Below are positions 1 to 43,723 of a stretch of 43,723 nt of DNA, in pieces. The notes beneath the pieces were generated by a model. That model saw only the letters and a program-made list of their open reading frames with translations. It had not been told where the DNA came from and ran no database searches. Location: assembly GCF_030382115.1 (NCBI RefSeq), contig NZ_JAUDRJ010000003.1, forward strand, positions 6,332,110-6,375,832, read 5' to 3'. A program made the position numbers and the translations under genes. The stretch is from Nostoc sp. GT001 (GTDB lineage: Bacteria; Cyanobacteriota; Cyanobacteriia; Cyanobacteriales; Nostocaceae). How positions within the stretch are numbered: position 1 is the first letter of the stretch; every line of letters begins with the position of its first letter.

Positions 1-410
1 CCTCCCAGTAGAGAAAACAGCCAACCTAGCCACTTTCCAGCCCAAACTGTCATACCTCGGTCATAAAGAAAATAGCTGTGAACCAGGGATTTTAGTGTAA
101 TATCTTTTTGACGAGCAACTTGTGGCACAATTCGAGAAAGCAAATACAGCATACAGAGGGGATCTTCTACCTCTGGGTGGCGAAATGCTAACAAAAAGCG
201 AATTTTTCCAGACTGGAATTGTTGATAGAGTTCAGCTAATACTTCAACATTCTTGGCTTCAATCTTGACAATCCCAGTTCGTAGCCAAGGGCGAGTACGA
301 AACCGTAGTGCGATCGGCAGTAACCACCGAACAATATGGAGTACCAGAGGATTCAACCTTTGAGGAATAAATTTTAGTGGTGGTTGAGTAGACTGAATCG
401 ATCTAGGCAA
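1..410 (-). CDS. PlsC-like acyltransferase, N-terminal part (runs off window)
   Basis: The first 136 residues of a protein whose C-terminus lies beyond base 1. Translation shows a basic hydrophobic N-terminus and then FRHPEVEDP, containing the H-x4-D motif (His78, Asp83) expected of the catalytic site of 1-acyl-glycerol-3-phosphate acyltransferases; these transfer an acyl chain to lysophosphatidate at the membrane. The start is a TTG at 410-408, preceded by GGAGAG six bases upstream; an in-frame TAG lies just before it and no ATG is available. The H-x4-D motif and hydrophobic context are visible; assignment to the cyanobacterial PlsC-like family is from memory of the family. The later glycerophosphate-binding motifs are outside the window, so substrate cannot be judged. 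Confidence 0.7.
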   Translation of the reverse strand, partial: MPRSIQSTQPPLKFIPQRLNPLVLHIVRWLLPIALRFRTRPWLRTGIVKIEAKNVEVLAELYQQFQSGKIRFLLAFRHPEVEDPLCMLYLLSRIVPQVARQKDITLKSLVHSYFLYDRGMTVWAGKWLGWLFSLLG

Positions 411-538
411 GTTGCTCTCCAGATTGTATTTCTAGCGATTGTACAACGTGGGGTCTTGGTTTTGCGTAAACCCGTTGCCTCTTGTCGTCAACCATTTCAA
501 ATAGCTTTCTTCCTGCTGCCTTTCTTCTTATCAAAAAC

Positions 539-985
539 TTAGTTTGGATGTTTAGGAAAATTTCGGAATAGATAGCCAAACACTGCTAAATTCAACAAAA
601 AAACGAATATTTTTATCAGAGATATTCCCTGAATCAATTCATAAATCTCTGGTGGAATACTGATACCGACAAGTCCCAATACTAAGACATGTGCCCAACG
701 CCTTTCGTACCATAAACCAACAGCTTCAATAGCAGTAACAATAGCATATATTCCTGTTCCGATACCGCTAAATTCTAGAGTTCTAGGATTTAAGTTAACA
801 ACTTTCTTTAAAAGCCAATCAATAATCATCGATTTACCTTCTAAAACATAATTTTCTGAAAATGCCTCTAGAGTTTGATAATTTTTTAATGTCAATAATA
901 AAGCGATCGAAGTAAGCATAAGCAGCAAGGCGGCAAATGATTTGTAGAGAACAATTGCCACTAACCCCAATGAACGCTTTTCCAA
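539..985 (-). CDS. DUF2127 family integral membrane protein
   Basis: A small membrane protein of about 148 residues with four hydrophobic stretches: near residues 8-30, a middle pair around GIYAIVTAIEAVGL and VLVLGLVGISI, and a C-terminal helix before FRNFPKHPN. The motif KRSLGLVAIVLYK at the N-terminus and EFSGIGTGIYA in the centre fit the DUF2127 family, whose function is unknown. No ATG is available: TTG codons at 1027 and at 985 are both possible. I prefer 985 because family members begin close to KRSLGL and because AGGGGG lies four bases upstream of it; 1027 has a weaker AGG. The gene stands alone between the acyltransferase and tRNA-Ala. Confidence 0.65.
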   Translation of the reverse strand: MEKRSLGLVAIVLYKSFAALLLMLTSIALLLTLKNYQTLEAFSENYVLEGKSMIIDWLLKKVVNLNPRTLEFSGIGTGIYAIVTAIEAVGLWYERRWAHVLVLGLVGISIPPEIYELIQGISLIKIFVFLLNLAVFGYLFRNFPKHPN

Positions 986-1221
986 ACAACCCCCTAAGTA
1001 AAGATAAGTCAAATTTTGAACGATCAAAATTACCTGAGTACTGTCAAGTCAGAGTTTACCTCCTTTAACTAAGTAGGACTTTGAATCGGTGCAATGGATG
1101 CAATACCATATTTTCCTCTCCCCGAACCCCTTGCCTAATAAGGAAAATAACCCCATTTTTTGATAATGAAAGGGGTTTTAATTGATTTGAATGTGCGTAG
1201 GCTAGCAAAAACCGTTTCTAA

Positions 1222-1294
1222 TGGAGGTTAGCGGACTCGAACCGCTGACATCCTGCTTGCAAAGCAGGCGCTCTACCAACTGAGCTAAACCCCC
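1222..1294 (-). tRNA. tRNA-Ala (UGC)
   Basis: The reverse complement folds into a full cloverleaf of 73 nt. The 5' GGGGGTT pairs with AACCTCC before discriminator A; the D arm is GCTCAGTTGGTAGAGC; the anticodon stem CTGCT/AGCAG encloses the loop with anticodon TGC; the T arm contains GGTTCGAGTCC. The 3' CCA is not encoded. Confidence 0.97.
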
Positions 1295-1365
1295 ATAAAG
1301 TTAAAATAGTAGATAACTTTGATTACCGTTGTTATTGTAACTTATATTGTTCTATTACCAAAGGA

Positions 1366-2280
1366 ATGAAGCCAGAAAATATTCAAGTTGTTGCAGCACT
1401 GTATAAATTTGTTAAGCTGCCAGATTTTACCGAGAAACGAGATCCTCTGCTGTCTTACTGCCAAGCGCAAGGTGTCAAGGGGACGATTTTGCTGGCACTT
1501 GAAGGGATTAACGGTACAATTGCTGGTTCGCGTCAGGCGATTGACTCAGTTCTCTGGTTTCTGCGTTCTGACCCTCGTTTAGCAGACTTAGAATCCAAAG
1601 AGTCCTATACCAAAACCCCACCTTTTGAACGGATGAAGGTGCGGTTGAAGCAAGAAATTGTCACTTTGGGGTTGCCAGAAATTGACCCAAATGAGCAAGT
1701 TGGTATCTATGTCAATCCCCAAGAATGGAATGATTTAATTTCCAATCCAGAAGTAACCGTGATTGACACCCGCAATGATTATGAGGTGAATATCGGTACT
1801 TTCCAAGGGGCAGAAAATCCCCAAACTGAATCATTCCGTGAATTTCCTGATTATGTGCGCCACCATCTCGACCCAACTAAACACAAAAAGGTTGCTCTGT
1901 TTTGTACAGGCGGCATTCGCTGTGAAAAAGCTTCATCCTTCATGCTTGCCCAAGGCTTTGGAGAAGTTTATCATCTCAAAGGCGGTATTCTTAAGTATTT
2001 GCAGGAAGTTCCAACACAAGAAAGTTTATGGGAAGGAGAATGTTTTGTTTTTGATGAGCGGGTAGCCGTTAGTCATGGATTGGAGAAAGGAAGTTATGAG
2101 TTGTGCCTCTGTTGTGGACGTCCGATTTCTGAGGAAGATAAAGCGTCTCCCAAATATGAGCAAGGTATCTCCTGTCCCTATTGTTTTGATAGCCTCACCG
2201 AAGAGAAAAGAGCGCGTCAGCAAGAAAAATTGCGCCACTACCAAACCCAAGTTGGCAACAAAAATCAGGATGTGAGTTGA
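1366..2280 (+). CDS. trhO: TrhO, oxygen-dependent tRNA U34 hydroxylase (rhodanese family)
   Basis: A 304-residue protein of the YceA/TrhO family. These enzymes hydroxylate uridine 34 of tRNAs to 5-hydroxyuridine, the first step towards the 5-methoxyuridine or 5-oxyacetyl modification that widens wobble decoding. The order is an N-terminal ferredoxin-like domain (about 1-95, with GINGTIAGS), a rhodanese domain (about 120-225) with the active-site loop [11 protein letters not shown] placing the catalytic cysteine at position 180, and a C-terminal cysteine cluster CLCCGRPIS...CPYC that may bind metal. Length is normal for cyanobacterial members. It starts just after tRNA-Ala on the opposite strand; whether the pairing with a UGC tRNA has meaning is unknown. 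Family assignment is firm; the reaction is taken from characterised homologues. Confidence 0.93.
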
Positions 2281-2295
2281 AGAAGAATTCATAAC

Positions 2296-3795
2296 TCATG
2301 ATTCGGAATTTAAGGGCAAAATTACTGTAAATTTAGTACCAACTCCAACTTCACTTGTCACACTGATTTGACCTTGATGAGCATCAACGCACCTTTTAAC
2401 GATTACTAAGCCCAATCCAGTACCCTGAATTGATTTGACATTTGAGGCTCGGTAGAATGATTCAAAAAGTCGAGCTTGGTCTGCTTCGGGAATGCCCATA
2501 CCTCGATCTTGAATATAAAAAGTTGCTACTTTCTCAATGGGGTCGCATATTAAATCAAATTGAATTTTGCCACCTTGGGGAGAATATTTAACTGCGTTTG
2601 AGAGCAGATTTCCAAATAGGTAATGTAAAAGTCCTTCATCCATCACAGCGGATGTATTCTCACTATGACAGGTAAAAATAATTTCACATACCCTGTTTTC
2701 AAGCATCAAAAAATCTTCGATTAACTCTCGACAAAATTGCTCTAAGTTAAGGGAAGCAGGGTTGTATATGAGTTTTTCTGCTTCCGCTCGACCCATAAAT
2801 AGCACCTCCTCCATGAGCTTTTCCATAGATTGCACAGCTCCTTGAATTCGCTTTAAATAGATACCTCTTTTTGTATCTGTCAAATTTGCTCCTTGCATTT
2901 CTATGAGTTCTACTGCCGTTTGAACAACAGTTAGGGGATTACGGAACTCATGAGATACAGTAGAGATAAATAGGGACTTGAGACGGTTAAGTTCTTGCTC
3001 CTTTTCCAATGCTTGCTCTAGCAATTTTGTTTGCCGTCGTTCGCTAAGATCCCAAAAAACAACTACTACACCATTTACCTGGTCAGTTCCTCGCTTCAGT
3101 GGTGAAGCACTATCGCCAATGGGAACTCTTTTGCCGTTTTTTGTAATCAGAGATGTGAATTCCCCTAAATAAACAACCTGTTGCTCACGCAGTACTTTTG
3201 TCACAGGATTTTCTAATGTAGCCTCTGTAACTTCATTGACAATATGAAAAATCTTCGCCGCCTCATTTCCTAAAGCATCTTTTTGCTGCCAGCCAGTCAG
3301 CGCCTCAGCCGCAGGATTCATAAATGTTATTTTTCCCTGCTCATTAGTAGCAATTACAGCATCACTCATTGAGTTTAAAAGGGTTGCTAACTGATCTCGA
3401 TTCTCCCGCAGTTCACGTTCTAACTGGTGTTTTAAGAGACCGATCTCGATCGCAATTTTTAAATCTTTTGTAGTAAATGGTTTAACTATGTATCCAAAAG
3501 GCTGGGTAATTTTGGCTCTTTCTAAAGTATGATCGTCGCCATAAGCGGTTAAATAAATTACAGGTACATCTAACTGCTCGCGAATCTGACTGGCGGTAGC
3601 AATACCGTCCATATCACCTTTAAGAATAATATCCATTAATACTAGTTCTGGTTGAGTTTCCGATGCCTTGGCAATGGCAACTTTTCCAGATGAAGCTGTA
3701 CCCGTAACAATGTATCCTAGTTGACTGAGTTGACTAGCAATAGTTCTAGCCACAATCACTTCATCTTCAACAACTAAAATCCTAGCTTGACCCAT
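2296..3795 (-). CDS. Hybrid receiver-PAS-histidine kinase
   Basis: A 499-residue cytoplasmic signalling protein with no membrane segment. An N-terminal CheY-like receiver (about 5-120) has the acidic pocket Glu10-Asp11 and the phosphoacceptor Asp55 (LVLMDIIL). A short helix leads to a PAS domain (about 133-255), then a HisKA dimerisation domain with His282 in VSHEFRNPL. The HATPase_c domain (about 380-496) carries an intact N-box (NLLSNAVKY), DRGMGIP and GTGLGL. The gene follows the cyanobacteriochrome-like kinase by only 10 bases on the same strand, so the two are very probably co-transcribed and Asp55 is the natural phosphate acceptor of that kinase. The output of this protein is itself a kinase, implying a further unlinked response regulator. 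Confidence 0.9.
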   Translation of the reverse strand: MGQARILVVEDEVIVARTIASQLSQLGYIVTGTASSGKVAIAKASETQPELVLMDIILKGDMDGIATASQIREQLDVPVIYLTAYGDDHTLERAKITQPFGYIVKPFTTKDLKIAIEIGLLKHQLERELRENRDQLATLLNSMSDAVIATNEQGKITFMNPAAEALTGWQQKDALGNEAAKIFHIVNEVTEATLENPVTKVLREQQVVYLGEFTSLITKNGKRVPIGDSASPLKRGTDQVNGVVVVFWDLSERRQTKLLEQALEKEQELNRLKSLFISTVSHEFRNPLTVVQTAVELIEMQGANLTDTKRGIYLKRIQGAVQSMEKLMEEVLFMGRAEAEKLIYNPASLNLEQFCRELIEDFLMLENRVCEIIFTCHSENTSAVMDEGLLHYLFGNLLSNAVKYSPQGGKIQFDLICDPIEKVATFYIQDRGMGIPEADQARLFESFYRASNVKSIQGTGLGLVIVKRCVDAHQGQISVTSEVGVGTKFTVILPLNSES

Positions 3796-3805
3796 TTGAT
3801 ATTTA

Positions 3806-6130
3806 TTAATGCAAAGTTAACTGCGTAAATTTTATTTTGAATACTGTTCCATAATTACGTTCTAGAGTAATATCGCCTTCTAGTTGTTCTGTAACCAAGT
3901 CATGTACTAACGACAGACCTAAAGAATCAGTATTTCTCCAATCTAAATTATCTGGTAAACCAATCCCATTATCTTGGATAGTCATCTCGATACTATTGCC
4001 AATATTGTGTAAAGCAATACTGATTGTGCCTACTTGTTGATTGGGAAAAGCATGTTTGAGGGCATTGGAGATTAATTCGTTAATCACCAATCCACAGGCA
4101 ATAGCTTGATCGACATTCAAGCTGACTGAATCTATATCAGTTTCTAGAGAAATTTTACCAGGGCATATTTGATAGGAAATGAGCAAGCTAGCTGCTAAAT
4201 TACTGATATAGTCAGCGACATTAATTTGTCCGATATTAGCGGAAGTATATAAATTTTTGTGAATTAGAGATATTGACTCAATTCGATTTTGACTTTCTCG
4301 AAGAGCTTTGATTATTTCTGGATCTTTGAGTGTTTGAGACTGAAGTTGTAATAAACTGGAGACAATTTGCAAATTATTTTTAACTCGATGATGAACTTCT
4401 TTTAAAAGAACTTCTTTTTCAGCTAAGGCTGTTTTTAACTTTATTTGAGCTTTTTGTCTTTGAACAAGTTCAGTTTGAGCTTGCGCTAAGATGCTGGATT
4501 GTTGAATTGCGATCGCTAATTGGACTGTCACTTGATCGAGCAAATCTAATTGATTTTCTTCCCACTCACGAAAACTAGAGCATTGGTGAGCAATCAGTAA
4601 ACCCCAAATGTGAGAGCCGGGGTTTTGAGAGCTTACTTCTAGTAAAATTGGCACAACTAAATTTGCTTTCACCTCAAATTGTTCTAACAGGCGAATATGG
4701 CAATCAGTTAGTCCAGCTTCATAAATATTAGCGATCGCCCGTTTGCGTCCCTGATAATATTCCAATCCTGCGCCTGTTTGAAAACACGTATCATAAATCT
4801 CTACACCCAACGAAACCATCCATCCAGGTTCTACCGATTCCGCCATAATTGTGCCGATCATCTCTAAGTCAAACTGATACACTACTACTCGATCAACCCC
4901 AAGTAAATCTCGCACTTCCTGAACTGTTGCATTCAGAATATCTTGAAGATTCAAAGATTGACGAATCCGTTGAGCAACAGTTCGCATCAATTGCTCCCGT
5001 TCAGCTTGGGCTTTTAGAGCTAGTTCAGTTTGCTTACGTTCTGTGATATCTTGCCCAATACCAATAATTTGACCATTTGAAAGGTAAACATTAGTCCAAG
5101 ACGTATCCAATAAACGACCATCACGTATCTGAGTTCTAAAGTCCCCCCAAATGCGTTGTGCAGACTGCATAAAATTAATTACGTACTGTCGATATTCAGG
5201 ATTAGGGTATAGCGCTTCCAATACATCACGAGTTTGGAAATCTTGAAATTTCCAACCGAGAATATTTTCCCATTCTTGGTTCACCCACTGGAGTTTACCA
5301 TTGGCATTGACCAGGGCAATCATCAATGGTATGTTCTCAAAAATTATCCGCAAAAACTCATTTTGTTCTTGAAGTTTTGTTTCGGTATTTTTTCGGTCAT
5401 TAATATCATTGAATACTGTTAAAATGGCTGACTCATTGTTAAAAACTAAATATTGTAAAGAAGCGATCGCCCAAAAATAAGTTCCATCTGCTTTTTTTAA
5501 TTGCAGTTCATAATTATGAATAAAACCTTGCTGATTAAGAACTTTTAACAGCGCTTCTAAATCTGTAAGATTATGATACAAATCTACAATTCTTTTGCGA
5601 TTAACTAAATACTCTGGAGAAAACTGAAATGTTTGAAGCAACTCTGTATTAGCGTATAAAATCAACCCATCAGACACACGCGAAATAATGAATGGAACAG
5701 GAATCGCTTCAGAAATCACTCGAAATCTAGCTTCACTTTGTTGAAGAGTTCTTTCTATTTGTTTGTGTTCTGTGATGTCTCGTATATGAACTAAGCGAGC
5801 CTTATAACTGCTATAGTCTATTGTCTGTGTGAAAATTTCAACATCAATAATCTGTCCGTCTTTTCGCTGATGTCGCCATCGCCCAGTAAAGTCTAAGGTA
5901 GAGTGCTTTTGTCGTAAATATTCAAGCAAGAGAGGCACATCTTCTGAAGGGCGAATATCAGTTATTCGCATTTGCAAGAACTCTTCTCGTGAGTAGCCGT
6001 AGTGAAAAACAGCAGCTTCATTTACATCTAAAAATTGCAGATTATTTTGGTTATATACCCACATCGGGTTGGGATTTTTAGAGAAAAGTAAATTAAAACT
6101 CCTTTGGCTTTCATTTTCAGAAAATAGCAT
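3806..6130 (-). CDS. PAS3-GAF (DXCF cyanobacteriochrome-like) HisKA_2 histidine kinase
   Basis: A 774-residue soluble sensor kinase: three PAS domains (about 10-130, 130-250, 255-375), a GAF domain (about 385-555), a HisKA_2 dimerisation region with VHHRVKNNLQ (His580/His581) and a HATPase_c domain (about 655-774; N-box NELISNALKH, DNGIGLP). The GAF domain has Asp447-Thr-Cys449-Phe, the DXCF signature, and a Cys477-His478 pair in LTDCHIRLLEQF, followed by VKANLVVPIL. The two cysteines are 28 residues apart, the same spacing I recall for Cys494 and Cys522 of TePixJ, where one binds the bilin covalently and the other adds reversibly. I therefore infer a bilin-binding blue/green-type photoreceptor, though many cyanobacterial GAF domains look similar without being proven to bind bilin. 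It lies directly downstream of psbA on the same strand and 10 bases before its probable partner. Confidence 0.88.
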   Translation of the reverse strand: MLFSENESQRSFNLLFSKNPNPMWVYNQNNLQFLDVNEAAVFHYGYSREEFLQMRITDIRPSEDVPLLLEYLRQKHSTLDFTGRWRHQRKDGQIIDVEIFTQTIDYSSYKARLVHIRDITEHKQIERTLQQSEARFRVISEAIPVPFIISRVSDGLILYANTELLQTFQFSPEYLVNRKRIVDLYHNLTDLEALLKVLNQQGFIHNYELQLKKADGTYFWAIASLQYLVFNNESAILTVFNDINDRKNTETKLQEQNEFLRIIFENIPLMIALVNANGKLQWVNQEWENILGWKFQDFQTRDVLEALYPNPEYRQYVINFMQSAQRIWGDFRTQIRDGRLLDTSWTNVYLSNGQIIGIGQDITERKQTELALKAQAEREQLMRTVAQRIRQSLNLQDILNATVQEVRDLLGVDRVVVYQFDLEMIGTIMAESVEPGWMVSLGVEIYDTCFQTGAGLEYYQGRKRAIANIYEAGLTDCHIRLLEQFEVKANLVVPILLEVSSQNPGSHIWGLLIAHQCSSFREWEENQLDLLDQVTVQLAIAIQQSSILAQAQTELVQRQKAQIKLKTALAEKEVLLKEVHHRVKNNLQIVSSLLQLQSQTLKDPEIIKALRESQNRIESISLIHKNLYTSANIGQINVADYISNLAASLLISYQICPGKISLETDIDSVSLNVDQAIACGLVINELISNALKHAFPNQQVGTISIALHNIGNSIEMTIQDNGIGLPDNLDWRNTDSLGLSLVHDLVTEQLEGDITLERNYGTVFKIKFTQLTLH

Positions 6131-6293
6131 TAGTGATTGTGTAATAAAAGTTTTTATTATGTACTAAATTTTAATGAGTTTAAACCTGAAACAATTGTTA
6201 ATTTTTTGCAAAATTTGTTTTTTATGATTCAATCTTCTACTAATTCAGAATTTTATGTATAAGCTCTTTGATATTTAGAGATCAAAAAAGGGT

Positions 6294-6399
6294 AGTCCGC
6301 CTACGCGGACTTAAAGACTTTGAAACCCACGGAGGTGGGTTTTGTTTGTATAGCCGCGAATTCCATTCGCCAGGACAGGCGTGTTTTTACACTCATTGA
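6294..6399. repeat. Palindromic dispersed repeat between the kinase and psbA
   Basis: Two small hairpins in a row: AGTCCGC-CTAC-GCGGACT at 6294-6311 and AAACCCAC-GGAG-GTGGGTTT at 6323-6342, followed by TAGCCGCGAATTCCATTCG, a type of text I recognise as recurring in Nostoc intergenic regions. The rest of 6131-6487 is AT-rich with no gene that I can support. On the plus strand the second hairpin is followed by TTGTTTG, so it could act as a weak terminator. Confidence 0.55.
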
Positions 6400-6487
6400 G
6401 ATGCTCCCTATAGCACCCGCCAAGGCGGCTAGTACAAGTGGATGAAATTTTGCAAATGCATTGAACTTGCAATTCTATACATTTAAA

Positions 6488-6523
6488 CAAAAAGCGCTCT
6501 CCTTTTACGGAGAGCGCTTTTTG
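6488..6523 (-). terminator. Rho-independent terminator of psbA
   Basis: A near-perfect inverted repeat with arms of about 15 bases (CAAAAAGCGCTCTCC and its complement) and a six-base loop at 6503-6508, lying 22 bases beyond the psbA stop codon. Read on the minus strand, the GC-rich stem ends in five T. It would separate psbA from the downstream kinase operon. Confidence 0.9.
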
Positions 6524-6545
6524 ATGATTTAGCGAAACTTCAGAA

Positions 6546-7628
6546 TTAACCGTTGATAGCAGGAGCAGTAAGAGCAACAGGAGCAGAATCGCCAGCAGCC
6601 AAATCGAGAGGGAAGTTGTGAGCATTGCGCTCGTGCATTACTTCCATACCCAGGTTAGCGCGGTTGATTACATCCGCCCAAGTTGCAATCACACGACCTT
6701 CAGAGTCAATGATTGATTGGTTGAAGTTGAAACCGTTCAAGTTGAACGCCATTGTGCTTACACCTAAGGCGGTGAACCAGATGCCGATTACAGGCCATGC
6801 TGCGAGGAAGAAGTGCAGTGAACGGCTGTTGTTGAAGGAAGCGTATTGGAAGATTAACCGACCGAAGTAGCCGTGGGCTGCAACGATGTTGTAGGTTTCT
6901 TCTTCTTGACCGAATTTGTAACCGTAGTTTTGTGACTCGGTTTCGGTGGTTTCACGAACTAAGGAGGAAGTTACGAGTGAACCGTGCATTGCTGAGAACA
7001 AACTTCCGCCGAACACACCTGCTACACCTAGTTGGTGGAAGGGGTGCATCAAGATGTTGTGTTCTGCTTGGAACACGATCATGAAGTTGAAGGTTCCTGA
7101 GATACCTAAAGGCATACCATCAGAGAATGAACCTTGTCCGATGGGGTATACCAAGAATACTGCACTTGCTGCTGCTACTGGAGCAGAATAAGCGATCGCA
7201 ATCCAAGGACGCATTCCTAAGCGGTAGGATAGTTCCCATTCACGTCCCATGTAGCAGAATACGCCTATCAGGAAGTGGAAGATTACCAATTGGTAAGGAC
7301 CACCGTTGTATAACCACTCATCTAAGGATGCTGCTTCCCAAATTGGGTAGAAGTGTAAACCGATAGCGTTGGAGGAAGGTACTACTGCACCGGAAATTAT
7401 GTTGTTTCCGTATATCAAGGAACCTGCTACTGGTTCGCGGATTCCATCGATGTCAACGGGAGGAGCGGCGATGAAGGCGATTACGAAGCAAGCTGTTGCG
7501 GCTAGCAAGGTTGGAATCATTACTACGCCGAACCAACCGATGTAGATCCGGTTGTTGGTGCTGGTGATCCATTCACAGAATCGATCCCATACGTTAGCGC
7601 TTGAGCGCTGTTGTAAGGTTGTTGTCAT
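6546..7628 (-). CDS. psbA: Photosystem II D1 protein, Glu130 (high-light) type
   Basis: A complete 360-residue D1 reaction-centre protein of photosystem II in the thylakoid membrane. All functional residues I can check are present: Tyr161 (TyrZ), His190, His198, His215 and His272, Ser264 at the QB site, and the manganese-cluster ligands Asp170, Glu189, His332, Glu333, His337, Asp342 and Ala344. After Ala344 comes a 16-residue extension that CtpA would remove. Position 130 is Glu, the residue of high-light D1 forms, rather than the Gln of low-light D1:1; the assembly-type rogue and chlorophyll f synthase forms are excluded by the intact ligands. Cyanobacteria usually carry several psbA copies, so this is one member of a family. 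A strong terminator follows. Confidence 0.98.
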
Positions 7629-7977
7629 TGTTTTATGATTGCGGTTAGTTATTTATGAATCAGGCGGTAAGGTCTTTGCCTGTGAAACTACTTTACACTG
7701 CTTTACATTTTTTAATCAAGTTCTATTACTACAGTAAACCTGATACTAGTTATCAGGTTTGCTTATTTAAAAGCAAACAACGAGGCAGGAATAGACCAAA
7801 GTTATCTTTACATATCTGGTTATATGCCTCTTTAGAATTGGTGTCTGATTTATGTCTACTATTGCTGAATGGGATTAACCCTCTATTCGCGCAGCCTTTG
7901 GTAGAAAAGAGAACAAGAATAGTGCTTGTTACCAAGAGTCACCTTGCCACCGCATTGAGTAGCAGTTTAAAGACAAA
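7629..7977. other. psbA upstream region; otherwise no gene seen
   Basis: The psbA leader and promoter should lie in the first 150 bases, but I cannot place -35 and -10 boxes with confidence. A TGTAAAG-CAG-TGTAAAG direct repeat (minus strand) sits about 70 bases upstream of the psbA start. Two hairpins share an arm: AAACCTGATA/TATCAGGTTT at 7736-7760 and GTTTGCTT/AAGCAAAC just after. The remainder holds no convincing reading frame. Confidence 0.4.
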
Positions 7978-8134
7978 ATGAACTGCGATTGCCACCAATT
8001 ACGTCTGTTAACCAAATTGTACGAATTGTGAGACACCTTTCCCAATTCCCGCAGATTGGGCGCAAGGTGAATGCCCTCACTGCTTTTTACCTTTTAGTAC
8101 AATGGCGAAGCGTCAAAAAAAGCTTTCACAATAA
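7978..8134 (+). pseudogene. Frameshifted small zinc-ribbon protein fragment
   Basis: An ATG at 7978 opens MNCDCHQLRLLTKLYE and soon meets a stop, while the next frame continues from base 8027 as CETPFPIPADWAQGECPHC...KRQKKLSQ to a TAA at 8132. The second frame also shows CTNC before CPHC, an arrangement typical of a zinc ribbon. Together they look like one protein of about 52 residues broken by a one-base shift near 8026. I do not recognise the family. It lies immediately before an IS66 transposase remnant and the CRISPR-transposon remnant, so it may be old cargo. Coincidental open frames remain possible. Confidence 0.35.
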
Positions 8135-8146
8135 CCAGCGCTTTGG

Positions 8147-8302
8147 CTATTTGTCCAGGTTGAGGGCGTGGAACCAACAAATAATGCTGCTGAACGTGCT
8201 ATCCGTCCGGCGGTGATTTGGCGAAGGACTAGTTTTGGTTCTCAATCCCAAGCTGGTAGTACTTTTGTACAAAGTTTGACTCTGGTAGCTGCCCGCTTCT
8301 GA
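8147..8302 (+). pseudogene. IS66-family transposase, C-terminal remnant
   Basis: The frame reads LFVQVEGVEPTNNAAERAIR followed by PAVIWRRTSFGSQSQAG, the highly conserved C-terminal block of IS66-type transposases. Its final part, about TFVQSLTLVAARF, departs from the family and coincides with DNA that looks like tracrRNA sequence. An in-frame TAA at 8132 and the absence of the DDE core show that only the last 50 or so residues survive. The fusion suggests that an IS66 copy recombined into, or was joined by deletion to, the CRISPR-transposon sequence near base 8275. Confidence 0.75.
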
Positions 8303-8355
8303 TGCTGCTGTCGCAAGACAGGATAGGTGCGCTCCCTGCAATAAGGAGTAATGCT
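8276..8355 (+). ncRNA. Truncated tracrRNA-like segment of a type V-K CAST
   Basis: The segment contains CTCTGGTAGCTGCC, then GATGCTGCTGTC-GCAA-GACAG (hairpin at 8308-8321), GGATAGGTGCGCTCCC and GCAATAAGG. From memory this follows, almost base for base, the central part of the Cas12k tracrRNA of Scytonema hofmanni CAST. The upstream part is replaced by the IS66 remnant. The downstream part, where the pseudoknot and anti-repeat should be, is missing, because the sequence passes directly into a CRISPR repeat. The RNA is therefore probably non-functional. Confidence 0.8.
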
Positions 8356-8523
8356 TCCCGGCTAGGGGTGGGTTGAAGGTAGGAAGTGGAATATCTGCAT
8401 TTGGTTGAATCAGGGTTTCAAGAACTATCCCGGCTAGGGGTGGGTTGAAAGTATGGCTTGTCTTCACTGGGTATTTGAGTTTTAGAGTTTCAACAACCAT
8501 CCCGGCTAGGAGTGGATTAAGAA
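8343..8523 (+). CRISPR. Three-repeat CRISPR array, type V-K repeat
   Basis: Three 37-nt repeats at 8343-8379, 8415-8451 and 8487-8523 are separated by two spacers of exactly 35 nt (8380-8414 and 8452-8486). The middle repeat is the most complete, running from GTTTCAAGAACTATCCCGG to GGGTGGGTTGAAAG. The first repeat has lost its 5' third; the third keeps GTTTCAACAACCATCCCGG but is degenerate at the 3' end. The consensus is, as I recall, that of cyanobacterial Cas12k arrays. No cas gene is adjacent. Confidence 0.88.
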
Positions 8524-8527
8524 AAAT

Positions 8528-8581
8528 ATTTGAAGCATTAAAATTTTTTTGAGAGGGTTAAAAGGCGCACTTCGTTCGGGA
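8528..8581 (+). ncRNA. Delocalised homing crRNA: degenerate repeat plus 17-nt tRNA-matching spacer
   Basis: A 37-base stretch (8528-8564) keeps only the ends of the array repeat: TTT near its start and GAGGGTTAAAAG at its end. Directly after it, 8565-8581 reads GCGCACTTCGTTCGGGA, which is identical over all 17 bases to the sense strand of the tRNA-Pro gene (complement of 8809-8825). The match starts exactly at the repeat boundary and stops at base 8582. This is the layout of the short-spacer, displaced crRNAs that type V-K CASTs use to home to tRNA genes. Confidence 0.85.
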
Positions 8582-8643
8582 ATATTCCAACATTTGTGAG
8601 TATATTAGAGATGTGCTGGACTCAACTCCACTTACAAAGTCGT

Positions 8644-8765
8644 CGACATTAATTTGTTAACGAATGTCTGAGGTAAATCGGCGACATTAATTTGTGAAGA
8701 CGATATTTAAATCATTAATAACGACACTAATGTGTTAACGACGACAAATAAAGTGTTATTCGACA
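8644..8765. repeat. Transposon left end with TnsB-site-like repeats
   Basis: Related motifs recur at 8644-8663 (CGACATTAATTTGTTAACGA), 8682-8702, 8722-8746 and the terminal 27 bases 8739-8765. Read inwards on the minus strand, the end begins TGTCGAATAACAC and reaches TGTCGTCG at its 20th to 27th base, the same spacing as I remember for the ShCAST left end. Such repeats bind the transposase TnsB. Confidence 0.8.
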
Positions 8766-8773
8766 ATAATAAA

Positions 8774-8847
8774 TCGGGATGACTGGATTCGAACCAGCGG
8801 CCCCTTCGTCCCGAACGAAGTGCGCTACCAAGCTGCGCCACATCCCG
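8774..8847 (-). tRNA. tRNA-Pro (CGG)
   Basis: The minus strand forms a complete 74-nt cloverleaf: CGGGATG pairs with CATCCCG before discriminator A, the D arm contains GCGCAGCTTGGTAGCGC, the anticodon stem CTTCG/CGAAG holds loop TTCGGGA (anticodon CGG), and the T arm has CTGGTTCGAATCCAG. CCA is not encoded. It is the attachment site of the adjacent CRISPR-transposon remnant: the crRNA-matched protospacer is 8809-8825 with PAM GGTA at 8829-8826. Confidence 0.97.
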
Positions 8848-8983
8848 CCATAAAGATGGCATCGTAAATTAAGAATATCACAACCTGTACCAAATAGCAG
8901 AATTACATCTATATGCGATCGCTTCACTAAAGACTTTGCTTGCTAGGATTAAATTTGTATAACTCTAGTGGTAAAAGCGGATT

Positions 8984-9868
8984 GTGACTGTAAAACCAGA
9001 CTGGTTGCGGGTGAAAGCACCTGGGCGTGAGCGCATCGGTAACGTTAAAGAAATTTTGCGGGATTTAGCCCTCAATACAGTTTGCGAGGAAGCGTCCTGT
9101 CCGAATATTGGTGAATGCTTCAACGCTGGGACTGCCACGTTTTTGATTATGGGTCCGGCTTGTACACGCGCTTGTCCTTACTGCGATATTGATTTTGAGA
9201 AAAAACCCAAACCACTAGACCCTACAGAACCTACACGACTGGCCCAAGCTGTTCGCCGCTTGAATCTTAATCATGTAGTAATCACTTCTGTAAACCGAGA
9301 TGACTTGCTTGATGGTGGTGCATCTCAGTTTATAGCGTGTATTGATGCAGTTAACTCTGTTTCACCCAACACCACAATTGAGGTGCTAATTCCTGACTTA
9401 TGCGGTAATTGGAATGCTCTGGAGTTAATTCTACAGGCTGCGCCAGAGGTATTAAACCACAATACCGAAACTGTTCCACGCCTATATCGCCGGGTGCGTC
9501 CCCAAGGAAACTACGATCGCACATTAGAATTATTGCAACGCACTCGTCAACTTTCTCCTAGTACATACACTAAATCTGGCATCATGGTTGGACTCGGTGA
9601 AACTGATGCCGAAATTCGCCAAGTCATGCAAGACTTGCGAACTGTGGATTGCGACATTTTGACCATTGGGCAATATCTCCAACCCAGTCAAAAACACTTG
9701 CAGGTAAACGAATTTGTCAATCCAGAACAATTTGCTGACTGGAAAGCATTCGGTGAAGAAATCGGATTTTTACAAGTTGTTTCTTCACCATTGACAAGAA
9801 GTTCATATCATGCAGAACAAGTTAGAGAATTGATGAAACGTTATCCACGCTCAAAAGTTAGGAGTTAG
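8984..9868 (+). CDS. lipA: Lipoyl synthase (radical SAM)
   Basis: A 294-residue lipoyl synthase, which inserts two sulfurs into the octanoyl chain on lipoate-dependent enzyme subunits. The auxiliary [4Fe-4S] cluster, the sulfur donor, is held by Cys34, Cys39 and Cys45 ([12 protein letters not shown]), with the serine of the C-terminal RSSYHAE completing its ligation. The radical-SAM cluster is bound by Cys60, Cys64 and Cys67 (CTRACPYC). Length is normal. The start is a GTG at 8984, since the protein aligns from [14 protein letters not shown] and no ATG is near. It precedes gpsA by 11 bases and is probably co-transcribed with it. Cyanobacteria commonly carry two lipA genes; which of the two this is cannot be told here. 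Confidence 0.96.
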
Positions 9869-9879
9869 GAATAGGAATT

Positions 9880-10827
9880 ATGAGTGAGCAGATGTACTCC
9901 AACACAAAACTTTCCGTTGCAATTCTGGGTGCGGGTGCTTGGGGTGCATCTCTAGCAAATCTCGCTGCTGCGAATGGTCATCAGGTGCGTGTGTGGTCGC
10001 GTCAAGGTTCCCAAACTCTGGAAGCAGTTTTAAAAGATGCCCAAATCATCCTGTCTGCTATCTCGATGATTGGTGTGAGAGATGTTGCTTCCCAAGTCCA
10101 GTCTTTCCCCCTTTCTCCAGAGACAATTTTTGTGACGGCGACGAAAGGCTTAGACCCCCAAACCACCTGCACGCCTTCACAAATTTGGCAAACAATATTC
10201 CCTAACCATCCAGTGGTTGTTTTGTCTGGGCCTAATTTATCAAAAGAAATTCAAATGGAATTACCAGCAGCCACGGTGGTAGCCAGTAACATCCCCACGG
10301 CTGCGGAAGTAGTGCAGTTAGTATTTTCTTCTCATCGTTTCCGGGTATATACCAATCCCGACCCCTTGGGCGTGGAACTGGGGGGAACACTGAAAAATGT
10401 GATTGCGATCGCAGCTGGTGTGTGCGATGGTTTACAACTGGGAACCAATGCCAAAGCTGCTTTAGTCACCCGTGGACTTACCGAAATGGTTCGCATCGGC
10501 AACAACTGGGGCGCTAAGACGGAAACATTTTATGGTTTATCGGGTCTAGGAGATTTGTTAGCAACGTGCAACAGTCCCTTAAGTCGCAATTACCAAGTCG
10601 GCTATCAGTTAGCTGGCGGTAAGTCACTTACACAAACTCTCGCAAATTTACAAGGAACTGCTGAAGGAGTAAACACTTGCCGAGTTTTGATGCAACGAGC
10701 TAAGCAAGAAAACATTGCAGTCCCAATTACCGAGCAAGTTTATCGGTTACTTCAAGGCGAAATCACACCCGGACAAGCACTTGATGAACTGATGTTGCGA
10801 GATATCAAGCCAGAGTACAACTACTAG
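9880..10827 (+). CDS. gpsA: Glycerol-3-phosphate dehydrogenase [NAD(P)+]
   Basis: A 315-residue cytosolic enzyme that reduces dihydroxyacetone phosphate to glycerol-3-phosphate, the backbone for membrane lipids. The Rossmann motif GAGAWGASLA starts near residue 17. The substrate-binding part has SGPNLSKEI and GGTLKNVIAIAAGVCDG (the catalytic lysine follows the GGTL motif), then GLGDLLATC and TAEGV in the C-terminal helical domain. The protein is somewhat short between the first Rossmann strands compared with the roughly 330 residues of enteric enzymes, as is usual in cyanobacteria. It follows lipA by 11 bases. Confidence 0.95.
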   Translation: MSEQMYSNTKLSVAILGAGAWGASLANLAAANGHQVRVWSRQGSQTLEAVLKDAQIILSAISMIGVRDVASQVQSFPLSPETIFVTATKGLDPQTTCTPSQIWQTIFPNHPVVVLSGPNLSKEIQMELPAATVVASNIPTAAEVVQLVFSSHRFRVYTNPDPLGVELGGTLKNVIAIAAGVCDGLQLGTNAKAALVTRGLTEMVRIGNNWGAKTETFYGLSGLGDLLATCNSPLSRNYQVGYQLAGGKSLTQTLANLQGTAEGVNTCRVLMQRAKQENIAVPITEQVYRLLQGEITPGQALDELMLRDIKPEYNY

Positions 10828-11635
10828 TTAGTAGTCTGTCAAATCAACTTGCTGCCTAAATAAGTTCGTAGTAAGGACTTTAGTCGTTATATTAAGCACT
10901 GAAGTGCTTACTAATTAACAGGCTTTCCTTAGCTTGATGGACTACTAGTGCTTCATTGCATTAATTCTGATGGCTGCGAGATCCCCGACTTCTTCAAGAA
11001 GTCGGGGATCTAACCACCCTCACAGATCAAAATCAATGGGACAGACCACTAGTGAGTAGTCCATTAAGTTGAAATGGGCAGGTTAAGGCTGATATACAAG
11101 AGGACGCGGGGACACGGAGAGAGTATTTGATAATTTCCCCACGTCTTTTATCTCCGTGTCGAGAGAATTTTTGCCGTTAATGCTAATCACTTCCCCGATA
11201 TCGATTAGTTCTACTTATACCTGAATAATCCTGAGAAAAAATTGCTAAATCGTCAGGATATTACTTTTGCACCCATGTAAATGTGACTATGCCAATTATA
11301 AAGATGACATTCACTGAAGGATGTTTATACTGTGTTACAAAAGTTACTATCACAAAACCATCAAGGTTGAAATATTAACTAAGTAGTTGAAATATTGCAA
11401 ACCTAGCTGTGGATTTAAATAGCTATTGGTTTAATCAAAAGTTTAGCAGCCGATTAAGTTCAGTAATCCTGTATCCAATAAAACCCTTACAGTTAATTTC
11501 TAAAAAAATTGTAATGGAACGTTCAACCATGTTAGTTCATCGTTAATCGCGGGAACAATAGCAACAGTTGAATAGCTGACCGTAATCTAAGCTGACCGAA
11601 ATCTATTGTTACCTGGAGCCATTGAGACGATCTTT
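10828..11635. other. Long intergenic region before sigC, with hairpin repeats
   Basis: About 800 bases without a supportable gene. It holds a small palindrome AAGCACT-GA-AGTGCTT near 10894, a perfect 33-base hairpin at 10979, and a GGGGACACGGAGA/TCTCCGTGTC inverted pair between about 11105 and 11162, all of dispersed-repeat type. The last 350 bases are AT-rich and presumably carry the sigC promoter(s), but I cannot point to a box. Confidence 0.5.
10979..11011. repeat. Perfect 33-base hairpin repeat
   Basis: AGATCCCCGACTTCTT and its exact reverse complement are separated by a single C. There is no T run, so it is more likely an interspersed palindrome of the kind common in Nostoc genomes than a specific terminator for gpsA, although it could stabilise the transcript end. 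Confidence 0.7.
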
Positions 11636-12889
11636 ATGCCAGCAACATCTTTTTATGCAGACGCCCCCTACAACACCAAAAAGTCTAGCCAGGCTTTGGA
11701 CTCGGATCTCACGGTTGATGACAGTGAGTTATCGGTAGATGACCTACAGGAGCTAGAACTGGCTTCTGTTGACAATGCTAACTTTGCTGCTGCTAGCACC
11801 AACCGTCGGAGTACAGACCTAGTACGTCTATATCTTCAAGAAATTGGTCGGGTTCGTTTGTTGGGGCGCGATGAAGAGGTTTCAGAAGCTCAAAAAGTCC
11901 AACGCTACTTGCGGATGCGGATAGTACTTGCTAAGGCCGCCAAGGAAGGGGATGAAGTGATTACGCCTTATCTTCGGTTAGTTGAAGTTCAAGAACGTCT
12001 TACTTCGGAACTAGGACATCGACCGTCTTTGGAAAGATGGGCTGCTACTGCTGATATAGTTTTATCCGATCTTAGACCAACTTTGGCAAATGGTAAACGT
12101 CGCTGGGCAGAAATCGCCAAGTTGACTGTAGAAGAGTTGGAGCAAGTTCAGTCCCAAGGACTCCAAGCAAAAGAACACATGATTAAGGCGAATCTTCGCT
12201 TAGTTGTGTCTGTTGCTAAGAAGTATCAAAATCGTGGTTTGGAATTGTTGGATTTAGTCCAAGAAGGTACATTAGGTTTGGAGCGGGCTGTAGAAAAATT
12301 TGACCCAACTAAGGGTTATCGCTTCAGTACTTATGCTTACTGGTGGATTCGTCAGGGTATTACACGGGCGATCGCTACTTCTAGTCGCACGATTCGCCTA
12401 CCGGTTCACATCACCGAAAAGTTAAACAAAATTAAAAAGGCTCAACGCAAAATTGCTCAAGAAAAAGGTCGCACCCCAACTCTAGAAGATTTAGCAACTG
12501 AGTTAGAGATGACACCAACCCAAGTCCGAGAAGTTTTGTTGCGGGTTCCTCGCTCTGTTTCTTTGGAAACCAAAGTAGGAAAAGATAAAGACACTGAGTT
12601 AGGCGAATTACTCGAGACTGACAGTGTAACTCCAGAAGAGATGTTAATGCGAGAATCTTTACAAAGAGATTTGCATCATCTTCTGTCAGATTTAACTAGC
12701 CGGGAGCGCGATGTAATTCTGATGCGGTTTGGTTTGGCAGATGGTCATCCTTATTCTTTAGCAGAAATTGGCCGCGCTCTTGACTTGTCGCGCGAACGAG
12801 TCCGCCAAATTGAATCCAAGGCTTTGCAAAAGCTACGTCAACCCAAGCGCCGCAACCTCATCCGCGACTATTTGGAGTCTTTAAGTTAG
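11636..12889 (+). CDS. sigC: Group 2 RNA polymerase sigma factor SigC
   Basis: A 417-residue sigma-70 factor starting at ATG 11636 (MPATSFYADAPYN), with GAG about 9 bases upstream; an upstream in-frame TTG at 11606 is less likely. Region 1.2 begins at STDLVRLYLQEIGRV. Region 2 contains NLRLVVSVAKKYQNRGLELLDLVQEG and FSTYAYWWIRQGITRAI; region 3 follows RLPVHITEKL; region 4 ends with the helix-turn-helix SLAEIGRALDLSRERVRQIE. The lack of a long region 1.1 and the conserved 2.4 and 4.2 helices mark a group 2 factor. The N-terminus, length and position next to furA agree with SigC of Anabaena/Nostoc as I remember it. SigC-type factors act in responses to carbon, nitrogen or stress conditions. Confidence 0.85.
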   Translation: MPATSFYADAPYNTKKSSQALDSDLTVDDSELSVDDLQELELASVDNANFAAASTNRRSTDLVRLYLQEIGRVRLLGRDEEVSEAQKVQRYLRMRIVLAKAAKEGDEVITPYLRLVEVQERLTSELGHRPSLERWAATADIVLSDLRPTLANGKRRWAEIAKLTVEELEQVQSQGLQAKEHMIKANLRLVVSVAKKYQNRGLELLDLVQEGTLGLERAVEKFDPTKGYRFSTYAYWWIRQGITRAIATSSRTIRLPVHITEKLNKIKKAQRKIAQEKGRTPTLEDLATELEMTPTQVREVLLRVPRSVSLETKVGKDKDTELGELLETDSVTPEEMLMRESLQRDLHHLLSDLTSRERDVILMRFGLADGHPYSLAEIGRALDLSRERVRQIESKALQKLRQPKRRNLIRDYLESLS

Positions 12890-13331
12890 TGATTTGTCAC
12901 TTGTACTGAGCGGAGCCGAAGTATTAGTCATTTGTCATTAGAAAACTACACTTGACAAATGACTAGGGACAAAGGGCTGATTTGATCCCTAAGTTAAAAG
13001 CCTTTTATAGGCTTACAGCAAATAATTAGCATTAAACCGTATAAAAGTTGTCCCCAATCTTTGCTCAGATATCTTGAAGGTGGGGAGCAACTTAGAATTC
13101 AAATTTAACTTATGCAAAATTCAACGTCAAGGGATGCAATCGTTACAAGTATCCTAACTATTAGCTGTATGCAAATTAAATGCACTACAGCTTACTACTT
13201 GAATTTTGCTCAAGATTTGATGAATTGTTCTTAAATATTTAGTAAGAATTCTCAATAGGCAATGATTGTTGCAAATTGCTCCCAAGATTTGTTATATTCT
13301 CAACTAACAAGCTTTGTTGAGAACTATTAGT
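12890..13331. other. sigC-furA intergenic region
   Basis: An inverted repeat at 12926-12964 (AGTCATTTGTCA and complement, 15-base loop) could end sigC transcription. The rest is AT-rich and should contain the furA promoter; TATATT at about 13294 may be its -10 box. No gene is seen. Confidence 0.45.
13297..13323 (+). promoter_or_regulatory. Candidate operator upstream of furA
   Basis: TTCTCAAC (13297-13304) and its exact complement GTTGAGAA (13316-13323) flank 11 bases, 8 bases before the furA start codon. FurA of Anabaena regulates its own gene, so this palindrome is a reasonable candidate binding site, but it is not a textbook iron box and could also be an RNA hairpin covering the start. 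Confidence 0.4.
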
Positions 13332-13787
13332 ATGACTGTCTACACAACTACTTCACTCAAGGCAGAACTGAACGAACGAGGCTGGCGTTTAACTCCCCAG
13401 CGCGAAACAATTTTACACATTTTTCAAGAACTTCCGCAAGGTGAACATCTGAGTGCGGAGGATCTTTATCATCGGCTCGAAACTGATGGTGAAGGGATCA
13501 GTCTGTCAACTATTTATCGGACTTTGAAGTTGATGGCAAGGATGGGAATTTTACGGGAACTAGAATTGGGCGAGGGACATAAGCATTATGAGATCAACCA
13601 GCCCTATCCTCATCACCACCATCACTTAATTTGTGTTAGATGCAACTCAACTATTGAGTTTAAAAATGATTCAATTTTAAAAATTGGGTCAAAAACCGCT
13701 CAAAAAGAAGGTTTTCACCTCTTAGATTGTCAAATGACCATCCATGCAGTGTGCCCCAAATGCCAACGGGCACTGATGCCGCTTTAG
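13332..13787 (+). CDS. furA: Ferric uptake regulator FurA
   Basis: A 151-residue Fur-family repressor, starting at ATG 13332 (MTVYTTTSLKAEL), which gives the length known for Anabaena FurA. The winged helix covers residues 1-85 (GWRLTPQRETIL; SLSTIYRTLKLM), the metal-binding and dimerisation part has HHHHH at 94-98, and the five cysteines are 101, 104, 133, 141 and 144, in two CxxC pairs (CVRC and CPKC), the same numbering as I recall for FurA of Anabaena PCC 7120. It represses iron-uptake genes with Fe(II) and, in Anabaena, also responds to heme and redox state. It lies downstream of sigC and faces a convergent peptidoglycan-binding gene whose transcript can run antisense through furA. Confidence 0.95.
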   Translation: MTVYTTTSLKAELNERGWRLTPQRETILHIFQELPQGEHLSAEDLYHRLETDGEGISLSTIYRTLKLMARMGILRELELGEGHKHYEINQPYPHHHHHLICVRCNSTIEFKNDSILKIGSKTAQKEGFHLLDCQMTIHAVCPKCQRALMPL

Positions 13788-13918
13788 CACTTGGGTGGAT
13801 AAATAAGACGAAACTACTCAAATTAACCAAATAAATGGAATCTGAGCAGTTCGTAATTTGCTGTTACTGGAGGCAAGCAACCAGTTGGGAACCGATAATA
13901 ACGACACCAAAGCGGATG

Positions 13919-15049
13919 TTAAAAGCGTCCGCTCTTAAGATCCTTGAGGCTAATGCCGTAGAATTCTTGGGCTTGTTTAATCGCTTTTTTGGTGTCATCT
14001 GCCATCACACCATTGAGCTTGCCTTTATAAAAACCTCGCTCTCGTAGTCGAGTTTGAATTTCTAAGGTATTAAATTCGCTTTTACTAGCAGTATTAACTG
14101 AGCTGTATAACTTAGCTCGCGTAGTTGGGTCAGCAACACCACTTGCTGCTAAGAAATTAGCTGCCTGAAATCTCTTCACAGCATCAGCAGTATAAGGGCC
14201 ATAGTAGCCATTTGGCTCTCCCTCTAAATATCCTGCCTGGATCAATTGTTCTTGAACAATTCTAACTGGCTCACCGCGATCGCCTACACGAAGTTTGTCT
14301 CGATTGACTACCTTTTTGGGAGCCTCTTCTCCATCACCGATGCCAACTCCCGGCAATTTACCTAATGTTGCTGGGCCAACAACTCCATCAACGCTTAATT
14401 TGTAAGAATCTTGGAACCGTTTGACAGCTTCTTCGGTAATTGGGCCAAATATGCCTGTGGCGTTTCCGTAATAAAAGCCTGCAACTCTTAACCGTTCTTG
14501 CAAAGCTCTGACATCTTCACCTTCATCCCCTTTAGCAAGGTAGTTAGGATTGCGGCGTTTGCTGGTGGCTGAACTAGTAGTGCTGGACTTTTTCGCTTGT
14601 GCGCCTACAGCAGCGGTTCTTTGAGCTTGTGTAGCCCTAGTTGTAGGTTTTTTCGCTTGCCAACTTTCTAATTTTTGCAGGGTGCTTGCTCCCACAATGC
14701 CGTCCACTGGTAAACCAGCGGCCTTTTGGAAGCGCCGTACAGCTTCTTGTGTGGGTGCGTCATATACTTGGGTAACAGAAGATTGGTAAAAACCTGCTGT
14801 TTTCAAATTTTGTTGTAGATTTCTGACAGAAGGGCCTCGATCGCCTTTTTCTAGTGCCATGACGCTGCTAACAGCGCCAAGAATAGATAAAGACAGAGCA
14901 AGGGGCAACATATACTTCCAAGCCCTACCCGAAAGCCTTTTCCAGTCTGGTGCAGCTGCGTCCTTAAACAAAGAACTGAGGGAGACCAATTCACTGGGTG
15001 TGCTGTCTTCGTAGGCGAAAGCTAGGTGCAAATACGCAAGATTTTCCAT
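13919..15049 (-). CDS. Peptidoglycan-binding repeat protein (alr1690-like)
   Basis: A 376-residue protein with a hydrophobic segment at about residues 46-65 (YMLPLALSLSILGAVSSVMA, probably a signal anchor ending in a cleavable AxA-like site). Four PG_binding_1 repeats follow: GDRGPSVRNLQQNL, GDEGEDVRALQERL, GDRGEPVRIVQEQL, and a weaker last copy (EIQTRLRERGFYKGKLNG). A Thr/Ser/Lys-rich linker follows the first. These modules bind the cell wall; no catalytic domain is present. It is 9 bases downstream of cobN on the same strand, suggesting co-transcription, and it converges on furA with 131 bases between stops. In Anabaena PCC 7120 the equivalent gene gives a read-through transcript that is antisense to furA. 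Confidence 0.85.
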   Translation of the reverse strand: MENLAYLHLAFAYEDSTPSELVSLSSLFKDAAAPDWKRLSGRAWKYMLPLALSLSILGAVSSVMALEKGDRGPSVRNLQQNLKTAGFYQSSVTQVYDAPTQEAVRRFQKAAGLPVDGIVGASTLQKLESWQAKKPTTRATQAQRTAAVGAQAKKSSTTSSATSKRRNPNYLAKGDEGEDVRALQERLRVAGFYYGNATGIFGPITEEAVKRFQDSYKLSVDGVVGPATLGKLPGVGIGDGEEAPKKVVNRDKLRVGDRGEPVRIVQEQLIQAGYLEGEPNGYYGPYTADAVKRFQAANFLAASGVADPTTRAKLYSSVNTASKSEFNTLEIQTRLRERGFYKGKLNGVMADDTKKAIKQAQEFYGISLKDLKSGRF

Positions 15050-15058
15050 ATTTGTTTC

Positions 15059-18000
15059 CTACACCATTGATTTTTCTTCGATAACTGCTTCAGCTTGATG
15101 TACTAGGTTCCTCAAAGCTTCTAATGTTCCTATGTTTACATCCTCCCACAAATTGCGCTTATGTGCTTCTAATAATTTTTCAGCAATATCACGCAGTGCG
15201 TAAGGGTTCTTTTGCTGAATAAATTCTACAACAACTGGATCGAGTAGATAAGCATCTACTATGCCTTGATACATGTAATCTTCAGCGCATTTTGCGGTTG
15301 CATCGTAGGCGAATAGATAATCTACCGTCGCCGCCATTTCAAAAGCTCCCTTGTATCCGTGGCGCATTACTCCTGCAATCCATTTGGGATTAACTACGCG
15401 AGAACGATACACTCGTGCAATTTCTTCTTTCAGTTGACGGACGCGTGGTTGGGCGGGTATAGAATTATCTCCAAAATAAGTTTGAGGATTTTTTCCCTGT
15501 AGAGAACGCACCGCTGCTGTTAAGCCACCCTGAAATTGGTAATAATCATCAGAATCGAGTAGATCGTGTTCGCGGTTGTCTTGATTGTGCAGGACAATTT
15601 GCATTTGCGACAAGCGTTGCTCGAAGGCTTCGGGAGAGGGGAATGGGGAATTAGGAGTTAGAAGTGAGGAGTTAGGAGTAGGGATTGGGGATTGGGAATT
15701 AGGAAGAATTTCTGCTCCTCTGCTCCCCTGCCCCTCTGCTCCTCGGTCACTGAGCTTGTCCTGAGCGTAGCCGAAGGGCGTAGTCGTTGGCGAAGCCTCT
15801 CGTAGAGAAGTGCTGCTCCCCTGCTCCCCTGCCAAGTTTCCCGAAGAATAAGCGTAAGAACTCCAGTTAATGTAGGCGCGGGCTAAATCTTCGTCATCTG
15901 TCCAGTTTTGCGATTCGATTAAACCTTGGAGTCCTGCGCCGTAAGCACCTGGGCGAGAACCAAAAATGCGATAGCGCGATCGCACCACTGCTTCTTCTAC
16001 AGTTAATCCTTGGCTTGTCCACAAATCAGTCTCTTGGCGAACTGCATCTGCTAGGGGATTTTGTTCTGGCGGTTCATCTAAATCTGCTACTGCTGATACT
16101 GCTTGATCGAATAAGTCAATTAAGTTGGGAAAAGCATCGCGGAAGAATCCCGAAATTCGCAAGGTGACATCTACACGGGGACGCCCCAAAATCGCTAGGG
16201 GCAAAATTTCAAAATCTACTACTCGCCGTGCTGCACCATCCCATACAGGTTGAACTCCAAGTAAAGCCAAAGCTTCGGCTATATCATCACCACCTGTTCT
16301 CATAGTGGCTGTTCCCCACATTGATAAGCCTAGTGTTTTGGGATACTCACCATGCTCTTGAGTGTAATATTCAACGAGAGTTTCAGCAGCTTTTCTCCCG
16401 ATATCCCAAGCGGTTTCGGTGGGAATGGCGCGAATATCGACAGAATAAAAGTTTTTCCCTGTTGGTAGAACTTCTGGGCGGCCGCGCGTGGGTGCGCCAG
16501 ATGGAGCGCTGGGGACATATCCGCCATCGAGTCCGTGTAATAAATGGGTGATTTCTTCGTGGGTTTGTTGTAAGGCGGGAAGTAGGCGATCGCTTATCCA
16601 GTTAAGGGTAGTGCTAAGTGGGGAGTGAGGAGTTAGGAGTGAGGAGTTAGGAGTTAGGAGTTCTGAATCCTGATTTATTAGTTGCTCTACTAAAAGGGCG
16701 GCGTGTTCTTCTAGGACTTCGACGATATCACCGAGGGTGCGGCATTCTGTGCCATTGACTATTGAGTATTCACCACTAGGCATTGACAAATCGGCTGTGA
16801 GAGGGTCGAAATCTAGTCCCCAATCTTGAGCGATCGCACGGGTAATACCTGAAGAATGGCGATTGGGGATGCGAGCGATCGCTACTATTAAATCCCTTAA
16901 TTGCCGTCCTTGGGGACATTGCCCAAAAATGTGCAAGCCATCGCGGATTTGGGCTTCTTTCAATTCACAAAGATAACCACCTATGGAATTCAAAATTAAA
17001 GATTCAGACTTAAAAATTTCTGTTTCATTTTGGATTCCTAAATCTAGATGGAGATTTTCTTTGATTACCAGTTCGTGGATGCGATCACGAATCACTGGTA
17101 AACGCGAAGGATCTAAACTGTCGGCTTCATAATACTCATCAATTAAATTTTCTAACTGTTGCAACGAACCGTAGAGTTCCGCGCGAGTCATTGGCGGCGT
17201 GAGGTGATCTATAATCACCGCTTGAGCGCGACGTTTGGCTTGGGAACCTTCACCAGGATCGTTGACAATAAACGGGTACAGGTGGGGAAGTGCGCCGAAA
17301 GCTACTTCTGGATAACAATTACTCGATAAAGCCACACTTTTACCCGGTAGCCATTCTAGATTTCCGTGTTTCCCTACATGAACTACAGCATCAGCACCAA
17401 AAGTTTCTCTAACCCAATAGTAGAAAGCTAAATAAGCATGGGTTGGTTCTAAATCCGGTGCATGATAATTCAAACTGGGGTCATTATCATAACCCCTTGC
17501 TGGCTGAATTCCCACGAAGATGTTGCCGAGTTTAATTCCGGGAACGGGGAAAGAAGCAGGGGGGCACACTTCGGCTGCGCTCAGTGACCGAGGGGCAGGG
17601 GGGAATAATTCTTGATTGTTTCCCTGCTCTAAATTTCCCCACCGTTCACTGATACCTTGCTGAACTGCTGGCGGTAATGAAGCGAAATATTCTTGGTATT
17701 CTTCCCAAGAAACACTTTGGTGTACCGGAAGCGATTCTCTACCTTCTGGATCGTTGGTTACACCATCTGTCAGCCGTTGAATCAACTCGTCTCCTTGAGC
17801 AGGTGGATTTTCTACTTCATACCCAGCCTGATGTAAAGCTTGTAGGATTTCTACACAACTTGCTGGAGTGTCGAGTCCCACACCATTGGCGAGGCGGCCA
17901 TTGCGGTTGGGGTAGTTTGCCAGAATTAAGGCAATTCGCCGTTCTTGGGGTGGTTTGGAACGTAGACGCGCCCAATTTGCTGCTAGTTTAGCAACGAACT

Positions 18001-19180
18001 CGATGCGATCGCTCACTGGTTCATAAATTACCACATCTGTCTCTAAATGGGGATTACGAGTTTGCAGTGCTTTAAAAGACACAGCACGAGTAATAATCCG
18101 CCCATCTACTTCTGGTAGCGCTACATTCATCCCAATATCGCGGGGAGAAAGCCCTTGAAATTGTGACTCCCACTGCTCAATTGATCCGCCACTGAGGATT
18201 ACCTGCAACACAGGCACATCTAATTTTTGCCACAGTTCGGTTTGAGGCGTTTCGCTTTCCAAGCGTGCTAGAGAAAAACTGGTGGTATTCAGCAGTACAG
18301 CGATTGATTCAGCTTCTTTAGGTTGGAAAAATTCACTCAACTCAACTTGCACATCTGGTTCACGCAATGAAGAAACAAACACTGGCACTGGTTGTAAATT
18401 TTTCTGTACCAAAGCTTCGCATAAAGCATCAATTACTTTAGTATTCCCCGCTAAATAATGAGCGCGGTAGAAAAGGATGCCGATTTTGGGGATTGGGGAT
18501 TGGGAAATTTGAGGTTCAAAGGTGGATGAACGGAGTTCTGAGGTGGATTCATCCAGTTCTAACTCTCCCCTGCTCCTCTGCTTCCCTGCCTCCCCTGCCT
18601 CCCCTGCTCCCCTGCTCCCCTGCCCCCCTGCTCCCCATTCATACAATCCCACGCGCGGAATCGGCTGAGGTGGTGCAGGATTATATGCAGTTAACAAGCA
18701 ACTATCGGAGATAAATTGCAGAGCATTAACGAAATTTTCCACACCGCCTTCGCTAAAATACTGCCATACCTGGTTAACAATACCCAAGGGCACGGTAGAC
18801 TGGGAAATTAAATCGGGATCAAAAGCGTCATCCCCTGGCATTACAATGAGGGTTCTACCATTACGTTCCACAATTTCTTGCACTACTTCTAAGCCATAAC
18901 CCCAGTAAGAACGTCCTCCTAATAGGCGCAAAATAATTACTTGGGCAAGTTCCAAAACTTGCTCTCCATAAGTATCTATGCTTAATTGTTGCTGTAACTG
19001 TAATAGATTGGCGACTCTTAATGCCGGAAAGCTTGGGGGTAACTTTGTCACCGCAGCTGCCAAGGTTTGAATGTCAGTATCAGCAGCGGTAATCAACACG
19101 AAAGGCGCGGGAGTTTGTTCTAAAAAAATTAAACCCTCTGACTGATTCCATCCACCCGATGTGCTACTTATACGATGCAT
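15059..19180 (-). CDS. cobN: Cobaltochelatase subunit CobN with in-frame repeat insertions
   Basis: A 1373-residue large subunit of the class I chelatase family, which inserts cobalt into the corrin ring in the aerobic B12 pathway, using ATPase subunits that cyanobacteria appear to share with magnesium chelatase. The conserved core is clear: HAYLAFYYWVRETFGADAVVH, GKHGNLEWLPGKS, LSMWGTATMRTGGDDIAEAL and HGYKGAFEMAATVDYLFAYDA near the C-terminus. The protein is longer than the roughly 1250 residues usual for the family because four low-complexity peptides interrupt it, at about residues 181-231, 524-536, 837-853 and 1115-1177. Each is a translation of dispersed repeat DNA inserted without breaking the frame. 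It is transcribed divergently from the GAF kinase, sharing a 94-base promoter region, and precedes the peptidoglycan-binding gene. Confidence 0.93.
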   Translation of the reverse strand: MHRISSTSGGWNQSEGLIFLEQTPAPFVLITAADTDIQTLAAAVTKLPPSFPALRVANLLQLQQQLSIDTYGEQVLELAQVIILRLLGGRSYWGYGLEVVQEIVERNGRTLIVMPGDDAFDPDLISQSTVPLGIVNQVWQYFSEGGVENFVNALQFISDSCLLTAYNPAPPQPIPRVGLYEWGAGGQGSRGAGEAGEAGKQRSRGELELDESTSELRSSTFEPQISQSPIPKIGILFYRAHYLAGNTKVIDALCEALVQKNLQPVPVFVSSLREPDVQVELSEFFQPKEAESIAVLLNTTSFSLARLESETPQTELWQKLDVPVLQVILSGGSIEQWESQFQGLSPRDIGMNVALPEVDGRIITRAVSFKALQTRNPHLETDVVIYEPVSDRIEFVAKLAANWARLRSKPPQERRIALILANYPNRNGRLANGVGLDTPASCVEILQALHQAGYEVENPPAQGDELIQRLTDGVTNDPEGRESLPVHQSVSWEEYQEYFASLPPAVQQGISERWGNLEQGNNQELFPPAPRSLSAAEVCPPASFPVPGIKLGNIFVGIQPARGYDNDPSLNYHAPDLEPTHAYLAFYYWVRETFGADAVVHVGKHGNLEWLPGKSVALSSNCYPEVAFGALPHLYPFIVNDPGEGSQAKRRAQAVIIDHLTPPMTRAELYGSLQQLENLIDEYYEADSLDPSRLPVIRDRIHELVIKENLHLDLGIQNETEIFKSESLILNSIGGYLCELKEAQIRDGLHIFGQCPQGRQLRDLIVAIARIPNRHSSGITRAIAQDWGLDFDPLTADLSMPSGEYSIVNGTECRTLGDIVEVLEEHAALLVEQLINQDSELLTPNSSLLTPHSPLSTTLNWISDRLLPALQQTHEEITHLLHGLDGGYVPSAPSGAPTRGRPEVLPTGKNFYSVDIRAIPTETAWDIGRKAAETLVEYYTQEHGEYPKTLGLSMWGTATMRTGGDDIAEALALLGVQPVWDGAARRVVDFEILPLAILGRPRVDVTLRISGFFRDAFPNLIDLFDQAVSAVADLDEPPEQNPLADAVRQETDLWTSQGLTVEEAVVRSRYRIFGSRPGAYGAGLQGLIESQNWTDDEDLARAYINWSSYAYSSGNLAGEQGSSTSLREASPTTTPFGYAQDKLSDRGAEGQGSRGAEILPNSQSPIPTPNSSLLTPNSPFPSPEAFEQRLSQMQIVLHNQDNREHDLLDSDDYYQFQGGLTAAVRSLQGKNPQTYFGDNSIPAQPRVRQLKEEIARVYRSRVVNPKWIAGVMRHGYKGAFEMAATVDYLFAYDATAKCAEDYMYQGIVDAYLLDPVVVEFIQQKNPYALRDIAEKLLEAHKRNLWEDVNIGTLEALRNLVHQAEAVIEEKSMV
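15645..15835. repeat. Dispersed repeat block inside cobN
   Basis: Runs of GGAGTTAGGAGT-like text are followed by CTGCTCCCCTGCCCCTCTG and a palindromic piece (GTCACTGAGCTTGTCCTGAG... and CGAAGCCTCTCGTAGAGAAG) that also occur outside genes in this window, for example around 36700-36785. Translated, it gives about 60 residues including PFGYAQDKLSD, which have no counterpart in a CobN fold. Confidence 0.8.
18488..18640. repeat. Low-complexity CCCCTGCTCC repeat block inside cobN
   Basis: Tandem and near-tandem CCCCTGCTCC and CCTCCCCTGC units encode the GAGGQGSRGAGEAGEAG stretch at about residues 185-201 of CobN, followed by a Ser/Glu-rich part. The same units recur at about 15715-15735 and 15820-15830. 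This segment sits between two structured parts of the N-terminal region and keeps the frame. Confidence 0.75.
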
Positions 19181-19274
19181 AATCCTGTGTTACCGTTTTA
19201 AGTTATTGGTTAGTACATAATCAAAACAAACTTTTTTCCCTGGATTGCGCCCTCTCTTACCAAAATGATTGAAA

Positions 19275-21308
19275 ATGCTTAGTTCTCCTGATTTGAGCTT
19301 TTCTCGAACCTTGCCTATTGTTGTATTTAATCAGCTTGGGGAGTTGTTAGAACAGATGGCTCAAACGGTGGGAAGTGCCGTTTTGATACTGACAGAAGCT
19401 GTGTTGGTGCGGATTTGCATACCTGTAGAGTGGCAAAGACAAAGGTTTACGCTAGTGATTTCCGAGCAGTTTAGTGTCCTTTTGGTAGGAACCTTTGAGC
19501 AAGGAAACAGGGAAACAGAGGGAGAAGAAACTTACTCAGAAATCAATACTCAGTTGACGTTTAATTTGGAGGCGATCGCTTCTTTTGTCTACGAATTGAG
19601 AGACTTGTTTGAGTGCGATTCTTATACTCACCAAAATCTCGAACGCTATCAGCAAATTATTAGACCTAATGATGCTACGCTCCAAAGTCAATTTACGCTG
19701 TTGTTATTAGAATATCTCCTAACTCAGCCAAACCAAGAAATAATAGCATCTCCCAGCCCAGTTGGGCCAGCAGTTTATATCTGTCAGCCAGTGGAAGATG
19801 CTTTAAAAAAACAGATTTCTCAAGAGCGGTTGTTAAATCAGGTAACAACGCAGATCCGCAAAAGCCTGGATTTGCCTGTCATTATGGCAACGGCAATTAC
19901 ACAGGTGCGTGAGTTTCTGGAATTAGACAGATTAGTAATTTATAAATTTGAAGGTTCCCAAGTTAGTACTCAACAATACCAATCTGATAGTATTCCCCTC
20001 AATGAAACGGCACTGGCAATAGGCATAGAACTATCAGTTAGGGAAACTTCTGAAATCGATTTTTATATACACGATAACAATAATAAAGACTCACCTTTTA
20101 TATCAGTCAATAATCAACCTCTTCTAGAAGATTATCAAAAATATGGAGGTTATATTGTCTATGAAGCCCGTGCTACAAATACTATTACATCCGTGTTGAA
20201 TTACACGGAGAAAAATTGCTTTATCCGAACCTCTCAGTGTTGGGAGAAGTATCAGCAAGGTTTTACCTTAGCTGTGGATGATGTCGAAAAAACTTATGCT
20301 CTGGAAGAGTGTTTGTTAAATTTTTTAAGGGAATGCCAAGTTAGGGCTAAGTTCGCTGCACCGATTATGTTTGAAGACAAACTGTGGGGATTGCTGATTG
20401 CTCATCAGTGCGATGAACCCCACCAGTGGAATGATAGCGAAAAAAACTTGCTGGTTGCGATCGCAGAACAATTAGCGATCGCAATTCACCAAGCTGAGTT
20501 AATGCAAACCCTCACCCAAGAAAAACAAAATCTCGAACAACGAGTTATTGAGCGCACAATGGCTCTGCGTGATGCTCTCCTCGCCGCCGAAGCTGCTAGC
20601 CGGATCAGAAGTGAGTTTCTCGCTACTATCAGTCATGAATTGCTCACGCCTTTAACTTATGTGATTGGGATGTCTTCGACGTTATTACGCTGGCCTTTGG
20701 GTGAATTGAGTCAACGACAACGCGGTTATCTGCAAACCATCCACGATAGTGGAGAACATTTATTAGAAATGATTAACGACATCCTCGATTTATCACAAAT
20801 CGAGGCTGGTAAGACAGCTTTAAATATTTCGGAATTTTCTTTGGTGAATGTTGCCGAAAGTGCTATGGAGTCACTGCGAAAAAAAGCAGCAAGCGAACAA
20901 ATTAATCTTATACTTGATTTGCAAATCGATCCCAGACGCGATCGCTTTACCGCCGATGCAAAACGAGTAGAACAAATTCTTTTGAATCTGTTAACTAATG
21001 CGATTAAATTCACCCCTGAAAGTGGCAGCGTTACCTTACGTCTTTGGGTAGAAGATGATACTGCTATTTTTCAAGTAGAAGACACCGGAATCGGTATTCC
21101 TGAAGAACAATTGCCATTACTGTTTGAGAAATTTCAGCAACTCGATACACCCTATCGTCGCCGCTACGAAGGCACTGGACTTGGACTAGCTTTAACTAAA
21201 CAACTTGTAGAACTTCATCGCGGTCGAATTGAAGTAGAATCAACTGTAAGTATTGGCTCAATTTTTACTGTATGGATACCAACTCAGACCATGAGAGTGG
21301 TGAGTTAG
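19275..21308 (+). CDS. GAF-domain sensor histidine kinase
   Basis: A 677-residue soluble kinase starting at ATG 19275 (a TTG lies two codons earlier). The N-terminal 170 residues form a domain I cannot name. A phytochrome-like GAF domain spans about 195-410 (RKSLDLPVIMATAITQVREFLELDRLVIYKFEG ... AAPIMFEDKLWGLLIAHQC). It holds Cys-Leu (ALEECLLNFL) where chromophore-binding GAF domains have Cys-His, and NCF where DXCF forms have their second cysteine; the two are 31 residues apart. The loop between them is lengthened. HisKA follows with a histidine about 454 residues in (SHELLTPLTYV), then HATPase_c with NLLTNAIKFTP, DTGIGIP and GTGLGLALTKQL. No response regulator is adjacent. It is divergent from cobN. 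Kinase function is secure; light sensing is doubtful. Confidence 0.85.
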   Translation: MLSSPDLSFSRTLPIVVFNQLGELLEQMAQTVGSAVLILTEAVLVRICIPVEWQRQRFTLVISEQFSVLLVGTFEQGNRETEGEETYSEINTQLTFNLEAIASFVYELRDLFECDSYTHQNLERYQQIIRPNDATLQSQFTLLLLEYLLTQPNQEIIASPSPVGPAVYICQPVEDALKKQISQERLLNQVTTQIRKSLDLPVIMATAITQVREFLELDRLVIYKFEGSQVSTQQYQSDSIPLNETALAIGIELSVRETSEIDFYIHDNNNKDSPFISVNNQPLLEDYQKYGGYIVYEARATNTITSVLNYTEKNCFIRTSQCWEKYQQGFTLAVDDVEKTYALEECLLNFLRECQVRAKFAAPIMFEDKLWGLLIAHQCDEPHQWNDSEKNLLVAIAEQLAIAIHQAELMQTLTQEKQNLEQRVIERTMALRDALLAAEAASRIRSEFLATISHELLTPLTYVIGMSSTLLRWPLGELSQRQRGYLQTIHDSGEHLLEMINDILDLSQIEAGKTALNISEFSLVNVAESAMESLRKKAASEQINLILDLQIDPRRDRFTADAKRVEQILLNLLTNAIKFTPESGSVTLRLWVEDDTAIFQVEDTGIGIPEEQLPLLFEKFQQLDTPYRRRYEGTGLGLALTKQLVELHRGRIEVESTVSIGSIFTVWIPTQTMRVVS

Positions 21309-21319
21309 GAGTTAAGCAA

Positions 21320-21386
21320 GAGACGCGATGAATCGCCGTCTTTACAATAATCAGTCTTTTGTAGAGACGGCGATTTATCGCGTCTT
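21320..21386. terminator. Large inverted repeat after the GAF kinase
   Basis: GAGACGCGATGAATCGCCGT pairs with ACGGCGATTTATCGCGTCT across a 21-base loop, with TTT on either side. It lies 12 bases past the kinase stop and could terminate it; closely similar palindromes are frequent intergenic repeats in Nostoc, so it may be a dispersed element doing this job. Confidence 0.6.
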
Positions 21387-21470
21387 TGTGATGATTTATA
21401 TCATGTTCGCATAATTAGTTATGCTAACCACAGTCATTACACCCCACCCCTTAATTCCCTCCCCGCAAGC

Positions 21471-21756
21471 GTGGCTACCGTGTACACACAAGTCTTGTCG
21501 CAGCCATATTTTTATTAATAAATCTCGCACTGCGTTCCCATCCCGCCTCGGAATAAATTCCGAGTCTCATAGCCCAAGTCCACTTAAGTGGACTAAATTG
21601 ATTATTCAGTCCACTGAAGTGGACTTCAGCTATTAGCCCTGAACTTTAGTTCTGGGCGGGATATCGGTAAGTATGACAGCTTAACTCTGACGTCTGACAA
21701 AAATGTGGGTAAAAGAGTTGAAACGTATGTGGAAAGCACTTGTGTGTACACCATAG
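21471..21756. mobile_element. Second element inserted in MITE copy 1
   Basis: Terminal inverted repeat GTGTACACACAAGT (21480-21493) and its exact complement at 21738-21751 bound a 286-base insertion lying between the two arms of the outer MITE's central hairpin. It contains a third palindromic repeat at 21540-21662. No open frame of note. Confidence 0.75.
21540..21662. repeat. Palindromic repeat nested inside the second element
   Basis: Bounded by ATCCCGCC and GGCGGGAT, with internal hairpins CGGAATAAATTCCG, AGTCCACTTAAGTGGACT and AGTCCACTGAAGTGGACT. The latter motifs are typical Nostoc dispersed palindromes; a weaker relative is near 10875-10910. Confidence 0.75.
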
Positions 21757-21846
21757 GCTTGCGGGGAGGGGAGACAAAGCGTAGCTTTGGCGGGGGTGGG
21801 GTTCTTCGGGTTTAATAAGCAATCAAGCGGACATGATATTATTTCT

Positions 21847-22677
21847 TCAATTTGAGGCTAGGCTAACGAGCATTTTTTCAAAAATTTTCAATACATACTC
21901 CTCTCCATTGTCTCTAATAAAAATGCCAAAGTTTGGGTGAGAGTTGATTTCAATTAACCAATATTGATTATCTCGATCTAATACGATATCAAAACCACCA
22001 TAATCAAGGTCTAATTCTTCAAAAACTGGTTGAGCAAAATTAGCAATCTCTGATAGTATTTGTGGATCGTTAATATACTTAGCTTTTGCACCATCCCAGT
22101 GTAGAGGGCTGAGATTACCGACAAATTTCGCATCAGTTATATCTTTTTCATAGAGCAAAACTAACTCTTTGTTTAAGAAAACCGCTCTATATTCAGATTT
22201 GATGTGAATAAATTCTTGAGCAAGAGCGACGTAATCATACTTATTATTAATATTAAAAATTTCTTTTAAAGCAGTTTCAATTTTATCTATATTCTTACAT
22301 AAAAAAACATTATGCCCGCTTGCACCGGAGTTTCTTTTAATAATTACTGGTGTTTCAAAATTTTCTTTTATTTCCAATACGATATCTTGAATAGTTGGGA
22401 ATTTTAAGTAAACCTTATATTTGGTGTCACAAAAAGGGGAAAGAAAACCCACCGTTCGAGGGAGTTTAATTTTTTTATTTAAAACATGATAAGTATATTC
22501 TTTGTCTTTGAGCAGGTGTGCTACTGCTTGATTAAGCAACGGAGTACTATAGTTGCAAAAATAATGCTGTTTACTATTCAATTTTATTTTGATTAAGTTT
22601 TCTGAAGGATGAAGAATTTCATAGCTGATATTTAAATTTTCACAGGCTTTCAGCAATAACGAAACATTGTCTAACAT
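21847..22677 (-). CDS. ATP-grasp ligase of unknown substrate
   Basis: A 276-residue protein with an ATP-grasp fold: PVIIKRNSGASGHNVFL near residues 110-126 is the ATP-binding lysine and small loop, AQEFIHIKSEYRAVFL the central adenine-contacting strand, and FDIVLDRDNQYWLIEINSHPNFG (about 227-249) carries the Asp, Glu and Asn that bind magnesium. The N-terminal 90 residues look like the usual pre-ATP-grasp domain. Such enzymes join a carboxylate to an amine or thiol, as in RimK, cyanophycin synthetase and peptide-modifying ligases. The gene is distinctly AT-rich and stands alone, with no peptide precursor or transporter visible on either side, so I cannot assign a substrate. Confidence 0.8.
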   Translation of the reverse strand: MLDNVSLLLKACENLNISYEILHPSENLIKIKLNSKQHYFCNYSTPLLNQAVAHLLKDKEYTYHVLNKKIKLPRTVGFLSPFCDTKYKVYLKFPTIQDIVLEIKENFETPVIIKRNSGASGHNVFLCKNIDKIETALKEIFNINNKYDYVALAQEFIHIKSEYRAVFLNKELVLLYEKDITDAKFVGNLSPLHWDGAKAKYINDPQILSEIANFAQPVFEELDLDYGGFDIVLDRDNQYWLIEINSHPNFGIFIRDNGEEYVLKIFEKMLVSLASN

Positions 22678-22734
22678 AAATACTTAAAGTTAAACTCCAA
22701 ATTACGAATTAGGTTGCCGAGCGTACCCCTTCGG

Positions 22735-22778
22735 GGAAGCAAGCTACGCGTAGCGTCTCGTAGAGAAGTCGAGGTACG
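22735..22778. repeat. Dispersed palindromic repeat fragment
   Basis: Contains AAGCTACGCGTAGCGTCTCG and TAGAGAAG, units that recur at about 30690-30720, 34355-34415, 36680-36760 and 42478-42505 in this window, all intergenic or at gene ends. Confidence 0.7.
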
Positions 22779-22785
22779 AATTATT

Positions 22786-23667
22786 TTAACTTGCTATTTG
22801 CCGTTTAAAAATTACTATCTCAGTCCCAACAACCGGGTTACGAGCTATTAGCCTATTTTGGGAGTCGATAATTTCTAAATGAGTAAAATCAAGTTCTTGA
22901 GAGCGTTGTAATATTTCCGCAGCTAGTTTGTCTTGCTGAGATTCATTGAGAGTATACCAATCATTACTAATTTTGACAGTCAAGTTACTTGTACGGAAGT
23001 TAGCTTGAATTGACTTTATCAGACCAGAGGCAACGCGATCGCTAATTTCAGCTACCTGATTTTCAATAGCCGCAATCAAAGCTTGTTCTGGTGTCAATTC
23101 TATGATTGGTGTCGGCGTTGGTGTTGGGATTGGCTTTGGCGTAGGAATTGGTTCTGGTTCTGGTTCCGGCGTTGGTGGCGTAGTTTGTACTTCTGGCGGT
23201 GGCGTAATTTCCTCTGGTGGTTCTGGTGCGACTGATTCCGGTGGAGTAGTTATCGTTGGTGTTGGTATCGGAACCTCTTCAACCGGGGGAACGGTTGCTA
23301 TTTCCGTAGGTTTACCAGTAAATACGGTTGTAGTCGTCCAAACAAGAATTACAGCAACTCCAGTCACAATTCCCGTCAAAGCTGTATCTGATAACTTTGT
23401 TGACAAATTTGATGGTAAAAACAAGCGGATTGTCCTTAACAGTCCACCCCACCTCAACTGAAGCTGCTGAAAAAAACCAGGTTTTTCCTCAGTACCAGGT
23501 GGGGGTGTTGTCTCCAGTTTTTCCACCGTTACTTCTAGAACCCCAATCGTTCCTTGGAGAAGTTGGATAATTTTAGCCTTCCAAAATGGCTGAACTCTCT
23601 GGTAAGGTTTTTGGGGAGGTTGAGTTACTTGCTTATCCGTCGGTTTTGACTGATTGTCTTGTGACAT
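22786..23667 (-). CDS. Single-pass membrane protein with proline-rich linker
   Basis: A 293-residue protein: a hydrophilic N-terminus with PFWKAKIIQLLQGTIGVLEVTVEKLE, a membrane segment at about 96-115 (ALTGIVTGVAVILVWTTTTVF), a linker of some 80 residues dominated by Pro, Glu and Thr (TPTPTPTP-like), and a folded C-terminal part of about 95 residues starting at ELTPEQALIAAIENQV. No catalytic motif is seen. It resembles conserved cyanobacterial proteins of unknown role; the linker suggests the C-terminal domain reaches across the periplasm. It is divergent from the phosphatase gene at 23803. Confidence 0.7.
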   Translation of the reverse strand: MSQDNQSKPTDKQVTQPPQKPYQRVQPFWKAKIIQLLQGTIGVLEVTVEKLETTPPPGTEEKPGFFQQLQLRWGGLLRTIRLFLPSNLSTKLSDTALTGIVTGVAVILVWTTTTVFTGKPTEIATVPPVEEVPIPTPTITTPPESVAPEPPEEITPPPEVQTTPPTPEPEPEPIPTPKPIPTPTPTPIIELTPEQALIAAIENQVAEISDRVASGLIKSIQANFRTSNLTVKISNDWYTLNESQQDKLAAEILQRSQELDFTHLEIIDSQNRLIARNPVVGTEIVIFKRQIAS

Positions 23668-23802
23668 GGAACTTTCACCAAAAGCAGCGAATCAAAGACA
23701 AACAACGTACATTATTACTGGTGCTGCCTTCTTTTGCCTTAATGTATCACTACATTGTGCATTGCTTCAGCTAAACTGATTATTTATTAAATTTGGTGAA
23801 TT

Positions 23803-24717
23803 ATGAACCTAAAACGCCGTCAATTTTTATTTTTAAGTAGCGTCAGCACTATTGGTACAGGATTTTTCGGCTGGACGTTTCGTCAAAATTATCAAACTGC
23901 TGATATTACCGATTCAACAACAGCTATAGCCGCCAACCCAGCCAAAAAAGACTTGTTATTACGTTTTGTGTCTGTAGCAGATACGGGGACTGGCGCTAAG
24001 GGACAGTATGCTGTGGCTGGAGCGATGAATGCGTATCATAAGAAAAATCCCTATGATTTAGTTGTTTTAGCTGGAGACAACATTTACAATAACGGCGAAA
24101 TTGAGAAAATTAATGCAGTTTTTGAGCGTCCTTATCAAGGTTTACTCAAGCAAGGCGTGAAATTTCATGCTTGTTTAGGTAATCACGATATTCGTACAGC
24201 TAATGGCGATCCACAAGTCAAGTATGCTGGCTTTAATATGAAGGGACGTTACTATACATTTCGCCGGGGAACTGTACAATTTTTTGCTTTAGATACTAAC
24301 GGGAATGCTGATTGGAAAAACCAGTTACCTTGGTTAGAAAAAGAATTAAGTCTTAGTAAAGCTCCTTGGAAAGTAGTGTTTGGTCATCATCCGATTTATT
24401 CATCGGGTCAATATGGGAGCAATCCAGATTTTATTAAAACTTTTACTCCCCTATTTAAAAAATACGGCGTTCAACTTTACATCAATGGTCACGAACATAA
24501 TTATGAACGCACTCGTGCTATTGATGGTACAACTTACTTAATTTGTGGCGCGGGTGCTGGGAATCGTCCTGTAGGGCGTTCTGAGTGGACAGGGTATTCT
24601 ACCAGTGATTTAAGTTTTGCTGTTTATGAAGTGTATAAAGATAGAATAGAAATAAGTGCGATCGCCACTAATAATCGCGTTTTTGATAAAGGTATTATTC
24701 AGTTGAAATCAGCGTAA
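23803..24717 (+). CDS. Tat-exported purple-acid-phosphatase-like metallophosphoesterase
   Basis: A 304-residue calcineurin-like phosphoesterase. The N-terminus MNLKRRQFLFLSS has a twin-arginine signal followed by a hydrophobic segment, so it is probably exported already folded. The metal-site motifs appear in order: VADTGTGAKGQYAV (first Asp), LAGDNIYNNG (GDxxY, the tyrosine of purple acid phosphatases), LGNHDIR (GNHD), FGHHPIYSSG and NGHEHNYER (GHxH). Size and motif order fit the small ACP5-like purple acid phosphatases, which release phosphate from organic esters, here likely in the periplasm. Regulation by phosphate cannot be judged because I see no clear Pho box. Confidence 0.88.
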   Translation: MNLKRRQFLFLSSVSTIGTGFFGWTFRQNYQTADITDSTTAIAANPAKKDLLLRFVSVADTGTGAKGQYAVAGAMNAYHKKNPYDLVVLAGDNIYNNGEIEKINAVFERPYQGLLKQGVKFHACLGNHDIRTANGDPQVKYAGFNMKGRYYTFRRGTVQFFALDTNGNADWKNQLPWLEKELSLSKAPWKVVFGHHPIYSSGQYGSNPDFIKTFTPLFKKYGVQLYINGHEHNYERTRAIDGTTYLICGAGAGNRPVGRSEWTGYSTSDLSFAVYEVYKDRIEISAIATNNRVFDKGIIQLKSA

Positions 24718-24722
24718 TTATT

Positions 24723-24950
24723 ATGAAAGTCAAGCGCTCGAAAATGCAATCCTTCCGTGGAATCGGCGATTTGACGCTTGAGTTTGATGAAACGAGTCCA
24801 AGGGCGCTGATTGGTATTAACGGTGTTGGCAAATCGAGTATTCTTGATTGCCTTGCTATTCTTTTGTCACAGTTGATAAGGGATATTGCATATGCAGAGT
24901 CAATAAGTAAAAATAGGAGTTTAGGATACCAAATAGTATATGATTCTTGA
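24723..24950 (+). pseudogene. N-terminal fragment of an AAA (RecF/SMC-like) ATPase
   Basis: Only 75 residues remain: KMQSFRGIGDLTLEFDE leading into the Walker A GINGVGKSSILDCLAILLSQ, as at the start of AAA_21/AAA_23-type ATPases. A functional member needs several hundred more residues with a signature motif and Walker B, none of which follow. The frame then closes within IVYDS, at the start of the next gene. It is probably the stump of a deleted ATPase, possibly from a defence or repair cassette. Confidence 0.7.
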
Positions 24951-25233
24951 GGCAGTTATGCTTCCTGTTAAACCTGGTCTGCAATCCGATTTTGAAGTTG
25001 CCTTCAAAAAAGCTTCTAAAATTATTTCCTCAATGGACGGATATTTATCTCATGAATTGCATAAATGTATAGAAGTTCAAGGTAAATACTTATTACTTGT
25101 TAGATGGGAAACTTTAGAATCTCACACTGTAGGATTTAGAAGTTCTGCTGAGTATCAAGAGTGGAAAAAACTTCTGCATCATTTTTATGAGCCATTTCCA
25201 ACTGTTGAACACTTTGAAGAAATTGAAATATGA
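24940..25233 (+). CDS. ABM-fold (antibiotic biosynthesis monooxygenase-like) protein
   Basis: A 97-residue single-domain protein. The pattern ILEAVMLPVKPGLQSDFEVAFKKA, then MDGYLSHELHKCIEVQGKYLLLVRWETLESH, then EYQEWKKLLHHF...PTVEHFEEI is that of the dimeric ferredoxin-like ABM family, which covers quinone-forming monooxygenases, heme-degrading enzymes and many uncharacterised proteins. A purine-rich AGGAG lies about 20 bases before the ATG at 24940, rather far for a ribosome site. Its start overlaps the end of the broken ATPase by 11 bases, so the deletion that truncated that gene probably joined the two. Enzymatic activity is not assured. Confidence 0.75.
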   Translation: MILEAVMLPVKPGLQSDFEVAFKKASKIISSMDGYLSHELHKCIEVQGKYLLLVRWETLESHTVGFRSSAEYQEWKKLLHHFYEPFPTVEHFEEIEI

Positions 25234-25629
25234 AAAACAACAAGTTACAAAAACTCATTCTTTGATAAGTTCGGAAGAAGCTGGAGTTAATACAACTTAA
25301 GCTCAACTTATAAATGTTAATGCTTTAGTTACAAATACTCGTTTTTTAGATAAGTAAAACTAAAGTTGGATTTCATCGATTTAATCATTGATTATAAAAA
25401 GTCAAAAAATGATAAGTAAAATAGGAGTTTTAGTTAGTAAAACTTCTTTCTAACTTATTAATGAACAAGTTTTAGTTAGTCCAGCACGTTCTGGAGTTAC
25501 AAATTAACAAGTTTTAGTTACTCCAACACGTTCTGGAGTTACAAATGCTTCTTCTGTAGTTGACACAGCTTGTTATGTAGCAACGCACCATCAAAAGATA
25601 ATATTCTATCTGGTCGTTTATACACCTCA
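25234..25629. other. AT-rich region with no gene seen
   Basis: About 400 bases of AT-rich sequence in which phrases such as TTTTAGTTA and GTTACAAAT recur irregularly, ending in a clear 42-base tandem duplication (listed separately). It looks like a decayed repetitive stretch. No frame is supportable. Confidence 0.5.
25464..25547. repeat. 42-bp tandem duplication
   Basis: Two adjacent copies starting with AACAAGTTTTAGTTA at 25464 and 25506. They differ at only a few positions (AGTCCAGC against CTCCAACA) and share CACGTTCTGGAGTTACAAAT. Confidence 0.85.
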
Positions 25630-27954
25630 TTACTCTACTCGTTGCAACTGTGCTACTCTTGGGTCAACAATTTTTTGTCCCAAGCTGGCAAATTTAATTG
25701 CTACAGACATCTTATTACCCGTTCCGAAGACGTGAGTGATTTCACCAAGACCAAAGGTTTTGTGTAATACTCTATCGCCCACTTGCCAATTCTGCGTTGA
25801 GTCTTGTTTACCACTAGAACTAGAGGCACTTTTGGTATAACTTTGACGACTCGCGCGTTTGGTAGATATTAATTCTTCTGGCAATTCGTCGAGAAATTGC
25901 GATCGCATCGCAGGTTCACGAGAACCATACAAACGGCGTTCCCGCGCGTGTGATAAATACAACCTTTCTTGGGCGCGAGTAATCCCCACATAACACAAGC
26001 GGCGTTCCTCTTCCAAAGATGCAGGATCACTTAGGGAACGGTAGCCGGGAAATAGCCCCTGTTCTAATCCCACCAAAAATACTACGGGAAATTCCAAACC
26101 TTTGGAAGCGTGCAAAGTCATCAAAGAAACGGCTGTCTGCCCTTCTTTTAAGTTATCCAAATCGGAACTGAGGGCGGCGCTACTTAGAAAATCTCGTAGG
26201 GAAATCTCTTCATTTTCTTCTTGAAATTGCAGTGCGGCGTTATAAAGTTCCTGGACGTTTTGTACCCGATCTGTGGCTTCATCTGTGCCTTGATTCATCA
26301 AGTCTTGAACGTAACCAGAATCTTCTAATATTCCTTGCAAAACCTCTGTCACCGGAAGCGTGGCGACTTGTCCTTGCCAACGGCTAATTATTGCGGCAAA
26401 GTTATTTACAGCTTTTGTCGCCCGTCCAGCTAATGTATTAACTGATGTTTCATCGCTGAGGATTTCCCACAAAGTCGTCCCTAATTGCTGAGATGCGTTC
26501 ATCAAAGCATCAATAGTGGTTTTGCCAATTCCCCGCCGGGGAGTATTAATAACTCGTAATAAACTGACTGTATCAGCTGGATTATTTATCGCTCTTAAAT
26601 AAGCAACGACATCTTTAATTTCTTTGCGATCGTAAAACCTCATTCCCCCTACAACTGTGTAAGGAATTTGATATTTAACCAACAATTCTTCAAAGGGACG
26701 AGATTGGGCATTCGTCCGATAAAGTATGGCAAAACTACCCCAGTTTAACTCTGGATTTTGCTGTTCTAAAGTGCTAATTTGATTAATTACAAATGCCGCT
26801 TCTGCCAGTTCTTCATCGGCTTTATGACAAGTAATCTGTTCACCCGTTCCCCGCGTCGCTTTCAGGACTTTATCAATCCGTTGGGTGTTATTTTCAATTA
26901 GTTCATTAGCCGCTTGCAGAATGTTTTCACAAGAACGATAGTTTTCTTCCAGCTTAACCATCGTTCGGGTATCATCATCTACCAAACCATCGCCAAAGTC
27001 TTCCTGAAATCCTAGCAAGATGGTGAAATCTGCCATCCGAAAGCTGTAAATTGATTGGTCTGCATCGCCGACAACAAAAACTGAGCGATTTTCCCATTGC
27101 CATTCGCTCTTTTTGGTTTCGCCATTAGTAACTAATAAATTAATCAGTTGATACTGAGTACGGTTAGTATCCTGATATTCATCTACAAGGATATGACGAA
27201 ACTTGCGATGCCAATAACCCAATACCTGCTCATTTTGTTGAAATAATCTAGTAGGTACAAGAATAAGATCGTCAAAGTCGAGAGCGTTGTTTTGTGCTAA
27301 CTTATCTTGATATAAATTGTAAACTTGGGCAATCACTCGTCCACGATAGTTTGGTTGTTCTTGCTCAAATTCTTGGGGCGATAAACCTTGGTTTTTAGCG
27401 TTACTAATAGCGTAGCGGACAGAGCGGGCGTCAAACTTCTTATCGTCTAAATTTAGCTCTTTATTAACGATTTCTTTGATCAGACTGATAACATCTGATT
27501 CATCAAAAATAGAGAAATTACGATTCCACTTGCGTCCTTTTTCGTCTACATATTTTTCAATATCAAAACGGAGAATGCGAGAAAATAGACTGTGGAAAGT
27601 CCCACACCATAAGTCTTTGATCGTGTTTTTATAAACTTGCGATCGCAGTTGTGTTTGTTGGTATTCTGTCAACAAATCTAACCGCTGACCGTGTTGTTTC
27701 ATTGCCAGTTGTTCAGCGAACAGCCGTTGAATCCGTTCTTTCATCTCCCGCGCGGCTTTGTTGGTAAAAGTAACCGCCAGGATATTTTCTGGATCTACAC
27801 GGTGTTTCAGAATTAGATTCGCAATCCGATAAGTCAGCGCTCGTGTTTTACCGGAACCTGCGCCAGCAACAACTAACAACGGGCCGCAGTAATGTTCGAC
27901 AGCTTGACGTTGGCTAGGGTTAAGGTGACTGAGAAAGTCGATGGTTGTTGTCAT
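25630..27954 (-). CDS. pcrA: UvrD/PcrA-type DNA helicase
   Basis: A 774-residue superfamily 1A 3'-5' helicase for DNA repair and replication restart. The Q motif LNPSQRQAV is followed by motif I AGAGSGKT (residues 31-37), AVTFTNKAAREMKERI (Ia), DFDDLI, VDEYQDTN (II), VGDADQSIYSFR (III), LEENYRS (IV), LMTLHASKGLEFPVVFLVG (V) and ERRLCYVGITRAQERLYL (VI). The C-terminus WQVGDRVLHKTFGLGEI is the Tudor-like domain by which PcrA contacts RNA polymerase. The length is typical. It is a single gene; PcrA and UvrD cannot be separated from sequence alone. Confidence 0.95.
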   Translation of the reverse strand: MTTTIDFLSHLNPSQRQAVEHYCGPLLVVAGAGSGKTRALTYRIANLILKHRVDPENILAVTFTNKAAREMKERIQRLFAEQLAMKQHGQRLDLLTEYQQTQLRSQVYKNTIKDLWCGTFHSLFSRILRFDIEKYVDEKGRKWNRNFSIFDESDVISLIKEIVNKELNLDDKKFDARSVRYAISNAKNQGLSPQEFEQEQPNYRGRVIAQVYNLYQDKLAQNNALDFDDLILVPTRLFQQNEQVLGYWHRKFRHILVDEYQDTNRTQYQLINLLVTNGETKKSEWQWENRSVFVVGDADQSIYSFRMADFTILLGFQEDFGDGLVDDDTRTMVKLEENYRSCENILQAANELIENNTQRIDKVLKATRGTGEQITCHKADEELAEAAFVINQISTLEQQNPELNWGSFAILYRTNAQSRPFEELLVKYQIPYTVVGGMRFYDRKEIKDVVAYLRAINNPADTVSLLRVINTPRRGIGKTTIDALMNASQQLGTTLWEILSDETSVNTLAGRATKAVNNFAAIISRWQGQVATLPVTEVLQGILEDSGYVQDLMNQGTDEATDRVQNVQELYNAALQFQEENEEISLRDFLSSAALSSDLDNLKEGQTAVSLMTLHASKGLEFPVVFLVGLEQGLFPGYRSLSDPASLEEERRLCYVGITRAQERLYLSHARERRLYGSREPAMRSQFLDELPEELISTKRASRQSYTKSASSSSGKQDSTQNWQVGDRVLHKTFGLGEITHVFGTGNKMSVAIKFASLGQKIVDPRVAQLQRVE

Positions 27955-28583
27955 AGATGTGAAAAAGCGATGTCTCCGACGGTCACTGAGCGTTGGTCAT
28001 TGAGCGTAGCCGAAATGAGCCGAAGTGCTACGCCTACGCCTGGCATCACATCAATAGAGAGTTGCTATTGCCCAGGTTACAACATCCTAACGAAACTTGG
28101 TCAACAAAGATTGTCAGGTATCATCTTTATCGGGTTTATGCCAAAAATCCGCGAAACATAAACCAAAACATTGTCGGGGCAATTCATAATTGCTCTAACA
28201 ATACGTTAACTTTTCTACGTAGAAAACTTAGCCACTAGTTATTCCGGCGCGTTGTGTCGTAAAATCAGCCACGGGGAATCAAACATCAAAAGATTGTAGG
28301 CAAGCTCTAACTTGTTGTGTTGTCAACAGTAGGGGCAATTAATAAATTGCCCCTAAAGGTTTTCATGGGGACATGAGAATGTTCATCTAGCCCGTGGTTT
28401 ATTTGCTTGTAAAACGCTGTACATAACTAACTGAGAGTATAGTCACCAATCGGACTATGCACTCCTTGAGTAACCAATTGACATTAGGTAACAATACACG
28501 ATACATCATCATTGAACCGTTAAATTTTTAAAGATGAAAAATTTCTTTAATTGCAGGTTTTACCAGTATAAAGAGGGGTGGAT
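27955..28583. other. Upstream region of the sbtA operon
   Basis: About 630 bases between the divergent pcrA and sbtA genes. The pcrA-proximal 100 bases hold dispersed-repeat fragments (GAGCGTAGCCGAAATGAGCC). A hairpin AGGGGCAATT/AATTGCCCCT is at 28331-28354, with a related TCGGGGCAATT...AATTGCT near 28171. The sbtA promoter and any CcmR/NdhR or CmpR site should be in the last 200 bases, but I cannot identify it. No gene seen. Confidence 0.45.
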
Positions 28584-29552
28584 ATGGATTTTAGCTTAAT
28601 TGTATCCAACATTTTGAATCCGCCAATCTTGTTTTTCTTTTTAGGCATGACTGCTGTTTTTGTCAAGTCTGATTTGGAAATTCCCCCACCAGTACCCAAA
28701 CTCCTTTCGTTGTATTTGCTGTTTGCAATTGGTTTTAAAGGAGGGGTAGAACTAATCAAAAGCGGACTGAATCAGGAAGTAATTTTAACACTCCTGGCAG
28801 CAATGTTGATGGCTTGTTTTGTTCCAATTTACACCTTTTTTATCTTAAAGTGGAAACTGGATACTTACGATGCTGCGGCGATCGCAGCAACCTACGGTTC
28901 TATCAGTGCCGTCACTTTCATCACTGCTAGCGCTTTTTTAACTGAGCTTGGTATTCAGTACGATGGTTACATGGTAGCAGCTCTTGCCCTGATGGAATCT
29001 CCGGCGATCATTGTTGGTCTGATTTTGGTAAGTATATTCACCGCAGATGAAAAGCGAGAGTTTGCTTGGTCAGAAGTTTTGCAAGAAGCATTTCTTAATA
29101 GTTCAGTTTTTCTACTAGTCGGTAGCCTCTTAATCGGTGTCTTGACAGGAGAACGTGGTTGGCACGTATTAGAACCCTTTACTCAAGGGTTGTTTTATGG
29201 CATTCTCACCTTCTTTTTATTGGATATGGGACTGGTGGCTGCCAGAAGAATTAAAGACTTGCAAAAAACCGGAGTTTTCCTGATTTTATTTGCCATACTA
29301 ATTCCAATACTCAATGCAGGGATTGGGTTAGCGATCGCCAAATTCATCGGTATGCCTCAAGGAAATTCGCTATTATTCGCTGTATTGTGTGCCAGCGCTT
29401 CTTACATTGCTGTGCCTGCGGCGATGCGGATGACTGTTCCCGAAGCAAATCCCAGCCTATATGTTTCTACCGCTCTAGCAGTCACATTTCCGTTCAATAT
29501 TATTGTGGGAATTCCGCTATATCTCTACGGAATTAACCTATTCTGGAGGTAA
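28584..29552 (+). CDS. sbtA: Sodium-dependent bicarbonate transporter SbtA
   Basis: A 322-residue plasma-membrane protein with about ten hydrophobic helices, which takes up bicarbonate with sodium as part of the carbon-concentrating mechanism. SbtA hallmarks are the opening helix NILNPPILFFFLGM, FAIGFKGGVEL, the discontinuous-helix motifs ATYGSISAVTFITA and ASASYIAVPAAMRM, and LALMESPAIIVGL. The start ATG 28584 is preceded by AGAGGGG; a GTG two codons upstream is the alternative. It is about 50 residues shorter than the Synechocystis protein, mostly in the central cytosolic loop (here only TADEKREFAWSEV). Its last codons TGG AGG TAA supply the GGAGG ribosome site of sbtB, so the two are translationally linked. 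Confidence 0.95.
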   Translation: MDFSLIVSNILNPPILFFFLGMTAVFVKSDLEIPPPVPKLLSLYLLFAIGFKGGVELIKSGLNQEVILTLLAAMLMACFVPIYTFFILKWKLDTYDAAAIAATYGSISAVTFITASAFLTELGIQYDGYMVAALALMESPAIIVGLILVSIFTADEKREFAWSEVLQEAFLNSSVFLLVGSLLIGVLTGERGWHVLEPFTQGLFYGILTFFLLDMGLVAARRIKDLQKTGVFLILFAILIPILNAGIGLAIAKFIGMPQGNSLLFAVLCASASYIAVPAAMRMTVPEANPSLYVSTALAVTFPFNIIVGIPLYLYGINLFWR

Positions 29553-29556
29553 TAAT

Positions 29557-29868
29557 ATGCACGTAGTTAAAAAGATAGAAATTATCGCCAATTCCTTTGA
29601 GCTTGCCAAAATTTTAGATAATTTAGACAAGTCAGGTGTACATAACCATGCCGTCATTAGAAATGTTGTTGGTAAAGGATTACGAGGAACGACAGAAGAT
29701 TTAGACATGACCATGCTTGATAATGTTTACATCCTCGCGTTTTGTATGCCAGAAGAACTCAAGCGTGTTGTCGAAAATATCAGACCACTCCTGAATAAAT
29801 TCGGAGGTACTTGTTACGTTTCCGATGTGATGGAAATTCGCTCTGTCAGATGTATCGCGTCTCTGTAA
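29557..29868 (+). CDS. sbtB: PII-like regulator SbtB
   Basis: A 103-residue PII-like trimeric protein that binds adenine nucleotides (ATP, ADP, cAMP) and inhibits or tunes SbtA. The start ATG 29557 has GGAGG seven bases upstream, four bases after the sbtA stop. The fold shows VVKKIEIIANSFELAKILDNLDKSG, a T-loop region around VVGKGLRGTTEDLD and the last strand YVSDVMEIRSVRC. It then ends in IASL, instead of the CGPEGC R-loop by which the Synechocystis protein senses redox state. The second cysteine is absent, so the disulfide switch cannot form. The SbtB identity is firm from the sequence and position. Confidence 0.93.
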   Translation: MHVVKKIEIIANSFELAKILDNLDKSGVHNHAVIRNVVGKGLRGTTEDLDMTMLDNVYILAFCMPEELKRVVENIRPLLNKFGGTCYVSDVMEIRSVRCIASL

Positions 29869-29884
29869 GAGAGTTATAAATTCA

Positions 29885-30598
29885 ATGAAACATTTCATGG
29901 AACGTCGTGACTTTTTGAAGTTGGGAATGACCGGGGCATTTGGGATGATGCTATCTGCCAGCGATTTACTCTGGCGGGTAGAACAGGCGAAAGCTGCCGA
30001 AATCCCCTCAACTTCTGCTGAATCCCTCAGTCCCGATGCCGCCTTACAAAAGCTGATCGAGGGAAATCAGCGGTTTATTCAGCATCATCCCCAGTACCCC
30101 GATCAATCTGAACTGCGGCTGCACGAAGTTGCTCAAGCTCAACATCCATTTGCAACTATTCTTAGTTGTGCGGATTCACGAGTCCCCGCAGAAATTGTTT
30201 TCGATCAAGGCATTGGAGACATTTTTGATGTGCGGATTGCCGGAAATATTGCCACACATGAAGCGATCGGTAGTATTGAATATGCAGTTGTCTTATTAGG
30301 TTCTCCACTGCTGATGGTGATGGGCCATGAACGTTGTGGCGCAGTAACCGCCGCTGTCCAAAAGGAATCATTACCTGGTGATATTAGTACTTTTGTTAAG
30401 GCAATTAAGCCAGCCCTGAAAAGGGTCAAGGATCAGCCGGGTGATGCAGTTGAAAACGCTGTGGTGGCAAATGTGGAATATCAAATTGAACGATTGAAGC
30501 GATCAAAGCTTTTAACTAAGCAGGTGGAGTCGGGCAAATTGAAAATTGTCGGGGGTCGTTACGATTTAGATACAGGCAAAGTAAGTATTATTATTTGA
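29885..30598 (+). CDS. ecaB: Tat-exported beta-carbonic anhydrase (EcaB-like)
   Basis: A 237-residue beta-carbonic anhydrase. The N-terminus MERRDFLKLGMTGAFG is a twin-arginine signal ending near AKAAE, which places the enzyme in the periplasm or outside the plasma membrane. Zinc ligands Cys95, His148 and Cys151 and the Asp97-Arg99 pair (CADSRVP; GHERCGAV) are all present. It begins 16 bases after sbtB, so the operon couples a bicarbonate pump with an extracytoplasmic enzyme that can turn CO2 into bicarbonate at the pump. The symbol is by analogy with the Synechocystis periplasmic enzyme EcaB. A second start, ATG at 29897, would remove four residues and keep the signal. Confidence 0.88.
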   Translation: MKHFMERRDFLKLGMTGAFGMMLSASDLLWRVEQAKAAEIPSTSAESLSPDAALQKLIEGNQRFIQHHPQYPDQSELRLHEVAQAQHPFATILSCADSRVPAEIVFDQGIGDIFDVRIAGNIATHEAIGSIEYAVVLLGSPLLMVMGHERCGAVTAAVQKESLPGDISTFVKAIKPALKRVKDQPGDAVENAVVANVEYQIERLKRSKLLTKQVESGKLKIVGGRYDLDTGKVSIII

Positions 30599-30803
30599 AT
30601 TTGCGTTTGAGTCCTGGGGGGAAATCTCACTTCTTTACAAAACGCCCATTAAACAATTCGTAATTCGTAATGACGCTCGTTCCTCTCTACCAGACGCTAC
30701 GCGTAGCTTGCTTCTTCGTAGGAGTACGCTGCCGCTAACATAATTATGTTTTGTGACGTGGATTTAAACCCCGACACCAAACAAGCCGTTTATAAAAACT
30801 AGG

Positions 30804-31107
30804 GTATCAACCCCAATACTGCTCGGTTAAGAAGATTCGTAGGTTGGGTTGAACGGAGTGATATCATGTCCGCTTGATTACTTACTAAACCCCAAGAACC
30901 CCACCCCGCCAAAGCTGCGCTTTGTCTCCCCTCCCGAAGAGCGGGGAGGGGCTGGGGGTGGGGTGCAATGACTGTGGAAATCATAACTAATTATGCGGAC
31001 ATGATATGAAACCCAACAAAACCCTGAAAATGTTGGGTTTCGTTCCTCAACCCAACCTACCCCAGAGTGCTTTTTTAGGCTTAACCGAGCAGTATTGGTA
31101 TCAACCC
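30804..31107. mobile_element. MITE with 10-bp target duplication, carrying a second MITE
   Basis: The element at 30814-31097 has 18-bp perfect ends, CAATACTGCTCGGTTAAG and its complement, followed inwards by a second inverted pair, GTAGGTTGGGTTGA and TCAACCCAACCTAC. The direct repeat GTATCAACCC flanks it on both sides (30804-30813 and 31098-31107), the mark of insertion by a transposase. Within it lies the ATATCATG MITE at 30861-31007. There is no coding capacity. Confidence 0.85.
30861..31007. mobile_element. MITE copy 2 (ATATCATG ends)
   Basis: A 147-bp element with ends ATATCATGTCCGC and GCGGACATGATAT. The centre holds the hairpin CTCCCCTCCCGAAGAGCGG and a GGGGTGGGGTGCAATGACTG arm. It is the uninterrupted counterpart, in reverse orientation, of the element at 21398-21839. 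Removing it restores the continuous outer-repeat text GAACGGAGTG-AAACCCAAC. Confidence 0.88.
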
Positions 31108-31197
31108 TTATTCAATTACGAATTACGAACTTGTACTGAGCGTCTTGCCTTGAGCGAAGTCGAAAGGAGCCGAAGTATTACGAATTACGAATTATAT

Positions 31198-32922
31198 TCA
31201 ATCCTGCACAGTCATTGGTAGACGAATAGTGAAAGTAGAGCCAATTCCTGGCTGACTTTTGACAATAATTTCACCACCCATCATCTGGCAAAAGTGGCGG
31301 CTAATTGCCAACCCCAATCCCGTACCTCCATACTTTTTCGTAGTTGAAGTGTCACCTTGTGTAAAAGGTTGAAATAACTGCTGCTGTTGACGGTTAGACA
31401 TACCGATACCTGTGTCGGTAACGGTGAAAATAATGCTGCCTAAAGGAGCATCCAGCCGTACTTCATCTTTTTCTCTTTTGACTGTCAGCATTATCTTACC
31501 GTTTGTAGTGAACTTACTAGCGTTACTTAGTAAGTTTAATAACACCTGCCGCATCCTGGTTTGATCGGCATACATGGTGCCAAGTTGCTCATCAAAATCC
31601 ACTTCTAAAACATTGGCATTTTTTTCTATAGCTGGCTTGACTGTGAGGACAACGTTATGAATCAGCGTTGCAATCTCGAATGTCTCAGGATACAGGGTCA
31701 TTTTCCCCGCTTCAATTTTTGACAAGTCGAGGATTTCGTTAATCAAGTGCAGTAGATGTTTCCCAGCAGCATTAATTGTTTCTAAATCTGTAATAAAGTC
31801 TGGCGATAAACCAAGATCGGTAGCGTCGTCTTCTAGTAGTTGGCTTAAGCCAATGACAGCATTTAATGGTGTGCGTAATTCGTGGCTGACATTGGCCAAA
31901 AATACGCTTTTTGCCTTGCTAGCAGCTTCGGCTAATTCTTTAGCTTGTTGTAGTTGTTTTGTTCGCTCAGATACTCGCTCAATTAAACGATTTAGAGATT
32001 TGGCAAGTAATCCAATTTCATCTTCAGTGGTAACGGGCGCTCGCAAATCGAAATTATGTTTCCTGGCAACTTGTTCAGCTACTTGGGTTACAATGATAAC
32101 TGGTTCTGCGATCGCTCGACTGGTACGCCAAGCTACAATGGCTGCGATCGCTACCGAAACCAGCATACTCATTATTACAATTAACCGCTCAACTATTCTC
32201 GCCTGCTCGACAGCTTTTTGCCTTTCTTGCTCTTGATCTTCAGCAGTTTGCAGGATGTTAGTCAAGCTTTGAGAAAGCTGGTCTAGCCGCACGGCTGTTT
32301 GACCACGCATAATTGCCAATAACTGCGATCGGGCAGAAGAAATCTGCTGAGGCTGCACTTTTCGGGAGTCAATTTTCTGTAAGACGACCTCAATTTGTTC
32401 AACGTAGGCTTTTAAATTAGTCTTGTAATCCAGCAATAATGTCTGTAAAGTCGAACTTGTTGCTGCAAGTCTTTTAGGTTTACTGTCAATAAATCCGCCA
32501 ATTTTTGACTCTAGTTCCTTGGCTTTTTCAACATTATTCAGAAAATCCGCTTTTTTGTTTTGCAGTTGTTGTGAATTTTCTAATACAGCAACTAGGTTAG
32601 AACTATGTAATTGCGCCCCTACTACTGCATCTTTATAATTACTCAGTAGTTGTCCTTGTTCATAAGCTTGATTAAATTGTCTAACTTCCCTTCCCCGGTA
32701 GTAATTAGCAATCACTAATCCAGTCAGTGAGCCAAAAAAGCCAATTCCGATAGCTACAAAGTACCCATAGCCAATTTTTTGATGGATACGCCAAGAACTA
32801 GCTTTGAGTTTCCCTCGTGAAGGAAATTCTATAGTTGGGAGTTCGTCTGTCGATGGCTCTTCGGCTGACACTTTTTTGCTTTCTGAACTGCTGTAGATAG
32901 GGGTTGGCTTTTGAGTTGGCAT
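31198..32922 (-). CDS. Membrane-bound sensor histidine kinase with HAMP
   Basis: A 574-residue kinase: a Ser/Glu-rich cytosolic N-terminus, a membrane helix at about 51-72 ([23 protein letters not shown]), an all-helical sensor of about 170 residues resembling CHASE3 or four-helix-bundle domains, a second membrane helix ([19 protein letters not shown]), a HAMP linker ([24 protein letters not shown]), then HisKA with His347 ([16 protein letters not shown]). The HATPase_c domain has [18 protein letters not shown] and GTGLGLAIS. The ligand is unknown. No response regulator is adjacent; MITEs lie just past its 3' end. Confidence 0.88.
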
Positions 32923-33897
32923 TTCTCAAACCTCCTTGCCTTCCCGCAAAAATAATCAAATTAATCTAGATTGTCAAAATACCTTAATTAGTCATTAACA
33001 TCTACATTATCTTCTTTTATCGCAAGAGCAAATCATTGCTTGCTAGATAATTAGCATCAGCTTAGATTATATAAGTTAATTTTGCAACAGCCTCTGTAAG
33101 TATAATTACTAAACTTAATAGAGTTCGCTTCTTTGTAGGAGCAACGATATAGTTTCCTGCACTAAAGACCCTCCTAAGAGCGTCTTCTCCTTACTACACT
33201 ACTTTCCACAATATGCGGTTGATAGCAAGCAATGAGTTCTTGCGATCGCCTACGCCACTACTCTACCTTATTGCTTCCTTATAAAATTAATACAATCAGG
33301 AGAAAAACAAAAGGTTTGATACTTCTTGGGGATTAGGGATTGGCAAAAAGAGTGCTGAGTTTTGTTTATCCTCTTGTCTCCTTCATCCCAAACACACATA
33401 TCATAAAAGAGCTTAAAAGTCTAGTCTATATGAACACACAAAAATTTTTATTACGTATTAATATCAATACGAATGCGTTAATTGACGAACGCGGCTTAAG
33501 ATAGCTTTAATATCGGATAAAATCGGCTTCTAGGCTTATATAAATGAGAGGTGGAGTGATTTTTGCATGATTTGTACTTAGATTTAGTACGATTATGAGC
33601 AAATGACACAGAATGGGATAATCACAACCTGAGAATTCCAGTTGATTCCAAAAATAGAACTCAGGAAGTTGATTATAATACATCCTGCTGCCTTCTGAGT
33701 TCTATCCTCCTACTGACTGTCTACCTTGTAGTTGATGCAGTAGATAGTACGGGGCAACTATGGTTATAGGACACTAAAATATTTTTGTGCCTCTCACCAA
33801 ATTGTACTGATGCACAAGTGCATTACCTAATCAACAATCTTTTGGTTGTAATTATCCAGATTAGAAAAACTCAACTGTCAAATTAATAGGAGTGAAA
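32923..33897. other. Long intergenic region, no gene seen
   Basis: Almost 1 kb between the divergent kinase and CAAD genes. It is AT-rich, with one GCGATCGC site near 33242 and an inverted pair GAACTCAGGAAG / CTTCTGAGTTC around 33657-33702 that could form a hairpin. A 24-codon frame from 33431 (MNTQKFLLRININTNALIDE) lacks a ribosome site and is not called. A regulatory RNA could be hidden here but I cannot demonstrate one. Confidence 0.4.
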
Positions 33898-34335
33898 ATG
33901 CCAGAACAAGAATTTACCGAAACCGCATCTAAAGAGACTACAGTGGCAGAGATCAACAGCCAAACAGGAACCATTACCAAACTTCAGCCTCCGGCACAGC
34001 CTCAAGACGAATGGGTAAAATACGGAGAGCAAATTTCTACCTTTTTAGCAACATTACCAGATTATCTGGGAAGCTTTTTTAATCAATATAAGCAACCCCT
34101 GGTAACAGTTGGTTTAATTGTAGGATCAATTGTTGCCGTTAAGGTACTCTTGGCAATATTAGATGCTTTGAATGATATCCCTTTGGTAGCACCTACTTTT
34201 GAGTTGATCGGTATTGGTTACTCTGCCTGGTTTGTTTACCGCTATTTACTCAAAGCCTCAACTAGGAAAGAGTTAACTAGTGAAATCACCACTCTTAAAT
34301 CACAAGTTGTCGGTAAACAAATTCCAGAAGCTTAA
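33898..34335 (+). CDS. CAAD-domain (CURT1-like) thylakoid membrane protein
   Basis: A 145-residue protein starting at ATG 33898, with AGGAG five bases upstream. After a polar N-terminus, residues 40-135 form the CAAD domain: an amphipathic helix (YGEQISTFLATLPDYLGSFF), two membrane helices (PLVTVGLIVGSIVAVKVLLAIL and FELIGIGYSAWFVYRYLL) and a charged C-terminal helix (RKELTSEITTLKSQV). This is the pattern of cyanobacterial CURT1-type proteins, which bend thylakoid membranes, and of the domain appended to some cyanobacterial aminoacyl-tRNA synthetases. No synthetase domain is attached. The role is inferred from the family. Confidence 0.9.
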   Translation: MPEQEFTETASKETTVAEINSQTGTITKLQPPAQPQDEWVKYGEQISTFLATLPDYLGSFFNQYKQPLVTVGLIVGSIVAVKVLLAILDALNDIPLVAPTFELIGIGYSAWFVYRYLLKASTRKELTSEITTLKSQVVGKQIPEA

Positions 34336-34583
34336 TATCTAATTATTGCTTCTCTACGTTCGCGCAGCGTGTCGTAGACAGACGCTACGCATAACTTGCT
34401 CCTGTGTAGAAGTACGCTCTAATTCCAAATCATGAAGTCTGAATGCCGAAAGTCGGCGTTCAGACTTCTCTCAAAATTCCTGACGAAATTTTTTTACAAT
34501 TTGTAATATCAAAACTACACCCATAACGCTAGTACTCGTAGAAGTTGCTTCCTACGATCCTTAATTTAATTACGAATTAGTAA
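34336..34583. other. Intergenic region with dispersed repeats
   Basis: Begins with TTCTCTACGTTCGCGCAGCG and AGACGCTACGC-type dispersed repeat text (34353-34420), then the hairpin listed separately. The last hundred bases are AT-rich; the out-of-frame tail of the SLH gene occupies 34584-34686. Confidence 0.5.
34434..34468. terminator. 16-bp-stem hairpin, possible bidirectional terminator
   Basis: GAAGTCTGAATGCCGA and TCGGCGTTCAGACTTC pair across a three-base loop with one G-T wobble. It lies between convergent genes and could end both transcripts, though no strong T run follows on either strand. Confidence 0.5.
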
Positions 34584-34686
34584 TTATTGTTGAGGCGAAC
34601 CTCCGGTGGTCAATTTAGCTTTTGGGGTCGGTATTTTTGGACTCTGTGGAAGTTCTGGAGATATTTTGGACGATGATCGCACTATA

Positions 34687-35739
34687 TTAGGAGATGTAAT
34701 TGCTTAGCAGTTTGCCCCGTTTGACTAAAGCTTGATGAATCATCGCCGCCACTTCCGCCCGACTAGCTACTTTGTTAGGATCGAGGACTTGGGGATTTGG
34801 ATAGTTAACTACTAGACCATTGGTTGTAGCAGCAGCGATTTTGCCTACAGCATAAGGCGGAATGTCTTTAGCATCTTTATAGACACTAAGAATCTGATTT
34901 GGAGAAGTGGGTGCTTTTAAATTCAGCCCACTGACAAGGGCAACTAAAACTTGTACTCGCGGAATATTTTGTTGTGGTTTAAAGGTTTTTTTCGGGTAGC
35001 CTTTGAGAAATCCTGCACTAATGGCTTGGTCAATTGCTGGAGTTGCCCAGAAGTTTGTTGGTACATCTTGAAATGCGATCGCAGTCTTAGACGGTTCTTG
35101 GTCAAAGGCTTTTTCTAGTATGGCAGCAAATTCGGCGCGATTTACAGGCTGATTTGGCCTAAAAGAATAATCAGGAAACCCTTTGAGAATCCCACGGGCA
35201 GAAAGAACGTCTATAAAACGCCGACTCCAAAAGTCATTGGGCACATCATTAAATGCAATTGGCGGCGGAATGATTGATTTTGGTTTTGCCGGAGTTACTA
35301 AAGGCAAAGCTGATGATTTGAGTGATGACTCAACTTCTGTTGGAGGAGATACAGGTGTTTGTAGTTGTGGGGATTGAGTTGGGATTACCAGAATAGATGG
35401 TAACATTGCGCGGTAAGGAGTTGCGCTGTTAGTTGGGAATGAAGGCGTAGTGGGTTCAACAACTTCCGGTGAAGAAGATGGCAAAACGTTGTCGGGGACT
35501 GCATAAGGTTTTACCTTCGCAGTAGGAGAGGGGAATACTGGATTTGGTCGAACACTAGGAGACGGAGTGGAGGAAGGTAACAGCAGCCCGTTTAAGTTCC
35601 AACTAGAGTCTCTGCGAGACAACGACCAAAAAAGAATCGCTCCGATAGTGGTGAAGGCAACCAAAATGGCTATAAATTCATCAAAGCCAAGGGCAGTTTT
35701 TTGAGATGACTCCGGTTCGGAAGGAGGTCTATTTGTCAT
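34687..35739 (-). CDS. SLH-domain envelope protein with frameshifted tail
   Basis: A 350-residue protein with one membrane segment (about 24-45, FIAILVAFTTIGAILFWSL), a proline- and serine-rich stretch of some 110 residues, and three S-layer homology repeats: NDVPNDFWSRRFIDVLSARG...NRAEFAAILEKAF, FQDVPTNFWATPAIDQAISAG and YKDAKDIPPYAVGKIAAATTNG...SRAEVAAMIHQAL. SLH repeats bind cell-wall polymers, so the protein probably ties inner membrane to peptidoglycan. The frame ends at KRGKLLSNYIS. One frame over, the DNA continues as AITSPNIV...SPELPQSPKIPTPKAKL to a stop at 34584, very like the normal proline-rich end of such proteins. A single extra base near 34703 seems to have cut off about 40 residues without harming the SLH domains. 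Confidence 0.85.
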   Translation of the reverse strand: MTNRPPSEPESSQKTALGFDEFIAILVAFTTIGAILFWSLSRRDSSWNLNGLLLPSSTPSPSVRPNPVFPSPTAKVKPYAVPDNVLPSSSPEVVEPTTPSFPTNSATPYRAMLPSILVIPTQSPQLQTPVSPPTEVESSLKSSALPLVTPAKPKSIIPPPIAFNDVPNDFWSRRFIDVLSARGILKGFPDYSFRPNQPVNRAEFAAILEKAFDQEPSKTAIAFQDVPTNFWATPAIDQAISAGFLKGYPKKTFKPQQNIPRVQVLVALVSGLNLKAPTSPNQILSVYKDAKDIPPYAVGKIAAATTNGLVVNYPNPQVLDPNKVASRAEVAAMIHQALVKRGKLLSNYIS

Positions 35740-35842
35740 CGTGATTACCCTAGTAGCAGTAAAAATTTGTGTCTAAACAAATTAAGCCACAGATGACTCT
35801 TTTACACCAGCCCTTTTTTAATTCGTAATTTGTAGTACGGTA

Positions 35843-36634
35843 TTAGATTTCTGGTTCAACGCCAAGCGATCGCAATTGAGCAGCTAGACGATCAGCTCTT
35901 TGAGATTCCTGTTCTGCTCTTTGGGATTCCTGTTCTGCTCTTTGGGATTCCTGTTCGGCTCTTTCATCTCCACTCAACAACAAATTACCTTGTAAATCCC
36001 ACCAACGCAACCAGGGTAATTCCACATTCTGATATTTTCCCTGCCATAAGCCTAATTCAACACCCAAAGCAACTATAGGATAATGTCCTCGTTCATTTGC
36101 TGGTAAAACTTGATACTGTCCCTCAATTAGATGATAAACTTCTAGGCTGGCTTTACTCGCTTCATAAATGCCGTAGAAGGCAGGACGAATCACCTGCTCA
36201 TAAATCCAAAATTTACCCTTCAAAGGAGTTTTATCTCGTTCTTCACTACCGTCCCCAGAGACAAATTCTAAGACAATCAACGGGGCAATAAACTCTCGCC
36301 ACATCACATAAGAACGTCGCGTTTGCCCATTGAGCAAAAATGGTACATTCGGTACATAAAACCAATCTGGTGCTTCCGCGCCTTTTTCAAGGGGATCGGT
36401 CAAGCGCCAGTAAATTCCTAAGTCTTGCCCTATACAGTATTCCCCTTCAGGATTTAATTGCTTGAGGATGGGTGTAATTGAGTCAGTTAGTAGAAGGCTT
36501 TGGGGATGTTCTTGCCAATTTTTGCCTCCGGCACGCTCCGCGAACACGAACGTACCATTGGACTCAGGAAGCTGGGTATGATCGGGGAAGGGGAAAGGAG
36601 CGAGAGCGTTGGGTGGATCGGTTACAGAAGTCAT
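35843..36634 (-). CDS. Uma2 (DUF820) family protein
   Basis: A 263-residue member of the Uma2 family, which has a restriction-endonuclease-like (PD-(D/E)xK) fold and is greatly expanded in cyanobacteria, with no established function. The core runs from IGQDLGIYWRLTDPLEKGAEAPDWFYV (metal-site Asp in the APDWFYV strand) to APLIVLEFVSGDGSEERD (Glu in the following strand) and KFWIYEQVIRPAFYGIYE. The C-terminus has the heptad AEQESQR three times, a 21-bp tandem repeat, then ADRLAAQLRSLGVEPEI, likely a coiled coil. Such repeat tails vary in number between paralogues. It stands alone. Confidence 0.88.
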   Translation of the reverse strand: MTSVTDPPNALAPFPFPDHTQLPESNGTFVFAERAGGKNWQEHPQSLLLTDSITPILKQLNPEGEYCIGQDLGIYWRLTDPLEKGAEAPDWFYVPNVPFLLNGQTRRSYVMWREFIAPLIVLEFVSGDGSEERDKTPLKGKFWIYEQVIRPAFYGIYEASKASLEVYHLIEGQYQVLPANERGHYPIVALGVELGLWQGKYQNVELPWLRWWDLQGNLLLSGDERAEQESQRAEQESQRAEQESQRADRLAAQLRSLGVEPEI

Positions 36635-36674
36635 AACGCTACCTTTGCACTTTTGGTAAAGGTTATTTTTAGTT

Positions 36675-36785
36675 TAGCTTGCGTAGGCGTAGCCCGCACT
36701 TCTCTACGAGACGCTGCGCGAACGGCTGCGCCCTTCTCTACGAGAGGCTGCGCCAACGGCTACGCTCAGGACAGGCTCAGTGACC
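36675..36785. repeat. Cluster of dispersed palindromic repeats
   Basis: Dense text of the family TTCTCTACGAGACGCTGCGC / TTCTCTACGAGAGGCTGCGC / GGCTACGCTCAGGACAGGCT, three units in about 110 bases, lying upstream of the Uma2 gene. It fills much of the gap 36635-36964; the remainder holds no gene. Confidence 0.8.
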
Positions 36786-36964
36786 ATCGTAGACATCGCT
36801 TTCTCAATATTCTCCACCCAGATTCTAAATTGCACGCCAATTACTTCCAGTCGCCTGAGAAAGATTTTCAGATTGACAGATCAGTAGTTTTATTAGATAC
36901 CTAAACTAAAACCGGATTTTGAGGGTGGCAGAATGTAAAATATTAACTTATTCTTTACCTGTCT

Positions 36965-38344
36965 TTGAAAAAATCAGGGTGTGTAGTGCCAGAAGAATTC
37001 AGTTGCCAAATTTCACCGCCATTTTTGTCTGAGGGTAGCGATCGCGATCTTGGTTTAGATTCAACCCTCCAAGAACTACCAATGTATAATTTCTCAGTGG
37101 AAATTAGCCACACCGGGATGGAAGTGGCTAGTTTTTTGGACAAATACCCCTTGCTACCAGGAGTAATTTTGGTAGAACAGGGAAATTTCATTGGGATGAT
37201 TTCGCGGCGGCGACTACTAGAATTTTTGATTCGTCCATTCGGACAAGAGTTATTTGTTCAGCAACCATTAGCTGTTCTCTACAGCTATGTGCGGACACCG
37301 ATGTTGCTTGTTACTGATACAACATCGATTTTAACAACAATGCAACTGAGCTTAAAGCGATCGCCAGAATTATTAGCAGAACCAATTGTAGTAGAAACCG
37401 AATCTGGTGCTTATAGATTATTAGATGTCCAAGAATTGAATATTATTTCTTGGCAAATTCGAGGAATCGACAATCTGATCCGCTATGAACGCAGTCAAGC
37501 CCAAATGATTCAAAATGATAAAATGGCAAATTTGGGGCGTTTAGTAGACGGCGTAGCCCACGAAGTTTTAGACCCAGTGGGTTTTATTTGGGGTAACATA
37601 ATCTATGTTTCAAACTACAGTCAAGATTTACTCAAACTAATCGCCGCTTACGAGCAAGAGTTACCATCAGTTTCTCCGGCCATTAATCAGATTAAAGAAG
37701 AGATTGAATTTGATTTTTTAGAACAAGATTTGTCGCGATCGCTTGCTAGTATTCGCACGGGAGCGGAAAGATTAAAAAAACTCGTTACTAGTTTGCAAAA
37801 CTTCTGTCATATTGATGAACTTTTTCCCAAGCCAGTAGATTTACACGCCTGTATAGATAGCATTATTTTATTAATTAATAGCCGTCTTCAAGGAGAAATT
37901 GAAATCGTCAAATACTACGGTCAATTACCCCCAGTGTATTGCTTTATGGGGCAATTAAACCAGGTTTTGATGAATATTTTAAGTGAAGTTGTGGATACTT
38001 TACTCAATGAAGCAGTGCGACAGCAGTTACATTTAGAAGAGACAAAGACTGTTCAAAAACCCCGAATTGAGATTACCACAGAAGTTATATCCCAAGAAGC
38101 AAGCAACCCAGATGCACCAGATTCTCGCTGGGTTTTAATTCGCATTGCTGATAATGGCTCTGGAATGTCTGAAGAATTACAACAGCAAATTATGGAGTCT
38201 TTTTCTCTGGAAACAAAGAATGGTAAAAATACTGGTTTAGCAGTAAGTTATCGAATTATCACTGTAAGACATGGCGGTAAATTAAATTTCCATTCACAGA
38301 TTGGTATAGGTACAAAATTTGAAATTTTATTACCTCTGGTGTAA
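36965..38344 (+). CDS. CBS-domain histidine-kinase-like protein with degenerate N-box
   Basis: A 459-residue soluble protein from a TTG start at 36965 (a GTG seven codons later is an alternative). Residues 30-170 look like a CBS pair (YPLLPGVILVEQGNFIGMISRRRLLEFLIRPFG; EPIVVETESGAYRLLDVQELN), a ligand-sensing module for adenosine compounds. The dimerisation helix has His199 in DGVAHEVLDPVGFIWGN. The ATPase domain keeps DNGSGM and an NTGLAVSY lid, but the N-box reads MNILSEVVDTL, with Glu341-Val342 where active kinases have Asn-Ala. Since this Asn binds magnesium, activity may be lost or changed. A Glu-rich insert precedes the last strands. No response regulator is adjacent. Confidence 0.8.
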   Translation: MKKSGCVVPEEFSCQISPPFLSEGSDRDLGLDSTLQELPMYNFSVEISHTGMEVASFLDKYPLLPGVILVEQGNFIGMISRRRLLEFLIRPFGQELFVQQPLAVLYSYVRTPMLLVTDTTSILTTMQLSLKRSPELLAEPIVVETESGAYRLLDVQELNIISWQIRGIDNLIRYERSQAQMIQNDKMANLGRLVDGVAHEVLDPVGFIWGNIIYVSNYSQDLLKLIAAYEQELPSVSPAINQIKEEIEFDFLEQDLSRSLASIRTGAERLKKLVTSLQNFCHIDELFPKPVDLHACIDSIILLINSRLQGEIEIVKYYGQLPPVYCFMGQLNQVLMNILSEVVDTLLNEAVRQQLHLEETKTVQKPRIEITTEVISQEASNPDAPDSRWVLIRIADNGSGMSEELQQQIMESFSLETKNGKNTGLAVSYRIITVRHGGKLNFHSQIGIGTKFEILLPLV

Positions 38345-38468
38345 GAAGATAGATTGAGAAAAATGATCCATATATTAACAATTTTTTCAAATAAATAATT
38401 GCTCAAATACTGATTCTGAAATCAGCATGAGATCGTGTTTAAGTTAGTCTTTGATCACTTTCGGATAC

Positions 38469-39053
38469 TTAAATGTTATTTAAGGTTTCCCACTCATCTA
38501 AAGAAACTTCAAACTCTCTCTTAACTTCTTCCATAACTAAATTTTCTGTCTCAAAATAGCCAATTTCTGAAATTTCTCCCGCTTGGGATACATCGAAACG
38601 GTAAAAGCCAGAATCGGTTGTATATTGCACAATTCTAATTTCTTTAGGTGGATCTAAATCTTTGTATATCCCATCTATACATATACGTCGATATATAGCT
38701 CCAGTAGATTTATGGTTCTGATTTAAGAAAACACGATACTTGAGTACAGGAAACCTTTGCTTAAATAATTCAAGGAGTTCAAAGAATACATCACATGCTT
38801 TTGCTTCGTCTCCAACTTCTCGGAGAATAATATTTTTCCATCCTGCTGTTGATTCGTACCATTTATAATATCGAGCTACCCAGTCGTGGAACTGACTAAA
38901 GGAAGGATTCTCTTCTTCAATTAAGATCCCATTTTCCTCCATAGCACAAAAATAGCCACCAATAAAGCCACTTAATGCAGTTAAGGAACGCTGTCCTAAA
39001 AACATTTGTGGTCTTGGTCTCATCATTTCTAAAATCTCATAAATATTTTTCAT
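38469..39053 (-). CDS. Uncharacterised protein, possibly immunity-type
   Basis: A 194-residue acidic soluble protein without membrane segments. The N-terminus MKNIYEILEMMRPRPQMFLGQRSLTALSGFIGGYFCA contains an RPxMFLG...SLxALxxFxxGY signature I associate with a family often found beside polymorphic toxins, where such proteins serve as immunity factors. The following FSQFHDWVARYYKWYESTAGWKNIIL is the other conserved part. No toxin gene is next to it, so this would be an orphan. The family link is from memory and the function is unproven. Confidence 0.6.
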   Translation of the reverse strand: MKNIYEILEMMRPRPQMFLGQRSLTALSGFIGGYFCAMEENGILIEEENPSFSQFHDWVARYYKWYESTAGWKNIILREVGDEAKACDVFFELLELFKQRFPVLKYRVFLNQNHKSTGAIYRRICIDGIYKDLDPPKEIRIVQYTTDSGFYRFDVSQAGEISEIGYFETENLVMEEVKREFEVSLDEWETLNNI

Positions 39054-39274
39054 TTATATCGCCTATTTAGAAAACAATATACTTTATTTAGTGATATTTT
39101 TCCTGCAATACAGCGCTTCTGGCTATTATGCAATACAGTTTTTCTCCTTGCCCTCTCCTATCAAAGCTTTCAGATTTGAGGATGTACCTCATAGCTGCCG
39201 GAAGTGCTGTATAGCCTCAGCCCCACTTTTAAAAAAGCAGGGCTGTTTCATTTTTTCACCTGAGTTCTTTATTA

Positions 39275-40774
39275 TTAAAATATCGTTTTTAGCAAATTTT
39301 CGCCACGTTGGTAAATCTCCCGCGCGTGATCAGTCCAAGCACCTTGTCCCCAATAACGAAAACAACTGGTTTGCAACAACAGGTTATGTAGAAGAACATT
39401 ACGATAATGAGATTGTCTGGTTACAGGTTCTCCTGAGTCAACTTGTTGTAATGGATCAAATTTTTGATGAAATAAACTACTTAATTGATACATGGGAGAC
39501 AACACATTTTCATATCCTTTTACCCAACTGATATGATTTGTCCACGAGGCTCCATCCATATGAAAATTAGAGTTTGTTTGCTTTAATTCTTGAATGGCAT
39601 TCTCTACAGCTTGCGGTTGAATATTATCTGGTGAAACTCGCTCCCAAATCTGATGTTGCCCCACTGGCTGACAAGTTGGATAATCTTCAGGTTTGCATCC
39701 AGCTGCTTCGATTAATTCTAAATATTCTGTACCACACATTCCAACTACACCTGATTTTCCTCCGCCATTATTTACCATATCCCACCAAGCTTGTTTAAAA
39801 GCGCTAGGAAATTCATTCATCATCACGCCGCCATTTTCACCATCGCCAATTTGGCTAACTATTGGTGGTACAAATACACTGCCAACTTGTTGTTTGGATA
39901 ATGTTTTCGCTTCATAATAAGGCTGCATCTGAGCAACTAATTTCGTATCCGAACCTTGGGTTTTAATTAAAGCTGTGATGCTAATTGTTTCGCCTTGAGA
40001 ATTACGGGCAATTAGACGATGTGGTAAATGTTTATAAGTGAGAGATTGGCCGGTAAGAGTTTCTACAGAATGTTCTTGAACGAGTAGCCAGCGATATCCA
40101 CATTCTTTCAGTGCTTTCACAAATTCAAAGAGAGCATCAGGGTGATTTGGTAGGTGCATTTCTGGGGGCGAAAATCCTTTGACTCGCGCTAGTGCTTCCC
40201 AGCCAAAAATTGCTGCAAAGTGATGTTGCCATGCAACGATATGTAATTTTATATCTGCTATGGGTGTGGAAGGAATAACTGCATGACCCCACATTGTACC
40301 CAGCCATTCTACATAAGGTTGGTAGGTGCGATCGCAAGTGATCCGTTTAAGGTTATCGAGAACATCACCGCGTCCCATTTGCCGCAGTCCCCACAGCAGA
40401 TTACCAGAGTAATCCAACATCACACGCGGATTGCAACCTTGACTCACAAGTTCGGGGATCAAGTCACCCATGCGACTGTAACAATAAGCAAAAGGATCTG
40501 CGTTGTGGTTATCCCCTTCATGGGGATGTTCAAACATATATTGCAGATTGCTGATGAGTGTACCGTCATTTCCAGCAGGTATAGTTGGCTGGTGCATGTG
40601 CAAAGCGATCGCAAATACAGCATTTACGTCTTCTAAGCGGATATTCGTTGTTGGTAAAAATACTGGTTGATCTTGGTTAACCACAGAGAGAACCTCTGTT
40701 TCCCAACCAGAAATATTCGGTAAGCCATCAATGATTTCGGGCAAAGGAGTCAGCGTTGTGGGAAAGGAAAGCAT
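39275..40774 (-). CDS. Glycoside hydrolase family 57 protein
   Basis: A 499-residue protein of the GH57 (alpha-amylase/branching/4-alpha-glucanotransferase) clan. The first-strand motif FAIALHMHQPTIP (HxHQP) is near residues 54-66. It is followed by EHPHEGDNHNADPFAYCYSRM, LDYSGNLLWGLRQMG, the third-strand region EWLGTMWGHAVIPSTP, and WEALARVKGFSPPEMHLP (usually carrying the nucleophile Glu in the GFSPPE motif). These features fit a glucan-acting enzyme, presumably on glycogen or related alpha-glucans in the cytoplasm; no signal peptide is seen. The substrate cannot be read from sequence alone. It is monocistronic. Confidence 0.88.
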   Translation of the reverse strand: MLSFPTTLTPLPEIIDGLPNISGWETEVLSVVNQDQPVFLPTTNIRLEDVNAVFAIALHMHQPTIPAGNDGTLISNLQYMFEHPHEGDNHNADPFAYCYSRMGDLIPELVSQGCNPRVMLDYSGNLLWGLRQMGRGDVLDNLKRITCDRTYQPYVEWLGTMWGHAVIPSTPIADIKLHIVAWQHHFAAIFGWEALARVKGFSPPEMHLPNHPDALFEFVKALKECGYRWLLVQEHSVETLTGQSLTYKHLPHRLIARNSQGETISITALIKTQGSDTKLVAQMQPYYEAKTLSKQQVGSVFVPPIVSQIGDGENGGVMMNEFPSAFKQAWWDMVNNGGGKSGVVGMCGTEYLELIEAAGCKPEDYPTCQPVGQHQIWERVSPDNIQPQAVENAIQELKQTNSNFHMDGASWTNHISWVKGYENVLSPMYQLSSLFHQKFDPLQQVDSGEPVTRQSHYRNVLLHNLLLQTSCFRYWGQGAWTDHAREIYQRGENLLKTIF

Positions 40775-41209
40775 TTCTGATTGCTCCGAAACAAGGTATG
40801 TCTAATTATGCGATCGCCCAGCAATTTCTGCTCTGCAACTTTATGTATTGATGCAAACTGCGATCGTCTTGTAATCCCACAATATCTGTGTAGTTCAACA
40901 GTTGGGATATCACATTTGTATAAAAAGTATTAAAAATATACAGTAATTCTATTTAATTTTGTTGCTAGTAGTGTACATCTGTACGCCCCTATAACCGATT
41001 CATTATGTTGCAAAGATTTTTGGAAATGGTATGATACAACTCAAAATTCAGAAATTCAGATTTCATCTGGATTTCTAGGTTTGAATCTGTTTCCCTCTTT
41101 TAAATAAGCTCTAAAATCCACAGAAACTATAAATATTAAAAATTATTATTTATCAAGATAAAATTTCCTATTTTATGCTTTACGCAAATTTAATTTTAGG
41201 AGGAGTGTC
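40775..41209. other. Intergenic region, no gene seen
   Basis: AT-rich, with two GCGATCG-type sites near 40808 and 40860 and nothing resembling a gene. It holds the divergent promoters of the GH57 gene and the ScyD/E-like gene; the latter has a strong GGAGGAG ribosome site at 41199-41205. Confidence 0.45.
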
Positions 41210-42425
41210 ATGAAACTAAAACAATTTGGAATTACATTTTTGAGTGTTTGTATTGCTGCTTTTTCGGGAATGGAAGCAGCAGAGGCGGCATCATTTTCGG
41301 TAATTGCTGATGGTCTTAATAATCCAAGGGGTTTAACTTTTGGTAATGACGGGAGTCTCTATGTCACGGAAGCAGGAACAGGTGGCAGTGGAGCTTGTGT
41401 TCCTTCACCGAGCGTTGCAAACCAATCTTTATGTTATGGCACAACTGGTGCAGTCACCAAAATTAGAAATGGTACGCAAGAACGTATACTTACAGGACTT
41501 CCTTCTTTAGCATTACCAGATGGTACTGATACTTCTGGAGCCTCAAGATATCAAATTTGATGCTACTGGCAAGCCTTATATTGCAATTGGGTATGGTTCA
41601 AATCCCACATTTCGGGCGGCATTGGGTAATACTGACTTAGGAAAAATCATCACTGCTAATTTCAATACAAATTCTTGGACTAGTGTTGCTGATTTAGCTA
41701 ATTATGAACTTGCAAATAATCCAGATAAAGGCGATGTAATTAGCAATCCTTTCTCTCTTCTTATAGATGGAAATAATATTATTACAGTTGATACTGGTGC
41801 TAATGAGTTACTCAGCGTAGGTACTGATGGCAGTAATTTAAATGCGATCGCCACAATTCCCCGACAGACATTAACTAATCCAATTTTTCCCTCTGACCCA
41901 TCATCATTGCCATTTGAAATCCAAGCAGTACCGACAAATGTCGCTAAAGGCCCAGATGGCGCTTATTATATTAGCCAATTAACTGGTTTTCCTTTTCCAG
42001 AAGGTGAAGCAAAAATCTATCGAGTTGGTGTTGATGGTCAACCAACAGTTTATACCGATGGCTTTACGCAACTTACTGATTTAGATTTTGATAATGAGGG
42101 TAATTTATATGCTTTGCAGTACGCTAATCAGTCCCTCTGGAAAGGTAATCTAGATGGTTCGGTAATTAAAATAGCAAGGGATGGGACTCGCACAACTATT
42201 CTGAGTGGCAATGGATTAGAATCTCCTACTGCTTTGACTATTGGTGCTGATAATGCTATTTACGTGACAAACCGAGGCGATCGCCCAGGACTTGGACAAG
42301 TTATCAAAATTGAGAATTCCAAGTCTGTTCCTGAATCTACTTCTACTTTCAGCTTATTAGCATTTCTTGGCACTGTGAGCCTTACTTTGTCACGCAAGGG
42401 TAAAGCCAAAGGACTGAAGATTTAG
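41210..42425 (+). pseudogene. ScyD/ScyE-family secreted beta-propeller protein, frameshifted
   Basis: Two overlapping frames encode one protein. The first (41210-41560) has a signal peptide (LKQFGITFLSVCIAAFSGMEAAEA) and the opening repeats FSVIADGLNNPRGLTFGNDGSLYVTEAG. The second continues DIKFDATGKPYIAIGYGSNP and runs to a PEP-CTERM-like tail (VPESTSTFSLLAFLGTVSLTLSRKGK). Dropping one A at 41545-41546 joins them as GAS-DIKFDATG, the expected family sequence, giving about 404 residues. The family name comes from scyD/scyE of the scytonemin cluster, but members also occur elsewhere and their role is unclear. Either a real recent frameshift or a sequencing error would explain it; the second half shows no other damage. 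Confidence 0.85.
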
Positions 42426-42480
42426 GACAAGTTTGTTCAGGAGTGTTGAGTCAGCGATCGCCCTCGGTGTCTCCCCTTCT

Positions 42481-43302
42481 CTACGAGATGCTACGCGAAG
42501 GGATAAGTTTTTCCATCAGCCGTTGTCTGCTTGGTGCTGGTGGTGTAGCTATTCGTAAAATTAGCTCTAACAACCAAGGGGCGAGGCGTTGACACAACAC
42601 GGCTAAATGACTTTGCCATCCAACTAAAATTTCTGATGAATCATTCTGCATTCCGGTGACGAGTGCTTTAGCCACTTGCTGGGGAGTCATGGGGATCACC
42701 CAGCGAAATAATTTTAAGTCGCGCACCATGTCTGTGTCTGTCAGGGAAGGCAGTAATGCAATGACGCGGATATTGTGTTCAGCTAATTCTTGGCGCAAAG
42801 CTTGGGTAAATCCTAAGATGGCAAACTTGGTTGCTGAGTATGTCGCCATCGTTGGTGCTGCAACTTTCCCCATCAGGCTCGATACATTGACAATTGTCCC
42901 TTGTCTTTGGCTGGCCATGCGTCGAGCAATCAAACTAGTGAGGTTGTACATTCCTAACAAGTTCACAGAGAGTTCTTCTTGAACTTGGGGCATTTTAGAT
43001 TGCAAAAATGAGCTTTGGTATGCAACTCCCGCACAATTAACCAGCAGGTGAATCTGTCCGTAATTGCGCCACAGTTGAGCGACAGCGATATTTACTTCAA
43101 TTGTTTGAGTCAAATCTAAGGCGACGATCGCAGCTTCAGTACCCATCGCCTCGATTTCGTTGGCTACCTCCACTAACTTGCGGCGATCGCGTGCTACCAA
43201 TATCATCCGTTTGATGCCTTGTTGCGCTAATTCGAGGGCGATCGCTCGTCCAATTCCACGCGAAGCCCCTGTAATTAGGGCAACTTTACCTTGAATCTCC
43301 AT
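42481..43302 (-). CDS. Short-chain dehydrogenase/reductase
   Basis: A 273-residue classical SDR. The start at ATG 43302 (MEIQGKVALITGAS) has GGAG upstream; the longer frame reaching 43413 has no homologous character. The NAD(P)-binding motif TGASRGIG is at about 11-18, NCAG follows, and the catalytic set is Ser (NVSSLMGK), Tyr and Lys (YSATKFA), with the usual downstream loop PSLTDTDM. A C-terminal extension of about 50 residues after ILVGWQSH, containing LAPWLLELILRIATPP, may associate with membranes. The final residues and stop (IPSRSIS) are encoded within a CTTCTCTACGAGATGCTACG dispersed repeat, so the original end was replaced. The substrate is unknown. Confidence 0.88.
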   Translation of the reverse strand: MEIQGKVALITGASRGIGRAIALELAQQGIKRMILVARDRRKLVEVANEIEAMGTEAAIVALDLTQTIEVNIAVAQLWRNYGQIHLLVNCAGVAYQSSFLQSKMPQVQEELSVNLLGMYNLTSLIARRMASQRQGTIVNVSSLMGKVAAPTMATYSATKFAILGFTQALRQELAEHNIRVIALLPSLTDTDMVRDLKLFRWVIPMTPQQVAKALVTGMQNDSSEILVGWQSHLAVLCQRLAPWLLELILRIATPPAPSRQRLMEKLIPSRSIS

Positions 43303-43723
43303 TAGTTTTATTCTCCAAAATTTAAGTCTTACCAAACTCCTCGTTATTGCCGATACACACAAGCAAGAGCTACTCACTTGTTGGCACAAAGTAAGACAAA
43401 TAATCAATCGCAATTGAAATCAAACTGAAACTAAGCCTTTAGCAATGAGATATTTCTTGGTTAATCTGCAATCCCTCATAGTTGTCTATATGAGGCAGAA
43501 CTTTCTCGTTTTGAACCCGTCAAAGCCTAAAACACTTGGCTGAATGGGTATAGCTCATAGATTTTATTTCTCCTAGATCCGAGCGTTCATCAGCATTGCT
43601 GTCATACACACGTTAGCAATTAAATCAAGCTATTGCAATATTCTTTAATAAGTATTTCTTAATACTTCTTAACGCAAGTATATATATACAAAAGATTTTA
43701 TTAAATAAGTTTTTATGAATCCC
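43303..43723. other. Intergenic region to the window end
   Basis: AT-rich sequence without a recognisable gene. It ends in a run of TATATATATAC near 43681 and TTATGAATCCC, which could be the approach to a gene beyond the window. Confidence 0.4.

Follow-up and report, generated by a model that had tools for sequence, protein, structure and literature searches.

The window, that is, the whole 43,723-nucleotide stretch of Nostoc sp. GT001 analysed here, carries a tRNA-Pro(CGG) gene directed at a transposon left end, and between that end and the DNA upstream of psbA lie a short guide, a CRISPR array and several gene fragments. The features, each with the evidence on which it was called, are as follows.

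7922-8133, + strand: 3' end of tniQ, frameshifted, flanked directly by IS66 DNA and psbA DNA (comparison with relatives)
8135-8299, + strand: open frame encoding a C-terminal remnant of an IS66-family transposase and overlapping the tracrRNA piece at its 3' end (Pfam DDE_Tnp_IS66, E 3e-7; translation)
8277-8356, + strand: internal 80-nt piece of a V-K tracrRNA, anti-repeat part deleted (96-97% identical to G122 and G141)
8356-8379, + strand: CRISPR repeat 1, 3' part, fused straight to the tracrRNA fragment (repeat search, alignment to relatives)
8415-8451, + strand: CRISPR repeat 2, intact, 37 nt (Rfam CRISPR-DR15, direct repeat)
8487-8523, + strand: CRISPR repeat 3, 3' end degenerate (Rfam CRISPR-DR15, direct repeat)
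8553-8564, + strand: truncated repeat R* of the anchor crRNA (sequence)
8565-8581, + strand: anchor spacer, 17 nt (sequence, inverted repeat, recurrence in family genomes)
8640-8765, + strand: CAST left end with three direct repeats of about 20 nt (8644-8663, 8682-8701, 8722-8741), presumed TnsB sites, the terminus ending CGACA at 8765 (repeat search, comparison with relatives)
8774-8847, − strand: tRNA-Pro(CGG), homing target, directed at the transposon end (ARAGORN, Rfam)
8809-8825, − strand: protospacer, 17 nt, in tRNA-Pro (exact inverted repeat with 8565-8581)
8826-8829, − strand: PAM, GGTA on the tRNA strand, GTN type (sequence)

Nothing else stands between psbA and the left end than what remains of tniQ, its broken 3' end, and of the IS66 transposase, the 80-nt tracrRNA piece, the three repeats and the anchor guide. 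A repeat search over the window returned a 17-nt inverted repeat, 100% complementary, with arms at 8565-8581 and 8809-8825, the second of which lies inside tRNA-Pro(CGG), such that the first is an exact copy of the tRNA sense strand. The guide-target match is thus real, and the first-pass annotation, which had read a displaced crRNA with a spacer matching tRNA-Pro at this position, is borne out in letters and coordinates. The degenerate repeat that it had placed before the spacer is GAGGGTTAAAAG, the 12 nt immediately 5' of the spacer (8553-8564) and a truncated V-K repeat; we likewise find the GTN PAM it had pointed to, as GGTA before the protospacer on the tRNA strand, the distance of 60 bp from PAM to transposon end, with the terminus CGACA/AATAA at 8765/8766, and the mismatch at the first base past the spacer (8582 A, C in the tRNA).

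Cyanobacterial V-K CASTs, as described in section 6 of PMC9938897, have a tRNA directed at the left end, an R* of about 12 nt, an anchor spacer of usually 17 nt with its protospacer usually in the tRNA, a GTN PAM, and a PAM-to-left-end distance of 46-82 nt with one exception. The window holds R* with a 17-nt tRNA-matching spacer, a GTN PAM, an end at 60 bp and so inside that range, a left end faced by the tRNA, and an array, and the likeness to short delocalised spacers claimed at first pass agrees with the same section. The array is of V-K type with 37-nt repeats, given its two Rfam CRISPR-DR15 matches and its alignment to V-K arrays. The arrangement is shared with ShCAST, AnCAST and relatives (PMC9938897, section 6) in the orientation of the tRNA toward the left end, the 17-nt spacer, the R* of about 12 nt, the GTN PAM, the V-K repeats and the PAM-to-left-end spacing of 60 nt; the window locus differs from them as a remnant lacking Cas12k, TnsB, TnsC, the right end and a full tracrRNA. 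The locus is therefore of the published anchor (delocalised) homing crRNA type of V-K CASTs and is not new in kind. For the two array spacers, plasmid and phage searches turned up incomplete matches to spacer 1, of 24 nt (95.8% identical) and 20 nt (100%) in plasmids and of 25 nt (92%) in three Fusobacterium phages, and nothing for spacer 2.

Neither Cas12k nor TnsB nor TnsC was found near the tRNA-Pro site, where tniQ is present as its broken 3' end only, and the tracrRNA anti-repeat motif does not occur in 8150-8600; since the tracrRNA fragment passes directly into a CRISPR repeat, the anti-repeat is lost. Right-end-like termini number four in the window against 4.2 expected, which is not above chance, and on this ground an element with its own right end was rejected. 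The right flank is rearranged: 7629-7919 is DNA from upstream of psbA, which in G122, G134 and G136 lies on other contigs than tRNA-Pro, so that a rearrangement must have replaced the right flank, and in G122 the upstream neighbour of psbA is a different one (L130). With the right end and the 5-bp target-site duplication lost, the insertion is unreadable from both sides. A split CAST, its other half moved elsewhere in the genome, was rejected as well, the sole close TnsB, the sole TnsC and the sole other tniQ all belonging to a complete CAST. Judged by its sequence, the CAST at tRNA-Pro is dead, a remnant, and the loss of the remaining transposon had gone unmentioned at first pass. What had been put forward at first pass, RNA-guided homing by a type V-K CAST, holds for the origin of the locus, as the anchor crRNA and left end of a tRNA-Pro-homed CAST, and not for a present-day system, with Cas12k, TnsB, TnsC, right end and anti-repeat all missing. 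As a separate observation, the junction at 7919-7922, where psbA upstream DNA meets the tniQ fragment, places a rearrangement next to a photosystem gene.

The spacer-tRNA pair, which the first-pass annotation had suggested looking for in related genomes, recurs widely: the R*-spacer module (at most 2 mismatches) is present in 46 of 217 family genomes, at 49 places and in 19 of 56 genera (reversed control pattern, 0), among them 15 of the 53 genomes of the window's genus, and it adjoins its matching target in all nine genus flanks (of 30) that were found to hold it and in the 17 such systems of the R* set analysed below. These flanks of tRNA-Pro were compared for 30 of the 53 genomes. One of two left-end types lies within 45 bp of tRNA-Pro in 24 (13 and 11, respectively), at a PAM-to-end distance of 56-60 bp, and six flanks show neither type, two of these having another end-like sequence (G114, G147) and one a cas12k fragment at the tRNA (G129). 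The flanks of G108 and G143, taken as CAST-free, have no left end, and both genomes are without the module; in the material examined, the 17-nt match was thus not found shared by genomes lacking a CAST at this site, nor the guide DNA in empty sites. The stretch 8638-8860, comprising left end and tRNA, is 86-88% identical to the CASTs of G139, G133 and G136. By eye, Cas12k beside the module is intact in four of the 15 module-bearing genus genomes (G117, G133, G136, G139), broken, interrupted or partial in six (G118, G122, G125, G130, G135, G154), and absent nearby on the contig in five (G107, G128, G142, G151 and the window's own genome, G000). The four intact CASTs share with the window the same tRNA-Pro and the same 17-nt spacer and, unlike it, keep Cas12k beside the array; at this tRNA-Pro, G139 holds a complete counterpart with left end, array, tracrRNA, Cas12k, tniQ, tnsC, tnsB and an inverted terminus.

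Taken together, the locus is very probably what is left of a tRNA-Pro-homed type V-K CAST after decay. Going by the V-K literature and the anatomy above, Cas12k, tracrRNA and the anchor crRNA (R* and the 17-nt spacer) of the live ancestor would have bound the GTA-flanked tRNA-Pro protospacer, and TniQ, TnsC and TnsB would then have inserted the left end some 60 bp away, leaving the tRNA intact. Comparison with the CASTs of relatives shows that the right end, tnsB, tnsC, cas12k and most of tniQ and tracrRNA were later lost through deletions, an IS66 insertion and the rearrangement by which psbA came to adjoin the end of tniQ, in whatever order; the tniQ, IS66 and tracrRNA parts could have been joined by more than one route. 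The guide probably still matches because just 17 nt needed to survive and the tRNA hardly changes, and the remnant is now most likely inert.

That the 17-nt match arose instead by chance or as a tRNA-derived duplication, for example the attachment-site copy of an integrase, is extremely improbable. Although integration into tRNA genes is frequent (PMC11406308, section 3.4), the copy is inverted with respect to the tRNA, an orientation wrong for an attachment-site copy, which was rejected for this reason; it is also preceded by a CRISPR-type R*, and the module it belongs to is the one recurring across the family. Base composition predicts some 0.001 exact inverted repeats of 17 nt, their arms lying within 300 bp, for the whole window, and a chance match was rejected at this value. 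The genome does contain a complete type V-K CAST, at tRNA-Cys (G000 C3:5432142-5444403; L103, L104), which carries genes for TnsB, TnsC, TniQ and Cas12k and one that looks MerR-like by eye, besides a tracrRNA, a single array repeat and a 17-nt anchor spacer of its own. Its Cas12k, 0.9 Mb from the window locus, is the only one of the genome, and so is its TnsC; the close TnsB is also its own, the four other TnsB being 25-32% identical. This CAST might load the anchor or array crRNAs of the remnant onto its Cas12k and tracrRNA and so put the remnant to use in trans, and its anti-repeat indeed forms 8 contiguous pairs with window repeats 1 and 2, more than with the dead anchor guide. With the window R*, however, it forms only 5, repeat 3 is degenerate, and the remnant, without a right end, could not move itself. 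We regard use in trans as very unlikely, somewhat less so than a chance or duplicated match, and retain the decayed, tRNA-Pro-homed CAST as the reading of the locus.

The window locus is dead and belongs to a kind already known and found widely; the most interesting outcome of its analysis is a rule relating R* to the tracrRNA anti-repeat. Solved Cas12k structures exist, among them entries 7n3o, 7pla and 8ea3, and the segment termed anti-repeat is, we assume, the one that contacts the crRNA repeat in them. Anti-repeats, array repeats and R* were gathered from 180 loci (L094-L273, non-CAST stretches included), 80 of these being GTDB contigs obtained via Cas12k alignment. The anti-repeat pattern matched in 116 of the 180, giving 99 rows with R* and 18 anti-repeat sites without; 72 rows are distinct, and leaving out L100, L135, L143, L214 (spacer match 15/17) and L272 (no array) yields 67 systems, all with an array and a spacer match of at least 16/17. 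R* was chosen by the match of its spacer to the DNA beyond it and by a GT PAM, independently of the anti-repeat; the search motif roughly fixes pairs 1-4, and the free evidence is that of pairs 5-8. The pattern in its tightened form leaves out a supporting case, L244, and false anti-repeats in L102 and L253.

Over the 67 systems, R* forms on average 8.4 contiguous pairs with the anti-repeat and the commonest array repeat 5.4, the pairing of R* being longer in 58, equal in 2 and shorter in 7 (53, 9 and 5 if only Watson-Crick pairs count). Pair 6 is formed by R* alone in 60 of 67, by both in 4, by the array alone in 2 and by neither in 1. Where base 6 of the anti-repeat is A, R* has T (33/33), and where it is T, R* has A (31/34); individual array repeats are mispaired at this position in 297 of 336 cases. 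Systems with an anti-repeat other than AACCCTCCCC form pair 6 with R* throughout (62/62) and have it mispaired in the array in 58 of 62, whereas the five with AACCCTCCCC, presumably the ShCAST-like group, form it with R* in just two, three of the five breaking the rule. The seven with shorter contiguous pairing of R* are L144, L150, L172, L197, L211, L222 and L235, two of which (L150, L235) appear to have decayed, and the two with equal pairing are L212 and L221; as to pair 6, the exceptions are L144 and L172 (array alone), L212 (neither) and L197, L211, L221 and L222 (both).

The two partners also change together. Pairing holds in 96.3% of cells over the 34 distinct anti-repeat/R* states and in 87.8% after shuffling (0 of 500 shuffles as high), although the shuffles overstate independence, a tree of 53 Cas12k proteins giving only two independent pairs, one in the same direction and one without a difference. 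Changes occur on both sides in five of the eight pairs, and sliding the partner lowers pairing to 35-63%. The 25 anti-repeat/array states show no covariation (87.5% versus 89.2% shuffled), with pair 6 unpaired in 20 of 25. Compensated cases are AATCCACC/GGTGGATT in L211 (and, by the earlier pattern only, in L244), AATCTACC/GGTAGATT in L222 and AACCCATACC/GGTATGGGTT in L164. On the Cas12k tree base 6 changed twice in the anti-repeat, once in R* and five times in the array, so that the evidence from pair 6 rests on few events. In the window, the 5'-extended R* (8548-8559) complements, at 12 of 12 positions, the anti-repeat in the CASTs of G139, G136, G133 and G160 and forms 7 contiguous pairs with that of G122. 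To judge from these letters, the orphan R* looks like the fossil of an anti-repeat no longer present in the remnant and absent from the surviving CAST.

We see an even case for and against the proposal that in V-K CASTs guide priority is encoded in the repeat:anti-repeat duplex, R* being kept as the full complement and the array mismatched at pair 6, so that tracrRNA and Cas12k would favour the homing guide, of which device the window R* would be a fossil. A possible but more doubtful explanation is compensation, whereby an R* of about 12 nt pairs fully because the other contacts of the 37-nt repeat are lost, with no device to favour homing. The upstream part of the repeat is indeed missing from R* (PMC9938897), and a single pair accounts for most of the difference between R* and array; compensation alone, however, leaves the pair-6 mispairing of so many array repeats unexplained, though array base 6 did change those five times on the tree.

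A partial or truncated repeat with tRNA homing is described in the available text of PMC9938897, PMC11406308, PMC11656645, PMC8730458, PMC10949235 and PMC12719977, in which no mention of an anti-repeat complementarity of R* was found; PMC11656645 has the delocalised crRNA matching array repeats only partially and calls its origin unclear. The words anti-repeat and antirepeat are absent from PMC9938897, and searches of titles and abstracts did not return R*:anti-repeat complementarity. The primary accounts, Saito 2021 and Hsieh and Peters 2021, lie outside this comparison, and we claim no priority for the rule.

The locus captures a V-K CAST dying in place, its guide and left end outlasting the enzymes, and the rule, which can be put to the test, may explain what distinguishes the homing guide from other guides. 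A homing guide with a diverged repeat, distinct from the array guides, is a feature shared with type I-F3 CASTs, the guides of which are said to have been categorised by their atypical repeats by Petassi in 2020, a categorisation also mentioned in PMC11406308; there the effector is different and there is no tracrRNA, unlike in V-K, where the discriminator proposed here is the repeat:anti-repeat duplex. Section 3.4 of PMC11406308 poses as an open question why homing guides account for almost every natural V-K insertion when laboratory systems show high off-site targeting, and the comparison made here offers a concrete and cheap test of it. If pair 6 does set guide priority, better scaffolds than guide RNAs built on the array repeat should exist, and a single-base change could affect efficiency or the choice of pathway.

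Several further observations were made on the window and its relatives. Cross-use of the dead array (8356-8451) by the surviving CAST is conceivable, given 8 contiguous pairs there and 5 with R*. In G130 (C1:577057; L043, L116) the same 17-nt tRNA-Pro spacer stands beside the other left-end type, ending GTCGCTCTACA, so that one homing address is common to two left-end types. Upstream of tRNA-Pro in G126, G124 and G144 (L112, L113, L114) the V-K-type left end is directly adjoined by a long CRISPR array whose repeat, ATCGCAATCAAATAAAATCCCTATTAGGGATTGAAAC, is a different one, which looks like the outcome of a CAST collapsing onto an array of the host; the upstream stretch of G126 is found in the window's own genome at C3:5.85 Mb, where 13.5 kb hold no repeat of the G126 array and, in the ORF list inspected by eye, nothing recognised as CAST. 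Finally, G135 (C180:1548-3866) carries two parts of Cas12k in one 793-codon open frame with a gap between them, which may reflect an in-frame insertion into Cas12k.
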